A stretch of DNA of 64,000 bases from a bacterium (GTDB taxonomy: Bacteria; Verrucomicrobiota; Verrucomicrobiia; Limisphaerales; UBA11358): contig JAJXXW010000042.1 in assembly GCA_021780905.1 (NCBI GenBank), forward strand, positions 1 through 64,000, written 5' to 3'. The notes under the pieces are model-generated. The model was not told the DNA's origin. It was given only the letters and a program-made list of their open reading frames with translations, and searched no databases. A program made the translations under genes and the position numbers. Position 1 is the first letter of the stretch. Each line of letters starts with the position of its first letter. Positions 1 through 64,000 of this stretch are shown here, piece after piece.

Positions 1-288
1 TCGGCGGGCACGCATTGGTTGAGATTGATGACCGTCAGAAAGTCCGGCTGGGCTTGAGGTTTTCCGCGCATGGGTTACAGACAAACTTCAACTTCGCTGG
101 TTCAAACGTTTTTCAACAAACTGCTAATCAGACATGGTCCGTTATTGCTATTTCCGGGGCACCGCCGGGGACTGTGCTGCCTGCGTTAGAAAACGCCGGG
201 TTTGCACGAGCTTTCTTCAGGCGGCAAAACGGGTCAAAAAATCAACCAACTTCTCGATGCCAATGTCGCGGATGTTGCAGGATGGGTG
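1..288. other. Left-edge stretch without a supported gene
   Basis: No reading frame here looks convincingly protein-like on either strand. A plus-strand frame open from the window edge to about 320 overlaps the end of larB and has no recognisable domain. After the larB stop the same minus frame stays open for another 23 codons, to a TGA at 217-219. This could be chance or a trace of a longer ancestral tail. Confidence 0.4.
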
Positions 289-1053
289 TCACCGGTCAGC
301 ATCTGCGGCCAAAGAATTAATCTGGCTGGCCGCGTAGCCCGCGCCAAAACCGTTGTCGATATTCACCACCGTCACGCCACTGGCGCAACTGTTCAGCATG
401 GCCAGCAGTGCGGCGATGCCGCCAAAGCTCGCGCCGTAGCCGACGCTGGTGGGCACCGCGATTAACGGCTTGGACACCAGACCCGCGAGCACACTGGGCA
501 GCGCGCCTTCCATGCCGGCAACGGCGACGATGACGTTCGCGCGCTGAAGCCAGTCAAGCTTGGCGAGCGTGCGATGCAAACCGGCGACGCCGATGTCATG
601 CGCCCGCTCGACGCGGTTGCCCATGATCTCGGCGGTGACGGCCGCCTCCTCGGCTACCGGCAAATCGCTGGTGCCGGCACAGACGACGGCGATGAAACCA
701 GTGCGCTTGGGCAGCGGCTTTTTCTCGATGGTCACGCAGCGGGCGGACCCGTGATGGACGGCCAGCTTGAATTTTTTCTTGAGCGCGCGGGCATGGTCAG
801 CAGTGATGCGCGTGACCAGAACTTGCTGGCCGTGTTCCAAAAGTTTGGCGGCAATTTTGACGACCTGTTCCGGTGTTTTGCCCGCGCCAAAAATGACTTC
901 GGGAAAATTCTTCCGCAACGCGCGATGCGTGTCCACCTGCGCGAAGCCCAGGTCCGCCACGGGCGCCGCCTGAAACGCCCGGAGCACTTGGGCCGCCGGA
1001 ACTTTTCCGGCGCGAAATTGCTCCAATAAATACGCAGCTTCAGTCGTTGTCAT
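289..1053 (-). CDS. larB: Nickel-pincer cofactor biosynthesis protein LarB
   Basis: LarB carboxylates and hydrolyses nicotinic acid adenine dinucleotide to start synthesis of the nickel-pincer nucleotide used by lactate racemase-type enzymes. The 254-residue product has the usual two-part form: a short N-terminal region (FGAGKTPEQ) and a PurE-like C-terminal domain with GTSDLPVAEEA, VAGMEGALPSVLAGL and VVNIDNGFGAGY. I chose the ATG at 1053 because the upstream in-frame ATG (1071) adds six residues unlike the family. It lies alone here; larC and larE are about 37 kb away and no larA is in the window. Family assignment is firm; which enzyme uses the cofactor cannot be told. Confidence 0.93.
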   Translation of the reverse strand: MTTTEAAYLLEQFRAGKVPAAQVLRAFQAAPVADLGFAQVDTHRALRKNFPEVIFGAGKTPEQVVKIAAKLLEHGQQVLVTRITADHARALKKKFKLAVHHGSARCVTIEKKPLPKRTGFIAVVCAGTSDLPVAEEAAVTAEIMGNRVERAHDIGVAGLHRTLAKLDWLQRANVIVAVAGMEGALPSVLAGLVSKPLIAVPTSVGYGASFGGIAALLAMLNSCASGVTVVNIDNGFGAGYAASQINSLAADADR

Positions 1054-1117
1054 CGCCGCACAATGCCTCACGAATCGCCGCCTGTCACGCGGTAAAACCG
1101 CCGGCGATCCCCCGCCC

Positions 1118-2356
1118 TCACCACTTCAATTCCTGAAGGCGGCGCGCCACCTCCTCGGCGTTGGCGCGGCTGTTAAAGGCGCTGATGCGAAAATAACCCT
1201 CGCCCTTCGATCCAAAGCCGGCGCCGGGCGTGATGACGACATTGGCTTCGTGCAGGATTTTGTCGAATGCCTGCCAGCTCGTAATTTCTTTCGGCGTGCG
1301 CACCCAGATGTAAGGCGCGTTGACGCCGCCGAATACTTTCAGTCCAGCTTTCTTCGCACCCTTGCGCAACACTTCCGCGTTGCCGAGATAATGTTTGATG
1401 AGTTCGGCGACCTGCTGTTTGCCCTCCGGCGAATACAGCGCTTCCGCCGCGCGCTGGACGATGTAGCTCACGCCGTTGAATTTCGTCGTTGAACGGCGGT
1501 TCCACAGCGGATGCAGCGGCTTCGCCTCGCCGGTTTTGGTGTAGGCGTTGAGCGACTTGGGAACCACGGTGAACGCGCAGCGCGTGCCGGTGAAGCCACC
1601 GTTCTTCGAGAAACTACGGAACTCGATGGCGCATTCGCGCGCACCGGGAATTTCGTAAATGGAATGCGGCACGCCCGGTTCGGTGATGTAAGCCTCGTAA
1701 GCTGCGTCGAACAAAATGACGGACTTGTGTTCCAAGGCGTATTTCACCCACGCTTCCAGTTGTTCGCGCGTCGCCGCCGCGCCGGTGGGATTGTTCGGCG
1801 AGCAAAGATAAATCACATCCACGTGCTTTTTCGGCGGGACGGGAATGAAGCCGTTCGCCGGCTTGCACGGCAGATAAACCAGCTTGGCATACGCGCCGGC
1901 CTCGTTCGCCTCGCCCGTGTGGCCGGCCATCACGTTCGTGTCCACATAGACGGGATAAACCGGATCGCTGATGGCGATCTTGTTTTTGTCGCCGAGGATG
2001 TCGAGAATCGCGCCGCAATCGCACTTCGAGCCGTCGCTGATAAAAATTTCGTCATCCGCCACGTCCAAGCCCTGATCGCGAAAATCATTTTGCGCAATGG
2101 CGCGACGAAGCCAGTCGTAACCCTGCTCCGGGCCGTAGCCCCTGAAAGTTTCCCGCGACGACATTTCGTCCACGGCTTTGTGCATGGCCGCGATGACGGC
2201 GGGCGGCAGCGGCTCGGTCACGTCACCGATGCCACAACGGATGAGGCGCTGGGCGGCTTCAGGGTTCGCGTCGCAAAACACCTTCACGCGCCGGCCGATT
2301 TCGGGAAACAAATAGCCCGCTTTGAGTTTGAGATAATGATCGTTAAGATATGCCAT
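1118..2356 (-). CDS. dapL: LL-diaminopimelate aminotransferase
   Basis: This PLP enzyme converts tetrahydrodipicolinate directly to LL-diaminopimelate with glutamate as amino donor. It short-cuts the acyl-DAP steps of lysine and peptidoglycan precursor synthesis. The 412-residue length is typical. Visible marks are the N-terminal [17 protein letters not shown], the substrate region [11 protein letters not shown], the CSPNNPTGA motif and the PLP-lysine segment [12 protein letters not shown]. The ATG at 2356 gives the canonical DapL start ([12 protein letters not shown]); 15 residues further upstream in frame look non-coding. The DapL route is known from Chlamydiae, Verrucomicrobiota and plants, which supports the taxonomic guess. 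Confidence 0.95.
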
Positions 2357-2458
2357 AAAATCGAAGGCGAAGACGCTAACGGAATCCACCGCGCCGCGCA
2401 ATTTGATTTAATCCTCGGCGGCTTGCGTTCCGCCCGCTCCCGGACTACTTTTCGCGCC

Positions 2459-3640
2459 ATGAAGTATCGCCGCTTTGGCCGGACCAATCTCCCGATGCCC
2501 GTGATTTCCTGCGGTGGGATGCGCTATCAGCACAAGTGGCAGGACGTCGCCCCGCAGGACATTCCGCGCGCAAACCAGGAAAATCTCGAAGCCACCATCC
2601 ATCGCGCGCTCGAACTGGGCATCAACCACATTGAAACCGCGCGCGGCTACGGCACATCGGAAATGCAGCTCGGCGCAGTGCTGCCGAAGCTGCCGCGCGC
2701 GAAATTGATCGTCCAGACCAAGGTCACGCCGCGGGCCACGGCGAAAGAATTTTTGGAAACCTTCGAGACTTCGATGAATTACCTGAAGCTCGACCAGGTG
2801 GATTTGCTTTCGCTCCACGGCATCAACAACCGAGAGACGCTCGACTGGTCGCTGCGCAAAGGCGGCTGCCTCGAAGCCGCGCGGAAGTTGCAAAAGGAAG
2901 GCCGCTGCCGGTTCCTCGGCTTTTCCACCCACGCCACCACGGACATTATCATGGAGGCCGTCAACACCGGCGAATTTGATTACGTCAATCTGCACTGGTA
3001 TTTCGTCAACGACCTGAACTGGCCGGCGGTGCTCGCCGCGAAAGAGCACGACATGGGCGTGTTCATCATCAGCCCGAACGACAAGGGCGGCAAGCTCCAG
3101 GAACCGGGAGGGAAAATCAAAGCCCTGTCCGCGCCACTCACGCCCATGCAGTTCAACGACCTTTATTGTCTTGCGCGGCCGGAAGTCCACACCTTGAGCT
3201 GCGGCGCCGCCAAGCCGACGGATTTTGACGAACACGTCGCCGCGCTGAAGTTTTATGACCAGATTCCGCAGACAATTGCGCCCGTCGAAAAACACTGGCG
3301 CGCGGAGATGGAAAAAATTCTCGGCGCAGACTGGTGCGCACGGTGGCACGAGGGTTTGCCGAATTATCTGGACGTTCCAGGCCACGTCAACATCTCGGAG
3401 ATTTTGCGGCTGTGGACCTACGCCAAGCCGCTGGAACTCACCGCCTGGGGCAAGATGCGCTACAACCTGCTTGGCCAGGCCGACCACTGGTTTCCCGGCG
3501 AGAATGCGGCGAAAGTGCCGACGCTCGATTTGAGCACCGCCCTGAAAAACAGTCCGTTCGCTGGCCGTATCCCCGCCATCCTCGCCGAAGCGCACCAGCT
3601 GTTCTTTGAGAAACCGGCGGAACGCTTGAGCAAGAGTTGA
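2459..3640 (+). CDS. Aldo/keto reductase family protein
   Basis: A 393-residue protein with an aldo/keto reductase barrel over about the first 280 residues: [19 protein letters not shown] at the start, the active-site region [12 protein letters not shown], the lysine strand LIVQTKVTP and the histidine strand LLSLHGIN. The usual catalytic aspartate position (DTA) reads ETA. A C-terminal extension of about 110 residues rich in aromatics ([22 protein letters not shown]) is longer than in classic AKRs and resembles the tail of AKRs that carry a helical extra domain, but no ferredoxin-type cysteine cluster is seen. Substrate unknown. It is divergent from dapL with about 100 bases between the starts. 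Confidence 0.85.
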
Positions 3641-3642
3641 CG

Positions 3643-4566
3643 TCAGCGCAGGGCCGACTGCCATTCGCGTAGCATCGTTTCAACCTGCGTGACGGTTCCG
3701 AACGGCACGAGCATCCGATAGCGGTAATCCCCGGCGGGAATGCCGTTGGTGTTTTGGACGCGATAGACGCAATTCCATTTTGCCACCTGCGCCTTCTCAA
3801 AATACCAGCGGCCGTAGCCTGGGCCACGCGTATCGGGCTGCGGTTGGGACGGGGCATAAATGCCCATCGCATATTTTCCGTCCGCTGTGGCCAGCACCAC
3901 GGGATTTTTGATTTCGCCCCGCTTGAGTTCCAGCGGCTTTAGCTTGCCGGCCGCGGAATAAAATTGCCAAAAGGTATTGAACTTGGGCGGCATGTAGCCG
4001 GTCAAGGCCTCGAACTGCGCGGCGGTGTGTCGCACGCCGTCGGGGAGCGAGAAGGTCACGCGATAGTCCAGCGCCTGCGGCTACTGTTTGTAACCGATGG
4101 TCACGTCTTTCGTCAGCACATAATCCGACAACGCACGGGTGTTTCGCGCCAGTTGCCCGGCTGAACGTTCATCGGGCTGTAGCCAGAATGCCATCTGTGT
4201 CCGGGTATAAAGGTGGTTTTGGGTGGTGGAGATTTCTAACAGCCGGCTGGTGCTGTTGGTGCCGGCACCGTCCCGCCGGGAACCCGCTTCGGTGGGATTG
4301 TAAGTTTCCGCACCCGCCTGAGGCGTGTTGTCAAAGGAACAGGCGGATTGCAACTGGCGGCCGTGATCGGTGCTGTTGATGAATTCCACGCCATTCCACG
4401 TCAGCGAATCAATCGCCCCGGCGAGCCGGCGGGTGGTGGTGATGACTACCGCCGAATGGTTAATTTCAGCGCTAATCTGCGCATTGCCGTCTGCGATTTC
4501 TGCGGAGTCGGATTGGATGACCAGCAGCCAGCTACCGAGCAGCGCCAGATTTTTTATGGAGTTCAT
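3643..4566 (-). pseudogene. Secreted protein of unknown function interrupted by one in-frame TAG
   Basis: Two open segments, 4566-4081 and 4080-3643, lie in the same frame and are separated only by an amber codon at 4081-4083. The first begins with a signal peptide (LALLGSWLLVIQSDSA) and has 161 residues ending VTIGYKQ. Translation then continues as PQALDYRVTFSLPDGVRHT and on for about 145 more residues, including AQFEALTGYMPPKF and GYGRWYFEKAQVAKWNCVY. The sequence on both sides looks equally protein-like and reads as one roughly 306-residue extracytoplasmic protein. CAG to TAG is a single transition. I do not recognise the family. It could be a recent pseudogene, an assembly error or true readthrough. 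An internal GTG at 4059 could restart the second half. Confidence 0.7.
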
Positions 4567-4578
4567 TTTGGGATAAAT

Positions 4579-5217
4579 TCACCGTGCCCGCAGGATCGGC
4601 TGGTGCCGTTCGTTGCCGGATTTGATTTTGTCGGCCGGATTGAGAACTTCTTGGTAGACGTGCGGATGCAGCACACCGACGAACGGCAGATGGCGGTAGC
4701 GCTCCGCAAAATCCAGGCCGTAGCCGACGACAAACAAATCGGGAATGGCAAAGCCGACATAATCAGCGCTAACTTTTTCCACGCGCCGCGCGGGCTTGTC
4801 GAGCAGCACGCAAGTTTTGAGGCGGCGCGGTTTCAGCGCGCGGACTTTCGGCAACACGCGGCTCAAAGTTTTGCCGGTGTCGAGAATGTCGTCCACCAGC
4901 AGCACGTCGCGTCCACGCACGTCGAGGCGCAATTCTTTCGTGAAAACCAGTGCGCCGGATTCCGTGCCCGCGCCATAACTGGAAACGCCGATGAAATCGA
5001 GACGCAACGGCAAATTCAGATGCCGGATCAGATCCGCGAGGAACAGCACCGTGCCATTCAAGAGCGAAATCACCACGGTTTCGTGACCGCGAAAATCCCG
5101 TTCAACCTCGCGCGCCAGGGTTTTGACGCGCCGGGCGATCTGCTCCTCCGTGATGAGAACACCCTCCACCTCCTTCCGCCAGCGTGGCGGGACTTTGGTT
5201 TTAAGTTTGGTTTTCAC
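4579..5217 (-). CDS. hpt: Hypoxanthine(-guanine) phosphoribosyltransferase
   Basis: Purine-salvage enzyme joining hypoxanthine or guanine to PRPP. The PRPP loop VLLVDDILDTGKT lies near residue 106, preceded by the flexible-loop region SSYGAGTESG and followed by the purine-binding segment ADYVGFAIPDLFVVGYGLDFAERYRHLPFVG. The 212-residue form is slightly longer than usual (about 180), with an N-terminal basic extension and a charged C-terminal tail. The start is a GTG. It stands 12 bases from the interrupted secreted-protein gene and may be transcribed before it. Confidence 0.92.
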   Translation of the reverse strand: MKTKLKTKVPPRWRKEVEGVLITEEQIARRVKTLAREVERDFRGHETVVISLLNGTVLFLADLIRHLNLPLRLDFIGVSSYGAGTESGALVFTKELRLDVRGRDVLLVDDILDTGKTLSRVLPKVRALKPRRLKTCVLLDKPARRVEKVSADYVGFAIPDLFVVGYGLDFAERYRHLPFVGVLHPHVYQEVLNPADKIKSGNERHQPILRAR

Positions 5218-5416
5218 AAAATTTATTTCAACGGCCAGCCGGCGTGAGCCGCAAGAGAATCCTCATGTCGTCTCCTGCATCCGTTGTGGTTGCGGTCGGT
5301 GGCTGATAGCGCACTTCTTCAATCACATTGTCGCCTTTGATGGGGAAGCCGGCGGTTCTTCGTGGAGAAGGTCGGCGGCGTTCATTGAGTTTTGCGCGAG
5401 GCGGCCAGGTTAAGAT

Positions 5417-5797
5417 TCAAATATGCTTGGAGTCGTTCTCGTCCTTCTTGACGTAGCCGCTATCCTGGCGCTTGAAGTTCACTTCATTCTTTTTGACGTA
5501 GGCAGCGAAGACATCGTCCGCGCTCATGCCGAGCACCTGCGCCATGCTGATCAGGAAATGAAACAAGTCCACGACTTCGACGCGCGCGTTCTGTTCGTCG
5601 AACTTCTGATACTTCGCCCACCATTTCCAAGGGACGCTGTCGGTGAGTTCGGCCAGTTCCTGCTGCATGGCGCGGGTGTAGTTGAGCAGCCACTTGGTTT
5701 TTTCCTCCTCGCTCATGCCGTCAGTCTTGACGCCGATGCGTTCGTTGAGGGCTTTTTGCATCCGGAAGAGTTCGCGTAATTGGTCGGGATTTTCCAT
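5417..5797 (-). CDS. All-alpha (dimeric-type) dUTP diphosphatase family protein
   Basis: A 126-residue all-helical protein of the MazG/dimeric dUTPase superfamily, expected to hydrolyse dUTP (perhaps dUDP) to keep uracil out of DNA. Metal-binding acidic residues are visible in QQELAELTDSVPWKWW and RVEVVDLFHFLISMAQVLGM, the two EExxE/ExxD-type helices of the family. The sequence resembles the compact bacterial and kinetoplastid-type dUTPases rather than trimeric Dut. It is separated from hpt by a 199-base gap where nothing was recognised. Confidence 0.8.
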   Translation of the reverse strand: MENPDQLRELFRMQKALNERIGVKTDGMSEEEKTKWLLNYTRAMQQELAELTDSVPWKWWAKYQKFDEQNARVEVVDLFHFLISMAQVLGMSADDVFAAYVKKNEVNFKRQDSGYVKKDENDSKHI

Positions 5798-5803
5798 GCG
5801 CCA

Positions 5804-5845
5804 ACAATACAGAAGCCAGCGGCCGGAAGCCAGAATACAGAGGAA
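5804..5845. repeat. Six imperfect seven-base tandem units, consensus AGAAGCC
   Basis: Just upstream of the dUTPase start the sequence falls into six consecutive heptamers beginning at 5804, 5811, 5818, 5825, 5832 and 5839, variants of AGAAGCC and AGAATAC. The same seven-base periodicity with other consensus words occurs at four further places in the window, three of them inside genes. Confidence 0.75.
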
Positions 5846-5920
5846 AATTTTTTGTTTGGTGAATGCCGCAGCTCGGCAATTTTCGAACCGGAGGCCGGTT
5901 GGAAAGAAAATGAAAAACCG

Positions 5921-7384
5921 TCAAGCTGACGTCTTGATGCGCGCAAAAGCCGCGAGCGCCACCGCGCGGGCGGCGGCGTGGTCCACTATCGGCTGGGGAT
6001 AAGTTCGGCCCGGGTCCACGCCGGCGGCGCGGAGGATATCCGCCGGCCCGGTCTGTGGCCGGTGAATCCATTCCGCCGGCAGCCTGGCCAGTTCCGGGCA
6101 CCAGCGGCGGACATAATCGCCGTTCGGATCAAACTTTTCGCCCTGGGTTGTCGGATTAAAAATGCGGAAATACGGCGCGGCGTCAGCGCCGCAGCCGGCG
6201 GTCCACTGCCAGCCGAGCGTGTTCGATGGGAGGTCGGCGTCCACGAGCGTGTCCCAAAACCACCGCGCACCGTCCGACCACGGCAGCAGCAAATCCTTCA
6301 CGAGAAAACTGGCGACGATCATCCGCACGCGGTTGTGCATCCAGCCCGTGGTCCACAATTCGCGCATCCCGGCGTCCACAATCGGGTAGCCGGTGCGTCC
6401 GGTTCGCCAGGCGCGCAGCAAAGCCGCGTCCTCGCGCCACGGAAAGTTTTTGAACTGCGGCCGCAGCGGCTCGCCGGGGGTGTGCGGAAAATGAAACAGC
6501 AAATGGTGCGCAAATTCGCGCCAGCCGACTTCGGCGAGAAATTGCGAATTTCGCCATACGGCGGTTGGCAGTCCGCGTTTGGCCGCCATTGTTTTCACCC
6601 CGTGCCAGATCTGGCGCGGACTGATTTCGCCGGAATGAAGATGCGGCGAGAGGCGGGACGTGCCGACTGCGTCGGGCCGGTTGCGTTGGGCGGAATAGTC
6701 GTCGAACGCGGCGGTCAGAAATTTTTCCAACTGTTCCGCCGCCCCGGCTTCGCCGGGCTGCCAGGCGGCGCGCAAACCGCCGGCCCAGTTGATCTTTGGT
6801 GCCAGCCGCAATTCATCGAGTGCGATTGATTTCGGCCAGTGAGCGGGCGCGGCAAGTTTGATGGGCGCGGGCAGCGGCTTGGCCGGGTCGGCTTCGTTCA
6901 AGCACTGTTTCCAAAACGGCGTGAAAACCTGGAATGGCCGGTCGCTTTTGTTCCGAATCGTCCACGGCTCATTCAGCAGCGCGGCGTTGAAGCTTTCCAC
7001 TTTCACACCGTCGCCGCGAAGCGCCTCTTTGACGCGCGCATCGCGGGCGATGACGGCGGGTTCGTAGCGGCGATTCCAAAATACTGCGGTCGCGCCCGTC
7101 TCCTTGAGCAGCGCCCATAAAGTTTCCAGCGTCGGTCCACGCCGGATGATGAGTTGTGAACCCATGGTGCGCAGCTGGGCGTCGAGCGATTTCAGCGACT
7201 GGTGGAGCCACCACTTGGACGCTCCGCCCGGCGGCCAGGGCGCTTCCTCGTCGGGCGCGTGAATGAAAACCGGAATGGCCGCCCCGCCTAGATTCGCCGC
7301 CGCGTCCAGCGCTGGATTGTCGGCCAGGCGCAGGTCCAGCCGCAACCAGATGAGACTACCTGGTTCAATCTTCTTGGAATTCAT
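5921..7384 (-). CDS. phrB: Deoxyribodipyrimidine photolyase (class I CPD photolyase)
   Basis: Light-driven flavoenzyme that splits cyclobutane pyrimidine dimers. In 487 residues it shows the N-terminal antenna domain (LIWLRLDLRLADNPALDAA) and the FAD-binding domain with WREFAHHLLFHFPHT, GRTGYPIVDAGMRELWTTGW, MHNRVRMIVASFLVKDLL and the DADLPSNTLGWQWTAG and PYFRIFNP motifs typical of CPD photolyases. The ATG at 7384 is preferred over a TTG five codons upstream. It is the last gene of the leftward sigma-factor arm, 24 bases after the SDR gene, so it is probably induced with it. Photolyases are common members of light and singlet-oxygen regulons. Confidence 0.94.
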   Translation of the reverse strand: MNSKKIEPGSLIWLRLDLRLADNPALDAAANLGGAAIPVFIHAPDEEAPWPPGGASKWWLHQSLKSLDAQLRTMGSQLIIRRGPTLETLWALLKETGATAVFWNRRYEPAVIARDARVKEALRGDGVKVESFNAALLNEPWTIRNKSDRPFQVFTPFWKQCLNEADPAKPLPAPIKLAAPAHWPKSIALDELRLAPKINWAGGLRAAWQPGEAGAAEQLEKFLTAAFDDYSAQRNRPDAVGTSRLSPHLHSGEISPRQIWHGVKTMAAKRGLPTAVWRNSQFLAEVGWREFAHHLLFHFPHTPGEPLRPQFKNFPWREDAALLRAWRTGRTGYPIVDAGMRELWTTGWMHNRVRMIVASFLVKDLLLPWSDGARWFWDTLVDADLPSNTLGWQWTAGCGADAAPYFRIFNPTTQGEKFDPNGDYVRRWCPELARLPAEWIHRPQTGPADILRAAGVDPGRTYPQPIVDHAAARAVALAAFARIKTSA

Positions 7385-7408
7385 TTTTAAATTGATCAAG
7401 TGAGCCGC

Positions 7409-8890
7409 TTATTTTGAAGGAAAACCGGGGTTTTCCGTTGCACGCTCCGCGAGTTCGCCGGTTCGCCGGATGAGGCCGCTGAAAAGGAGGCCGTGGATCG
7501 GATAAAGCGCATACCAATATAAAAAGCCGAACAATCCTTTCGGCTCGAAGTAGGCCGTCTGCGTGAGTAGCGTTTGTCCATCGGCTTGCGGCGCTGACTT
7601 GAATTCGAGCCACGCGCGGCCGGGCACTTTCATCTCCGCCCGCAGGCGTATCAGCCGGCCCGGCTCGACCAGTTCCACGCGCCAAAAATCCAGGGGGTCG
7701 CCTACGCGCAGCTCTTCCGGGTCACGCCGGCCACGGCGCATCCCAACGCCGCCGAACAACCGGTCCACCAGACCGCGCAACTGCCACGACCAGTCCATAT
7801 ACAGCCAGCCCCGTTCGCCGCCGAGCCGCGTGAAACTGCGATAGACTTGCCCGGGTGTCGCGGCGACCGTTCGCTGCCGCCGTTCAATGATCATGCCCTC
7901 GCTGCTGATGAGGCTGACCGGAATTTTTTCGCCTTGGCTGGAGGTGAGCGCATCGCTCCAGGCGGTTTCGACATCGCACGCGCCCAGTTTTCCCAAGGCC
8001 AATTTCACCGCCGTTGCATAGTCGAGTGGATTAATTGCCGGAAAAAGTTTTCGCGCCTGGGCATCGCGGACAATGACTTCGTTGCCCAGGCCTTTGATCA
8101 GCGGCTGGGCAATATTCGCGGGAATGGGTGTGACCAGGTGCACCCAGTAGGAAGACAGCCGCGGTGTGAGCACCGGCACGGCGAGCAAATGCCGCTTTAA
8201 TCCACGAGCCTTGGCGTAGCCGGTCATCATCTCGGCGTAAGTGATCACATCTTGTCCGCCGATTTCCAGCGTTCGCCCGATGCTCGCCGGGCAAGTGAGG
8301 GCGGCAACGAGATAATCCAGCACGTTGCGAATGGCGATGGGTTGAATGCGCGTGAACACCCACTTCGGACAAATCATCACCGGCAACCGTTCCGTCAAAT
8401 AACGGATCATCTCGAATGACAAACTGCCCGAGCCAACGATGACTGCTGCGCGAAATTCCGTGACCGGCACGCCTGCCTCGCGCAAGGCCGCCCCCGTCTC
8501 GTGACGCGAGCGCAGATGAGGGGACAGGTTGGACTGCGGATCGCCGAGGCCCCCAAGGTAAATGATGCGTTCCACGCCGGCGGCTTTCGCGGCTTGGGCG
8601 CAGTTGCGGGCGGCGATCAAGTCGCGTTCGGAAAAGTCACCGCCGCTGCCCAGGCTGTGAACGAGGTAATACACCACTTCCACGCCGCGCATCGCTGCCT
8701 TCAACGAACCGGGTTGCAACACATCGCCGGTGGCCAGTTCCCCCTGCTCCCGCCAGGCACGGCCCTGGAGTCGCGCCGGGTCACGCACGAGGCACCGAAC
8801 GCGATGCCCGGCCGCGAGCAGGCGCGGGACCAGGCGCCCGCCGACATAACCGGTGGCGCCCGTGACAAGAATTGATTTGGTCTCGGCCAT
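7409..8890 (-). CDS. SDR-type NAD(P)-binding protein with C-terminal DUF2867
   Basis: A 493-residue two-domain protein. Residues 1-300 form an atypical SDR/NmrA Rossmann fold (ILVTGATGYVGGRLVPRLLAAGH, then VYYLVHSLG). Residues 330-490 match DUF2867, a START-like beta/helix domain (WLYMDWSWQLRGLVDRLFGGVGMRRGRRDPEELRVGD region). A C-terminal hydrophobic stretch (GLFGFLYWYALYPIHGLLF) may touch the membrane. The ATG at 8890 puts the Rossmann motif at the very N-terminus. It follows the anti-sigma gene by 99 bases on the same strand. Proteins of this architecture recur beside photolyase and CFA genes in light-stress clusters. The reaction is unknown. Confidence 0.88.
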   Translation of the reverse strand: MAETKSILVTGATGYVGGRLVPRLLAAGHRVRCLVRDPARLQGRAWREQGELATGDVLQPGSLKAAMRGVEVVYYLVHSLGSGGDFSERDLIAARNCAQAAKAAGVERIIYLGGLGDPQSNLSPHLRSRHETGAALREAGVPVTEFRAAVIVGSGSLSFEMIRYLTERLPVMICPKWVFTRIQPIAIRNVLDYLVAALTCPASIGRTLEIGGQDVITYAEMMTGYAKARGLKRHLLAVPVLTPRLSSYWVHLVTPIPANIAQPLIKGLGNEVIVRDAQARKLFPAINPLDYATAVKLALGKLGACDVETAWSDALTSSQGEKIPVSLISSEGMIIERRQRTVAATPGQVYRSFTRLGGERGWLYMDWSWQLRGLVDRLFGGVGMRRGRRDPEELRVGDPLDFWRVELVEPGRLIRLRAEMKVPGRAWLEFKSAPQADGQTLLTQTAYFEPKGLFGFLYWYALYPIHGLLFSGLIRRTGELAERATENPGFPSK

Positions 8891-8989
8891 TAAATCACGT
8901 TTGATTTTCAACCGGCGTTGAAATCGGGGACAAGCGCCATCGCCACCGGCCGGCACAAAGAAATTTGCCCGCCAACCGCCAAGGAAATT

Positions 8990-9214
8990 TCACGGCCGTC
9001 CGACACGAGAAATAATCTTCCCGCGCAGTTGCGCCGGCGGTTCCACGACGGGCACCGCGCCCGCGATGGCGCCGGTGGCGATGCTCAAGCGCGCGACAAA
9101 CGCCTGCAACTCGGGATCATCATGCAGCTTCTGCTTGAATTCGCGGGCCTCCCTGCCGGTCAAGGCGCCGAGCACATGGAGCGAAGCCTGTTCCTGCAGC
9201 GGTTCGTCAATCAT
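8990..9214 (-). CDS. Short anti-sigma factor-like protein (RskA-type N-terminal domain only)
   Basis: Only 74 residues. The sequence follows the anti-sigma domain pattern of RskA/SigK regulators: LHVLGALTGREAREFKQKL, then DPELQAFV, then VEPPAQLRGKI. Full-length relatives are about 230-260 residues and continue into a transmembrane helix and a periplasmic domain; here a TGA comes just where the membrane helix should start. None of the other frames downstream restores a hydrophobic segment. The start overlaps the sigma gene stop by four bases, so the two are translationally coupled. It may be a soluble cytoplasmic anti-sigma or a truncated one. There is no zinc-binding HxxxCxxC motif. Confidence 0.72.
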   Translation of the reverse strand: MIDEPLQEQASLHVLGALTGREAREFKQKLHDDPELQAFVARLSIATGAIAGAVPVVEPPAQLRGKIISRVGRP

Positions 9215-9870
9215 AGCCAGTCCTCCAGTTGATCGCGCAGTTTCAGCAGACCGCGCCGGATGCGCGCCTTGACGGTGCCGAGCGGCGCGTTTAATTGTCG
9301 GGCAATTTCGTCCTGCGTCAGGCCTGAAAAATACGCCAGCTCAATGGCTTGGCGCTGCTCCAGCGGCAGCTCGCCAATGGCTGACCGGATCAACCGCGCC
9401 TTGTCGTGGCCGTGAATGGCTTCATTGGCCGTGTCATCGGTTTCGCCGGCCAGCGCGTATTCGCGACCGGCCTCCGCCGCCAGCCGCGACCGCCGTTGCG
9501 AGGCGCGGATTTTGTCAATCGCCTTGTTGCGCGCGAGAATGGCCGCCCAGCTTGAAGCCTTGCCGAGATCCGGGTTGAAGTTGGCGGCCTTGTCCCAAAT
9601 CTGCAGGAACGTCTCCTGGAGCACATCCTCCGCCTCCCCGGCGTCATTGAGGATTCGGACAGCCACCGAAAACATCAGGGTGGCGTGCCGGTCGTAGAAT
9701 TCGGCAAAGGCCGCACGATCCCCGGCGGCAATCCGCCGGAGCAGCGTAGGATCGTCCTGCCTGGATTCCGATTGGTTCACAGTATGGACCAAGGAAATGA
9801 TTTTCCCTGGCAGCCGGGCGGCAACCGCCGGCCAGCCCCGGGCAAAATCAATTGGCGCACACAGGCTCAT
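9211..9870 (-). CDS. ECF RNA polymerase sigma factor (SigK-like)
   Basis: A 219-residue ECF sigma factor. Region 2 is seen in FAEFYDRHATLMFSVAVRIL followed by EAEDVLQETFLQIWDKA, and region 4 as a helix-turn-helix in ELAYFSGLTQDEIARQLNAPLGTVKARIRRGL. The first 30 or so residues (to ISLVHTVNQSES) are not family-like, so the true start may be an internal codon such as the GTG in that stretch. It heads the leftward arm (sigma, anti-sigma, SDR/DUF2867, photolyase) and is divergent from the fatty-acid operon. A promoter-like element upstream matches one driving the opposite arm, which suggests autoregulation. Confidence 0.93.
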   Translation of the reverse strand: MSLCAPIDFARGWPAVAARLPGKIISLVHTVNQSESRQDDPTLLRRIAAGDRAAFAEFYDRHATLMFSVAVRILNDAGEAEDVLQETFLQIWDKAANFNPDLGKASSWAAILARNKAIDKIRASQRRSRLAAEAGREYALAGETDDTANEAIHGHDKARLIRSAIGELPLEQRQAIELAYFSGLTQDEIARQLNAPLGTVKARIRRGLLKLRDQLEDWL

Positions 9871-9910
9871 AGCAAATCCGCAAACAAGTTACAAGTTGGC
9901 ATCCTCATCT

Positions 9911-9941
9911 TAACTACGCCCGTTGCCGGCAAATGGATGCA
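9911..9941 (-). promoter_or_regulatory. Putative ECF-type promoter for the sigma/anti-sigma arm
   Basis: On the minus strand TGCATCCA (9941-9934) is followed by exactly 15 bases and then CGTAGTTA (9918-9911). Layout and words match the plus-strand element at 9953-9983, and the two -35-like words form an inverted pair. Initiation would fall roughly 30-40 bases before the sigma ATG. Confidence 0.6.
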
Positions 9942-9952
9942 AAAAAATTCCG

Positions 9953-9983
9953 TGCATCCAAAAGCACCCGCCATACGATGTTA
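9953..9983 (+). promoter_or_regulatory. Putative ECF-type promoter for the fatty-acid operon
   Basis: TGCATCCA (9953-9960), 15-base spacer, CGATGTTA (9976-9983). This is the twin of the divergent element for the sigma gene. It rules out the ATG at 9933 as the desaturase start, since that codon lies upstream of the promoter. Transcription would begin around 9988-9991, so the mRNA is leaderless or nearly so. Confidence 0.6.
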
Positions 9984-9986
9984 TCT

Positions 9987-11006
9987 ATGAAACAATTTAT
10001 GCACGCCATCATCAGCAAGTTGAGGATTGGTTTGGCCAAAAGTGCGGTTGCCCTCATTCACTGGTTTGACACCGACTATGGCAACGCCGATTTGACGGCC
10101 ATCCGCGCCAAGCCCGACCGTGTGGAATTCGTCCGCATCGCGCCTTTCATTCTGCTCCACCTGGGCTGTCTCGGCGCGATTTGGACCGGTTGGAGCTGGA
10201 CCGCCATCGGCGTCGCCGTGGGCTTGTATCTGCTGCGGATGTTCGCCATCACCGGGTTTTATCACCGCTATTTTTCCCACAGAACCTTTCACACCTCACG
10301 CCCGGCGCAGTTCCTGTTTGCCGTGCTCGGCGCCACCGCCGTGCAACGGGGTCCGCTTTGGTGGAGCTACCAGCACCGGCATCACCACAGGCATTCTGAC
10401 GGGGAGGAAGATGTTCATTCACCGGCTGTCCGTGGCTTCTGGTGGTCACACATTGGCTGGATTACCAGCGGACGGAATTTTCCGACCGATTATTCGCAAG
10501 TCCGCGACCTGGCGAAATTTCCCGAGCTGGTATTCCTGAACCGCTTCGACTCACTGGTTCCGGCTTTGTTCGCCGCCGCGTTGTTCGCCGCCGGCCATTT
10601 TCTCGGAGAATTTTTCCCTTCGTCCGGTGCAACGTCGTGGCAGTTGCTGGTCTGGGGATTTTTCATCAGCACGACGGTTTTGTTTCACGCCACCTCCAGC
10701 ATCAATTCCCTCGCGCACCTGCTCGGCAAGCGCCGCTACGAGACCGCCGACAACAGCCGGAATAGCCTTCTCCTCGCGCTCGCCACCCTCGGTGAAGGCT
10801 GGCACAACAATCATCACCGCTACATGAACGTCACGCGCCAGGGGTTTTACTGGTGGGAAGTTGATATCTCCTACTATTGTCTCAAGACGCTTTCGTGGAC
10901 CGGCCTGATTTGGAATCTCAAACCCGTGCCGCTGGCCGCCTATGAATATGAACATCCAGTTTCAACCCGCCACCGTATTTCGCATCCCCATTCGCATCGG
11001 GCATGA
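9987..11006 (+). CDS. Membrane fatty-acid (acyl-CoA/acyl-lipid) desaturase
   Basis: Integral-membrane di-iron desaturase of about 339 residues. The three histidine boxes are present: HRYFSH, QHRHHHRH and HNNHH, set among hydrophobic helices (FILLHLGCLGAIWTGW; LVPALFAAALFAAGHFL; LLVWGFFISTTVLF). It should introduce a double bond into acyl chains, probably at delta-9, using O2 and an electron donor. First of eight rightward genes; its stop overlaps the next ATG by four bases. Start chosen at 9987 because of the promoter position; ATGs at 9978 and 9999 are alternatives. It probably makes the unsaturated substrate for the CFA-type enzymes downstream. Confidence 0.9.
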   Translation: MKQFMHAIISKLRIGLAKSAVALIHWFDTDYGNADLTAIRAKPDRVEFVRIAPFILLHLGCLGAIWTGWSWTAIGVAVGLYLLRMFAITGFYHRYFSHRTFHTSRPAQFLFAVLGATAVQRGPLWWSYQHRHHHRHSDGEEDVHSPAVRGFWWSHIGWITSGRNFPTDYSQVRDLAKFPELVFLNRFDSLVPALFAAALFAAGHFLGEFFPSSGATSWQLLVWGFFISTTVLFHATSSINSLAHLLGKRRYETADNSRNSLLLALATLGEGWHNNHHRYMNVTRQGFYWWEVDISYYCLKTLSWTGLIWNLKPVPLAAYEYEHPVSTRHRISHPHSHRA

Positions 11007-12274
11007 AACGCGTGGCCATCATCGGCAGCGGCATCGCCGGTCTGGGGTGCGCGCATTTTTTACACCGCCGCTTCGACCTGACGCTTTACGAGAAAAACGA
11101 CTACGCCGGCGGTCACGCGAATACCATCGCCGTCACGGAAGCCGGGCGCTCACTGTCGATTGACACCGGCTTCATGGTTTTCAACGAACCGACTTACCCG
11201 AATCTCACCCGCCTCTTTCGCGAACTGGGCGTTGCCGTCAGTCCCACTAACATGTCCTTCAGCGTCCAGCATCTACCATCCGGGCTGGAATTTTGCGGCT
11301 CCAGCCTCAACCATATTTTTGCCCAGCGCAGAAATCTCCTCCGCCCGCGTTTCTGGCGAATGATTTTACAGATCAACCGCTTCAACTCGGAGGCCATCGA
11401 GGCGCTTGACTCGCCCGAGTTCCAAAATCACACGCTCGGCGAATACGTCCTGGAACGGAATTACGGCGACGATTTCCTAAATTTCTATCTGGTGCCGATG
11501 AGTTCCGCCGTCTGGTCCACCCCGCCGGATTTGATGCTGAAGTTTCCCGCCGTCACGCTGCTACGCTTTTTTCACAACCACGGTTTTCTCGGCCTGCACA
11601 CGCAGCATCCCTGGCTCACAGTTATCAATGGCGCAAAGGCCTACGTGGAAAAGCTCACGGCACCGTTTCGCGACAAAATCCGGTTGCGCCGTGGCGCCGC
11701 TGCCGTCCGCCGCGAAGGCGGCGGCGTGAAAGTCACTGACATTTCGGGCCACACGGCCCGCTTCGCTCACGTCATTTTTGCCTGCCACGCAGATGAAACC
11801 TTGGATTTGCTCGCTGATGCGGATGGCCAGGAGCGTGCGCTGCTCACGGAATTCAAATACCAGCCCAACTCCGCCCTGCTGCACACCGACGCCGCCGTGA
11901 TGCCCCGGAAAAAACTTTGCTGGGCGTCTTGGAATTACCGGATGGATCGCGGCACGGACGGGAAAATTTCGCCCTCGACGGTTTACTGGATGAATCGTTT
12001 GCAGGGCGTTTCCGGCCGGCAGAACTACTTCGTTTCCATCAACGGCGAAAATTCGGTGAATCCAAACACCGTGCTCAAGCGTATTCAATATGAGCATCCG
12101 CTGTTCAGCCTGGGCGCCATCCGGGCGCAGCGCGAATTGCCCAGACTCAACGAACGCATGGACAGCAACATCTTTTTTTGCGGCAGCTATTTTCGTTACG
12201 GTTTTCACGAGGATGCCTTCACGTCTGCGCTGGAAGTTTGCCGCGTCCTCACCCGCGAAAGGTTGTGGTCATGA
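11003..12274 (+). CDS. FAD-dependent oxidoreductase (amine-oxidase/NAD(P)-binding family)
   Basis: 423 residues with an N-terminal FAD-binding Rossmann motif (VAIIGSGIAGLGCAHFL), the ligand-contact region DLTLYEKNDYAGGHANT and a C-terminal FAD segment (NIFFCGSYFRYGFHEDAF). This is the family usually annotated NAD/FAD-binding protein or flavin-containing amine oxidoreductase that sits between DUF1365 and CFA synthase genes in many bacteria. By neighbourhood it probably oxidises or desaturates modified acyl chains rather than amines; that is inference. Start and stop overlap both neighbours by four bases. Confidence 0.88.
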   Translation: MKRVAIIGSGIAGLGCAHFLHRRFDLTLYEKNDYAGGHANTIAVTEAGRSLSIDTGFMVFNEPTYPNLTRLFRELGVAVSPTNMSFSVQHLPSGLEFCGSSLNHIFAQRRNLLRPRFWRMILQINRFNSEAIEALDSPEFQNHTLGEYVLERNYGDDFLNFYLVPMSSAVWSTPPDLMLKFPAVTLLRFFHNHGFLGLHTQHPWLTVINGAKAYVEKLTAPFRDKIRLRRGAAAVRREGGGVKVTDISGHTARFAHVIFACHADETLDLLADADGQERALLTEFKYQPNSALLHTDAAVMPRKKLCWASWNYRMDRGTDGKISPSTVYWMNRLQGVSGRQNYFVSINGENSVNPNTVLKRIQYEHPLFSLGAIRAQRELPRLNERMDSNIFFCGSYFRYGFHEDAFTSALEVCRVLTRERLWS

Positions 12275-13065
12275 ACTCCTGCCTTTATGAATGTTCTGTG
12301 ATGCACCACCGGTTCGCGCCGAAGGTTCACCATTTTCGGCACGACATTTTCATGTTTTACCTGGACTTGGACGAACTCCATCTTGCGGCCCGTAAAATTT
12401 TTCTGTTCAGCCACAACCGCCCGAACCTTTACAATTTCTGCGACGCCGACCACGAACCCGCCGGCGAAAACCCGCTCAAGGCGCGCCTCATCGCCTATCT
12501 GGGCCGCCACGGCATTGACCTCGACCCGGCCGGCCGGGTGATGCTCCTGACACTGCCGCGCATTTTCGGCTACGTTTTCAATCCCATTTCAATTTATTAC
12601 TGCTTCGATGCGCAGGGCACGCCGATCTGCACCGTGGCCGAGGTTGGCAACACTTTTCGAGAAATGAAGTTGTTCCTCCTCCGCCGCGAGGAGTTGGAAG
12701 CCTCGGCGACCTTCAAGAAACTTGCCCCCAAGCAGTTTTACGTCTCACCCTTTTCGAAATTGGATTTGAGCTTTGATTTCAAATTAAAAATTCCCGCCGA
12801 CCGGCTCGACATCAGAATTGACGACCGCGCCGGCGACGAACAAATTCTTGTCAGCACGCTCGCCGGCCGGCGCGCCGAACTCTCGAACCGCAATTTGGTG
12901 TGGTTCACGATCAAATATCCGCTCGTCACGCTGAAGGTGATTTTCCTGATCCACTGGCACGCGCTGCGGCTTTGGCTCAAGCGCGTGCCATTTTATCGCA
13001 AGGCGGAAAACGCCGCATTGCAACGCGAAGTCCTGCGCCCCCACTCCACCCTTGTTTCCAAATGA
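12271..13065 (+). CDS. DUF1365 family protein
   Basis: 264 residues. DUF1365 marks are the opening CLYECSVMHHRFAPKVHHFRH pattern, IFLFSHNRPNLYNFCDADH, LLTLPRIFGYVFNPISIYYCF, and EVGNTFREMKLF. The C-terminal TIKYPLVTLKVIFLIHWHALRLW stretch is amphipathic and may bind membrane. The ATG at 12271 overlaps the previous stop by four bases. Function is biochemically unassigned in general; the gene nearly always travels with the FAD protein and CFA synthase, pointing to a shared role in acyl-chain modification. Confidence 0.9.
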   Translation: MNSCLYECSVMHHRFAPKVHHFRHDIFMFYLDLDELHLAARKIFLFSHNRPNLYNFCDADHEPAGENPLKARLIAYLGRHGIDLDPAGRVMLLTLPRIFGYVFNPISIYYCFDAQGTPICTVAEVGNTFREMKLFLLRREELEASATFKKLAPKQFYVSPFSKLDLSFDFKLKIPADRLDIRIDDRAGDEQILVSTLAGRRAELSNRNLVWFTIKYPLVTLKVIFLIHWHALRLWLKRVPFYRKAENAALQREVLRPHSTLVSK

Positions 13066-14339
13066 ATCCATCCACCGCCACCTTGAAATCTCCACTGGCC
13101 CGGACGTGCGCCGATAAATCCGGCGGCTTTTACCAACGCGCCGTCCTGCAAGCACTCGGACAAATGACCCTCGGCTGCCTGCAGCTCGAACTGCCTGACG
13201 GCACAAAAAAAACCATCGGCCAGCCCGGCGCGGCCGTTGCCGCCAACGTCCGGGTTCTGAACTGGAACTTTTTCAAGCACTGCGTGCTGTTCGGCGACAT
13301 TGGTTTTGGCGAGGCGTATGTGGACGGCGACTGGGATACCGACGACATCGCGCGCGTCATTTCCTGGTTCATCCTGAATGTGGAAAATGCCCCGGCCATG
13401 TCCGGCTCGCGCGGAAAAAAGTTTGTCATCAACCTGCTGGGCGGCTGGAATCGACTCCGCCATTGGCTGCGGCCGAACAGTTTGGCAACCAGCCGCCGCA
13501 ACATCTCCGAGCATTACGATCTGGGAAATGATTTCTATAAATTGTTCCTGGACCCGACGATGACCTATTCCTCGGCGCTGTTTGAATCGCCCGATGAGAC
13601 TTTGGAGCAAGCGCAAACCGCCAAATATGACCGGCTTTGCCGCCAGCTCAAATTGAAACCCGGCGAGCACGTCTTGGAAATCGGCAGCGGCTGGGGCGGA
13701 TTCAGCCGGCACGCGGCAAAGAATTATGGCGTGCAGATCACGACGGTCACCATTTCCGAGGAGCAATTCAAATTCGCCGGGGACTTGTTTCAAAGCGAAG
13801 GTGTCGCCGACCGCGTGAAAATCAAACTCATGGATTATCGCCGGCTGACCGGCCAGTTTGACAAGATCGTTTCCATCGAAATGCTTGAAGCCGTCGGCGA
13901 TGCGTATCTCGAAACCTATTTCGCCAAATGCCACGAAGTTTTGAAACCCGGCGGTCTGCTCGCGTTGCAAATGATCACCTGTCCCGATTCGCGCTACGAT
14001 TCGCTCCGCAAAAATGTGGACTGGATTCAAAAGCACATTTTCCCCGGCTCGCTGCTCTTGTCCGTGCATCGGGTCAATCAGGCGTTGCGCCGAACCGGCG
14101 ATCTGTATCTGCACGATCTGAAAGACCTCGGACTTTCCTATGCCGAAACCCTCAGGCGCTGGCGCGTCGCTTTCAACCAGCATGAATCCGCCGTGCGCGC
14201 GTTGAAGTTTGACTCACGGTTCATTCGCAAATGGAATTACTATTTAAGCTACTGCGAAGCGGCGTTTGCCCGACGCAACATCACCGTGGTCCAGGCGATT
14301 TACTCGCGTCCGAATAATCCGACCCTGCAACTCCCATGA
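13062..14339 (+). CDS. cfa: Cyclopropane-fatty-acyl-phospholipid synthase
   Basis: SAM-dependent enzyme that methylenates cis double bonds of membrane phospholipid acyl chains. 425 residues, with an N-terminal lipid-binding domain (GDIGFGEAYVDGDWDTDD) and a class I methyltransferase domain (HVLEIGSGWGGFSRHAAKNYG, DKIVSIEMLEAVG). The conserved CFA core is seen in ISEHYDLGNDFYKLFLDP and MTYSSALFE, and the family C-terminus in FDSRFIRKWNYYLSYCEAAFARRN. The ATG at 13062 overlaps the DUF1365 stop by four bases. It may make cyclopropane or methyl-branched chains; the fold alone does not decide between these. Confidence 0.93.
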   Translation: MNPSTATLKSPLARTCADKSGGFYQRAVLQALGQMTLGCLQLELPDGTKKTIGQPGAAVAANVRVLNWNFFKHCVLFGDIGFGEAYVDGDWDTDDIARVISWFILNVENAPAMSGSRGKKFVINLLGGWNRLRHWLRPNSLATSRRNISEHYDLGNDFYKLFLDPTMTYSSALFESPDETLEQAQTAKYDRLCRQLKLKPGEHVLEIGSGWGGFSRHAAKNYGVQITTVTISEEQFKFAGDLFQSEGVADRVKIKLMDYRRLTGQFDKIVSIEMLEAVGDAYLETYFAKCHEVLKPGGLLALQMITCPDSRYDSLRKNVDWIQKHIFPGSLLLSVHRVNQALRRTGDLYLHDLKDLGLSYAETLRRWRVAFNQHESAVRALKFDSRFIRKWNYYLSYCEAAFARRNITVVQAIYSRPNNPTLQLP

Positions 14340-14671
14340 TTATCTTCCTTCGTTTCGTTTTTACGTTTGTGCTCATCACCATGCTCTGCGCCACGAGCTG
14401 GGCGAGCTGTCAATGCGCGCTCTGGAAAACCCCGCAGGCGCTCGTCACCCATCCGTGGTTTATCGCGACGCTTTTCGATTGCTACTTCGGCTTTCTGACA
14501 TTTTACATCTGGCTGGCCTACAAGGAGACTTCCATTGCGGCACGAATCGTCTGGCTCATCGCGATTCTGTTGCTCGGCAATATCGCGATGTCGTGCTACA
14601 TGCTTTGGACACTTTTTCGCCTGCCGACAAATGCCACGATGGAACAGGTTTTGTTGCGCCGAAAACCATGA
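14336..14671 (+). CDS. Small four-helix membrane protein (possibly DUF1475)
   Basis: 111 residues with about three to four hydrophobic helices: FLRFVFTFVLITMLCATSWA, HPWFIATLFDCYFGFLTFYIWLAY, and ARIVWLIAILLLGNIAMSCYMLWTLF. Size and spacing resemble DUF1475/DUF2834-type small membrane proteins known beside CFA clusters; the exact family is uncertain. Four-base overlaps on both sides make it an integral part of the operon. Confidence 0.75.
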   Translation: MIIFLRFVFTFVLITMLCATSWASCQCALWKTPQALVTHPWFIATLFDCYFGFLTFYIWLAYKETSIAARIVWLIAILLLGNIAMSCYMLWTLFRLPTNATMEQVLLRRKP

Positions 14672-15186
14672 ACACCGCCGTGACTATCCAATCTACCAAC
14701 GCATCGCGCCTGAAAAAATTCTGGCGCGACCGCGTCGTCGGATTGGTCGGCGCACAACTGATGCAGGGCGTGACACCGCAAAAAGTCGCGCTCACCCTCG
14801 CGCTTGGTGTCAATCTCGCGATGTTTCCAATTTTAGGATCAACCACGTTGCTGTGCGCCGCCGTTGCGTTCTGGCTCAAGCTGAATCAGCCTATCATCCA
14901 GCTGGTCAACTGGCTCGCCTACCCGCTTCAGTTCGCAATGCTGCTTCCGTTCGTGCGGATCGGCGAATGGCTCACGGGCGCACGCCGGGTGTCTTTTTCC
15001 ATTCCGCAGTTGCTACAGAAATTTCATGACGCGCCGGGAGGCTTTTTACACGAATTTGGGATGACCGGCGTTCACGCAATCATCGCATGGCTGCTCATCG
15101 CGCCGCTGCTCTTTGCGTTGATCTATTTTCTTCTCCTGCCACCGCTCCAAAGGCTGGCGAACCTCAAAAGGCAAAATGCTGACTGA
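14668..15186 (+). CDS. DUF2062 domain membrane protein
   Basis: 172 residues. The DUF2062 core is visible as QGVTPQKVALTLALGVNLAMFPILGSTTLLCAAVAFWLKLNQPIIQLVNWLAYPLQ, a re-entrant helix pair with the GxxxGxFP-like turn, followed by a C-terminal membrane anchor (IIAWLLIAPLLFALIYFLLLPP). The role is unknown; members are often near glycosyl or acyl transfer genes. The ATG at 14668 overlaps the previous stop by four bases and its own end overlaps the next gene by 11 bases. Confidence 0.85.
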   Translation: MNTAVTIQSTNASRLKKFWRDRVVGLVGAQLMQGVTPQKVALTLALGVNLAMFPILGSTTLLCAAVAFWLKLNQPIIQLVNWLAYPLQFAMLLPFVRIGEWLTGARRVSFSIPQLLQKFHDAPGGFLHEFGMTGVHAIIAWLLIAPLLFALIYFLLLPPLQRLANLKRQNAD

Positions 15187-15994
15187 ATTTCTCAACGCCT
15201 TGTGGCCGGTGGCGGTCTTCGCCGTCAGCTTGATGTTCTTTATCTGGTGGCTGGCGCTGCGCGTCAACAACCTTGGCATTGTGGACATCGCGTGGTCCGC
15301 GGCGTTTGCGCCCGTGGCGATTTTCTGCGCGCTGGCCACGCACGGCGACCCGGCGCGGCGCTGGCTCATCTGCACCATGGCCGCCCTGTGGAGTCTGCGG
15401 CTGGGCACGCATCTCTATTTTCGCGTGACCGGCCACCATCCGCAGGAGGACGTTCGCTATGGCCAAATGCGGGTCCAATGGGGCGGAAGCCTGAAATCCA
15501 AGGCGCTGATTTTCTTTGAACTTCAGGCCGCCTTGATCGTGCTGCTGTCCACGCCATTTTTGGTGGCGTGCCTGAATCCGCGTCCGGGCATTTCAACTTT
15601 GGAATGGGCGGGTGTCGGCGGGTGGTTCGTCGCGCTCGTTGGCGAAAGTCTGGCGGACCGGCAGTTGAAGGCATTTCGTTCCCGACCGGAAAACCACGGC
15701 AAAGTTTGCCAGACCGGCTTGTGGAACTATTCGCGCCACCCGAATTACTTTTTCGAGTGGCTGGTGTGGGTGGCATTTTTCCTCTTCGCCTGGGATTCGC
15801 CGGGCGGCTGTTGGACGGTGCTGTGTCCGGCTTTAATGCTTTTTTTCCTTTTGCGCGTCACGGGGATTCCGCTCACCGAGGAGCTTTCCTTAAAGAGCAA
15901 AGGCGACGCCTATCGTGAATACCAAAGCACCACGAGCGCTTTCGTGCCGTGGTTCAAGAAGAAAAAACAACCCGCGCAATTCCATGAACGCTGA
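15176..15994 (+). CDS. DUF1295 / steroid 5-alpha-reductase-like membrane protein
   Basis: 272 residues, six or seven hydrophobic segments. The C-terminal half carries the isoprenylcysteine-methyltransferase/5-alpha-reductase signature ([24 protein letters not shown] and [26 protein letters not shown]), a fold that binds NADPH or SAM next to a lipid substrate. A reductase acting on an acyl-chain double bond would fit the neighbourhood, but this is inference. The gene overlaps DUF2062 by 11 bases and the following methyltransferase by 11 bases. Confidence 0.9.
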
Positions 15995-17090
15995 ACCAAC
16001 GCTGCCGCTGGCTGCCGGCGCGACCATAAACCACCACGCGTTGGCCCGGCCGACGCTGAGGCTCGACCGGCTGCTGGAAAAAAACTGGTTGCCTGACTGG
16101 CTCATCCGCATCGGTATCCGGCGGTTGCTGCGCGAGCGCCTGCAAGAGGAGAACCGGGGCGGCGCGGAAGCCCAGCAAGCCCATCTGCTCAAGCTCATCG
16201 CGGAATTGAAACAATCGCCCATCGCCCTAGAAACCCAAGCCGCGAACGAACAGCATTACGAAGTGCCAACCCGGTTTTATCAGCTTTGCCTCGGCGCGCG
16301 GCTGAAATACAGCGGCGCGCTCTGGCCGGAAGGGGTGACGACCCTGGACCAGGCCGAGGAAAAAATGCTGGCGCTGACCTGCGTCCGCGCACAGCTCGCC
16401 GACGGTCAGCGCGTCCTCGAACTCGGCTGCGGCTGGGGTTCGTTGTCGCTGTGGATGGCGGAACGTTATCCGCACGCCGCCATCACCGGCGTTTCCAATT
16501 CCGCGACTCAAAAGCTGCACATTGACGCCGAGGCGCACAAGCGCGGCCTGAAAAACCTGCGTATCATCACCTGCGACATGAACCAATTGGACCTGGCTGG
16601 AAAATTTGATCGCGTCGTCTCCGTGGAAATGTTCGAGCACATGAAAAATTACGAGCGGCTCATGGCCAACATTTCGCGCTGGCTCCAGCCGGACGGAAAA
16701 CTTTTCGTCCATATTTTCACTCACAAGAAATACGCCTATCATTTCATTGCCCGTGACGCGTGGGACTGGATGGCGCGGTATTTTTTCACCGGCGGCATCA
16801 TGCCAAGTGATGATTTGCTGCTCTATTTCCAGCAGGATTTGAGCATCGAGAACCACTGGCGCCTCAACGGCGCGCATTACCAACAAACCGCCGAGGCGTG
16901 GCTGGCGAACATGGACGCGCACGAGCGGGAGATTCGCCCATTGTTTGCCCAAACCTACGGCGCGGAAAATGCGACGCGCTGGTGGGTTTACTGGCGAGTG
17001 TTCTTCATGGCCTGCGCCGAGCTGTGGGGCTTCCGCCGAGGCGAGGAATGGCTCGTCTCGCATTATCTGTTTTGTAATCAGGCACGCTGA
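15984..17090 (+). CDS. Second CFA-like SAM-dependent methyltransferase
   Basis: 368 residues, class I methyltransferase with motif [21 protein letters not shown] and the acidic pair [16 protein letters not shown]. Its C-terminus ([32 protein letters not shown]) differs clearly from classic Cfa and resembles the coclaurine N-methyltransferase-like/CFA-like branch. The N-terminal 100 residues lack the usual Cfa lipid-binding domain. A second methyltransferase in the same operon as a bona fide Cfa suggests a different methylation on the same lipid class, such as methyl-branched chains. It is the last gene of the operon. Confidence 0.88.
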
Positions 17091-17135
17091 AGTTGCCGGT
17101 CTCAAAACGCCGGTTTGATGCGGACGCCGCCCGCT

Positions 17136-17154
17136 GGCCAACCGACCGTTGGCC
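17136..17154. terminator. Seven-base-pair hairpin between convergent genes
   Basis: A perfect GGCCAAC/GTTGGCC stem with a five-base loop lies between the end of the fatty-acid operon and the end of the TPR gene on the other strand. No T-run follows on either strand, so it is only a candidate bidirectional terminator. Confidence 0.3.
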
Positions 17155-17156
17155 CA

Positions 17157-19103
17157 TCACTGCACCGGCGCGCCTTTGTCGGCCAGCATTTTTTCCAGCT
17201 CGGGATTGCGCGGCTGGCCGGCCTCCAGCGCTTTTTGATAATGCCAGCGGGCGAGATCGGGTAATGGCGGCGTCTGGTTCAGATAAATCACCGCGAGGTT
17301 GTTGTGCGCCGGCGCATAATTGGGATTCAACTGGATGGCGCGGCGCAACGCGGTTTCTGCCGCCTTGCGCTGGCCTTGATGACTCAAGATGACGCCCAGA
17401 TAATTTTGAATTTCAGGATTGTTCGGGTCCAATTGCGCTGCACGACTCAACGTGTTCAGCGCCTCATCGTATTTTTCCTGGCGAAACTTGAGATAGCCCA
17501 GGGTGGACAAATTAAAGGCGTCGCTGGGGGATTGCGCAAGCGCGGCCCGGATGTGCTTTTCCGCAGCGTCAAGCTTCCCCTCCTGCAATTCGATGGTGGC
17601 CAGGTTGGCCAGGGCGATGCCGTTGTTCTGATCCCGGTCGAGAATTTTTAAATAATCCTGTTCGGCCGCGTCAAACTCCTGATGGACGAAATGTTGTTGC
17701 GCGGAAGCCACCAGTTCCGCCGTGCCGGCCGGGAGATCGTGGATGGATTTCTTGCCGGCGTCCGGATTGGCCGGCGGCACCACCGCGACCTTGAACAAGG
17801 CCAGTTCCTCCGGCGTGTAGGGCACGGGCGGGGCTTCCGCCACGGCCAGCCGCGAACGCAGCATCTCGACCTCATCGTTCAGGGCGGAAAGCTGGGCGGC
17901 GGTCTGGCTTTTGCCGGTGGATTTGGATTTGCCGGCCTGGTCAAGTTTTTCGATCAAATCATCCCGCTCCCGCGTGAGCGTGCGAATGCGCGCCTCGTAT
18001 TCGGCCACGCTCACGCCGGCGTTGGTCGCGGCCATCATTTGTTGGATTTTATTTTGCAGCGCGATTTTTTCAAGCGCCGTCACCTGGGCATCGGCCTGCA
18101 ACGACGCCACGAGCGCCTGGGACTGCCTCAATTGTTTCCCCGGCTCGGCATCCGCCGGCGACACTGCCGGGGCGGCGCGCAGGGCGGCCAGTTCATTTTT
18201 CAGCCGGTCATTTTCCGCGCGCAAAGTGGCGAGCAAGGCGGCGGTGTCCGTGGCACTGGTGCCGTTGCTTTCCTGCAAACGTGAAATTTCAGCCGCGAGC
18301 TTTTCGGTGCGGGCGTGCTCATCGGCGGAGTTTTTTTCGGCGGCGGCAAGTTGCTGGCGGGCCTGCTCCAGTGCATTGGTGTCTGGCACCACCACGCGGA
18401 CATAATTCGTTATGATTTGCGGCGGCCCGGGTTTGGGGAAAACTTCGACAAAATTGGTGACCACCACGGGCGGGTTAGTAACCAGAACCTGGACGACATT
18501 GGTGACGAACCGGGTTTCCACCGTTGCCGCCAAGGGGGTCACGCCCGCGCCCACGCCGGCCTTGAGCAGGTCGTTTTCCTTCATCAACCAGCGGATTTTT
18601 TCCTGCGCGCGTTCCAGCTCGCGCGGATCCACGGCGGCCGGCTGAAGCGCCAGCGCCTCCTTGAGCTTGGCCTGCAAGATCTCATTGCTCTGCTGGACGG
18701 CCTGCAACTGCATCCGCAAGGCGTCCAAGTCGGGCGCGGATATCTCCGCCGCGACCGGGGACGCCCCGGCTGGCACGCCGGGGCCGGCGGACGGGGTTTT
18801 GGGGGGCGACGCCGGCACACCCCTACGACTTTTGAGATCGGCAATTTTGTCAGCCACTTCGTTCAGACGGAACTGGATGATATTGGGATTCCAGTCGGGG
18901 AAAATTTTCCGGAACTGCTGCAACTGATTCTGAATGTCACCGAAGGCGGCCAGTGCCTCGCCAGGGTCTCCCGCCCGGGCCAGTGTGTCAGCCTGCTGAA
19001 TGGCGCTGTAAATCCCGACGTATTTGTCATCCGCCTCCTGTTGCGCCCGGGCTGTCAGCCGCAAGCCGCCCAGCAGTAAAACAATGAGGAAAAATGATTT
19101 CAT
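17157..19103 (-). CDS. Secreted coiled-coil and TPR protein
   Basis: 648 residues beginning with a signal peptide (FFLIVLLLGGLRLTARAQ). Residues about 140-430 are Glu/Ala/Gln/Leu-rich coiled coil broken by a Val/Thr/Pro segment (VVQVLVTNPPVVVTNFVEVFPK). Residues about 470-640 hold at least four TPR units (AEQDYLKILDRDQNNGIALANLATIELQEGKL and the following repeats). Such envelope proteins usually act as scaffolds. The ATG at 19103 gives the signal peptide; further upstream codons do not look coding. It is convergent with the fatty-acid operon and divergent from sppA. Function not known. Confidence 0.85.
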   Translation of the reverse strand: MKSFFLIVLLLGGLRLTARAQQEADDKYVGIYSAIQQADTLARAGDPGEALAAFGDIQNQLQQFRKIFPDWNPNIIQFRLNEVADKIADLKSRRGVPASPPKTPSAGPGVPAGASPVAAEISAPDLDALRMQLQAVQQSNEILQAKLKEALALQPAAVDPRELERAQEKIRWLMKENDLLKAGVGAGVTPLAATVETRFVTNVVQVLVTNPPVVVTNFVEVFPKPGPPQIITNYVRVVVPDTNALEQARQQLAAAEKNSADEHARTEKLAAEISRLQESNGTSATDTAALLATLRAENDRLKNELAALRAAPAVSPADAEPGKQLRQSQALVASLQADAQVTALEKIALQNKIQQMMAATNAGVSVAEYEARIRTLTRERDDLIEKLDQAGKSKSTGKSQTAAQLSALNDEVEMLRSRLAVAEAPPVPYTPEELALFKVAVVPPANPDAGKKSIHDLPAGTAELVASAQQHFVHQEFDAAEQDYLKILDRDQNNGIALANLATIELQEGKLDAAEKHIRAALAQSPSDAFNLSTLGYLKFRQEKYDEALNTLSRAAQLDPNNPEIQNYLGVILSHQGQRKAAETALRRAIQLNPNYAPAHNNLAVIYLNQTPPLPDLARWHYQKALEAGQPRNPELEKMLADKGAPVQ

Positions 19104-19253
19104 GCCGCCACGATGCCAGAGGCACAGGAATTTGGCAACCTCGCCTGCAGGCCAACCCGCGGTCACTGCCCGGTGCTTTTTTGAAATCTGCGCAACCGCA
19201 AACGCAAACCGCCTTGCCGCTGAAGCAGATTTGCATTAGCTTGCACACACACT

Positions 19254-20411
19254 ATGCAAGATGCTTTTTCCCCTGCCACGCCGCCGCCGCCGTTGACACC
19301 GCCACCCATCATCCGGCCGCCGGCACCCCAATCCCGGCGCAGCCGCGGCTGGATGATAACCGCCCTCATCCTGGCCGGGTTGCTGGTTTTCGCCGGCCTG
19401 GTCATTGTGGGTCAATCCGCGTTCCACGCATTGAGATTCAATCACAGCTTCAAAACCACCGGTGCCCGCGAAGCCGGGCCGAAACTGGAGGAATGCGTTT
19501 TGGAGGACAACGACTCGGAAAATAAAATCGCGGTCATCACCGTGGCTGGCATCATCACCAGCCACGCCCCGGACAGCAGCGGCAACAACATGGTGGACGT
19601 CATCCAGGCGCAACTGGATCGCGCCCGCGATGACCGCCGGGTGAAAGCGGTGATTCTCAAGGTGGATTCGCCCGGCGGCGAGGTGCTCGCGTCGGATGAC
19701 ATCAACAAGGCCATCCGCGATTTTGAAACCGACGAGCCGGACGACCACGGCAAGTCTGGCCGCAAGGGCAAGCCGGTGATCTGCTCGATGGGCAGCCTCG
19801 CGGCCTCCGGCGGTTACTACATCGCGTCCGGCTGCCGCTGGATTGTGGCGAACGAACTGACCATCACCGGCAGCATCGGCGTGATCATGCACGGCTGGAA
19901 TTATCGCGGGCTGATGGACAAGGTGGGCATCGCGCCGATGACCTTCAAGAGCGGCAAGTTCAAGGACATGTTGAGCGGCGAACGCGAACCGGCGGAAATC
20001 CCGCCAGAGGAACGCGCCATGGTTCAGGGCTTGATTGACGAAACCTACGGGAAGTTCAAGGAAGTGGTCGCTGACGGTCGCGGGGCGGCGCATGAGCTGA
20101 ATAAAAAATCGGGCAAGCCCCTGGCTGAAAACTGGCAGGAGTTCGCCGACGGCCGCGTGGTTTCCGGCAAGCAGGCGCTGGACCTCGGCCTCGTGGACGA
20201 ACTCGGCGATTTCGACGACACGGTGGATCGCGCGCTGGATCTCACGCATCTCAAGTCGGCCAACCTCGTCGAATACCGCGAGCACCATGACCTTGCGGAT
20301 TTGCTCTCGCTCTTCGGCCAGAGCAGCGAGGCCCACGACATTAAATTGGATCTCGGCATCGAGGCACCCAAGCTTCAGGCGGGCTTGATGTATTTTCTCT
20401 ACCAGCCTTGA
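19254..20411 (+). CDS. sppA: Signal peptide peptidase SppA-like serine protease (S49)
   Basis: 385 residues: a Pro-rich cytoplasmic N-terminus, one transmembrane segment (WMITALILAGLLVFAGLVIV), then an S49 protease domain. The serine nucleophile lies in SLAASGGYYIASG and the general-base lysine probably in FKSGKFKDMLSG, as in the short Bacillus-type SppA; ILKVDSPGGEV is another family motif. It would cleave leftover signal peptides in the membrane. The C-terminal 60 residues are less conserved. It lies divergent from the TPR gene with a 150-base shared upstream region. Confidence 0.92.
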   Translation: MQDAFSPATPPPPLTPPPIIRPPAPQSRRSRGWMITALILAGLLVFAGLVIVGQSAFHALRFNHSFKTTGAREAGPKLEECVLEDNDSENKIAVITVAGIITSHAPDSSGNNMVDVIQAQLDRARDDRRVKAVILKVDSPGGEVLASDDINKAIRDFETDEPDDHGKSGRKGKPVICSMGSLAASGGYYIASGCRWIVANELTITGSIGVIMHGWNYRGLMDKVGIAPMTFKSGKFKDMLSGEREPAEIPPEERAMVQGLIDETYGKFKEVVADGRGAAHELNKKSGKPLAENWQEFADGRVVSGKQALDLGLVDELGDFDDTVDRALDLTHLKSANLVEYREHHDLADLLSLFGQSSEAHDIKLDLGIEAPKLQAGLMYFLYQP

Positions 20412-20464
20412 GCCGTGAAGAACGGCCGCGATATCCGACCGCATGAATTGGCCATTCGCAAAGA

Positions 20465-20641
20465 CTACTCTGCCAGTTTTTTTGACACGGCGGCGGGCAG
20501 CAGTTTGTTAAGTTTCGGGTGCGCCTCGACGAGCCGCATGATGTCCAGCAGGTCTTTCTGCCGCTTGCTCGCGCGGCGTTGCGGGTCTTGATACGCCAGC
20601 AGCTTAAACCCACCGTCCCGCCGCGCAAGCGGCAAAACCAT
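20465..20641 (-). pseudogene. C-terminal remnant of a nucleotidyltransferase-like gene
   Basis: A 58-codon minus-strand frame reads FKLLAYQDPQRRASKRQKDL and then DIMRLVEAHPKLNKLLP, very like the tail of small AbiEii/MNT-type nucleotidyltransferase proteins (pattern DPxRxxSKRxKDLxDIxRL). The N-terminal catalytic part (GSxxD...) is not found upstream, where the frame stays open but reads as non-coding, so this is most likely a truncated remnant. It sits between sppA and the ribosomal terminator. Confidence 0.55.
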
Positions 20642-20763
20642 GATCCCCGACGTTAAAAAACCGCCGCCACAGTTGCCCGCAGCGGCGGGTTTAAAGCCCC
20701 GTCCGGCGCCTTGGGTAGACCTGGCGGAGAGAGGCCGGCGCTACTTCATTTTCGGAAACGCAC

Positions 20764-20792
20764 TAAAAAAGCCCGCTCCATCGAGCGGGCTT
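20764..20792 (-). terminator. Rho-independent terminator of the ribosomal cluster
   Basis: On the minus strand a ten-base-pair GC-rich stem (20792-20783 with 20778-20769) and a four-base loop are followed at once by a run of six T. It lies 24 bases past the rplQ stop, as expected for the end of the long leftward transcript. Confidence 0.9.
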
Positions 20793-20815
20793 GAGATTTG
20801 CCAATCCGTCCGGGC

Positions 20816-21253
20816 TTACTTTTTTTCTTCAGCCTTGGGTTCCGTCGCCGGAGCTGCGGGGGCGGCGGGAATAATGTCGTCCACCCATTCCAAAATCACG
20901 CGCTCACCGGCGTCGCCCAGACCACGGGCACGGTGCTTGCCCGTCAATCCACCCAAACGGATGATGCGGGTGTAACCGCTGCGGCGATCCTTGAAGGCCG
21001 GCGCGATTTCCGCGAACAGGGTCTTGGCGGCTTTTTCCTGATGCAGGCGGGCAACCGCCAGCCGGCGATGGGCGATGGTGCCCTTCTTGCCAAGCGTGAC
21101 CATTTTTTCAGCGACGGAGCGGGCCGCCTTGGCCTTGGCCAGAGAGGTCGTCACGCGCTTGTGTTCGATGAGGCTGCAAACGAGGTTGGCGAGCATCGCG
21201 TTGCGATGTTCCGAGGTGCGGCCCAGCTTGGCCGTGCGCTTCAAATGTCTCAT
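20816..21253 (-). CDS. rplQ: 50S ribosomal protein L17
   Basis: 145 residues opening with MRHLKRTAKLGRTSEHRNAMLANLV, the L17 signature, and ending with the family motif GYTRIIRL...RRGD-like region (here GLTGKHRARGLGDAGERVILEW). It is longer than E. coli L17 because of an Ala/Pro/Glu-rich tail (PAAPAAPATEPKAEEKK). It lines the peptide-exit area of the large subunit. Last gene before the terminator, nine bases after rpoA. Confidence 0.96.
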   Translation of the reverse strand: MRHLKRTAKLGRTSEHRNAMLANLVCSLIEHKRVTTSLAKAKAARSVAEKMVTLGKKGTIAHRRLAVARLHQEKAAKTLFAEIAPAFKDRRSGYTRIIRLGGLTGKHRARGLGDAGERVILEWVDDIIPAAPAAPATEPKAEEKK

Positions 21254-21262
21254 GGCAAATCC

Positions 21263-22279
21263 TTATTCCGCTTTGGGGGCTTCTTCCTTCGGCGCGTCCA
21301 CCAAGCCCGGCTCGAAATTCATGCCGAGCGAGAGGTTGAGGGAAACCAGCTTGTCTTTGATTTCGTTGAGCGACTTCTTGCCGAAGTTGCGATACTTGAG
21401 CATTTCCTGCTCGGTCTTCATGGCAAGCTGGCCGACCGTGGTGATGTTGGCGTTGTTCAGACAGTTCGCGGCGCGGACCGATAACTCGATTTCGTTGACG
21501 CTCATGTTTAACAATTTCTTCAGCTTGGCCTTCTCGTCATCCTGCTTGTCCGCCGCCTCCTCAAATTCCACCGCGTTCTTGTCATAGCCAATGAACACGT
21601 CGAGGTGATGGGCCAGAATCGCAGACGCCTGGGTGAGTGCGTCGTCGGGCGCGATGCGGCCGTCGGTCCAGATTTCCAAAACCAGACGGTCGTAATCCGT
21701 GCGGTTGCCGACGCGGGCCGCTTCCACGGCGTAGCGCACCCGGGTGACCGGCGAGAAAATCGAGTCAATCGCCACGATGCCAATGGCCTGGCCGGGCTTC
21801 TTGTTCTCGTCGCTCGGACAGAAGCCGCGACCAACCTTCACGGTCAACTCCATCTCAAATTTCTTCTTCTTGTCCAGCGTGCAGATGATCTGGTCGGGGT
21901 TGACCATCTCAATGTTCTGGTTGGTCTGGATGTCGGCGGCGGTCACGGCACCTTCCTTGTTCACGGAAATCAACAGCGTCTGCTCGTCGCGAGTGTGGGC
22001 CTTGAACTTGATTTTCTTCAGGTTCAAAACGATGTCGGTGACGTCCTCCGCGACGCCCTCGACGGTGGCAAATTCATGCTGGGCACCGTCAATTTTGACG
22101 GACGTGATGGCCGCGCCTTCCAGCGAGGAAAGCAGCACCCGCCGGAGCGAGTTGCCGATAGTGTGGCCATAGCCGGTTTCAAATGGGTCGGCGATGAACT
22201 TGGCGTAGGTTTCGGTGGCAGAAGCTTCATCTTTCTGCAACCGTTTGGGCATTTCGAAACGTCCTAAACGAACTGGCAT
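21263..22279 (-). CDS. rpoA: DNA-directed RNA polymerase alpha subunit
   Basis: 338 residues. The N-terminal dimerisation domain shows FETGYGHTIGNSLRRVLLSSLEGAAITSVKIDG; the C-terminal domain (about 255-320) that contacts UP elements and activators shows ELSVRAANCLNNANITTVGQL and RNFGKKSLNEIKDKL. Normal length and placement between rpsD and rplQ. Confidence 0.97.
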   Translation of the reverse strand: MPVRLGRFEMPKRLQKDEASATETYAKFIADPFETGYGHTIGNSLRRVLLSSLEGAAITSVKIDGAQHEFATVEGVAEDVTDIVLNLKKIKFKAHTRDEQTLLISVNKEGAVTAADIQTNQNIEMVNPDQIICTLDKKKKFEMELTVKVGRGFCPSDENKKPGQAIGIVAIDSIFSPVTRVRYAVEAARVGNRTDYDRLVLEIWTDGRIAPDDALTQASAILAHHLDVFIGYDKNAVEFEEAADKQDDEKAKLKKLLNMSVNEIELSVRAANCLNNANITTVGQLAMKTEQEMLKYRNFGKKSLNEIKDKLVSLNLSLGMNFEPGLVDAPKEEAPKAE

Positions 22280-22369
22280 GTTTTCCTTTCGACAATTTTA
22301 ATCTGGCAATTCCGGCTCAATTTATTCCCGGCCGGAACCGCCCGTGTAATTGTCTTGTTTGTTTGCTGG

Positions 22370-22978
22370 TTAGCGGGAATAAAATTCGACAACCGCTTGC
22401 TCATTGGCAATCGGGTGGATTTCTTCACGGGTCGGGATGCGCATGACTGTGCCCTTGAAACCCTCTTTGTCCAAGGACAACCAGTCCGGCACCGCACGGC
22501 TCGTGGAGATCTCCAGATTTTTCGTCGCAAGCTGGCGCGACACGTTGTGGTTCTTGACCGTGACGACATCGTTCACCTTGAGGGCGAAGGACGCAATGGC
22601 CGCCTTGCGACCGTTGACCTGGATGTGGCCGTGGTTGACCATCTGGCGGGCGGCGGCGCGGGTGTTGCCAAAACCGAGGTGAAACACCACGTTGTCCAAC
22701 CGGGTTTCCAAAATCTGGAGCATGGTCTCGCCGGTGACACCGCGACGGCGGAGTGCCTTCTCATAGACACCGCGAAATTGCTTTTCCATCAGCCCGTAGT
22801 AATAACGAAACTTCTGTTTCTCATTGAGACCTTCGCCGTATTCGGTCGTCTTGCGGCGCGACTTCGGGCCGTGGACGCCGGGGCCGTAGTTGCGGCGTTC
22901 GAGATATTTCGTCGGGCCGAAAATCGGAATTCCGAAACGGCGGCTGATGCGGACGCGGGGACCTGTATAACGAGCCAT
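22370..22978 (-). CDS. rpsD: 30S ribosomal protein S4
   Basis: 202 residues with the S4 RNA-binding domain (NVVFHLGFGNTRAAARQMVNHGHIQVNGRKA) and the typical KSRRKTTEYGEGLNEKQKFRYYYGLMEKQFR helix region. The N-terminus has one visible position for a zinc-cysteine set but no Cys cluster, so it is the zinc-free form. S4 nucleates 16S rRNA folding and in other bacteria represses the alpha operon; whether it does so here cannot be seen. Ninety bases separate it from rpoA. Confidence 0.97.
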   Translation of the reverse strand: MARYTGPRVRISRRFGIPIFGPTKYLERRNYGPGVHGPKSRRKTTEYGEGLNEKQKFRYYYGLMEKQFRGVYEKALRRRGVTGETMLQILETRLDNVVFHLGFGNTRAAARQMVNHGHIQVNGRKAAIASFALKVNDVVTVKNHNVSRQLATKNLEISTSRAVPDWLSLDKEGFKGTVMRIPTREEIHPIANEQAVVEFYSR

Positions 22979-23011
22979 AAAATTAGTTGCGGGTGATGAG
23001 TGAAAAGTTTT

Positions 23012-23602
23012 TTACACGCGGCGTTTTTTGCGCGGGCGGCAGCCGTTGTGCGGCACGGGCGTCACGTCTTTGATGGTGGAAATCTCCAAGCCGATGGCTT
23101 GCAGCGCGCGAATCGCGGATTCACGGCCGGAGCCGGGACCCTTGACGCGGATTTCCACTTCCTTCATGCCATGCGCCATGGCCTGACGGGCGGCGTCCTG
23201 CGCGACCATCTGCGCGGCGTAAGCCGAGCTTTTACGCGAACCCTTGAACCCAACGCGACCGGCGGCGGACCAACCGATGAGGTTGCCCTGCATGTCGGTG
23301 ATGGTCACCTGTGTGTTATTGAACGTGGCCAAAATGTTCGCAATGCCGGTGGAAATGTTTTTCGCGTGCTTGGCCTTGACGACCTTCTTGGCGTTCGGAT
23401 CCTCACCGAGCAGGTCGGCGGCGGTCGGCACCGCAACCGGCGCGGGTTCAGCGGGCGCGATGGGCGCAGCCGCCTCCGCGGCGGGCGCGACCTTCTTCTT
23501 CGGCGGCTTCGCTTCCGGTGGCACGCCGGCCTCGGCGGCGGCAACAGGCTTCACTCCGTTTTCTTTCTTGGGCGCGGCGGTTTTTTTCTTTTCTTCGGAC
23601 AT
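23012..23602 (-). CDS. rpsK: 30S ribosomal protein S11 with long N-terminal extension
   Basis: The last 125 residues are a normal S11 ([57 protein letters not shown]). Ahead of it is a roughly 70-residue Lys/Ala/Pro-rich extension (for example [22 protein letters not shown]) not found in ordinary S11 (about 129 residues). I placed the start at the ATG at 23602; another ATG lies four codons upstream. The extension is low-complexity and could be flexible on the ribosome surface. Confidence 0.95.
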
Positions 23603-23632
23603 AGCGTTATTCAATTCCAGATCTCAAAATTA

Positions 23633-24028
23633 TCAGTGGATGCCGGCCTTGGCCGTCGGGTTGCGTTGGACGCCGACTGTTTTGCGCGGACCTTTGCGGG
23701 TGCGCGCGTTGGTCTGCGTGCGCTGGCCGCGCACGGGCAGGCTGCGCATGTGGCGGATGCCCCGGTAGCACTTGATGCCCTGCAGACGCTTGAGGTTCAT
23801 GCCGAGTTCGCGGCGTAAATCGCCTTCGATGACATACTTGCCCTCCTGAATCGCGTGAACGATTTGCGAGAGCTGGGCCTCGGTCAAATCTTTCGCGCGG
23901 ATGGACGGGGCAATGTTCGCGCGTTCGAGGATCTCCTTCGCGTTGACCGGGCCTATGCCGTAAATATAGCGGAGCGCGATGTCAATGCGCTTGCCGGGCG
24001 GAATTTCTACACCAATGATGCGTGCCAT
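23633..24028 (-). CDS. rpsM: 30S ribosomal protein S13
   Basis: 131 residues starting [25 protein letters not shown], with the helix-two-turn-helix region and the basic tail [19 protein letters not shown]. It contacts the head of the small subunit and the P-site tRNA. Ten bases lie between rpmJ and its start. Confidence 0.97.
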
Positions 24029-24037
24029 AAATTTTGA

Positions 24038-24151
24038 TTAACCTTGACGTTGCTTGTGGCGTTTGTTCGTGCAGAGGACGCGGATGATGCCGCGGCGCTT
24101 CACGATTTTGCAGTGCTCACACAATTTTTTTACTGACGCTCTGACTTTCAT
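24038..24151 (-). CDS. rpmJ: 50S ribosomal protein L36
   Basis: A 37-residue protein read directly from the sequence: it begins [20 protein letters not shown] and ends [11 protein letters not shown]. The zinc-binding set Cys11-Cys14-Cys27-His32 is intact, so this is the zinc-containing (C+) L36. Two bases separate it from infA and nine lie before rpsM. Confidence 0.95.
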
Positions 24152-24153
24152 GC

Positions 24154-24369
24154 TTAAATTATTTTTTCCGTTATCTGCCCCGCGCTTAAATCGTAGGGCG
24201 TTAATTGTAACTTCACTTTGTCGCCAGCCCGCAGGCTGGCAAAATTTTCACTGTCCCGCCGGCTCGCAAACGCCGTGAGCCGATGACCGTTGCTCAATTC
24301 TGCGCAAAACGTGCCGTTCGGCAGCGCCTCAATCACCCGGGCTTCAACGCGGAAGGCATCTTCACCCAT
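24154..24369 (-). CDS. infA: Translation initiation factor IF-1
   Basis: 71 residues in one OB-fold: [27 protein letters not shown], then [25 protein letters not shown]. It blocks the ribosomal A site during initiation. It is somewhat diverged from E. coli IF-1 in the middle ([10 protein letters not shown]). The first 37 bases lie inside the 3' end of map in another frame, an unusually long overlap. Confidence 0.93.
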
Positions 24370-25115
24370 GTCAAAATCTCCGGTTCGCTATCCGTAATCA
24401 AAACGGTATGCTCAAAATGGGCGGATAGTGAACCATCTTGCGTCACTACTGTCCAGCCGTCTTTCAGGATTTTTACGTCCGCGCGGCCTATGTTGACCAT
24501 CGGCTCAATCGCGATCGTCATGCCTGCTTTGAGCTTTGGCGAGTTTTTCTTGCCCTCGTCAAAATTCGGCACCTGCGGCTCTTCGTGCATCGAGCGGCCA
24601 ACCCCGTGGCCGACAAATTCGCGCACAACACTAAATCCATTCGCCTCGACATACCGCTGAACCGCCAGCGAAATATCCAACACCCGATTACCGGGCCGCG
24701 CCTGCGCGATGCCCAAGTAGAGCGACTGCTCCGTCACGTCCAGCAACCGTTGTGCCGCGACGCCGCAGCCGCCAACCGCCACCGTCCGCGCTGTGTCGCC
24801 GATGAAACCTCTATGCAGCACGCCGACATCCACGCTCACAATGTCCCCAAATTTCAATTCGCGTTCCGACGCAAGGCCGTGAACCACTGCGTCGTTCACC
24901 GACAGACAGGTGTGGCACGGAAATTTCCGATACCCGAGAAACGCGCTCTTGCCGTCGTAACTCTTGATCCGCTCCGCCGCAAAATTGTCAATCTGCCGCG
25001 TCGTGACGCCGGGCTGGATGAACGCCGCGATTTCGTCCAAAACTTTTCCAGCCACCGCACAGGCCGGACGCATCAACTTCAAATCGTCCGCTGACTTAAA
25101 CTTGATTCCAGCCAC
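24333..25115 (-). CDS. map: Methionine aminopeptidase, type I
   Basis: 260 residues; removes the N-terminal methionine of new proteins. The metal ligands are seen in VSVDVGVLHRGFIGDTART (Asp, Asp), GHGVGRSMHEEPQV (His) and AIEPMV...DGSLSAHFEHTVLIT (Glu, Glu). Standard position after secY, but adk, usually between them, is missing. Its end overlaps infA by 37 bases. Confidence 0.97.
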   Translation of the reverse strand: MAGIKFKSADDLKLMRPACAVAGKVLDEIAAFIQPGVTTRQIDNFAAERIKSYDGKSAFLGYRKFPCHTCLSVNDAVVHGLASERELKFGDIVSVDVGVLHRGFIGDTARTVAVGGCGVAAQRLLDVTEQSLYLGIAQARPGNRVLDISLAVQRYVEANGFSVVREFVGHGVGRSMHEEPQVPNFDEGKKNSPKLKAGMTIAIEPMVNIGRADVKILKDGWTVVTQDGSLSAHFEHTVLITDSEPEILTWVKMPSALKPG

Positions 25116-25202
25116 AAATTTCCTGTGAATTGTTCAAGAGGGATTCGTTGAACTGACGCCTTTCCCATTCGATTGGCGAATCAACCATTAACAATTCAGC
25201 CG

Positions 25203-26630
25203 CTAAAATCTTCCCCGGATCTTGCCCTTTTTCAGGAATCCGTCGTAGTGGCGCATCATCAAATGCGATTCCACCTGCCGCATCGTGTCGAGCAAAACGC
25301 CGACCGCAATCAAGATGCTCGTGCCGCCGAAAAATTGCGCCACGGCCTGCGGCACCTGCATCTGCTTGCCCAAAATGATCGGGATCGTCGCGATGATGGT
25401 CAGGAAAATTGCGCCGGCCAGCGTGATGCGGCTCATGGCGTGATGCAAATAATCGCTGGTGCCGGTGCCGGGACGCACGCCAGGAATGTAGCCCCCGTTT
25501 TTCTTGAGGTCGTCGGCAATCTGAATTTCGTTGAACTGCGTCGCCACCCAGAAATACGAGAAGAACAAAATCATCGCCGAATAAATCAGCAGGTATAAGA
25601 ACGATCCGTAGCCAAAACTGACCACCAGCGAATGGAGCACATCGGATGTGGTCATGCCGATCAAGGGCAGCCCCCAGGATTTGCACCAGGCAATTTTTTC
25701 CGAGTTCGTCGCCAGCCAGGTCAGCATCGGCTGCGGGAACATCAGGATTGACGAGGCGAAAATGATCGGCATGACGCCCGCGTAATTCACACGCAGCGGC
25801 ATGAAGGACGTGCCGCCGGCATACATTTTGCGGCCGACCGCGCGCTGGGCGTATTGCACCGGAATTTTCCGCTGCGCCTGCGTGATGGCGATGACGCCGC
25901 CGATGACGAACACCATCAGCAGGGCCAGCATCACGCCGGTGCCCGCCAGATGATGGGTGGCTTCGGTCGTGCCGCCGTGCGTCGAAAACATGTCAATCGC
26001 CCCCTGCACCGCGTTGGGCAGGCGCGACAAAATACCGATGGTGATGACCAGGGAAACGCCGTTGCCGATGCCACGTTCGGTGATCTGCTCGCCCAACCAC
26101 ATCAACAGCATGGTGCCGGCCGTCATCACCGTGACCGTCACGAAATAGTAGGCAAAAATATTTTCAATGAGCACCAACTGGCCGATGCCGGGAAATTGAG
26201 CTTCGGGATGCAGCCACTGTTTGGCGAAATAGATCCCCTGCCCCGCGCACAGCAGCACCGTGAGGTAGCGGCCGTATTTGATGATTTGCGTGCGACCGCC
26301 TTCTTCCCGCGCCAGCTTGCTCAAACGCGGGACGACCGCCGTGAGCAACTGCAGGATGATCGTCGCGCTGATGTAGGGCATGATGCCCAGCGAACCGATG
26401 GCGCAGTGTTCGAAGGCACCACCGGCGAAGGTGTTATACATCCCCATGATTCCGCCGGAACCGCCGTGCTTTGTGAAGAAATCGGACAACGCCGCACCAT
26501 TCAAACCGGGAATCCGGATGACTGCCAGCAAGCGACAGACCGCCAGCAGACCCAAGGTGAACCAAATCCGGGATTTCAGTTCCGGAATCTTGAAACAGTT
26601 ACCGAGGGTGTTGGCGATGGAGCGAAACAT
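25203..26630 (-). CDS. secY: Protein translocase subunit SecY
   Basis: 475 residues with ten membrane helices forming the Sec channel. Recognisable are LGIMPYISATIILQLL (helix 2), RTQIIKYGRYLT, the loop QRKIPVQYAQRAVGRKMYAG, and [22 protein letters not shown]-like EIQIADDLKKNGGYIPGVRPG. It is a little longer than E. coli SecY (443), mostly in periplasmic loops. It follows rplO by 12 bases. Confidence 0.97.
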   Translation of the reverse strand: MFRSIANTLGNCFKIPELKSRIWFTLGLLAVCRLLAVIRIPGLNGAALSDFFTKHGGSGGIMGMYNTFAGGAFEHCAIGSLGIMPYISATIILQLLTAVVPRLSKLAREEGGRTQIIKYGRYLTVLLCAGQGIYFAKQWLHPEAQFPGIGQLVLIENIFAYYFVTVTVMTAGTMLLMWLGEQITERGIGNGVSLVITIGILSRLPNAVQGAIDMFSTHGGTTEATHHLAGTGVMLALLMVFVIGGVIAITQAQRKIPVQYAQRAVGRKMYAGGTSFMPLRVNYAGVMPIIFASSILMFPQPMLTWLATNSEKIAWCKSWGLPLIGMTTSDVLHSLVVSFGYGSFLYLLIYSAMILFFSYFWVATQFNEIQIADDLKKNGGYIPGVRPGTGTSDYLHHAMSRITLAGAIFLTIIATIPIILGKQMQVPQAVAQFFGGTSILIAVGVLLDTMRQVESHLMMRHYDGFLKKGKIRGRF

Positions 26631-26642
26631 TCGTCAGCCGGA

Positions 26643-27116
26643 TTATTTCTTGGCCGGAGCCGGAGATTTTTTGGCAATGAGTTCGACCGCGCCGCCCTTG
26701 GCTTCGATCTTGGTTTTCGCCGAGGCGCTGATGGCACTGACAATGACGGTCAATTTTTTGGTGAGATCGCCGGTGCCGAGGATCTTGATGCCGAGCTTCG
26801 GACCATTGGCCAGGCCGACGGAACGTAGGGCCGTTTCGTCCACGCGTGCGCCGTTCTCAAACTGGTTCAGGTCGCCGACATTAACCGGGCTGTAAGCCGT
26901 GGTGAACCGGGTGTTGTTGAACCCGCGCTTGGGGATGCGGCGGATGAGCGGCATCTGGCCGCCTTCGAAACCGATGCGGATTGAGCTGCCGGAGCGCGCG
27001 GTCTGGCCCTTGCCACCGCGACCGGCGGTTTTGCCGTGGCCACTGGATTCACCCTGGCCGAGCCGCTTGGTGCGGTGCTTCGCGCCGGGACGAGGTTTAA
27101 GATTGTGCAGTCGCAT
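26643..27116 (-). CDS. rplO: 50S ribosomal protein L15
   Basis: 157 residues with the Gly/Arg-rich RNA-threading start MRLHNLKPRPGAKHRTKRLG followed by GRGGKGQTARSGSSIRIGFEGGQMPLIRRIPKRGF and a globular C-terminal half. An Ala/Lys tail ends it. It follows rpsE directly (nine bases): the usual rpmD (L30) between them is absent. Confidence 0.97.
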   Translation of the reverse strand: MRLHNLKPRPGAKHRTKRLGQGESSGHGKTAGRGGKGQTARSGSSIRIGFEGGQMPLIRRIPKRGFNNTRFTTAYSPVNVGDLNQFENGARVDETALRSVGLANGPKLGIKILGTGDLTKKLTVIVSAISASAKTKIEAKGGAVELIAKKSPAPAKK

Positions 27117-27125
27117 AAATATTTA

Positions 27126-27806
27126 TCAGGCCGCCGCTGCAGAAGCTTTCGGCGTGGTAATTTTTTTGATTTCCAAACCGCGGCTCTGGTAAATCTGCTC
27201 GCGTGTGCGCAGACTCAACAGACCGTTCAAAGTGGCCTTTACCACGTTGGCCGCGTTTTTGGAGCCGAGGGATTTGGTCAAAATGTCCTTGATGCCGGCG
27301 GCCTCCAGAACGGAGCGCACCGTCTTGCCGGCGATGATGCCGGTGCCAGGCGAGGCCGGCCGCAAAAGAATTTTTGCACCGCCGTAGGTCGTATAAACTT
27401 CGTGCGGAATGGTCACGTCTTTCAACGCCACCGCCACCATCTTGTTGCGCGCCAGTTCGCCACCGCGCTTGATGGCATCGGCCACTTCCGCCGCCTTGCC
27501 CAGCGCGATGCCCACGCGGCCTTTTTTGTCACCGACGACAACCAAGGCACTGAACTTGAACCGCCGGCCGCCCTTCACAACTTTCGAGGAGCGGTTGATA
27601 AAGACCACTTTTTCTACGGTCTCGTCACCGCCCTTTTCAAAGGCATTCTCGCCGACATCGGGGCGACGACCACGACCGCGGCCGCCACCGCCGCCACGAC
27701 CGCCAAATCCGCCACCGCGCGGACCACGAGACTCTGTCGGCGGTTTCGCAGCCTCGGGCACTGCGGGAGCGGCGCTTGCTTCAGGAATGATTTCGTTTTC
27801 AGCCAC
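27126..27806 (-). CDS. rpsE: 30S ribosomal protein S5 with an RGG-rich N-terminal extension
   Basis: The S5 core starts near residue 62 (EKVVFINRSSKVVKGGRRFKFSALVVVGD) and includes KTVRSVLEAAGIKDILTKSLGS. Before it comes an extension of about 60 residues, acidic then very Gly/Arg-rich (RGPRGGGFGGRGGGGGRGRG), resembling RGG-box RNA-binding tails. Typical S5 is about 165 residues; this has 226. Start codon is GTG. The role of the tail is unknown, but RGG tracts bind structured RNA in other proteins. Confidence 0.95.
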   Translation of the reverse strand: MAENEIIPEASAAPAVPEAAKPPTESRGPRGGGFGGRGGGGGRGRGRRPDVGENAFEKGGDETVEKVVFINRSSKVVKGGRRFKFSALVVVGDKKGRVGIALGKAAEVADAIKRGGELARNKMVAVALKDVTIPHEVYTTYGGAKILLRPASPGTGIIAGKTVRSVLEAAGIKDILTKSLGSKNAANVVKATLNGLLSLRTREQIYQSRGLEIKKITTPKASAAAA

Positions 27807-27826
27807 AATAAATTCTCCGGTTCAGG

Positions 27827-28186
27827 TTAAAATTTCAGTCCCGCTTCGCGCGCCGAATCCGCCAGCGTCTTGATCTTGCCGTGATAGCGCGTGCCGCCGC
27901 GGTCGAACACCACGGCCTTGATGCCTTTGTCCATGGCCGCCCTCGCCGCGAGCGCCCCGACTTTCTTCGCGCCAGTCACGTTGGCAGAACAGTCTTTTGC
28001 CTCGCCCTTGCCCACCGTCGAGACGGCGGCCAGCGTCTTGCCGGCGATGTCGTCAATGAACTGCACGTGGATGTTTTCATTCGTGAAGCGGACGCTCATG
28101 CGCGGTCGTTCGGAGGTGCCGCTCACGCGCTTGCGAATGCGCCAGTGGCGCAATTGCTTCAACTTTAATTTTTTTTCGGTTCTCAT
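27827..28186 (-). CDS. rplR: 50S ribosomal protein L18
   Basis: 119 residues, L18 pattern: RHWRIRKRVSGTSERPRMSVRFTNENIHVQFIDD and FDRGGTRYHGKIKTLADSAREAGLKF. It binds 5S rRNA with L5. Placed normally between rplF and rpsE. Confidence 0.97.
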   Translation of the reverse strand: MRTEKKLKLKQLRHWRIRKRVSGTSERPRMSVRFTNENIHVQFIDDIAGKTLAAVSTVGKGEAKDCSANVTGAKKVGALAARAAMDKGIKAVVFDRGGTRYHGKIKTLADSAREAGLKF

Positions 28187-28225
28187 CTCAATGGATCCAC
28201 GGATCAGGCCGTGGACATTAAATTT

Positions 28226-28762
28226 TTACTGGACCGTCTTGCCTTCCTTGCGTTGGACGTGTTCGCCGGCGTAGCGGACGCCCTTGCCCTTGTAAGGTTC
28301 CGGCGGATAGTAGGCGCGTATTTCAGAGGCGACCTTGCCGACGATCATCTTATCGGGCCCTTCAATCGTGAGCTTGGTGTTTTCCTCGACCGTGACTTTG
28401 ATCTGGTCGGGAATGGTGTAATTGATCGGATGCGAATAGCCGAGCGACAGGTTTACGACCTTGCCGGTGACAGCGGCCTTGAAACCGACGCCCTGGATTT
28501 CCAGTTTCTTGACGAAGCCTTCGGCGACGCCCTTGACCATGTTATTGACGAGCGCGCGGCTCAAACCGTGCAAAGCTTTGGCCTGCGCGTCTTCACCGGC
28601 GCGGCTCACGACAATCTTGTCGCCTTCCACCTTGAGGCTGGTGCGCGCGGGCAGTTCCCAGGCGAGCTTGCCCTTCGGACCTTCGACAGAAACTTTTTGC
28701 CCTTTCACATCCACCTTGACCTTGGCGGGGATGGCAATCGGCTGTTTTCCAATGCGAGACAT
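28226..28762 (-). CDS. rplF: 50S ribosomal protein L6
   Basis: 178 residues starting SRIGKQPIAIPAKVKVDVKGQKVSVEGPKG and ending with the L6 signature PEPYKGKGVRYAGEHV. The ATG at 28762 is the family start; thirteen more codons are open upstream but overlap the rpsH end. It lies near the GTPase-associated centre of the large subunit. Confidence 0.97.
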   Translation of the reverse strand: MSRIGKQPIAIPAKVKVDVKGQKVSVEGPKGKLAWELPARTSLKVEGDKIVVSRAGEDAQAKALHGLSRALVNNMVKGVAEGFVKKLEIQGVGFKAAVTGKVVNLSLGYSHPINYTIPDQIKVTVEENTKLTIEGPDKMIVGKVASEIRAYYPPEPYKGKGVRYAGEHVQRKEGKTVQ

Positions 28763-28769
28763 AAAATTA

Positions 28770-29156
28770 TTACCAGATATAGCAGAGCAGTTCTCCGCCA
28801 AGGTTTTTCTTGCGCGCCTGCTGGTCGGTCAACAGACCTTCCGAGGTCGAGACAATTGCCACGCCGAGTCCGCCGCGCACGCGGGGAATTTCCGTCGCGC
28901 CCACATACCGGCGCAAACCGGGCTTGCTGACGCGCTTAAGCCCTTCGATAACGCTCTTCTTGCCATTGAACTTCAAACCGATCGTGAGGGTTTTTTTGGC
29001 ATCACCCTCGACCGAAACATCGGCCACATAGCCCTGCTGTTTCAGCAGTTTCGCCATGCTTTCCTTGATACGGGAATGCGGCAGTTTCACGACGGGCAAT
29101 TGGGCCGCACCCGCGTTGCGGATGCGCGTCAACATATCTGAAATCGGATCGCTCAT
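28770..29156 (-). CDS. rpsH: 30S ribosomal protein S8
   Basis: 128 residues: SDPISDMLTRIRNAGAAQLPVVKLPHS at the start and the S8 signature GVAIVSTSEGLLTDQQARKKNLGGELLCYIW at the end. It binds the central domain of 16S rRNA; in enteric bacteria S8 also represses its operon. Confidence 0.97.
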   Translation of the reverse strand: MSDPISDMLTRIRNAGAAQLPVVKLPHSRIKESMAKLLKQQGYVADVSVEGDAKKTLTIGLKFNGKKSVIEGLKRVSKPGLRRYVGATEIPRVRGGLGVAIVSTSEGLLTDQQARKKNLGGELLCYIW

Positions 29157-29230
29157 TTTAATTTTTTAACTTTCGTCCTGCGTTTCGGCTCCCGCTTCAG
29201 TGCGGAACCGACAGCCAGCACGAACAAATT

Positions 29231-29500
29231 TCACCAACTGGCCTTCGTCACACCCGGAATTAGCCCGTTCAACGCCGCCTCCCGAAAAGTCAAGCGTGAC
29301 ACGCCGAACTTGCGCCAATAGCCCCGGCGGCGGCCGCTGAACGCGCAGCGGTTCACCACCCGAGTCGGGCTGGCATCGCGCGGCAGTTTTGCCAGGCCGG
29401 CGTAGTCCCGTTTCGCCTTCAATTCGGCGCGGATGGCGGCGTATTTTTTCACCGTTTCCTTTTTGCGGTTATTCCGCTCTATCCATGCTTTTTTGGCCAT
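29231..29500 (-). CDS. rpsN: 30S ribosomal protein S14 (zinc-free form)
   Basis: 89 residues with [31 protein letters not shown], the S14 signature. Only one of the four zinc-ligand cysteines of the short C+ form remains, so this is a C- type S14, in contrast to the zinc-binding L36 in the same cluster. Six bases follow rplE; 74 bases precede rpsH. Confidence 0.96.
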
Positions 29501-29506
29501 AACTAA

Positions 29507-30049
29507 TTATTTTTCTGCAAACGGAAATCCCATCATCTTCAACAGATCCAAACCTAATTCGTTGGTCGGTGCGGTCGTCACAATCGTGATGTCCATGCCC
29601 TGCTGACGCTTGATCTTATCCAGTTCGATTTCCGGGAAAATGGTCTGGTCGGCCACGCCGAACGTGTAATTGCCCCGGCCGTCAAACTTGCGCGGCGACA
29701 AACCGCGGAAGTCGCGGATGCGCGGCAGCGCCGTGGCGACAAGCCGGTCAAAAAATTCAAACATCGTGTCCTTGCGGAGCGTCACGCGGCAGCCAATCGC
29801 CTGGTTTTTGCGCAACTTAAAATTGGCAACGTCCTTTTTGGAACGACTGATGACGGGCTTGCGGCCGGTCAACTGGGTCAAGTCCTTGGCGGCATCTTCC
29901 AGCGCGCCTTTTTCCAGAGACGCGTTGATGCCCATGTTGACGACGATCTTCACGAACTTTGGAATCTGGTGGACATTCTGGAAGTTGTGCTTGGCCTTCA
30001 GGGCCGGCACCACTTCATCGGTGTATTTTTTGTAAAGTCGGGATTTCAT
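29507..30049 (-). CDS. rplE: 50S ribosomal protein L5
   Basis: 180 residues: LYKKYTDEVVPALKAKHNFQNVHQIPKFVKIVVNMGI, then ELDKIKRQQGMDITIVTTA near the end, all L5 hallmarks. It binds 5S rRNA and contacts P-site tRNA. Its 3' part matches the family throughout and no extension is seen. Confidence 0.97.
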   Translation of the reverse strand: MKSRLYKKYTDEVVPALKAKHNFQNVHQIPKFVKIVVNMGINASLEKGALEDAAKDLTQLTGRKPVISRSKKDVANFKLRKNQAIGCRVTLRKDTMFEFFDRLVATALPRIRDFRGLSPRKFDGRGNYTFGVADQTIFPEIELDKIKRQQGMDITIVTTAPTNELGLDLLKMMGFPFAEK

Positions 30050-30084
30050 TTTTCAGTTCACGGATTGGGCCGTGAAAATTATAT

Positions 30085-30324
30085 TTAAGCGGCGGCCGTC
30101 TCCGTTTTTTTCACATTCGAAATATGGATGGAGCCTTCGCGCTCAAGAATCGCGCCGTTCGGGTTCTGCTGGCTCTTTTTGACATGCTTCTTGACCATCT
30201 GCAAACCCTCGACGATAACGCGCTCCATGTCGGTCATCACATGGATGATCTTCCCGCTCTTGCCTTTTTCCTTGCCGGCAATGACCGTGACCTGATCGCC
30301 TTTTTTGACGTGAAACTTTGACAT
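30085..30324 (-). CDS. rplX: 50S ribosomal protein L24
   Basis: 79 residues with a KOW motif ([22 protein letters not shown]) and [21 protein letters not shown]. Early assembly protein of the large subunit. Shorter than E. coli L24 (104). The ATG at 30324 gives [10 protein letters not shown]; another ATG two codons upstream overlaps the rplN stop. Confidence 0.95.
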
Positions 30325-30326
30325 AA

Positions 30327-30692
30327 TCAAATGACCTCCGGCGCGAGTGAAATGATTTTCATGAACTTCTTGTCGCGCAATTCGCGGGCGACGGGGCCGA
30401 AAATGCGCGTGCCTTTCGGGTTCAATTCCTTGTCAATGATCACGCAGGCATTGCTGTCAAAACGCAGCACTGAGCCATCCGCCCGGGCGATGATCTGGCG
30501 CGTGCGGACCACGACGGCGTCATGCACCTCGCCCTTTTTGACCGAACCATCCGGCGCGGCTTCCTTGATGTGAACCTTGATGACGTCGCCGATGCCGGCG
30601 TAACGCTGGTTGCGGCCAAGGACGCCGATGTTCCAAGCAATCTTGGCACCGGTGTTGTCCGCCACATCCAAACTGGATCGAACTTGCAACAT
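30327..30692 (-). CDS. rplN: 50S ribosomal protein L14
   Basis: 121 residues: [20 protein letters not shown] at the start, then [16 protein letters not shown] and [29 protein letters not shown]. The length is exactly typical. The ATG at 30692 is fixed by this family start; 16 further open codons upstream do not match. Confidence 0.97.
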
Positions 30693-30702
30693 AAAATAAT
30701 AA

Positions 30703-31002
30703 TCAGGCGGCGACAGCGGTTTCGGAAACGGCGCGCTCAACCACTTCCACGAGCGTCCAGCGCTTCAACTTGGACAACGGACGGGATTCTTCAATCCGCA
30801 CGGTATCGCCCGGCTTCGCCTGTGCCTGTTCGTCGTGCGCGTAAAACTTCTTGTAAGAGGTGACGATCTTTTTGAATTTCGGATGCGGGAAGCGGCGTTC
30901 CACGCGCACCACGATCGTCTTGGTCATCTTGTTTGAGACGACCTCGCCGACGCGCTGTTTGCGCTTGCCGGTCGCCGCCACATTGTTCGTTGTTTCAGCC
31001 AT
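30703..31002 (-). CDS. rpsQ: 30S ribosomal protein S17
   Basis: 99 residues, core [40 protein letters not shown] and [25 protein letters not shown]. It has short Ala-rich additions at both ends. Ten bases from rplN and six from rpmC. Confidence 0.96.
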
Positions 31003-31008
31003 ACAAAA

Positions 31009-31227
31009 TTATTTTGCCGCCGGTTTCGCCGCCAGGTTGCGCAGGGCTGACATGCGGGTTTCAACGCGCGCAATGTCCTTGCGCAGCGTGCGGAGGCGCG
31101 CAGGTTTCTCCAGTTGCGCGCTGGCCTGCTGCAGGCGCAGATTGAAGATTTCCTGCCGGAGGTCGCGGCCCAGGGCCGCCAGCTCCACCAGCGTCGCATC
31201 TTTGATTTTCGTGTCGGAAAACTTCAT
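31009..31227 (-). CDS. rpmC: 50S ribosomal protein L29
   Basis: 72 residues: MKFSDTKIKDATLVELAALG followed by LRQEIFNLRLQQASAQLEKPARLRTLRKDIARVETRM, the coiled two-helix L29 fold at the exit tunnel. Start at 31227 by family match; four bases after rplP. Confidence 0.95.
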   Translation of the reverse strand: MKFSDTKIKDATLVELAALGRDLRQEIFNLRLQQASAQLEKPARLRTLRKDIARVETRMSALRNLAAKPAAK

Positions 31228-31231
31228 AAAC

Positions 31232-31654
31232 TCAGCTCGTGTGTTGATGGCGCGAAATGAACTTGGTTTTGATCGGCAACTTCGTCGCGGCCAGGCGCAT
31301 GGATTCGCGCGCTTCCGCCTCGGTGATGCCGTCCACTTCAAACAAAATGTTCGCCGGGCGAACCACGGCCACCCAGCCTTCGAGCGGGGCCTTGCCCTTG
31401 CCCATGCGCGTTTCCAGCGGCTTCTTGGTGTAGGACTTCTGCGGAAAAACCCGGATCCACATCTTGCCCTTGCGTTTCATGTGGCGGGTGATCGCCACGC
31501 GGCAGGATTCGAGCTGCTTGCCGTCCATCCAGCAACGTTCAAGGGCCATCAGGCCGTATTCGCCGAACGCAACAGTGTTGCCGCTCGTCGCCAGCCCCGT
31601 GCGGCTGCCACGGTGCATTTTGCGATACTTTACTTTTTCCGGCTGCATTGCCAT
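31232..31654 (-). CDS. rplP: 50S ribosomal protein L16
   Basis: 140 residues: [80 protein letters not shown], both hallmark L16 stretches near the A site. The ATG at 31654 or the one two codons later (31648) could be used. Confidence 0.97.
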
Positions 31655-31675
31655 AAAACGATTCTTTCTTTGAAA

Positions 31676-32344
31676 TTAGTTGGCGACAGACGCTTCTACT
31701 TTGACTTCTTTTTTCTGCGGCTTGTTTTCGCCCTTGCAGATCCAGCACTTGATGCCGAGCTTGCCATAAACCGTGTTGGCTTCCGCAAAACCGTAATCAA
31801 TATTCGCGCGGAGCGTGTGCAGTGGCACCCGGCCCCAGTGATACATTTCGACCCGCGCCAATTCCGCGCCGCCGAGGCGGCCGCCGGCGCGCACCTTGAT
31901 GCCTTCGGCACCGAAATCCTTCGCGGTCTGCAACGCCTTCTTCATCGCGCGGCGGAACGACACCCGGCGTTCCAGCTGCAAGGCGATGTTTTCCGCGCAC
32001 AACTGCGCGTCGAGTTCCGGCTGCTTGACTTCAACGATGTCCACGTAAACTTCCTTGCCGGTCATCTTGCTCAATTCTTCCTTGAGCTTGTCAATTTCCG
32101 AACCTTTGCGGCCGATCACCACGCCGGGACGGGCCGTCAAAATCGTCACGCGGCAACGGTTCGTCGCGCGTTCGATCAGAATCTTCGGCACCGAGGCGCC
32201 TTCGAGCTTCTTCTTGAGCAGGTCGCGGATGATGCGGTCTTCCGTGAGCAGCTTGCTAAATTCTTTTTTGTCGGCATACCACTTCGAGCGCCAGTCTTTG
32301 TTGACCGCGACGCGTAAGCCGATTGGATTGGTCTTTTGGCCCAT
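31676..32344 (-). CDS. rpsC: 30S ribosomal protein S3
   Basis: 222 residues with the KH domain ([26 protein letters not shown]) and the C-terminal S3 signature [36 protein letters not shown]. It forms part of the mRNA entry channel. The tail is Lys/Val-rich. Normal order rplV-rpsC-rplP. Confidence 0.97.
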
Positions 32345-32347
32345 ATA

Positions 32348-32680
32348 TTATTCGTCGGACAAAGTGATTTTGATGTGGCAGCGGCGTTTCAGAATCGGGC
32401 CGGCGGAACCGCGGGCCTTGGGTTGAAAGCGCTTGAGCGTCGTCGCTGTTCCCGCCACGGCTTCCTTGATGCGCAAGGTTTCGGGTCGGAGCTTGTTGTT
32501 GTTTTCCGCATTGGCAATGGCGGAATGCAGTGTCTTGGCGACGAAGCGCGCGCCTTTGCGCGGCACGACGGCCAGAATCTGTTCGGCCTGCAACGCCGGC
32601 AATCCTTGGATCTGCCGCACGACTTCGCGCATTTTCTGCGCGGACATCGGAATATTTTTGGTGATGGCGAAAACTTCCAT
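32348..32680 (-). CDS. rplV: 50S ribosomal protein L22
   Basis: 110 residues: IPMSAQKMREVVRQIQGLPALQAEQILAVVPRKGARFVAKTLHSAIANAE and the L22 end KAVAGTATTLKRFQPKARGSAGPILKRRCHI. The long hairpin of L22 lines the exit tunnel and affects macrolide binding. Three bases before rpsC. Confidence 0.96.
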   Translation of the reverse strand: MEVFAITKNIPMSAQKMREVVRQIQGLPALQAEQILAVVPRKGARFVAKTLHSAIANAENNNKLRPETLRIKEAVAGTATTLKRFQPKARGSAGPILKRRCHIKITLSDE

Positions 32681-32685
32681 AAAAA

Positions 32686-32967
32686 CTATTTGGCTTCCGC
32701 CTTCGCGGTGTGGGCGCCGTGCTTCTTGAACGTGCGCGTCAGGGAAAATTCCCCCAACTTGTGACCCACCATGTTTTCCGTGATGAAAACCGGGTTGAAA
32801 ACCTTGCCATTATGAATCGTGAACGTCAGGCCGACAAATTCCGGCGTGATCGTCGAGCGACGCGACCAGGTCTTGATCGGCGTTTTCTGGTTGGCCGCCT
32901 TGGCCTTCTGGATTTTCTCCAGCAGATGATCTTCGACAAACGGGCCTTTTTTAATCGAGCGTCCCAT
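32686..32967 (-). CDS. rpsS: 30S ribosomal protein S19
   Basis: 93 residues: [72 protein letters not shown]. Exact S19 pattern, in the 30S head near bridge B1. Placed between rplB and rplV as usual. Confidence 0.97.
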
Positions 32968-32971
32968 AAAA

Positions 32972-33826
32972 TTATTTAAGCTTCATCGGCAGACCGTTGC
33001 GCTGCACGACAATGAAGCGGTTGGATTGTTTATACTTGGCGCGGGTTTTGCCACCTTTGGCCACCTTGCCCCACGGCGACATGAGCTGCTGCCAGCCACC
33101 ACCGCCCTTGGATTTGCCCTGGCCGCCGCCGTTCGGATGGTCCACCGGGTTGCGCGCCATGCCACGCGTGATGCCGCGATGACCGCGATGACGCGTGCGA
33201 CCCGCCTTGCCGAGAATGACATTTTCGTGTTCCGTGTTGCCCACCTGGCCAATGGTCGCATAGCACTCTTCATTGATCTTGCGGATTTCGCCGGAAGGCA
33301 AACGGATCTGCGCGTAACCCTCGTCCCGGGACATCAGCGTTGCCGCACCGCCCGCTGAACGAACCATCTGGCCGCCGCGACCGGGCTGCAGTTCCAAATT
33401 ATGGATCGCCGTGCTGACTGGAATCGCTTTGAGCGGAAGAGAATTGCCCACTTCCGGCGGCGCTGTCGGCCCGCTGGAAACGGTTTTGCCGACCGCAATG
33501 CCGACCGGCGCGATGATGTAACGCTTTTCGCCGTCCTTGTATTGGAGGAGCGCCAGCCGGGCGGAACGCATCGGATCATATTCGATGGCCGTGACCGTCG
33601 CCTCCACGCCGTGTTTGTTGCGCTTGAAATCCACGAGGCGGATTTTCTGCTTGTGGCCGCCGCCGATGCCGCGGGCCGTCACGCGGCCATACATGTTGCG
33701 GCCGCCCGTCTTCTTGCGGATTTCCACAAGCGACTTCTCCGGCTTCGTCTTGGTGATGTCACTGAAGTCCGCGATCGTGATGTATCGCGTGGACGGCGTC
33801 AGTGGTCTAAATGTTTTAACGGGCAT
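32972..33826 (-). CDS. rplB: 50S ribosomal protein L2, first gene of the cluster
   Basis: 284 residues: [40 protein letters not shown] and the catalytic-centre region [35 protein letters not shown] with the histidine implicated in peptidyl transfer. Normally it follows rpsJ-rplC-rplD-rplW; here a 530-base non-coding stretch lies upstream, so the transcription unit appears to start with rplB. Confidence 0.97.
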
Positions 33827-33955
33827 AATAACTAAAGTTTTTTTTCAGCAACTTTTTGAAGTCAGCGAGCCATCAATCCTGTCCCTTGCCGGGAAATCAG
33901 TTATCGGTTCACAAACATGCTGTCCGGCCAGCCTTTCGGCCAGCGAGGAGCGATG

Positions 33956-33983
33956 AAATTATCAAATGCCAAACTGATTGCAA
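33956..33983 (-). promoter_or_regulatory. rplB: Putative sigma-70 promoter of the ribosomal cluster
   Basis: On the minus strand TTGCAA (33983-33978), a 16-base spacer and TAATTT (33961-33956) sit about 130 bases before the rplB ATG, preceded by an A-rich tract like an UP element. It is a good match by eye only; other arrangements are possible. Confidence 0.4.
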
Positions 33984-34204
33984 CACTTTTTTTACTTTTT
34001 TTCGGTCGGTTGAAAATAAAAGATCTCATCCCCCGAATTTCGGCTTGGACGAACCCGGCATGAACTCGGGTTCCACGGCTACCCAGTAGGAACTTTGAAG
34101 GGAAGACTCGCAAAGCTCATTCCGCTAATCCGGCGGAAAATTCTTTGCTTCATGCGGAGCAGAATGAACCCCGCCCGACCGTCTACCCACCGGCGCGGCT
34201 CCTC

Positions 34205-34242
34205 AAAACAAAAACGGCGAACTGTTTCCAGTCCGCCGTTTA
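34205..34242 (-). terminator. Rho-independent terminator downstream of gapA
   Basis: On the minus strand an eight-base-pair outer stem (AAACGGCG type, 34242-34235 with 34220-34213) and an inner three-pair stem close a short loop; a T-rich tail follows (TTTTTGTTTT). It lies about 115 bases past the gapA stop. Confidence 0.7.
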
Positions 34243-34356
34243 AAATTGTTGCAGGAGGCAAATCCCGCACACCGCTGCGTTTTTAGCGTATCCTAATCAG
34301 GTTTATAATACTGATCGCCGACTAACGGAGATTGCGACCAGAATGGCGACAACAAC

Positions 34357-36502
<2,146 letters not shown>

Positions 36503-36577
36503 AAGCCGCGAAAGGTAATCCCTGACCGCAACCCTGACAAGCCGGTTGAAATTTTATTATTTTTAGGAGCTGTGGGT

Positions 36578-36988
36578 TCAATTCACTCTTATCTCCGCAT
36601 TTGAAGTAGTGGTCAACGTAAAGATGAGTGAATAGAATTGAGAGCGATGAGCACATTGGCATCGGTGGTTTCGGTTCACCTGGCGGGTAGAGGGAAGGAC
36701 GAGATTTCCCTGGACGGGTTTGCCCTCTTTGCCGATCAAGGGCACACGCTGGATTTGTTTGATGCCGGTGATTGGATTCCCAACACTCAGACGAGCTTAA
36801 TACTGCGCGCCCCGTATCCACAGTCCGCGAATCGGTTGCTTGCGCCCGTCCAGAACTTTTGAGAAAGTAAGCACATGATTGCGACGCTTGGTTTCACTCT
36901 GTTGCTGATTGCTTATGGCCGCATTCTCTTTCATGCCATAACCGTGGCACAATGCAAGTTTCAAGCTGTCAAAAACTCGTTTAATCAT
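36578..36988 (-). pseudogene. Remnant of a tyrosine recombinase (integrase) N-terminal region
   Basis: Starting at an ATG 16 bases from the tRNA-Leu gene, a minus-strand frame reads ISNQQQSETKRRNHVLTFSK and RKQPIRGLWIRGAQY, then hits TAA at 36799-36797 where a tyrosine is expected, then continues in the same frame ARLSVGNPITGIKQIQRVPL and GKEGKPVQ before losing similarity near 36700. The RGLW-R-..YYARL-V-dP-TG-..RVPL pattern is the AP2-like/SAM-like start of site-specific integrases. The catalytic domain is gone. Integrase genes usually sit next to their tRNA attachment site, as here. Confidence 0.6.
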
Positions 36989-37003
36989 TGCAAATACAGC
37001 ATT

Positions 37004-37091
37004 GCCGGTGTGGCGAAATGGCAGACGCACAGGACTTAAAATCCTGGGACTGTAAAAAGTCGTGCGGGTTCAAGTCCCGCCACCGGCACCA
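37004..37091 (+). tRNA. tRNA-Leu (anticodon UAA)
   Basis: The acceptor GCCGGTG (37004-37010) pairs with CACCGGC (37081-37087), followed by the discriminator A and an encoded CCA. The anticodon arm CAGGA-CTTAAAA-TCCTG gives anticodon UAA. A long variable arm (GGGACTGTAAAAAGTCGT region) and the T arm GCGGGTTCAAGTCCCGC confirm a leucine class II tRNA. Confidence 0.97.
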
Positions 37092-37165
37092 ATTTGAAAC
37101 ACTGCTGACCAATTGAAAACATGCTCAAAACCATTGGTTTCATTGGCGATTTTCAAATGGATGGA

Positions 37166-37206
37166 CGTTTTTACCCCCACGCTCCGACCCATAGCGTGCA
37201 AAAACG
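37166..37206. other. Two-part inverted repeat downstream of tRNA-Leu
   Basis: CGTTTTT (37166-37172) pairs with AAAAACG (37200-37206) and CACGCT (37178-37183) with AGCGTG (37193-37198), with a nine-base loop and an asymmetric internal bulge. The 297 bases between the tRNA and larC hold no gene. The hairpin may terminate the tRNA transcript or be part of an old attachment region. Confidence 0.3.
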
Positions 37207-37388
37207 CGGAAAAGCCTTTGTTTTGACCGCTTTCATGAGTTTTCTATGGGTTGGCTGTGAATTTGAAAAAAAACATCTTTTGCGGGCTATTACAACTTGA
37301 TGACCGGCGAAACTCAGATTCGTTCTGACTGCTGCAACTTTTCATATCTGTGTTAAGATGTGTGCATGCAAGGACGAACTAATTTTTC

Positions 37389-38690
37389 ATGAAAACGCTT
37401 TATCTTGACATTTTCAGCGGCATCGCCGGCGACATGCTCATCGCCGCGCTGCTGGACCTCGGCGTGGACGTTAAAAAATTGGAGCGCGAACTCCACAAGC
37501 TCAAACTTGGCGGCTGGCATTTCCACATTGCGCGCGGACAGAAATCCGCCATTGCCGGCATCAAGTTCGACGTCCACCTCGCGCACCAGCACGACGGTCA
37601 TGAACATTCCCACGAACACGGGCACCTTCATGGCCACGCACACCACCGCCATCCGGCTCACGAGGAACACAACCACGATGGCCAGCGGAATTTTGCAGAA
37701 ATAAAAAATCTGATTTCCCGCAGCAAGCTGTCGGCATGGGTGAAGCAGAAATCCATCGCCGTGTTCCACCGGATTGCCGAGGCGGAAGGAAAAATTCACG
37801 GTCTGCCGCCGGAAGAGGTTCATTTTCACGAAGTCGGCGCGGTGGATTCCATTGTGGACATTGTCGGCGCGGCCATTGCGCTGGAGCTGCTTGGCAAACC
37901 GCGCGTGTTTGCTTCGCCGGTGATCGAAGGCACCGGCTGGATCCATTGCGCGCACGGAAGATTTCCGGTTCCCGCGCCGGCCACGCTGGCGATTCTCGGC
38001 GCGCGAAAAATTCCCGTCTCCCAGTGCGAGGAACCGCACGAACTTGTCACGCCCACCGGCGCGGCCTTGCTGGCGGAATTTGTCGAGGGTTTTGGCGCGA
38101 TGGAAAATCTGGTGGCTGAAAAAATCGGCTTCGGCCTCGGCACGCGGGACAACCAGACGCGGCCGAATGTGTTGCGCGCGGTGCTCGGAACCCAGTCCGA
38201 AGCCCAAAGCCCAAAGTCCAAAGTGGTCGCGCGGGACTGGGAAACCGACCGGGTCGCGGTGCTGGAGACCAATCTGGACGACTGCCCCGGCGAGGTGCTG
38301 GGCGCGTTTGTGGATACCGCCTTGGCCGCCGGCGCACTGGATGTTTTCCACACGCCGGTCCAGATGAAGAAAAACCGGCCGGCGGTTTTGCTGACCGTTT
38401 TGTGCGCGGAAACCGAGGCCGACCGATTCGCCGAATTGATATTGAGTGAGACCACGGCGTTCGGCGTGCGGAAGACCATCGCCGAACGTCGCAAGTTGCG
38501 CCGTGAGTTTGCCGAGGTCAACACGGTGTTCGGCAAAGTCACCGTAAAAGTTGGCACACTTGGTGGCAAAGTGATTCACTGTGCGCCGGAATTTGAATCG
38601 GTGAAAAAACGGGCGGCCCAAGCTGGTGTGCCGGTGAAAGAAATCCTGGCGGCGGTGGCGGCGGTCCGCGACCGCCGGAAATTGAATTAA
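37389..38690 (+). CDS. larC: Nickel insertion protein LarC
   Basis: 433 residues. LarC loads nickel into the pincer nucleotide by a CTP-dependent cyclometallase reaction. The N-terminal part (MKTLYLDIFSGIAGDMLIAALLDLG) and the central PPEEVHFHEVGAVDSIVDIVGAAIALE, ASPVIEGTGWIHCAHGRFPVPAPATL and ETNLDDCPGEVLG motifs are all present in one frame; in Lactobacillus the protein is made by frameshift from larC1/larC2. Residues 64-96 are a His-rich loop (about 16 His) suited to holding nickel. A short peptide insert (about 268-279) comes from seven-base repeats. larE follows after 33 bases. Confidence 0.95.
   Translation: MKTLYLDIFSGIAGDMLIAALLDLGVDVKKLERELHKLKLGGWHFHIARGQKSAIAGIKFDVHLAHQHDGHEHSHEHGHLHGHAHHRHPAHEEHNHDGQRNFAEIKNLISRSKLSAWVKQKSIAVFHRIAEAEGKIHGLPPEEVHFHEVGAVDSIVDIVGAAIALELLGKPRVFASPVIEGTGWIHCAHGRFPVPAPATLAILGARKIPVSQCEEPHELVTPTGAALLAEFVEGFGAMENLVAEKIGFGLGTRDNQTRPNVLRAVLGTQSEAQSPKSKVVARDWETDRVAVLETNLDDCPGEVLGAFVDTALAAGALDVFHTPVQMKKNRPAVLLTVLCAETEADRFAELILSETTAFGVRKTIAERRKLRREFAEVNTVFGKVTVKVGTLGGKVIHCAPEFESVKKRAAQAGVPVKEILAAVAAVRDRRKLN
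38191..38225. repeat. Five seven-base tandem units inside larC, consensus CAAAGCC
   Basis: Units start at 38191, 38198, 38205, 38212 and 38219 and are variants of CAAAGYC. They encode the polar stretch GTQSEAQSPKSKV just before the conserved ETNLDD motif, at a site where LarC length is not constrained. Confidence 0.75.
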
Positions 38691-38723
38691 AAACAGCGAC
38701 GGTCCTGGATCGCCGCTGAAAAG

Positions 38724-39638
38724 ATGATGAGCGAGGCAAAGCAAAAATATGAGCGCCTGAAAACGTTGCTGAAAAGCTACGGTTCTTGCGTCGTGGCGTA
38801 TTCCGGCGGCGTGGACTCGGTGTTCCTCGCCCGCGTGGCGCACGAAGTTTTGGGCGACCGCGCGCTGGCGGCCATCGCCGATTCGCCGAGCCTCCCGCGC
38901 CGCGAACTGGCGGAGGCGCTCGATCTCGCGTCGAAGTTTGGCTTTCCGGTGCGCGTCATCAAAACGCAGGAATTTGACAATGATCATTACACCGCCAATC
39001 CCGCGAACCGCTGCTACTTCTGCAAGCACGAACTGTTCGAGGAATTGACGCCGTTGGCGAAGGCGGAGAACTTCGCGGTCATCGCTTACGGCGAAAATGC
39101 CAGCGACGTTGGCGATTTCCGGCCGGGCGCGCAGGCGGCGGCGGAATTTGCGGTCCGTGCGCCGCTCAAAGAAGCCGGTTTGACGAAAGCTGAAATCCGC
39201 GAGCTGTCCGCGCAGCTAGGTTTGCCGACGGCGGACAAACCGCAGATGGCCTGCCTGAGTTCGCGCGTGCCGTATGGCGAAATGGTGACGCCGGAAAAAC
39301 TGCGGATGATCGAGCGGGCGGAATATGTGTTACGCGACCTTGGCTTCCACGACGTGCGCGTGCGACACCATGAAATGAAAGTGACCAGTAACCAGTGGCA
39401 GGGGGCAAGCAGCAACCCGGTGTCCGGCGGTGTTCCTGCCACTCCTCCCGCCGCACGCGTCACTCATTTTGCCCGGATCGAGCTGGCTCCGTCCGAAATT
39501 CCGGCGTTGCTCGCAAATGGAAAAGTGGCGACCGTGGCTGAGGAATTGAGGAAAATCGGCTACACGCACGTCACCCTCGACTTGCAAGGCTACCGGCGCG
39601 GCAGCGCCAATGAGATTCTGGCCAAGTCCGCACCATAG
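38724..39638 (+). CDS. larE: Nickel-pincer cofactor sulfur transferase LarE
   Basis: 304 residues of the PP-loop ATPase type. LarE adenylates a carboxylate of the pincer precursor and inserts sulfur. The P-loop SGGVDSVFLARVAHEVLGD is at about 27-45. Three cysteines, Cys97 and Cys100 (NRCYFCKHELF) and Cys177 (QMACLSSRVPYGE), match the three-cysteine LarE class, which holds an iron-sulfur cluster, rather than the single sacrificial cysteine class. Residues about 220-248 are an insert derived partly from seven-base repeats. An ATG one codon downstream (38727) could also be the start. Confidence 0.94.
   Translation: MMSEAKQKYERLKTLLKSYGSCVVAYSGGVDSVFLARVAHEVLGDRALAAIADSPSLPRRELAEALDLASKFGFPVRVIKTQEFDNDHYTANPANRCYFCKHELFEELTPLAKAENFAVIAYGENASDVGDFRPGAQAAAEFAVRAPLKEAGLTKAEIRELSAQLGLPTADKPQMACLSSRVPYGEMVTPEKLRMIERAEYVLRDLGFHDVRVRHHEMKVTSNQWQGASSNPVSGGVPATPPAARVTHFARIELAPSEIPALLANGKVATVAEELRKIGYTHVTLDLQGYRRGSANEILAKSAP
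39381..39415. repeat. Five seven-base tandem units inside larE, consensus GTRACCA
   Basis: Imperfect units begin at 39381, 39388, 39395, 39402 and 39409. They encode VTSNQWQGASSN, a stretch that interrupts the otherwise conserved C-terminal domain of LarE between RVRHHEMK and ARIEL. Confidence 0.7.
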
Positions 39639-39642
39639 ACTG

Positions 39643-40656
39643 TCATAATGCCGGCGCAGGGGGGAGTTTTCCCCTCCATCCATTGTTGGATAATGCCCAG
39701 TCGGGCAGAGGGGCGGTGAACTCGACCGGTTCCGGCTCCAGCGGGTGCAGAAATCTCGTCCGCACCGCATGCAGACACAGCGGCGGGTCGCCAACGGCCA
39801 GCGTTTGCGTGCGGCCGAGTTGGTGGCCAGGCAGATACATCGTGTCGCCGCACACCGGCAATTCCAAATGCCAAAGATGCACGCGAATCTGGTGCGTGCG
39901 CCCCGTCAACGGTCGCGCTTCGAGCAGGTGCGTGCCGTCGGGAAAATGGCGGAGGCGGCGAAATTCCGTGCGCGCCGCCAGTCCGTTGGCCGGATCCACG
40001 GTGCGCGAACAACGGTCGCCCGATTGGCCGCTGATGGGCGCGTCGCAAAAAAATTCATCCGCCGGCAGCCGGCCCGACACCCGGGCCAGATATGTTTTCG
40101 CCACCCGCCCCGGCACAAACTGCGCTTGCAGTCGGCCGGCCATTTCCCGTGTGCGCGCCACCAGCACCAACCCGCTGGTGTTGGCGTCCAGCCGATGCGC
40201 CGGATGCGGCGTCTGCGGATGATACGCCGCGTTCAGGATGTGCCGGAACGTGTTGAGATAAAACCGGCCGCCGGCGTGCATCGGCAGCGGGGCGGGCTTG
40301 TTGACCACAAGCAGCGCCTCATCCTCGTGCAAAATTTCCACCGCGCCGTTCACCTCCGGCTCGGTCACGGCCGGGAACAAATGCTGGTAGCGCTGGCCGG
40401 CCCGGACGGTTTGCGTGGCTGCCACCGGCACTTGTGCGAGGCTCACAACCCGGCCCCGGGCGAATTCCGCGTGCCATTCGGCCACCGAAATATTTCCCAC
40501 CATGCGGCCCAGGGCGGTGAGCAGGGTCAGGCCGTCGCAGTCGCCGGGGATGTTGAGCGGTTTGTATTGGTCGCGCGGCCGACTTCCCGGCAGGGGCGTG
40601 AAGGCCCGGCGAATCGCCGCGTGACGGAGGGCAAGGATGTCGGGGGCGGTTTTCAA
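39643..40656 (-). CDS. RluA-family RNA pseudouridine synthase
   Basis: 337 residues. The catalytic aspartate is in PAHRLDANTSGLVLVART, with the RluA motifs VVNKPAPLPMHAGG, KTYLARV and TGRTHQIRVHLWHLELPVCGD. The N-terminal region holds an S4-like stretch (LLTALGRMVGNISVAEW). It should convert specific uridines of rRNA or tRNA to pseudouridine; the site cannot be told. Its start overlaps the stop of the zinc-ribbon gene by four bases, and its end faces larE only four bases away. Confidence 0.9.
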   Translation of the reverse strand: MKTAPDILALRHAAIRRAFTPLPGSRPRDQYKPLNIPGDCDGLTLLTALGRMVGNISVAEWHAEFARGRVVSLAQVPVAATQTVRAGQRYQHLFPAVTEPEVNGAVEILHEDEALLVVNKPAPLPMHAGGRFYLNTFRHILNAAYHPQTPHPAHRLDANTSGLVLVARTREMAGRLQAQFVPGRVAKTYLARVSGRLPADEFFCDAPISGQSGDRCSRTVDPANGLAARTEFRRLRHFPDGTHLLEARPLTGRTHQIRVHLWHLELPVCGDTMYLPGHQLGRTQTLAVGDPPLCLHAVRTRFLHPLEPEPVEFTAPLPDWALSNNGWRGKLPPAPAL

Positions 40657-40877
40657 GGGCCGCCGGCCGGCTTTTGCTGAAGGCGGCGGAGTTGGTTTTC
40701 CAACTGGGTGATGCGGTTGTTAAGGCGTTCCATGATTTTGCGCGTTTCGACGGGCACGGCCACGCAATCCGCGCAATGATGGCGTGTGGCGGCGTTGCCC
40801 TTGACGGGATAATCAAATTTTTTGCCGCAGGCGCGGCAGGTGCGCGGACGCAGGTTGCTTGTCAGGGAGTTGGTCAT
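40653..40877 (-). CDS. Small zinc-ribbon and coiled-coil protein
   Basis: 74 residues. CRACGKKFDYP and HHCADC form a four-cysteine zinc ribbon, followed by a heptad-like helix (IMERLNNRITQLENQLRRLQQK). The gene is translationally coupled to the pseudouridine synthase by a four-base overlap, which suggests that it acts with it or helps it bind RNA; this is inference. The ATG at 40877 is preferred to one eight codons earlier. Confidence 0.72.
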   Translation of the reverse strand: MTNSLTSNLRPRTCRACGKKFDYPVKGNAATRHHCADCVAVPVETRKIMERLNNRITQLENQLRRLQQKPAGGP

Positions 40878-40932
40878 TTTGAGTGGCGTGCCACCAGCCA
40901 AATATATTCAGGATGCTCGATGTGTGCCAAAG

Positions 40933-41412
40933 TCAAAATCTTTTTTCCGCCCGCCCGGTGTAGCTGTCCGGCTGCGGGAAAACTTCACGCTCAACAACTG
41001 TGCCGCAGGCGGAAACGCTACAGCAATGCCGCCGATGAACTCGTGCGGAAACGTGACTTTTAATAGAATTTTGCAGTGCGGACATTCTGCCGGCGATGAA
41101 TTCAACCACGTTGCTAGGAATTACCGCAGACGATGCGACATAGTTGTAGTGGTCCCTCCAACTTGAAACTCCCCGGCCACTGTCTGCGCCCAAACTGTAA
41201 TCTTGTCCATCGGTCCAGCCGCAGTAGTTTCTGCCATACTTTGCCAGAATAGTGGAAACATCGGCATAAGCGCAGGCATACAGGTGTTTGCTAAGACCCG
41301 GCGCGGGTTGGGCGAAGCTGGTTCGCTTTGGATGTGACGCAGCAAGGTTTTGGCAGCCACACAACAGAGCTGCCGAAAATAATGTGAGGATTGTTGTAGA
41401 AATATTTTTCAT
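40933..41412 (-). CDS. Small putative lipoprotein
   Basis: 159 residues with a signal peptide and lipobox ending LLCGC (cysteine near residue 20). The mature part has several cysteines and aromatic residues (YGRNYCGWTDGQDYSLG) but no domain I recognise. The last 40 residues (ARVHRRHCCSVSACGTVV) read as less protein-like, so a frameshift near 41100 or an earlier true end is possible; another frame there carries a CPHC motif. Confidence 0.5.
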   Translation of the reverse strand: MKNISTTILTLFSAALLCGCQNLAASHPKRTSFAQPAPGLSKHLYACAYADVSTILAKYGRNYCGWTDGQDYSLGADSGRGVSSWRDHYNYVASSAVIPSNVVEFIAGRMSALQNSIKSHVSARVHRRHCCSVSACGTVVEREVFPQPDSYTGRAEKRF

Positions 41413-41525
41413 GTTTTTTAGTGTTGTATTTGTCTATGCGGCCAAACAGCCAAGCTTTGCAGTGTTCTCGTAAGGCAAACGCAACCGCCGTGCAGCTTTG
41501 ACCACATCATGGCACAACCGCTTTG

Positions 41526-41560
41526 CCGGGCAACGGCAAAAACGTCTGCCGTTGCGCCGG
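41526..41560. other. Strong hairpin between the lipoprotein and dus genes
   Basis: GCAACGGCA (41530-41538) and TGCCGTTGC (41547-41555) pair perfectly around an eight-base loop, and flanking CCGG/CCGG extend the stem with one bulge. It lies just past the dus stop on the minus strand. No T-run follows, so it may be a processing or attenuating structure rather than a simple terminator. Confidence 0.45.
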
Positions 41561-41564
41561 TGGA

Positions 41565-42668
41565 TCACCAAACTTCCATCGGCCCTTTCGGAACGGGAAT
41601 GTGGGTGCGCGCGGTCACATCCGGCTCGCGCATGAAGGACGCCACCAGCGGCGCCTGTTGGAAACGCGGCAGCAGTTCGCCGCGTTCGTCCACAAATTGC
41701 CGCCGCCAGCGGAGGTAGTTTTCCAAAATCTCATGGAACTGCGCCCGGGTGTGGACTTGCACCACCCGCTTGTTGAACTCATGGCACGGGCCGAACCGCT
41801 TGGCATACCACGGCGCGACTTTGCGAAACATCCGGCAGCCGAATTCCTCGCCAAAGACTTCCACCATCAAATCCAAGTGGCGGCACAGCACGCGCACGCG
41901 CCCGGCGAAACTCTCTTCCGGCAGCAATTCGCCGGTTTTCAGCAGATGCAGCGTGCGCTTGAATATCCACGGATCGTAAAACGCACCGCGACCGATGCTC
42001 ACCCCCGCGCAGCCGGTTTCGTCCAGCATCAGCTTGGCGGCTTGCGGCGTCACGATGTCGCCGTTGCCGATGACGGGGATTTTTTTTACCGCCGCCACGA
42101 CTTGGCGGATGCCGGCCAGGTTCACCGTGCCGCCGAACCCCTGTTCGCGCGTGCGGCCATGCACAAAAATCGCCGCGATGCCGACGTCTTCCAGCGCGCG
42201 CGCCAAGTCCGGCGCGGTCAAATTGTCAGCGTCCCAGCCAAGGCGCATTTTGGCGGTGACGGGAATTTTCACGGCGTTGACCAGGCCGCGAACGAGCGCG
42301 GCGGTCTTGCCGAGTTCGGTCATCATCGCCGAACCGCCGCCAATCTTGACGACTTTTTTCACGGGACAACCCATGTTGATGTCCACCGACACCGCGCCGT
42401 GGGCTTCGACGATGAGCGCGGCGGCGCGCATTTCCTCCGCGACGCTGCCAAACAACTGCACGGCGAGCGGCGCATCTTCCGGCCGGGTTTCGATCAGTTT
42501 GAACGCCTTTTCGCGTTTCTCCAAAAGCGAGCGGGCGTTGACCAGATCGGTGGTGCACAGGCCGACGCCGCCGATTTCGCGCACGACGAGGCGGAAGGGC
42601 AGGTTGGTGTAGCCTGCCAGCGGCGAGAGGAACAGGTTGGATTTCAGCGTGAGCGGACCGATTTGCAC
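41565..42668 (-). CDS. dus: tRNA-dihydrouridine synthase (DusB-like)
   Basis: 367-residue FMN enzyme reducing uridine in the tRNA D-loop. [21 protein letters not shown], the [19 protein letters not shown] signature, TAKMRLGWD and [31 protein letters not shown] are all as in the family; the usual catalytic cysteine is the one in NMGCPVKK. The C-terminal helical domain contacts tRNA. A second Dus-like gene lies at 58.8 kb. It is divergent from ftsH with 66 bases between the starts. Confidence 0.94.
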
Positions 42669-42734
42669 GCCGCCAGCTTAAGCCAAAGACATGCGTTGCG
42701 GAAGGCGGATTGCTGTGTTAAAGTGCCCGAAATA

Positions 42735-44774
42735 ATGTTCGACGACGATTCCAACTTGAAAGGCAACGGCGGCAAGAAAAAGCCGACGGGCAACGGGTTC
42801 AGCAAGATTCCCGTGTTCACTCTGCTGGCGTGGACCGGCATCATCGTGGCCACCGTGGCGCTGTTCATGATGAAGAATCACATCACCACGCCAGCGGTGG
42901 TGTTGACGCAATCCGAATTTCTGGACAAGTTCCAGTCCAACCAAATTGCGCACGCAACCATCAATTTCAATGCACAGTCCTCGCCACTGACGCCGATCAC
43001 CGGTGAGTTCACTGAAACCGGCCACGATAGCAAGCAGACGAAAATTCCCTTCGTCGTCCCCAACGCCATGTTGACGCAGAAGATGCTGGACCAGTTGCTT
43101 GTCTCCCGCAACATCGAGGCCGGCGCGCCAAACGCGGCGGTGATGAATCTGGTCTGGGGCGTCGCGCCGTTTTTGATTTTGGGATTGCTGTTCTGGTTCT
43201 TTTTCATCCGCCAGATCAAGGCGGCGGGCAAGGGTGCGTTGAGTTTTGGCAAAAGCAAGGCGCGGATGCTCGCCAAGGAGCGCAACAAGACCACCTTCAA
43301 AGATGTCGCCGGCGTCGAGGAGGCGATGGAAGAAGTTTCCGAGCTGGTGGATTTTTTGAAGGATCCAAAAAAATTTCAGCGCCTCGGCGGGCGCATCCCG
43401 AAGGGCGTCTTGATGATCGGGCCGCCCGGCACCGGCAAAACCCTTTTGGCGAAGGCCATCGCCGGCGAGGCGGACGCGGCTTTTTTCAGCATCAGTGGTT
43501 CGGATTTTGTGGAAATGTTTGTCGGCGTCGGTGCGAGCCGTGTGCGCGACATGTTTGAACAGGCGCGCAAAAGCACGCCATGCTTGATTTTCATTGATGA
43601 AATTGACGCGGTCGGACGCTCGCGCGGCCACGGCCTGGGCGGTGGCAACGACGAGCGCGAGCAGACGTTGAACGCGCTGCTCGTCGAGATGGACGGCTTC
43701 GACACGCAGGAAGGCATCATCATCATCGCCGCGACGAATCGGCCGGACGTGCTGGATCCGGCGCTGCTGCGCCCCGGACGCTTCGACCGGCAGGTGACAG
43801 TGAATCTGCCCGACGTGCGCGGACGCGAGGCGATTTTGAAAGTTCACGCCAAAAATGTGAAGCTGCTGCCGGATGTGGATTTGTCGATCATTGCGCGCGG
43901 CACCCCGGGTTATTCCGGAGCGGAACTGGCGAATTTGCTGAACGAGGCCGCGCTGCTCGCGGCGCGCACCAACAAGAAAGGCATCGGCCAGCCGGAACTC
44001 GAAGAGGCGCGCGACAAGGTCCGCTGGGGGCGCGAACGTCGCAGCATGGCGATGAGCGACGAGGAAAAGAAGGCGACCGCCTGGCACGAGGCCGGACACG
44101 CGCTGGTCAATGTTTTGCTCAAGCACACGCATCCGCTGCACAAGGTCACGATTATTCCGCGTGGCCGGGCGCTCGGCGTCACCATGTCGCTGCCCAAGGA
44201 GGACATGCTGAATATGCGGCGCAAGCAGGCGATTGACACCATCATCATGACCATGGCCGGACGCATTGCGGAGGAATATGTCACCGACGATATTTCCAGC
44301 GGCGCGGCGATGGACATCCAGCAGGCGACCGCGCTGGCCAAGGCCATGGTCATGCACTGGGGCATGAGCGAGAAGCTCGGCAACGTGCTTTACGGCGAGG
44401 CGCAGGAATATGTTTTCCTCGGGCGTGACATGATGCGCACGAAAGATTACAGCGAATCCACGGCGCAGGACATTGATGCGGAGGTCAAGCGTATTGTGGA
44501 CGGTGCGTTTCAGACGGCCAAGAAATTGATCGAGGATAACCGCGACAAACTCGAAATCGTCGCCAACAGTCTGCTTGAATACGAGACTCTCGACGGCGCG
44601 CAGGTGGAGGAAATCGTCCGCACGGGCAATTTCACGCCGCCGCCCAAGCCGCCGTTAAACCTGGCACCGATGATGGGTGCGCCGGCGGGCACGCCGCTGC
44701 CGGAAAATCCACCCAAAACCCTGCCGCCCAAGCTGCCCGGCCTCGGCACGCCCGCGCCGGCCCCGGCGGGCTGA
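42735..44774 (+). CDS. ftsH: ATP-dependent zinc metalloprotease FtsH
   Basis: 679 residues. Two membrane helices ([20 protein letters not shown] near residue 25 and [16 protein letters not shown] near 150) flank a periplasmic domain. The AAA ATPase has Walker [14 protein letters not shown], Walker [13 protein letters not shown] and the second region of homology; the zinc site is HEAGH. It degrades misfolded membrane and regulatory proteins. The ATG at 42735 gives a short soluble N-terminus, with further open codons upstream in the shadow of dus. The C-terminus ends in a Pro/Ala/Gly tail ([17 protein letters not shown]). Confidence 0.97.
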
Positions 44775-44853
44775 AGTATGGCGCTGCTCCTGGGGTTGGA
44801 GCAGAATCCCCCAATCTGAAATCGTGAGCCACAAAAGCGCCCGCATTGCCACG

Positions 44854-45243
44854 ATGATTGAAGCCTTCCAGGAACGGGAACTGGACGCGCATTATCTCGG
44901 GTATTTTGACTGCTTCAACCGCCAGCTTTTTTACGAGGCGCACGACGTCCTTGAAGATTTGTGGCTGTCCGACCGTCAGGGCCAAAACGGAAGCTTCTAC
45001 AAAGGATTGATTCAACTGGCCGGCGCTTACGTTCATCTGCAAAAGAACCGGCTGCGCCCGGCGGCGGCGCTGTTCAAACTGGCACAGGCCAATTTGGAAA
45101 AATATGCTTCACCGCATGAAAACCTGGATTTGGGCATTGTGCAAACCATGATCGCCGACTGGCTGCGCGAATTGGAAACCCGGGAATTTGCGACCAATCC
45201 GCTGACTGCCGCCAACCCGCCCCGGCTAAACTTGCTGGCATAA
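44854..45243 (+). CDS. DUF309 family protein
   Basis: 129 residues, all helical. The DUF309 core is FNRQLFYEAHDVLEDLW, then SFYKGLIQLAGAYVHLQKNRLRPAAALFKLA, as in the family signature (ExHexlE...fykGLiQ.A). A GTG at 44824 would add ten residues. Function unknown. It sits between ftsH and the epimerase, both on the plus strand, seven bases before the latter. Confidence 0.85.
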   Translation: MIEAFQERELDAHYLGYFDCFNRQLFYEAHDVLEDLWLSDRQGQNGSFYKGLIQLAGAYVHLQKNRLRPAAALFKLAQANLEKYASPHENLDLGIVQTMIADWLRELETREFATNPLTAANPPRLNLLA

Positions 45244-45249
45244 TCCGCC

Positions 45250-46182
45250 ATGAACCAACAACGCATCGTCATCGCCGGCGGCAGCGGATTCATCGGCCGC
45301 GCGCTGGCCCGCGAATTTTCCGCGCGGGACTTTGAGGTCGTCATCCTCACGCGCACGCCGCTCGACCGGGCCGTGGGCGTTCGCGAACTGGTTTGGGATG
45401 GGAAAAATCCCGGCGCGTGGATGACCGCTCTCGACGGGGCGGAGGCGGTCATCAATCTCACCGGCAAAAGCATCAATTGCCCGCACACGCCGGAGAATGT
45501 GCGCGAACTCACCGCGTCCCGTGTGGACTCGGTGAATGCCATTGCCGGCGCACTGCGACCAATCAAATCGCCGCCCCGGGTCTGGGTGCAGGCCAGCGCC
45601 ACGGGTTTTTACGGCGACACCGGCGACTGCGTCTGCGACGAAAATGCTCCCGCCGGGAAAAACACGCTCGCGGAAATTTGCCGGCAGTGGGAAGCGGCAT
45701 TCGCCGCCGCCAATGTTTCGAAGACACGCAAGGTCACGTTGCGCATCGGCTTTGTGCTGGGGCGTGACGGCGGGGCCCTGCCGGTGTTGGGTAAAATCAC
45801 CCGCTGGTTCCTTGGCGGCACGGTGGGCAGGGGGCGACAATACATCAGTTGGATTCACCTCACAGATCTGGTGCAGATGTTTGTGGCCGGGGTCAAACAG
45901 AATCACCTCGCGGGAAGCTTTAACGCCGTTGCGCCGGAAGCGTTGACAAATGCGGAATTCATGAGCGAACTGCGCCGGGTGCACCATCGGCCGTGGAGTC
46001 CGCCGGCACCAGCATTTGCCGTGCGACTGGGAGCGCGGTTGCGGGGATCCGAAGCCTCGCTGGCACTGGTCAGTCAGCGTTGCGTTCCGCGAAGATTCTT
46101 GGACATGAAATTTTCCTACCAATTTCCGCAGTTGCGCGGGGCGCTGGAAAATTTATGCGGGCGGCATTCAGATAAAATTTAA
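45250..46182 (+). CDS. TIGR01777 family NAD(P)-dependent epimerase (YfcH-like)
   Basis: 310 residues, extended SDR fold: IVIAGGSGFIGRALAREFSARDFEVVILTR, the active-site SATGFYGDTGD and the C-terminal domain beginning LTNAEFMSELRRVHHRPWSPPAPAFAVRLGARLRG. It belongs to the SulA/YfcH group of nucleoside-sugar-type epimerase-like proteins; its substrate is unknown. Probably co-transcribed with the DUF309 gene. Confidence 0.9.
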   Translation: MNQQRIVIAGGSGFIGRALAREFSARDFEVVILTRTPLDRAVGVRELVWDGKNPGAWMTALDGAEAVINLTGKSINCPHTPENVRELTASRVDSVNAIAGALRPIKSPPRVWVQASATGFYGDTGDCVCDENAPAGKNTLAEICRQWEAAFAAANVSKTRKVTLRIGFVLGRDGGALPVLGKITRWFLGGTVGRGRQYISWIHLTDLVQMFVAGVKQNHLAGSFNAVAPEALTNAEFMSELRRVHHRPWSPPAPAFAVRLGARLRGSEASLALVSQRCVPRRFLDMKFSYQFPQLRGALENLCGRHSDKI

Positions 46183-46680
46183 CCCGAAAAGTTCCGGTGA
46201 CGGAAGGTAATCAGCAGGCCGCCCAGGGCGGTCAGGGCAAAGACGGTTGGTCCTGGAACTGGCGAGGAAGAAAATTGAACATTATTTGATAAACCGATAG
46301 GAGCCTCGTTAAGGGTGGCAACAGGATTTGGCGGAACATCGCCGGCTTGAGACGGGCTTGTCATCAAAAACACTATGGATTGAGTTCCAACTGGAATCCA
46401 TCCAGTTTGTGAGACTGATGAACTGAAACCTTTGAAAAACTGGTGGCAGCGGTGCCCCGCCGCCCTTGCCCCTTCCGGTTTGCCAAGGTATTGCCATGTC
46501 ACCCAAGCGACAGGACGTCATCTCCATCCTTTTTCAGAGGTCTCGTCTTATCAGTGCCACCCGGTGTCCCCCATACCGCCGCGCATATTGTTGTGTCTTC
46601 GATGACAGTCCAATAAGGCAATGCACTTGCAGCAGAGATTGCATTAAAAGCATGACCTGACGAATAGCCAACTCATCAAT
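46179..46680 (-). pseudogene. Decayed PEP-CTERM-anchored secreted protein
   Basis: The last 30 residues of a minus-strand frame (SSSPVPGPTVFALTALGGLLITFRHRNFSG, ending at 46179) form a PEP-CTERM-type tail: a Pro-rich motif, one hydrophobic helix, an Arg cluster. Upstream, in another frame around 46570-46680, AISAASALPYWTVIEDTT resembles the start of the mature part of Verrucomicrobial PEP-CTERM proteins. Frame changes and stops between the two parts show that the gene is broken. Intact members are exported and probably released by an exosortase. Confidence 0.5.
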
Positions 46681-46716
46681 ACCATTCGTCGTCGGCAACA
46701 TATTTTTGGCACTCTT

Positions 46717-49700
46717 TCAGACTTCCAACCGGTCGCCGGGACGCGCCACGAGGGTGTAAAGCGCGGGCATCAGGAAGATACTGATCACCAGCCGCGTGAT
46801 CAGGCCGGCCACGATCACAAGCGCAAATGGCCGCTGGGTGTCCGTGCCGACGCCGGTAGCCAGCGCTGCCGGCAACAAGCCCAAGGCCGCCACCAGCGCG
46901 GTCATCATGATCGGACGCAACCGCAGGATCGCGCCTTCGCGGATGGCTTCGTTGAGGCTGGTGCCGCTGAGGCGCAGTTCGTTCACATAGGAGATATAAA
47001 CGACGGCCGTTAGCACCGAGACGCCGAACAACGCCAGAAAACCGACGCCGGAGGAAACTGAAAACGGCGTGCCGGTGAGCCACAGCGCCACGAGGCCGCC
47101 CACCGGCGCGGACAACACCACGCCGAGCACGGTGATGAACGGGAATTTCAAATTGCTGTAGAGCAGGAACAGGAGCATGAAAATCAAACCCACCGTCAGC
47201 GGCAGGATGACATTCAGTTGCCGGCTTGAGGCGGTGTATTCCGTGTATTCTCCGCCCCAATCCGTCCGATAACCTTCAGGCAAGGCGACCTTTTCTTTCA
47301 CCTGCTGAATGGCGTCGCCCACGGCGTCCGCCAGATCGCGTCCGTCCACGGAAAACTGGATGCCGATGTAGCGCGAATTGTCCTCGCGGTAAATGAACGA
47401 CGCGCCGTTGGCCACCGAGATGTCGGCAAACTCCTTGAGCGGAATTTGTTGGCCGCCGGGCGTGGGCACAAGGATGTTACCAATCGCCTCCGGGTTGTCG
47501 CGGTATTGATGCTCAAGACGGATGACCAGATCAAACTGTTTTTCACCCTGCACCACCTGCGTGGCCACGTCGCCGCCGATGGCGGTGGTGATCAGACCGT
47601 TGATGTCGGCGACGTTCACGCCATAGCGCGCAATCATGGCGCGGTTGATCTTGATGGACAGGCTGGGCTGGCCAAGTTCCTGCACCAGCGTCACGTCGCG
47701 GATGCCGCGCACGCGCTCCAGGACTTGTTTGATGGCTTTGCCTTTTTGCTGGAGCGTGTCCAGATCGGAGCCAAAAACTTTCACGGCGAGCGCACTTTTC
47801 AAACCGGTCTCCGCCTCGTCCACGGCGTCCTCCGCTGGCTGGGTGTAATTGAAATTGATGCCGGGAAAGGCGAGGAGTTTCTGGTTAATGGCCTCAATTA
47901 GCGCGGCTTTAGTGTGATAAGCGCCAGTCCATTCCGCGTAAGGTTTCAGGCCGACGTAAAACTCGACGTTGAAAAATCCCGTGGGATCGGTGCCATCGTC
48001 GGGCCGGCCGAGTTCCGAGGCAACGGTGGTGACTTCGGGAAAAGATTTCAAGATGTCCCGGACTTGCGGCGCGATCTTCGCGGATTCATCGAACGAAATC
48101 GTGTAGGGCATCGTGGCGCGCACCCACAACGCGCCTTCATCCAAGTGCGGCATGAACTCGGCGCCGATGCGCGGCACGAGCAGTAGCGAACCGGCCAGCA
48201 GCAGCGCCGAGGCGAACGTCGTGGCCCACGGATGCGCCAGGCTGAAATCGAGGCCTTTGATATAAACTGATTTGATGGCTTCCAGCGCGGCGTTGCGGCG
48301 CTCGCGCACGCCGTGGCGCATGAACAACGCACACAGCACCGGCAGCAAGGTCAGTGTGACAATCAAGGAGCCGACCAGCGCAAAAATCATCGTGTCGGCC
48401 ATCGGCTTGAACAGCGTGCCGGACGGCCCGGACAAAACGTAAATCGGCAGGAAGCTCACCACGATCACCGCCACCGCGTAAAACAGCGGACGGTCCACTT
48501 CCGCCGCGGCGTCCTTGATGATTTCCATGACGTTGAGCGGCGTGCCCTTGCGCAGTGCGATCTGGCGGAAAATGTTTTCGACCATGAAAATCGCGCCATC
48601 CACCAGAATGCCAAAATCAATCGCGCCGATGGACAGCAGGTTGGCCGAGGCGTTTTGCAGATCGAGACAAACAAACGCGAACAGCAGCGACAGCGGGATG
48701 GTAATGGCGACGATCAGGCCCGCGCGAAAATCGTAGAGGAAAAAAATCAGGATCACGACGACGAGCAACATGCCGCGCAACAGGTTTTTCTCGACGACCT
48801 GCGTCGTCAGCTTGATCAAATCCGTCCGGTCATAGAACGGCACGACTTTGACATCCTTCGGCAAAACTTGCTCGTTGAGTTCCTTCGTTTTTGCCTCGAC
48901 GCGCTTGAGCACGTCTTGCGTTTTATCGCCGGTGCGCAACAGGATGACACCTTCCACGCAGTCATCTTGTTTTTCAAAGCCGAACTCGCCGAGGCGCGGC
49001 GCGATGCCGATGACGACGCGGCCGACGTCCTTGAGCAACACCGGCGTGCCGTCATGCACCGCCAGCACCACGTTGTCGATGTCCTCCAAGGTTTCCAGGC
49101 GGCCCAGGCCGCGGACGTAATAAAACTGTCCGCCTTGCGAATAAAATCCGCCGCCGGCATTGCCGTTGTTCGCTGACAGCGCGGCTTCCACTTGCAAGAC
49201 CGACAGGCCCACGCCGGCGATTTTCGTCGGATCGAGCAGCACCTGGTATTGCATGGTGCCGCCGCCAAAGCCGGAATCATCCGCCACACCAGCCAGAGAT
49301 TTGTAGGCCGGTTCGATGATCCATTCCTCAAATGTTTTGAGTTCCATCGGCGACCGGTCGGAGCTTTGCAAGACGTAACGATAGATCAGGCCCGAAGGCG
49401 AAGACAACGGCGACACCGACGGCGTCACGCCGCTTGGCAGCGTCAGACTGGACAGCCGGTTGAAAACTTCCTGCCGGGCGAAGTTGTTGTCGGTGCCGTG
49501 GTGATAGGTGAGGATGACATCGGACAAACCATAAAGCGAAATGGAACGCTGCGTGGTCATCTTCGGAATGCCGTTCATCCCGACTTCGACGGGCACCGTT
49601 ATGAGACGTTCCACTTCCTCGGCGGCGTGGCCGGGCCATTGCGTGATGATCTCGACCAACGGCGGCGAAAGATCGGGATACGCGTCCACCGGCAACCGTT

Positions 49701-49845
49701 CCAGCGACCGCGTGCCCGCGCCGATCAACACGAATGTCAGCAGGATGACGAGAAAGCGCTGCCGCAACGATGACGCGACGACGCGGTTCATCATCGAGGC
49801 CGTGCGCGGCGGCTCGCTTGGAACGGGCTGATCTGGAGATTTCAT
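46717..49845 (-). CDS. Heavy-metal efflux RND transporter (CusA/CzcA family)
   Basis: 1042 residues, the inner-membrane pump of a tripartite metal exporter. It has the RND pattern of twelve helices with two large periplasmic loops. The HME-type helix-4 motif is visible in IDFGILVDGAIFMVENIFRQ, the N-terminus in LERLPVDAYPDLSPPLVEIITQWPGHAAEEVERLITVPVE, and the C-terminal helix pair in LNEAIREGAILRLRPIMMTALVAALGLLPAALATGVGTDTQRPFA. Start at 49845 (MKSPDQ); further open codons upstream fall into the inverted-repeat element. Third gene of the efflux operon. Cu/Ag versus Co/Zn/Cd is not decided by sight. Confidence 0.93.
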   Translation of the reverse strand: MKSPDQPVPSEPPRTASMMNRVVASSLRQRFLVILLTFVLIGAGTRSLERLPVDAYPDLSPPLVEIITQWPGHAAEEVERLITVPVEVGMNGIPKMTTQRSISLYGLSDVILTYHHGTDNNFARQEVFNRLSSLTLPSGVTPSVSPLSSPSGLIYRYVLQSSDRSPMELKTFEEWIIEPAYKSLAGVADDSGFGGGTMQYQVLLDPTKIAGVGLSVLQVEAALSANNGNAGGGFYSQGGQFYYVRGLGRLETLEDIDNVVLAVHDGTPVLLKDVGRVVIGIAPRLGEFGFEKQDDCVEGVILLRTGDKTQDVLKRVEAKTKELNEQVLPKDVKVVPFYDRTDLIKLTTQVVEKNLLRGMLLVVVILIFFLYDFRAGLIVAITIPLSLLFAFVCLDLQNASANLLSIGAIDFGILVDGAIFMVENIFRQIALRKGTPLNVMEIIKDAAAEVDRPLFYAVAVIVVSFLPIYVLSGPSGTLFKPMADTMIFALVGSLIVTLTLLPVLCALFMRHGVRERRNAALEAIKSVYIKGLDFSLAHPWATTFASALLLAGSLLLVPRIGAEFMPHLDEGALWVRATMPYTISFDESAKIAPQVRDILKSFPEVTTVASELGRPDDGTDPTGFFNVEFYVGLKPYAEWTGAYHTKAALIEAINQKLLAFPGINFNYTQPAEDAVDEAETGLKSALAVKVFGSDLDTLQQKGKAIKQVLERVRGIRDVTLVQELGQPSLSIKINRAMIARYGVNVADINGLITTAIGGDVATQVVQGEKQFDLVIRLEHQYRDNPEAIGNILVPTPGGQQIPLKEFADISVANGASFIYREDNSRYIGIQFSVDGRDLADAVGDAIQQVKEKVALPEGYRTDWGGEYTEYTASSRQLNVILPLTVGLIFMLLFLLYSNLKFPFITVLGVVLSAPVGGLVALWLTGTPFSVSSGVGFLALFGVSVLTAVVYISYVNELRLSGTSLNEAIREGAILRLRPIMMTALVAALGLLPAALATGVGTDTQRPFALVIVAGLITRLVISIFLMPALYTLVARPGDRLEV

Positions 49846-49875
49846 ATCAATAGTTGCAACCGCTCCGGCAACGGC

Positions 49876-49952
49876 AGTGGCGCGGGCGTCTCGCCTGCGA
49901 GTTTCGGTGACAAGATGATTTTGAAACACACAGGCGAGACGCCTGTGCCACT
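49876..49952. repeat. Inverted-repeat element between the efflux genes
   Basis: A 22-base arm at 49876-49897 (core GGCGTCTCGCCTG) pairs with 49931-49952 (core CAGGCGAGACGCC), with two mismatches, around a 33-base loop. It could form a strong RNA or DNA hairpin between the membrane-fusion and pump genes. The form suggests a REP- or MITE-like dispersed element; I believe similar words occur often in related genomes, which must be checked. Confidence 0.6.
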
Positions 49953-49986
49953 ACGGCCGCTGTGAATTTGCCGGCGGACGAGTTGC

Positions 49987-51180
49987 TCATTGGTTTTGGA
50001 GGAATTGAACAAACAAGCCGCCGTCGGTCACAATCTGTTCGCCGCTGTGCAGACCGTCGGAAATGTCATACTGGTCGCCGGTGCGATAACCCAGAGTCAC
50101 GTGCCGCCGCGCGAAACTGCCGTCGGCTTCGGCGACATAAACAAACGGCAGATTTTCATCGTCACGCAAAATCGCCGACACCGGGACCAGCAGGCCGGAG
50201 GTTTCCTGCCGCGCTTGGATTCGCACGCGGACATACATTTGCTTTTTCAAAAAGTCGCCCGGATTCTCGACGACCACACGCACCAGCACCGAACGCGTGT
50301 CGGGATTCACCAGCGCCGAAATGTTGTCCACGGTTCCGGAAAATTCATTTGTCGCGATGCCGCTCACGACTTCGGCGTGATCATCGACGCTGACTGACGC
50401 GAGATCGCTGCCGAAAATTTGCGTCATCACCCAGACGCGCGAAAGATCGGCCACGGTGAAACACGGCGTGGTGCCCGCCGTCAGCAGTTCGCCGGGCGTG
50501 ATAAGCTTTTCCACCACGGTGCCCGCGATGGGTGAATTGATCCGGCCGCCCGGCCGGGAAACCGGCTTGCCAGCCTGTAGGTCTTTGATGACTTGCGGAT
50601 CAAGATTTAGCGAGACGAGGGTTTGCAGCGCCGCGTCGCGGTCCGCCTCGGCGTTGGCGGCGTCGGTTTGGGCCTGCTCTTCTTCGCGCTGGGCCACGCC
50701 GTTGTGTTGGATCAAATCCTTGTCCATGTCGGCCACGCGGCGCAGCGTCTGGGCGGTGGCGAGCGCCTTGCGATACGCGCTGATGGCCGCCGCAAAGTCC
50801 GGTGAATCCACTTGCGCCAACGGGTCGCCCGCTTTGACCGTGTCGCCGGGATTAACAAGCAGTTTCGACACCGGCCCGCCGAACGGCGCAAGCACGCTGG
50901 TGGACTGGTCATTGTCGAAATCCACCGTGCCGGTCGTCTCCGTCACCTTGTGAAATTTTGACGGCGCGACGGTGTAAAGCTGGATTTTCTGTCGCTGCAC
51001 CGCCGTCAACGTCACGTTACTGACCGTCACGGATGAATTTTGTCCGCCGTTGTCAACTTTGGATGAACAGCCGGTGAACGACACGATCGTTGCAACCACC
51101 ATGATCGCAATGACGATTGTGCGCGGAAATTGAACCGGCCATTCCGCCGACGGGGTCGCGTAAAATAAGCTATTTTTCAT
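49987..51180 (-). CDS. Periplasmic adaptor (membrane-fusion) lipoprotein of the efflux system
   Basis: 397 residues of the HlyD/CusB type. Signal peptide and lipobox IVSFTGC (Cys about 37). The lipoyl half-motifs PFGGPVSKLLVNPGDTVKAGDPLAQVDSPDF and GGRINSPIAGTVVEKLITPGELLTAGTT flank a coiled hairpin (AYRKALATAQTLRRVADMDKDL region). It bridges the RND pump and the outer-membrane factor. The ATG at 51180 overlaps the stop of the outer-membrane gene by four bases. Confidence 0.92.
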   Translation of the reverse strand: MKNSLFYATPSAEWPVQFPRTIVIAIMVVATIVSFTGCSSKVDNGGQNSSVTVSNVTLTAVQRQKIQLYTVAPSKFHKVTETTGTVDFDNDQSTSVLAPFGGPVSKLLVNPGDTVKAGDPLAQVDSPDFAAAISAYRKALATAQTLRRVADMDKDLIQHNGVAQREEEQAQTDAANAEADRDAALQTLVSLNLDPQVIKDLQAGKPVSRPGGRINSPIAGTVVEKLITPGELLTAGTTPCFTVADLSRVWVMTQIFGSDLASVSVDDHAEVVSGIATNEFSGTVDNISALVNPDTRSVLVRVVVENPGDFLKKQMYVRVRIQARQETSGLLVPVSAILRDDENLPFVYVAEADGSFARRHVTLGYRTGDQYDISDGLHSGEQIVTDGGLFVQFLQNQ

Positions 51181-52697
51181 TTTTTCTCCTTGGTTAAATC
51201 CGTGCGATGCCACCAGCCGCCGCCCAGCGCCTGAAACAACGCCGCCGTGTCGGCATAACGATTGGCCTGCGCCTGCACAAGGTTGATCCGGGTTTGCTGA
51301 TAGGCTTGTTCTGCACTCAACAGCGCCAAATAGCTGATGTAGCCGTCGTGCCATTGGCGTTGGGACAAATCCAGGGTTTCCCGGGCGTCATCGGTGGCGG
51401 TGGCCGCCGACTTCAAGCCCTCCGCGTCCTGTTCCAGCGCCGTCAAAGTGTCGGCGACATTTTGGAACGCGGTCAGCACCGTGCTGCGATATTGTTCCGC
51501 CGCCTGAACGCAGGCGGCCTTCGCCGCGCGCTCCTGGTGTAGCAACGTGCCGCCTTGGAAAATCGGTGCCATCGCCGCCGCGCCCAAAGCCCAAAAGCCC
51601 GTGCCGGACGAAAACACCTTGTCAATCGCCAGCGCCGTGCTGCCGGCATCGGCGGTCAGCGTGATGTTCGGCAGCCGGTTCGCGATGGCGATGCCGATCT
51701 GCGCGCTCGCCGCGTGGAGGTTGGCCTCGGCCTGGAGCACGTCCGGCCGCTGCGCCACCAGTTGCGACGGCAGGCTCACCGGCAAATCTTCCGGCAGTTT
51801 CAAACTGGCCAGCTCAAATTTTTCCGCCGGCGCCTGGTTCGGGAACCGGCCGGCCAGCACCGCCAGCAGGTCGCGCAGTTGTGCCGATTGCTTGATGAGC
51901 GGCGGTAGCGTGGCGGTGACTTGCGCGAGCTGCGATTCCTGCGCGACCACGTCCAGCCGGCCGGCGTAACCTTTTTTGTATTGATAGCGCAGGATTTCCA
52001 CCATGTTCGAGTTGAGAGCAATGATCTGGCGCGTCGCATCAATCTGCGCCTGCACCGCGCCCGCCTGAATCGCCGTGACTACCACATTCGCAGTCAGCGT
52101 GGTATAGGTCGCGATCATTTGAAAACGAATGTTTTCCTCTTGTGCCTTCACTGATTCCATCGTGCGACGGTTCAAGCCAAACACATCAGGCGAATACGCA
52201 ACGCTGACCTGCGGGGTGAACAGGCTGTATTGAAATTCCTGGGGCACGACCGGGTAGTTGGGGGTCGGCGCCAGAATGCTCGACTGCTTCGCGCGGCTCG
52301 CCGCGAAACCGGCGGTGACGCTGGGAAAGTAAGCGCCCCGTTGCGCCAGGACATTTTCCCAGGCCACGGTCAGTGCCGCCTGCGCCGCCTTGAGATCAGG
52401 ATTGTTGGTGAGCGCGAGTTGAATCAACTCATTGAGCGGCTGGGAATGAAACAACGTCCACCAGTCGCCGGCGATCTCACTCCCTTTGACAAAGCGCTGG
52501 GCTTCGCCACCGGTGACGTTCGTGCTGGTGACGGTGTCGCCGAGGGCATGGTCGGTATAATCGCCAACCGCCGGGGCCGCCGGCCGCTTAAAATTCGGTC
52601 CCACCGCGCAACCAGCCATCAGCACGCAGGCCAGCACGCAGGCGGGTGACGAAATGATGATCATCCGCCTCAACCAATTTTTGCTCGGTTCGCTCAT
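51177..52697 (-). CDS. Outer-membrane efflux lipoprotein (NodT/OprM family)
   Basis: 506 residues. The lipobox LMAGCAVGPNFKRPAAP is that of RND outer-membrane factors, and the pairs of long helices (LTVAWENVLAQRGAYFPSVTAGF, SAQIGIAIANRLPNITLTADAGSTA) follow the NodT pattern. It forms the exit duct. The start at 52697 (MSEPSKNW) is preferred because the codons upstream only encode a duplicated 18-base unit. First large gene of the operon. Confidence 0.92.
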   Translation of the reverse strand: MSEPSKNWLRRMIIISSPACVLACVLMAGCAVGPNFKRPAAPAVGDYTDHALGDTVTSTNVTGGEAQRFVKGSEIAGDWWTLFHSQPLNELIQLALTNNPDLKAAQAALTVAWENVLAQRGAYFPSVTAGFAASRAKQSSILAPTPNYPVVPQEFQYSLFTPQVSVAYSPDVFGLNRRTMESVKAQEENIRFQMIATYTTLTANVVVTAIQAGAVQAQIDATRQIIALNSNMVEILRYQYKKGYAGRLDVVAQESQLAQVTATLPPLIKQSAQLRDLLAVLAGRFPNQAPAEKFELASLKLPEDLPVSLPSQLVAQRPDVLQAEANLHAASAQIGIAIANRLPNITLTADAGSTALAIDKVFSSGTGFWALGAAAMAPIFQGGTLLHQERAAKAACVQAAEQYRSTVLTAFQNVADTLTALEQDAEGLKSAATATDDARETLDLSQRQWHDGYISYLALLSAEQAYQQTRINLVQAQANRYADTAALFQALGGGWWHRTDLTKEKK

Positions 52698-52733
52698 GCG
52701 GTTTTGGTGGCGTGTGCGGTTTTGGTGGCGTGT
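52698..52733. repeat. Perfect 18-base tandem duplication before the outer-membrane factor gene
   Basis: Two identical 18-base units (GCGGTTTTGGTGGCGTGT) at 52698-52715 and 52716-52733 lie directly upstream of the chosen start. They stay in frame and would add a doubled TRHQNR if translation began earlier. Confidence 0.8.
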
Positions 52734-52870
52734 GGTGCCAACCCGCCGGTTAAATTTTTCAGGACTGCACAATTTCACAATTCTCCAAACGGCCCGTGTC
52801 CCAAGGCATGGCGCCGAAATAATTCAGGTTAAAAAACTGACGAAATCCGATCCGTTAAGACCGGGAACTT

Positions 52871-53212
52871 TCAGGAGGGGAGAAGCGAAACTGGCGGGCC
52901 GCGGCCGGGCAGAAGTGATTCCACCCGGACGACGAACGCGGAAACCATGGCCGGCTGGAGAAATGCATCCGGAGTCACCGGCAGGATGGCGGCCACATCC
53001 ACGACCGGCGAATCCGCCTGGCCATGGGCAAGCATCGTGACGGCACATTCGTGGCCCGGTGTATCCGCGTCGTGGTGAATCAGCTCGTGCAGATCGGGAG
53101 ACGCCACCATCGCGTCCAGCAGCAAGACGACAACGACCATCAACGAGGCGAGAACCGACTGGCCGAGCTGCTTGAAATATCGAATTATCACTGGCAAAGC
53201 CTTTTTTAGCAA
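52871..53212 (-). CDS. Small membrane protein with a His/Asp/Cys cluster at the head of the efflux operon
   Basis: 113 residues. One N-terminal helix (LASLMVVVVLLLDAMVASP) is followed by LHELIHHDADTPGHECAVTMLAHGQAD, a short metal-ligand-rich segment with five His, two Asp and a Cys. The rest is Val/Ala/Pro-rich. I know no named family. Its place 173 bases upstream of the outer-membrane factor on the same strand suggests a periplasm-facing metal-binding or sensing accessory to the exporter; this is inference. Confidence 0.65.
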   Translation of the reverse strand: MLKKALPVIIRYFKQLGQSVLASLMVVVVLLLDAMVASPDLHELIHHDADTPGHECAVTMLAHGQADSPVVDVAAILPVTPDAFLQPAMVSAFVVRVESLLPGRGPPVSLLPS

Positions 53213-53379
53213 AGCGCGTGCCTAATACAAGCTATTTTTATTTCATAGAAATCTGCTACGAAAGGTCGAGGCACCATTTGTTATTGGCCGATACTCTTCC
53301 ATGTTCAAGGTTCGTTTAACGCCAAAACGCTGAAAACTTCGGAGTCGGGGGATGATACCAAATGAGCATCCGGGCGACT

Positions 53380-55881
53380 TCACCATACAATGAGCGCTCC
53401 TTTTCCTGTGATGGCTGGACAGTTGGCGGCTGAATATTTGCCCGATGGTTGAGGTTTGCCATTGATGGTGAGTTTGGCAATGACTATCTCGCCACTAAAA
53501 TCCAGATCCAACTTCGCGCCCTGGGTGATTTGAACATCCCCCGTCGGCCCCAGACTTTTGGCGGTGGCAAGCCGAAGCGTTCCCTGTCTTACCGCCGTCG
53601 GGCCGGTGTGGGTATTGATGCCGGAAAGTGTCCAGATGCCGGTGCCGGTTTTGGTGAGTGACGTCTTTGCTTTGCCCGCGCGGTCATAAGGATCAAAAAG
53701 ATTGGCCGCAAGTTCGCCCGCACCAGCGGTGTTGCCACCAAGCGTGATTTGTTTGCTGGCACCATAGCCGGAAATCGCAATCGGCCCGTTCAACTTGAGC
53801 AGACCGGTGCCGGCCTGCTCGAAGGTCACGGAGAAATCGCGTCCGGCCAAATTCATAGTCCGGTCGGAAGTTTCTCCGTTGCCGGTGTAAATCAAGCCGC
53901 AAGCGCCATCGCCTTTCGGAACGGTGCCATCACCTTCACCCAGTAAAAGTTCGCCTGTTTCCACGTCGGTGGGCGCGCCGAGACTGCTGTGCGTGGCTTT
54001 TCCTTTGCCAACGCTGTTGAGCGAACTCACGCTCAGCATTCCGCGCTCGATGTGCGTGTGGCCGTTAAATGTATTTTCCCCAGCAAGCACCAGGCTTCCA
54101 TCGCCGGTTTTCTTCAGATCAAAGCCGCCGCCATTCGGTCCGGGAGCGTCGGCGAGATCGGTGTTGAGCACGATGGGAGCTTTTGCGTTGCTGGTGTCGA
54201 GGCACAGGATGGCTCCGGCCATCAGCCCGTTTGTGCTGCGAATATCGTTGATCCGCTTTACGAGTAAATTGGCCTGCTCGGCGGTGAATTCGCCCGGCCC
54301 GCCGCACTTGAGCACCAGCGTCGCACTCTTGTGGACGGTGATATTTTCCGCTGTCCAATTTGACGTGTCAGCGCCATACAGTGCCGCCGCTTTGGCCAGA
54401 ACGAGCGTGCCCAGTCGCGCCACTGTTGGGCCAGCATAACGATTGTTCCCCGCCAGCGTGACGATTCCATCCCACATATAGTTTCCCCATTGATTGATGC
54501 TGCCGGCCATGATGATTCCACCCGGGCCACTGATTTGGCCCTTTTCATTATTAAGCATCAGAGAGCCGCTGACCAAGACCGTGCCGTTCAACCGAACGTC
54601 CGCATTCCACTGGCCGGTGCCATCGAACGCACCTCCGTTCAGGGTAAACGGATTGGTCCCGTTCACAGCATCGAGCTTGAATGTGGCCCCATCCTCCAGC
54701 GTCACAGGTCCGCTGCCCAGCGCGCCGCCGTTGAATTCAACGGTGAGCGTGCCGCCGTGAACCAGCGTGCCGCCGCTGTAGGAGTTTTTTGTATTCCACA
54801 AACGCACTTCGCCGGCACCGGTCTTGACCACTTTGCCGGGACCGGACAGTTCGTTGCGCAATTCGACCCTTGTGCCTTTGGGAATGTTTACCGCGTAATC
54901 ACTGTCCAGCACGATTGTTCCGCCATTCGTCGGAATAACCATTCCCGGCAAACTCAATTTTTCTTCAAACTTGGTGACTGTTATTAAAGACATTTTGGCG
55001 GGCGGGGCGAGTAACTCAACTTTGTCAGCGGGTTTTTCTTCGCTGGCTAGCAGTTCTTTGCCGGTTGGCTTGTAGTCGCGCGAAGTCGGCGGCAATTTTG
55101 CCGCCTTGACCGGGTCGATATATTCAGCCAGATCGCGCATCGCGATGACCTTGTAATGATTGTCCTTGAGATACTGCATCTGCGCTCGAAAAATGGTCGG
55201 GGCCAACGAGACCGGTGGATGCTCCACGTCGGGAACCCCGTGATAAGTCAGGACGACAATTCGCCCGCCAGCGGCCTGTCGCACTGTCTTGACAAAATCC
55301 GCGACCGTTTTAGGTTCCATTCCGGGAATATCGAATGGGTTATCCACGGTCGGGCGATAAGGGCGTTTGTAGCCGCCGCGACCGAAAATATAACCGTTCG
55401 CGGCAAGGTCGGGGTAGGTTTTAGGGTTGGAATCATAGACCGGCCATGCGATGGTGGTTGGCTTTGGAACGCCATTCGCAATCAAGGCGTCTTCCATAGT
55501 GAGGAAATACCCGATGGCAGCACCGCCAACGTGGCCGCTAGTGTGATTGCCGATTTCCAATCCGTCTTTTGCCATCTCCCGCATCTGTCGCCATGTCAGA
55601 TACCAGTCCTTGCGTGTGCGGAAGGAATCAAAGTCGCAGACATAAAAAGAACCCCCAAATCCCAACTGCTTTAAGATTGGCGCGACCACGTTGTAGTGGC
55701 TGGCGGGACCGTCATCGAAAGTCAGCACCACTAGCTTGTCGGGAATCTGCTTTTTGAGAATGCCTGCGGGGTCAGCCGTTTCGCCGGCCCGCGCTACAAT
55801 GCAGGTAAACATGGCAACGGTCAGCAACATCCAGAATGTCGTAGTTTTGATTTTGGTGGACGGCTTTGATTCGTCAGTCAT
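53380..55881 (-). CDS. Polysaccharide deacetylase fused to autotransporter-type beta-strand repeats
   Basis: 833 residues. A signal segment (FWMLLTVAMFTCIVARAGE) precedes a NodB-type deacetylase domain (about 45-290) with LVVLTFDDGPASH, EIGNHTSGH and IVVLTYHGVPD, all needed for the metal-dependent de-N- or O-acetylase. From about 320 on, three or more PATR units follow (KTGAGEVRLWNTKNSYSGG, KTGDGSLVLAGENTFNGHTHIERG, KTGTGIWTLSGINTHTGPTAVRQGTL). No autotransporter barrel is present. The end YSAANCPAITGKGALIVW is the usual PATR finish. It is probably cell-surface or secreted and acts on a beta-linked glycan. GH2 lies 81 bases upstream. Confidence 0.88.
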   Translation of the reverse strand: MTDESKPSTKIKTTTFWMLLTVAMFTCIVARAGETADPAGILKKQIPDKLVVLTFDDGPASHYNVVAPILKQLGFGGSFYVCDFDSFRTRKDWYLTWRQMREMAKDGLEIGNHTSGHVGGAAIGYFLTMEDALIANGVPKPTTIAWPVYDSNPKTYPDLAANGYIFGRGGYKRPYRPTVDNPFDIPGMEPKTVADFVKTVRQAAGGRIVVLTYHGVPDVEHPPVSLAPTIFRAQMQYLKDNHYKVIAMRDLAEYIDPVKAAKLPPTSRDYKPTGKELLASEEKPADKVELLAPPAKMSLITVTKFEEKLSLPGMVIPTNGGTIVLDSDYAVNIPKGTRVELRNELSGPGKVVKTGAGEVRLWNTKNSYSGGTLVHGGTLTVEFNGGALGSGPVTLEDGATFKLDAVNGTNPFTLNGGAFDGTGQWNADVRLNGTVLVSGSLMLNNEKGQISGPGGIIMAGSINQWGNYMWDGIVTLAGNNRYAGPTVARLGTLVLAKAAALYGADTSNWTAENITVHKSATLVLKCGGPGEFTAEQANLLVKRINDIRSTNGLMAGAILCLDTSNAKAPIVLNTDLADAPGPNGGGFDLKKTGDGSLVLAGENTFNGHTHIERGMLSVSSLNSVGKGKATHSSLGAPTDVETGELLLGEGDGTVPKGDGACGLIYTGNGETSDRTMNLAGRDFSVTFEQAGTGLLKLNGPIAISGYGASKQITLGGNTAGAGELAANLFDPYDRAGKAKTSLTKTGTGIWTLSGINTHTGPTAVRQGTLRLATAKSLGPTGDVQITQGAKLDLDFSGEIVIAKLTINGKPQPSGKYSAANCPAITGKGALIVW

Positions 55882-55962
55882 AAGATAAATTTTCTTCGGC
55901 AGCCCGAATGGCCTTGTCCCGAATTTGTGGGCTACTGGTGAGCGCATGAGGCATGGGATGTT

Positions 55963-58668
55963 TTAGTTTTTGGTTTTGATTTCCACTTCTGCCGGACGCA
56001 AACCGGGCGAGGTCGCTTTGAGCACGATGGTGCCTTGTGAACCGGCGACAGAGCCGACGATGACCAGGGCCAGGCCGTTGAACGCGTCATGCTCCGAGGC
56101 TTGAAATGGCTCAAAGCTTGTGGCGTCGCCATTGTCCACGGCTGCGATTTCGCCCGGCCCGGCAAGCGAAAACTGAATATGATTCTTGCTGCGCGGAACG
56201 AACAATCCTTGCTGATCCGCCACAGTCACGGTGACGAAGGACAAATCTTGACCGTCCGCGCTGATCCGGCGGCGGTCGGGTTGCAGCAACAACTTCGCCG
56301 CTGGGCCGGCTGTGCGGACGACATCGGTAGCCCATGGTTTGTCGTTTTTATAGGCGACCACCCTCAATTCGCCGGGCTGGTAAACCACGTCATCCCAGCG
56401 CAGGCGGTATTCGAACGGGGCTTTTTTCTTCAGGCCGAGGGATTTGCCGTTCAGGAACAATTCCGCCGCGTCGCCGCTGGTGTAAACATGCACCGGCGTG
56501 ATCTGGCCCACGCGCTCCGGCCAGTTCCAGTGCGGCAGGATGTGGGCCATGGGCAGTTGCGGCCGCCAGCGCGCTTGGTAAAGGTAAAAACGATCCTTGG
56601 GAAAGCCGGCAAGATCAATGATGCCAAAATAGGAGCTGCGTGACGGCGATGGAATTTTTCCGAGCCGCGCGAGTTCCTCTTTCATTTTCGCGGCAGCGGC
56701 GGGGTCGCTGAAATTCGACAGGATGGTCAAATCTCCGTTGTAGGGGGTCGGCTCGCCCAGATAATCAAAACCCGTCCAGACAAACTCGCCGGCGACAAAG
56801 GGATTTTGGTCCTGCCCGGCAAACTCCGTGTCCGGGGAGGTCGCCCACGGCGGCGCGTAGAGATCGTAGGAACTCATTTGAAAATCTCCCTTGCCGCCGC
56901 CTTTGTTGTGGCCCACCGGGAAGAAATACACGCCGCGCGAACTGATGGTCGAAGCGGTCTCGCTGCCGAAGAGCGGCTGGCCTGGATTGGCGGCATGGAA
57001 TTTAGCGTATTGCATCGGCTTGTAGTTGTAGCCAAAAACATCCAGCGATTTGTGAAACTCGTTGAAGCCCGAGGAAATCCGGTCGCACGCCGCCGTCACC
57101 GGCCGGGTCGTGTCCTCGCTGTGAACAATGTCGCGCAATTCGGCGGCAAGTTGCGGCCCGGCCGGTGTGTCCTGGTCGGGCACTTCATTGCCGATGCTCC
57201 AGAGAATCACGCACGGATGATTGCGGTCGCGCCGCACCAGCGCGCGCACATCGGCCTCGTGCCAGTCGGCAAAAAGCATGTTATAATCATTGGGCGTTTT
57301 GCCTTGTTGCCAGCAGTCGAACGCCTCGTCCATCACCACCAGGCCCAGACGGTCGCAGATTTCCAGGAGTTCGGGCGCGGGCGGATTGTGACTGGTGCGA
57401 ATGGCATTGCAGCCCATTCTTTTCAAAATCTCCACCTGCCGTTCCAGGGCACGGTTGTTGAGCGCCGCGCCCAAAGCGCCGAGATCGTGGTGATCGCACA
57501 CGCCCTGCAGTGGCACGCGCTGACCGTTCAGCAAAAATCCGTGGTCCGCCGTGAATTGAATCGTGCGGATGCCGAAGGGGGTTTCGTAGCGGTCAATTTC
57601 CTTCCCGTCCTGAGTTACGGTGGTGACGACGACGTAGCGTTGCGGATTTTCCAGGCTCCACAATTTCGGGTTTGAGAACTTGATTCCGGCGGTCATCGTT
57701 TCCGGTTGGTGCGCGGCTATTTTTATTTCCTGATTGTGTAGGGGGGCCGCCGGGACCGGTTTGCCTTGGCTACCGTCCGCGTTCAATTCAAAGATCTGAC
57801 TGTCCAAAGTCACGGTGGCATCGGCATCCGAATCATTGTCCAATTTCACCTGGATCATTGCCGTTGCCTCGTTCGCGGTGATTTCTGGCGTGGTGACAAA
57901 AGTTCCCCAGTGCGCGACATGCACCGGCGCGGTCTTGACCAGCCAAAGATGACGGTAAATCCCGCCGCCCGGATACCAGCGCGAGGAGTCCGGCGGATTA
58001 TCCAGCCGAATGGCCAGCAGATTGTCCCCGCCGAATTTGACAAACGGCGTCAGGTCCACCCGCCACGAAGCGTAGCCGTAGGGCCAGCCGCCCACCATCC
58101 GGCCGTTCAACCAGACCGTTGCGTAAGCCATCGCCCCGTCCACGTCCAGATAGATTTTCCGTCCCGCGTCCGTGGCGGGAATTTCCAAATGCTTGCGATA
58201 CCAGCCCACGCCCCACCATTTCAACTTGCCGGTGGAACCGGGATATTCCTGTTTGAACGGCCCGGCAATGGCCCAATCATGGGGCAAATTCACCGCCCGC
58301 CACTGGCTGTCGTCAAAAGTGTTTTGCGCATAGGAAATATCGCCGGGCGGTTTTTCGCCAAGAAATCTCCCTTGAGCCGGCCCGGAATTTTTTAAGAACT
58401 CCGTCGTCGCCGGCAGGATTAGAAATTTGAGATTGTCGTATTTCAACCGATCGCCAGCATCCGCCGGGTCGTTCTGCCAGAAACGCCAGCCGGCGTCCAG
58501 CGAAAGCCGCGCGCGCGCCGGCACCGGGCCAGCCTGCAAACCAGGCACCGTCATCAGAATGGAAAATAACAGAACGCAACGCCAGACCCGGAGCCATCGC
58601 CCGTCAGAACCGCAGGCCCGAAACAAAAATGGTTTTGAAAACTTTGGGGACTTTGGGTTGGTGGTCAT
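55963..58668 (-). CDS. Glycoside hydrolase family 2 (beta-galactosidase-like)
   Basis: About 901 residues. Signal segment (RVWRCVLLFSILMTVPGLQAGP); sugar-binding and immunoglobulin-like domains; TIM barrel with the acid/base glutamate in CVILWSIGNEVPDQDT and the nucleophile region in VAGEFVWTGFDYLGEPTPY; and a C-terminal beta domain with DUF4982-like features (FRYQARWRPQLPMAHILPHWNW, RAYTSGDAAELFLNGKSLG). It should cut terminal beta-linked galactose or a related sugar outside the cytoplasm. Start at 58668 by the signal peptide; an ATG 25 codons upstream is possible. It is probably in one unit with the deacetylase. Confidence 0.9.
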   Translation of the reverse strand: MTTNPKSPKFSKPFLFRACGSDGRWLRVWRCVLLFSILMTVPGLQAGPVPARARLSLDAGWRFWQNDPADAGDRLKYDNLKFLILPATTEFLKNSGPAQGRFLGEKPPGDISYAQNTFDDSQWRAVNLPHDWAIAGPFKQEYPGSTGKLKWWGVGWYRKHLEIPATDAGRKIYLDVDGAMAYATVWLNGRMVGGWPYGYASWRVDLTPFVKFGGDNLLAIRLDNPPDSSRWYPGGGIYRHLWLVKTAPVHVAHWGTFVTTPEITANEATAMIQVKLDNDSDADATVTLDSQIFELNADGSQGKPVPAAPLHNQEIKIAAHQPETMTAGIKFSNPKLWSLENPQRYVVVTTVTQDGKEIDRYETPFGIRTIQFTADHGFLLNGQRVPLQGVCDHHDLGALGAALNNRALERQVEILKRMGCNAIRTSHNPPAPELLEICDRLGLVVMDEAFDCWQQGKTPNDYNMLFADWHEADVRALVRRDRNHPCVILWSIGNEVPDQDTPAGPQLAAELRDIVHSEDTTRPVTAACDRISSGFNEFHKSLDVFGYNYKPMQYAKFHAANPGQPLFGSETASTISSRGVYFFPVGHNKGGGKGDFQMSSYDLYAPPWATSPDTEFAGQDQNPFVAGEFVWTGFDYLGEPTPYNGDLTILSNFSDPAAAAKMKEELARLGKIPSPSRSSYFGIIDLAGFPKDRFYLYQARWRPQLPMAHILPHWNWPERVGQITPVHVYTSGDAAELFLNGKSLGLKKKAPFEYRLRWDDVVYQPGELRVVAYKNDKPWATDVVRTAGPAAKLLLQPDRRRISADGQDLSFVTVTVADQQGLFVPRSKNHIQFSLAGPGEIAAVDNGDATSFEPFQASEHDAFNGLALVIVGSVAGSQGTIVLKATSPGLRPAEVEIKTKN

Positions 58669-58827
58669 TTGCGGGCCAGCATAGAAAGTTCCTTGAAATT
58701 CGTCCAGTTCTTGTTGCTCGTCCCCCAAATTTTTATCCGGCATTCAAAACTAAAACCCCCGAAAAGAAATGGCTGGCACTGAAAATTTGGTGCCAAAGCC
58801 TGGAACCGGCAGATTCGATTGCCGTGA

Positions 58828-59859
58828 TTACAAAATGGCAGCTAAATTTGGATCTGCCGCCGGGGCTGGCTCCAGCTCCATCGGTTCGTTGTGATCTAAA
58901 AATTCCCCGCACACGCGCCAAAAATCCGCCGTCGTCGCCACCCGTCGGATGTCGTGCAGGAATTTTTCGCCGATGCCCGCGCCGATGAAGTTCATGAATT
59001 TTTTCATTCGCTGCACCTGCGCCGACTCCTTCACGCCGGGCGTGATTTCGTTGTCCCACAGTTCGTGGATGTATGCCAGCACATCGCGACCGGTCGGCAA
59101 TTTAATTTTGTCGCCGCGCAATTCCGCGCGGATCTGGTCGAACAGCCACGGATTGCGGATCGCGCCGCGCCCGATCATCAGGCCGCGCACTTGCGTTTCT
59201 GCGAGCAACTGTTTCGCCTGCGCCGCGCTGAACACATTTCCGTTCAGCAGCACCGGACATTTCATTTGCTTCGCCGCTAGCGCAATCAAATCGTAGCGCA
59301 CGCCGGGCCGATACATTTGTTTGACCGTTCGCGCGTGGACGGTAAGCAAATCAATCGGATGTTTGGCGAACAGCGCCAGCAGCGCGTCGAACTCCGCCGC
59401 CGACTCAAAGCCGAGGCGCGTTTTTACCGTGAATGGAATTGTCACCGCGTCGCGCAGCGCGCCGAGGATGGCGTCGATTTTCGCCGGCTCGCGCAGCAGG
59501 CCGCCGCCGGCGCATTTGCGATAGACGATGGGCGCGGGGCAGCCCAGATTCAGGTCAATCGCCGCGACGGGAAATTTCTGGAGCAGCTTGGCGTTGCGGA
59601 CGAGCGCGGGAATGTCGTTGCCAATGAGCTGGGCGACGACCGGTTTGCCGGTCGGGTTTTTAGTGATGGAATCGAGAATCCATTTCTCCGGACGCGAATC
59701 GCCATGGACGCGAAAATATTCCGTCCAATAAATTTCCGGTCCGCCGTAGCGGTCAATGACGCGCATGAATTGCAGCGTCGTCACGTCCTGCATCGGCGCA
59801 AGCGCGGTGAGCGGCGCGGTGCCGCGCAGCAATGCGGAAAATGTTTCGGCCGGTGTCAC
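58828..59859 (-). CDS. Second tRNA-dihydrouridine synthase family protein
   Basis: 343 residues of the Dus type: [61 protein letters not shown], and [36 protein letters not shown]. The GTG at 59859 overlaps the YjbQ stop by four bases, so I choose it over an ATG 24 codons upstream that reads into yjbQ. It differs enough from the dus at 41.6 kb to be a separate subfamily with its own target position. Confidence 0.9.
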
Positions 59860-60275
59860 TCGCCGATGATTTTCACAAGCACGCGCTTGCGCCGGTTGCC
59901 GTCGAATTCGCCATAGAAGATTTGTTCCCACGGGCCGAAATCCAATCTGCCCTTCGTGATGGCAACGACAACTTCGCGGCCCATGATCTGGCGTTTTAGG
60001 TGCGCGTCGGCGTTGTCCTCGCCGGTGCGGTTGTGCTGATATTGGGAAGTCGGCGCATGCGGCGCGAGGCGTTCCAGCCAGACTTCGTAATCGTGCAGCA
60101 AACCGCTTTCATCGTCGTTGATGAACACGCTCGCCGTGATGTGCATGGCGTTGACTAGGCAAAGTCCTTCCTGCACGCCACTTTTGCGGACAAGCGCGGC
60201 GACGGTTTCGGTGATGTTCGCAAAGCCGCGCCGGTCCGGCACTTCAAACCAAAGTTGATCGGTGAGCGATTTCAC
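59856..60275 (-). CDS. yjbQ: YjbQ/UPF0047 family protein
   Basis: 139 residues. The UPF0047 signature is seen as [81 protein letters not shown]. The three histidines form a metal-like site; E. coli YjbQ has weak thiamine-phosphate synthase activity but its true role is unclear. It lies three bases after argS and is coupled to the Dus gene. Confidence 0.93.
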
Positions 60276-60278
60276 GAA

Positions 60279-62081
60279 TCACATCTGCTCGACGGTTTCA
60301 ATGCCGAGCGTTTCCAAGCCCTGCTTCAAGACGCGCGCCGTCAGGTCGCACAGCGCGAGCCGCGAATTTTTTGTCGCCGCATCTTCTGCCTTGAGCACCG
60401 GGCAATTTTCGTAGAACGAAGTGAATTTGCCAGCGAGCTCGAAAAGATAATTGCAGAGGTAATTCGGGCGCAGCTCCTCCGCGACGGCTTCGAGCGTGAT
60501 GCCAAAGTTGAGCAGATGTTTCGCGAGCGCGAGTTCTTCGGCGGCCGCCAACGGGCTGTTCGAAGTCCGCTGCTCGCTGTTCGCTGTTTCTAATTTCCTG
60601 AAAATGCTTTTAATCCGTGCATACGCGTAAACCAAATACGGCGCGGTGTTGCCTTGCAGCGCGAGCATTTTGTCCCAACTGAAAATGTAGTCGCTCTGGC
60701 GGTTCGGCAGCAGGTCGGCGTATTTCACCGCACCGAGACCGATGACACGGGCGATTTCCCTGCGCTGCGCTTCGGGCAGCTCCGGGCTTTTTTCGGACAC
60801 AATTGTGTAGGCGCGTTCTTCAGCCTCATCCAGCAAGTCGCCGAGTTTCACGGTGTCGCCGCTGCGTGTCTTGAATGGCTTGCCATCCTCGCCCATGATT
60901 TTGCCGAAACCGACGTGGACCAATTTCACCTTCTTCGCCGCGTCCGGTTGCCAGCGCGCGAATGTCAGGAACAATTTTTTGAAATGGCCGGCTTGCCGGT
61001 CGTCCACGACATAGTTGATTTCGTCCGGCGCCCAAGTTTTCAGTCGATAATCAATCGTCGCCAAATCCGTGGTCATGTAGTTGAAACCGCCGTCGCTCTT
61101 GCGCACCAGCGCCGGGTCGGGAATCCATTCGCCGTCGCGGTTGACGAGAAACGGGTCTTCCTTCGGCGGCAGCGAGCCGTCGCTGAACACGCCCGCCGCG
61201 CCTTCGCTTTCCCGCGCGATGCCGCGTGTGAGTAAATCGGTGACGACCTCGCCAAGCCACGGATTGTAAAAACTTTCGCCCAGCGCAAAATCAAACTTCA
61301 CGCCGAGCCGGCCGTAAATCGCGTCGAACTGTTTTTGCGACAGCGCAATCATCTCCTTCCAAATCGCGGTGTTTTCGGCGTCCCCGGCCTGGAGCTTCAC
61401 CAGCTCGGATTTTGCTTCTGCGAGCCGCGCCGAATTCGCATCGCACTCGGCGTTGATGATTTTGTAAAGCCGTTCGAGTTCGGCAATGGCGTCGCGCTCA
61501 AGATCGGTGCGGTTCAAGATTTGTTTCCAACCGAGCAGCAGTTTCCCGAATTGTGTGCCCCAGTCGCCGATGTGGTTGTCGCTGATGACGCGATGGCCGA
61601 GCAGTCGCAAGGTCCGTTGGAGCGCGTCCCCGATGCCGGTGGAACGGATATGGCCGACATGCATCGGTTTGGCGACGTTCGGCGAACTGAAATCAATGAC
61701 GACCGTTTTTGGCTGCGCGGCTTTGTCGAAAAACAGATGTTCGCCGGCGGCGGCGGAGTTGAGCGTTTGCGCGAGCGCGGAATTTTTCAGCCGGAAATTC
61801 AAAAAGCCGGCACCGGCGATTTCCACTTTTTCGCAAACGGCGGAGACGTCGAGCTTCGCCACCACATCGGTGGCAAGCTGGCGCGGATTGAGTTTGCTCG
61901 TTTTGGCCAGCGCCATGAGCGCGTTGCTTTGGTAATCACCAAATTTAGGATCGGGGCAGGGACGGACCAAGACTTTTGAAATATCGGCGTCCGCCATCGT
62001 TTCGCTTTGGCGCGACAAGTCCGGCAGCACGGCGCGGACGGCGGTTTGCAAAGCGGATTCGATTTTCTTGTGAGGCAACAC
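60279..62081 (-). CDS. argS: Arginine-tRNA ligase
   Basis: 600 residues, class I synthetase. The HIGH motif is in NVAKPMHVGHIRSTGIGDAL, the KMSK-like loop in EDGKPFKTRSGDTVKLGDLLDEA, and the anticodon-binding DALR domain begins near residue 470. The N-terminal Add-1 domain (ALAKTSKLNPRQLA) is present. Residues about 496-509 (TANSEQRTSNS region) are a short insert coded by seven-base repeats in the DALR domain. First gene of an operon with yjbQ and dus. Confidence 0.95.
   Translation of the reverse strand: MLPHKKIESALQTAVRAVLPDLSRQSETMADADISKVLVRPCPDPKFGDYQSNALMALAKTSKLNPRQLATDVVAKLDVSAVCEKVEIAGAGFLNFRLKNSALAQTLNSAAAGEHLFFDKAAQPKTVVIDFSSPNVAKPMHVGHIRSTGIGDALQRTLRLLGHRVISDNHIGDWGTQFGKLLLGWKQILNRTDLERDAIAELERLYKIINAECDANSARLAEAKSELVKLQAGDAENTAIWKEMIALSQKQFDAIYGRLGVKFDFALGESFYNPWLGEVVTDLLTRGIARESEGAAGVFSDGSLPPKEDPFLVNRDGEWIPDPALVRKSDGGFNYMTTDLATIDYRLKTWAPDEINYVVDDRQAGHFKKLFLTFARWQPDAAKKVKLVHVGFGKIMGEDGKPFKTRSGDTVKLGDLLDEAEERAYTIVSEKSPELPEAQRREIARVIGLGAVKYADLLPNRQSDYIFSWDKMLALQGNTAPYLVYAYARIKSIFRKLETANSEQRTSNSPLAAAEELALAKHLLNFGITLEAVAEELRPNYLCNYLFELAGKFTSFYENCPVLKAEDAATKNSRLALCDLTARVLKQGLETLGIETVEQM
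60555..60596. repeat. Six seven-base tandem units inside argS, consensus GCTGTTC
   Basis: Units begin at 60555, 60562, 60569, 60576, 60583 and 60590. Four are close to GCTGTTC and two are divergent. The encoded insert is polar (Ser, Asn, Gln, Arg) and sits at the surface of the anticodon-binding domain. Confidence 0.75.
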
Positions 62082-62097
62082 GGTGGAAATTTAACCG

Positions 62098-62124
62098 CGA
62101 AACACACGAAACACACGAAAGAAA
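62098..62124. repeat. Three nine-base tandem units, consensus CGAAACACA
   Basis: Two perfect copies at 62098-62106 and 62107-62115 and a degenerate third to 62124, in the gap between argS and the PTS gene. Nine-base units also occur at 63382. Confidence 0.7.
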
Positions 62125-62178
62125 GAACGACCCCATAGCACATTTTTCGTGTGGTCGTGACTTTCGTGATGGAGCAAA

Positions 62179-62643
62179 TCACTTTTTCCCGTGTTCGCGG
62201 ATGACGGCGAGCATGGCGTCGGCATCGGGGGATTTTTCAAGGGCTTCGCGGAAATCGGCCTTGTGGAGGAGTTTTGCGATGTTGGCGAGGGTGTGGAGAT
62301 GTTTCTGAAATTGTCCCTGCGGAACGAGAAAGAGCATGACGAGCTTCACCGGCTGGTTGTCGAGCGCGTCAAAATTGACGCCTTTGCCCGACCGTCCGAG
62401 CGCGCCGACCACTTCAAAAATCAAATCCGTCGAGGCGTGCGGAATGCCGATACCGAAGCCGATGCCCGTGGACATGGAGGTTTCGCGCTTCTTGACGGCG
62501 GCGGTCACGGCGTCGCGGTCGGCGGCCTGAATCTTGCCGGAGGCGACCAAGTTGCCAATCAGTTCATCAATCGCTTCCCAGCGATTGGTGGCTTTAAGTT
62601 CGGTCACAATCTGTTCGCGTCCCAAGATGTCGGCTAGATCCAT
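62179..62643 (-). CDS. ptsN: PTS EIIA-type nitrogen/fructose phosphotransferase domain protein
   Basis: 154 residues in the mannitol/fructose EIIA fold. The phosphorylated histidine is in GIGFGIGIPHASTDLIFEVVG. No membrane component or sugar operon is close, which suits a regulatory PtsN-like role (phospho-relay acting on transporters or kinases) rather than sugar import. It lies upstream of argS on the same strand with 97 bases between. Confidence 0.88.
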   Translation of the reverse strand: MDLADILGREQIVTELKATNRWEAIDELIGNLVASGKIQAADRDAVTAAVKKRETSMSTGIGFGIGIPHASTDLIFEVVGALGRSGKGVNFDALDNQPVKLVMLFLVPQGQFQKHLHTLANIAKLLHKADFREALEKSPDADAMLAVIREHGKK

Positions 62644-62713
62644 AACGTGGCGTGCAGGATGAATCTAAAGGTGGTGCCATTTCAAGACTGAATTGCAGAC
62701 AATTTTTGGCCGG

Positions 62714-63367
62714 TTAAATCACGCGTTGGAGCCAGTGCAAAAGCCGGCCGGTGCTTTCCAGCCACCAGCCCAGCGAATTCAGGAAGCCGACGCGGGCTGT
62801 CAGCAAGGGGATGCCAAACAGCAATACGCACGCATTGCCGAGAAAAATGACCACGGCGGAAAACAAATAGCCCTGCGAGGTGACGTCCGATTGCCGCGTC
62901 TGCAAGGTGTGAAACGTCAGCGTCACGTGAAAGGCATACGCCGCGCCGACACACAGATGGAACCAGATGAGATAGTCGCGCCAGTTCCAAATCAAGTTGC
63001 CCAGCGCAAATACACCGACGACGATCACGGCGTAGAGCGGAAAGAAATACGGCGCCAGCGTAATGAGAAAATTGGTCTTGGAAATGACGACGTGCCCGCC
63101 GGACGAGGTGATTTTCATTTTCTTGACCTGCCCGCCGAACAGCCACGTCCAAAGTGCGTGCGTCAGTTCGTGGCCGAGGACATAAATCCACATCGGCTTC
63201 GGCAACCACAGAAAAATCACGACCCAGCACGCCGCGCCCGCCAGCAGCGGAATCCAGACCGTGTCCGCACCGTAGCCGGCGCGTAGCACCAGCCAGAGCG
63301 CCCGCGCCGCCCCGGCGCAAACCGGCAGCAGCAGGATGGCGATGATAAACTTGATCCACTTCGGCAC
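62714..63367 (-). CDS. Membrane protein with an M50-type HELTH zinc motif
   Basis: 217 residues, about six hydrophobic segments. IYVLGHELTHALWTWLFGGQVKKMKIT has the HExxH zinc-binding motif inside a membrane helix, followed by a Gly-rich loop (SSGGHVVISKTNFLITLAPYFFPLYA) as in M50 site-2 proteases; the second metal ligand is expected in this NxxxP-like region. It is a small homologue of M50B/YgjE-like proteins. Its substrate is unknown. Confidence 0.75.
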   Translation of the reverse strand: MPKWIKFIIAILLLPVCAGAARALWLVLRAGYGADTVWIPLLAGAACWVVIFLWLPKPMWIYVLGHELTHALWTWLFGGQVKKMKITSSGGHVVISKTNFLITLAPYFFPLYAVIVVGVFALGNLIWNWRDYLIWFHLCVGAAYAFHVTLTFHTLQTRQSDVTSQGYLFSAVVIFLGNACVLLFGIPLLTARVGFLNSLGWWLESTGRLLHWLQRVI

Positions 63368-63381
63368 GCGCGCATGTTAGC

Positions 63382-63408
63382 CGCAGATTTCGCGGATTGC
63401 ACAGATTT
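63382..63408. repeat. Three nine-base tandem units, consensus CGCAGATTT
   Basis: Units at 63382, 63391 and 63400 lie in the shared upstream region of the M50-like gene and pyrE. Confidence 0.65.
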
Positions 63409-63453
63409 TCAAACAGGATGGGCAAACTAACCATCCGCTCCCGCTGCGGATTG

Positions 63454-63488
63454 ACTTGAAACTTGAAACTTAAAACTTGAAACTCTTC
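63454..63488. repeat. Four to five seven-base tandem units, consensus ACTTGAA
   Basis: Three perfect and one single-mismatch copies at 63454, 63461, 63468 and 63475, with a decayed fifth, end two bases before the pyrE ATG, so they form its leader and leave little room for a normal ribosome-binding site. Confidence 0.85.
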
Positions 63489-63490
63489 CC

Positions 63491-64000
63491 ATGACGCAAG
63501 ACGACGTTCTGGAAGTTTTCCGCGACTGCGGCGCGCTGCTCGATGGCCATTTCATCCTCCGCAGCGGGCTGCATAGCCGCCAGTTTTTTCAATGCGCCCT
63601 TGCGCTCCAGCAAATGCCCGTCGTCGAAAAGCTCGGCGCGGCGCTGGCGGCCAAAGTAAAATCACTCGGTGCGGTCACCGTCGTTTCACCCGCGATGGGC
63701 GGACTCGTCATCGGTCAGGAAGTGGCGCGGCAACTTGGGGTGCGCTTCATTTTCGTGGAAAAGGAGGACGGCAAATTGGTTTTGCGGCGCGGGTTCAAAA
63801 TCGCGCCCGGCGAAAAGATCCTCGTCGTTGAGGATGTCGTCACCAAAGGCGGTCGCGTGCAGGAGACCATTGACATCGTGCGGGCCAACGCCGGCTTGGT
63901 CGCCGGCGTGGCAATGATGGTGGACCGTTCCAACGGTCAGGCACGACTCGGCGTGCCGCAATTCAGCCTCATTTCGCTTCAGATCGAGGCGTTTGATCCA
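63491..64000 (+). CDS. pyrE: Orotate phosphoribosyltransferase (cut by the window end)
   Basis: The first 170 codons are present. It joins orotate and PRPP in pyrimidine synthesis. The orotate contact LLDGHFILRSGLHSRQFFQCA is near residue 17, the loop AMGGLVIGQEVARQL near 70, and the PRPP-binding ILVVEDVVTKGGRVQETID near 117. The rest lies beyond the window. Leader made of seven-base repeats. Confidence 0.93.
   Translation, partial: MTQDDVLEVFRDCGALLDGHFILRSGLHSRQFFQCALALQQMPVVEKLGAALAAKVKSLGAVTVVSPAMGGLVIGQEVARQLGVRFIFVEKEDGKLVLRRGFKIAPGEKILVVEDVVTKGGRVQETIDIVRANAGLVAGVAMMVDRSNGQARLGVPQFSLISLQIEAFDP

Follow-up and report, generated by a model that had tools for sequence, protein, structure and literature searches.

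The closest described systems are SigK-RskA, RpoE-ChrR and the ufaM/ufaD/ufaO operon for furan fatty acids. SigK-RskA pairs (ECF18/ECF19) are found in mycobacteria and their relatives, and SigK promoters read CCATCC-N-CCGAAT; a search of the literature did not find a SigK promoter consensus. Autoregulation of sigK via Rv0449cp in M. tuberculosis is described in an excerpt of PMC7509140, which also gives the share of members with cysteines 133 and 183 of SigK as 94% for ECF18 and 56% for ECF19. Of the genes of Mycobacterium kansasii, mpk83 and mpk70, both with putative SigK sites, were raised by light (PMC9861118, in excerpt). An excerpt of PMC11832516 describes the rpoE-chrR pair (ECF11) as a system for singlet oxygen. 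For Rhodobacter sphaeroides, an excerpt of PMC7380195 reports that furan fatty acid increases when chrR is deleted and that UfaO introduces oxygen into furan fatty acids; DUF1365 is given there as the UfaO family.

We compared these systems with the window, by which we mean the whole 64,000-nucleotide stretch of DNA that was analyzed. The window resembles SigK-RskA in carrying a SigK-like sigma factor and an RskA-type anti-sigma, and the likeness extends to gene content: at a Tsukamurella locus, genes for an FAD oxidoreductase, a DUF1365 protein, a methyltransferase, a lipocalin, sigK and an anti-sigma follow one another, and CATCC-N16-CGAAT stands 33 nt upstream of the FAD oxidoreductase gene that leads the series. 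This was the one clear case of a shared CATCC-type -35 word among the three sigK-annotated plasmid loci examined. The plasmid records examined were 5 of 161 with sigma matches and 1 of 56 with DUF1365 matches; only two of the five plasmid sigma loci had a clear site, none being clear at two Frondihabitans loci and at Aquisphaera. A Thiothrix sigma/anti-sigma pair is preceded by TGCATCC-N16-CGTA. The window differs from SigK-RskA in having divergent twin promoters rather than a single co-directional operon, -10 words of CGTT/CGAT rather than CCGAAT, a sigma factor without cysteines 133 and 183, an RskA reduced to its N-terminal domain and lacking the RskA C-terminal domain, and a different phylum, Verrucomicrobia, to judge by the names of related loci.

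The resemblance to RpoE-ChrR lies in the wiring. In Phyllobacterium sp. T1018, sigma-ChrR genes are divergent from genes for an FAD oxidoreductase, a DUF1365 protein and a photolyase, and twin divergent TGATCC-N16-CGTA sites stand 27 bp apart. The window, in contrast, has a cysteine-free, RskA-type anti-sigma instead of a ChrR-type zinc anti-sigma, and TGCATCC rather than TGATCC as the -35 word of both arms. As in the ufaM/ufaD/ufaO operon, a DUF1365 (UfaO family) gene adjoins genes for a Cfa-like methyltransferase and an FAD oxidoreductase, but the window operon has eight genes, with a desaturase first and with DUF1475, DUF2062, DUF1295 and a second methyltransferase in addition. Divergent wiring is known already from RpoE-ChrR, and the window pair, judged by its genes and sites, is the SigK-type counterpart. 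Furan-fatty-acid-type lipid genes would be found under two sigma groups that share one divergent layout, RpoE-ChrR and SigK-RskA. For Verrucomicrobia, the locus supplies both an operon and a promoter motif of a SigK-type sigma factor; our literature search, which included ECF19 with Verrucomicrobia and DUF1365, returned no description of a SigK-type sigma promoter or operon in that phylum.

The twin sites lie between the sigma gene and the lipid operon. Recognized from their letters and from orthologous loci, they are TGCATCC-N16-CGTAGTTA in the sigma arm (9911..9941, minus strand) and TGCATCC-N16-CGATGTTA in the lipid operon arm (9953..9983, plus strand). The words and positions given in the initial annotation are exact, with 0 mismatches in either site, and the 11-bp separation that it reported between the -35 words is correct. 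To the right, eight genes lie end to end or overlapping on the plus strand: a fatty acid desaturase (9987..11006); an FAD-dependent oxidoreductase of the amine-oxidase fold family, UfaD-like by position (11003..12274); a DUF1365 protein of the UfaO family (12271..13065; PMC7380195, in excerpt); a cyclopropane-fatty-acid-synthase-like methyltransferase of the UfaM/Cfa family (13062..14339); a DUF1475 membrane protein (14336..14671); a DUF2062 protein (14668..15186); a DUF1295 protein (15176..15994); and a second Cfa-like methyltransferase (15984..17090). All were assigned by domain matches, and the last by family matches as well. The desaturase ATG at 9987 is 4 nt past the -10 word, and the next in-frame ATG is at 9999. 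The cluster had rightly been labeled a fatty-acid operon; UfaO (DUF1365) and Cfa-family methyltransferase genes occur together in the operon. To the left, on the minus strand, the genes for the sigma factor and the anti-sigma are followed by genes for an NmrA-like/NAD-binding protein with a DUF2867 domain (7409..8890; domain matches) and a protein of the DNA photolyase / cryptochrome family (5921..7399; domain and family matches). A scan listed no minus-strand terminator between 8850 and 10050; transcription may therefore run on into the photolyase gene.

The best reading of this arrangement is autoregulation together with control of the divergent operon: the adjacent SigK-like ECF sigma factor very probably reads both promoters. 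RNA polymerase carrying it would recognize TGCATCC (-35) and CGWW (-10), 16 bases apart, in both directions. Leftward, the sigma factor would amplify expression of its own gene and of the anti-sigma gene, which the NmrA/DUF2867 and photolyase genes follow on that strand. Rightward, it would switch on the lipid operon, the core of which, made up of the FAD oxidoreductase, DUF1365/UfaO and Cfa-like methyltransferase genes, resembles furan-fatty-acid synthesis and may yield a product of that type. Two lines of evidence argue for this reading, namely conservation of the sites on both arms and the tie between the pair and the presence of the sigma gene, and they support the original proposal that one ECF sigma factor drives both arms, its own gene included.

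Conservation was examined in the genus, where DUF1365 is present in 15 of 49 genomes. In every one of these 15 loci the sigma gene adjoins the DUF1365 operon and is divergent from desaturase, FAD oxidoreductase and DUF1365 genes, and the later operon genes are present where the contig allows (one contig, in G035, stops after DUF1365); DUF1475 had no match in two loci (G033, G063) and DUF2062 none in another (G070). Eight of the 15 loci matched publicly named sequences, from Limisphaerales and other Verrucomicrobia. The site is TGCATCC-N16-CGA(T/A) in 15/15 operon arms and TGCATCC-N16-CGT(T/A) in 14/15 sigma arms, the remaining sigma arm, that of G070, being TGCATCT-N16-CGTA. In all arms of the 15 loci, 16 bases separate TGCATCC from CG. 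Information content per column is 2.0 bits in the -35 word (computed from 14 and 15 aligned rows), 1.8-1.9 in CGWW, and 0.6 and 0.8 in the spacers. The conserved core of both sites across the 15 aligned loci is TGCATCC-N16-CGWW; the -10 motif first put forward, CGWWGTTA, is too specific, because its GTTA tail is common to both window sites but unconserved in the orthologues. With the core so defined, the motif is kept upstream of the orthologous clusters on both arms, a check that the initial annotation had suggested. The same -35 word, spacing and -10 core stand before the sigma gene and before its presumed target operon and are retained in orthologues, as in an autoregulated pair.

The association of the motif with the sigma gene was followed in 320 genomes of the order. 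The twin pattern had a match in 17 of them, and in 13 of those the match was both-stranded; all 13 both-sided twins adjoin an orthologue of the window sigma gene. The reversed pattern, used as a control, had 0 matches in the 320 genomes, a control that underestimates the background for single sites. Of the one-sided matches, one is near a paralogue of the sigma gene (G066), one is away from its genome's two sigma orthologues (G241), and two are in genomes with no sigma match at E up to 1e-30 (G001, G182). Two of the 15 genus loci were missed by the both-sided pattern, G066 with a 108-bp gap between its -35 words and G070 with its one-letter change. An earlier relaxed pattern, matched in 17 of 49 genus genomes, had too strict a tail and missed the operon arm. 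Single TGCATCC-N16-CGWW sites occur in 49/49 genus genomes, so that little can be read into an isolated one.

The motif also precedes sigma relatives that have no lipid operon. TGCATCC-N16-CGT is upstream in 7/7 such Verrucomicrobia loci (L066-L072), three of which (L069, L070 and L072) are nearly identical in the compared upstream region. Among nine further sigma loci without the lipid operon the motif is found in seven, changes in the first two letters being allowed, and is absent before the sigma gene in two (L152, L158). Among 25 named loci, a site of matching spacing stands upstream of the sigma match in 16, one (L073) has too little upstream DNA for judging, and no site was seen upstream in the others (L074, L076-L078 and L079-L082); a Balneolia locus, L075, has CATCC-N16-CGTA.

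Both ECF promoters could be real but be read by another ECF sigma factor of the genome, or by several. The genome encodes at least eight sigma relatives, and ECF sigma factors can cross-recognize promoters. The tie of the both-sided twins to the orthologue of the window sigma gene (13/13 cases) speaks against such a reading, as does the presence of the site before paralogues of the window sigma gene that lack the lipid operon, and we regard it as very unlikely.

Even less probable, in our estimate, is that a dimeric regulator, for example a light- or redox-sensing repressor, uses the inverted pair TGGATGCA-N11-TGCATCCA as its operator and that the -10-like words are incidental. The two words do make a clean inverted repeat, and the distance between them is 9-11 bp in 12 of the 15 loci, but in the remaining three it is 6, 20 and 108 bp. 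A spacing that is fixed within each promoter and variable between the -35 words indicates two promoters and not a rigid operator. Moreover, unpaired single sites precede sigma genes elsewhere, and no linked regulator gene was seen at these loci, where the search was not systematic. A rigid palindromic operator was rejected on the gap lengths (6, 9, 10, 11, 20 or 108 bp) set against the constant distance from TGCATCC to CG.

The frequency of the sites was compared with several expectations. A pattern search of the window with up to 3 mismatches showed no enrichment (16 matches found vs 18.75 expected), and the 14 matches other than the twin sites differ from the pattern at 2-3 positions. Taken singly, the word TGCATCCA is about as frequent as shuffles predict, with 3 copies in the window vs 2.85 expected. 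The pattern TGCATCC-N14..18-CGNNGTTA, on the other hand, is found at only these two places in the 3.89 Mb genome, and its reverse at none. In first-order Markov simulations of the window, TGCATCC-N16-CGWW arose at a rate of 0.26 sites per 64 kb, and none of 120 simulations contained a divergent twin within 120 bp. A Poisson estimate gives 0.0019 such twins per genome for a pattern that was fixed after the sites were seen, and the real evidence is conservation in relatives. Chance resemblance, in favor of which stands the commonness of the individual words, has a negligible probability in view of the conserved sites and their constant spacing across 15 genomes despite a drifted spacer, and of the empty reversed control.

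The sigma factor (9211..9780, minus strand, with the open frame reaching an ATG at 9870) is SigK-like by family matches and orthologue alignment. Its closest solved relative in the PDB is SigK of M. tuberculosis (4nqw, E 7.4e-33), followed by RpoE (4.1e-20); the curated NCBIfam cut-offs are missed, with 169.7 bits vs 226 for PRK09646 (SigK) and 177.7 vs 222 for the best model, PRK12519. Alanine and glutamine occupy the positions of SigK cysteines 133 and 183, and neither column contains a cysteine in the 23 aligned rows, one of which is gapped at position 183. The start codon is probably GTG 9780. ATG 9870 is doubted as a start because it lies inside a conserved TATRAN word, which reads TATAAT and TATAAA, with no ATG, in two loci (G070 and G054), and because residues 6-30 of the long frame are unconserved: mean identity there is 17% to 10 orthologues, as against about 72% for residues 39-219 (more distant orthologues were omitted from these figures).

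The TATRAN word belongs to a putative second promoter of the sigma arm, the sigma70-like TTGTAA-N17-TATGAG (9866..9894, minus strand), which overlaps ATG 9870 and sits downstream of the ECF -10 word. Of 27 loci compared, 16 retain TTGTNN-N17-TATRAN at the corresponding position, comprising 14 of the 15 genus loci together with G057 and G054, three of the spacings having been counted by eye. A simple consensus scan does not list this promoter, since it accepts only -10 words with T as the sixth base. The sigma70-like promoter would supply basal amounts of the sigma factor and the anti-sigma.

The anti-sigma of the window (8990..9214, minus strand) is 74 aa long and consists of an RskA-type N-terminal domain only, as judged by comparison with relatives; NCBIfam anti-sigma matches are weak and below cut-off. 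It has no cysteine and no Pfam match, and no solved relatives were found at E up to 1, whereas both of the two full-length relatives given to Pfam matched RskA_C (PF10099). Short copies of 74-77 aa are found in 3 of 14 readable loci (the window, G067 and G070, the two besides the window being loci L061/L160 and L148); the other 11 have a long anti-sigma of 264-270 aa, and the copy in G008 is cut by the contig end. A hydrophobic stretch begins at residues 88-92 in 11/11 long copies and 0/3 short ones. The Kyte-Doolittle maximum of the window protein is 1.74 and falls within the N-terminal domain, and no remnants of a membrane domain were found after the short anti-sigmas. In a four-protein tree the three short anti-sigmas do not fall together, and an AU test of a single clade gave p 0.0037, although most branches are weak.

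The 74-aa fragment most likely still inhibits, free of a membrane signal, by analogy with cases in an excerpt of PMC7509140: the Nocardia RskA is 81 aa and that fragment inhibits, and 9% of cysteine-less SigK proteins have an RskA of <150 aa. More speculatively, and in our judgment rather improbably, SigK/RskA may more than once have lost its tie to the membrane in this lineage, with the anti-sigma reduced to its sigma-binding domain. A soluble inhibitor would then govern the twin promoters by way of stoichiometry, proteolysis or a cytoplasmic signal, and the -35 words, set closely back to back, would admit one polymerase at a time and thereby fix the ratio of sigma-arm to lipid-arm transcription. 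Repeated loss of the membrane part would provide natural variants in which the working of RskA could be studied.

The trigger of the system is probably light, singlet oxygen or another membrane-oxidizing stress, a suggestion drawn from furan fatty acids, the photolyase and the parallel with RpoE-ChrR.

The motif had also been offered as a means of finding a wider regulon, but no convincing further member emerged in the window's own genome, and the regulon is apparently local as far as sequence patterns reveal it. All six other exact sites are within mechanically called ORFs of at least 150 aa. The longer pattern with up to 1 mismatch gave seven other sites, five of them within ORFs of at least 100 aa. 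TTCATCC sites outside ORFs of at least 100 aa, at C46:15089-15119 and C64:18781-18811 (both minus), are possible promoters; a 108-aa ORF lies 146 nt downstream of the latter.

Additional copies of the motif were noticed in relatives. At L071 (3252-5068), a Verrucomicrobia locus with a more distant sigma factor, the divergent neighbor is a DUF4331 gene with a motif of its own. A copy lies behind the anti-sigma gene of a paralogous sigma locus (L152:5545, minus), and at L063 (5086-5164) a third copy stands 78 nt before a series of polyketide-cyclase-like, SDR and photolyase genes behind the anti-sigma gene.
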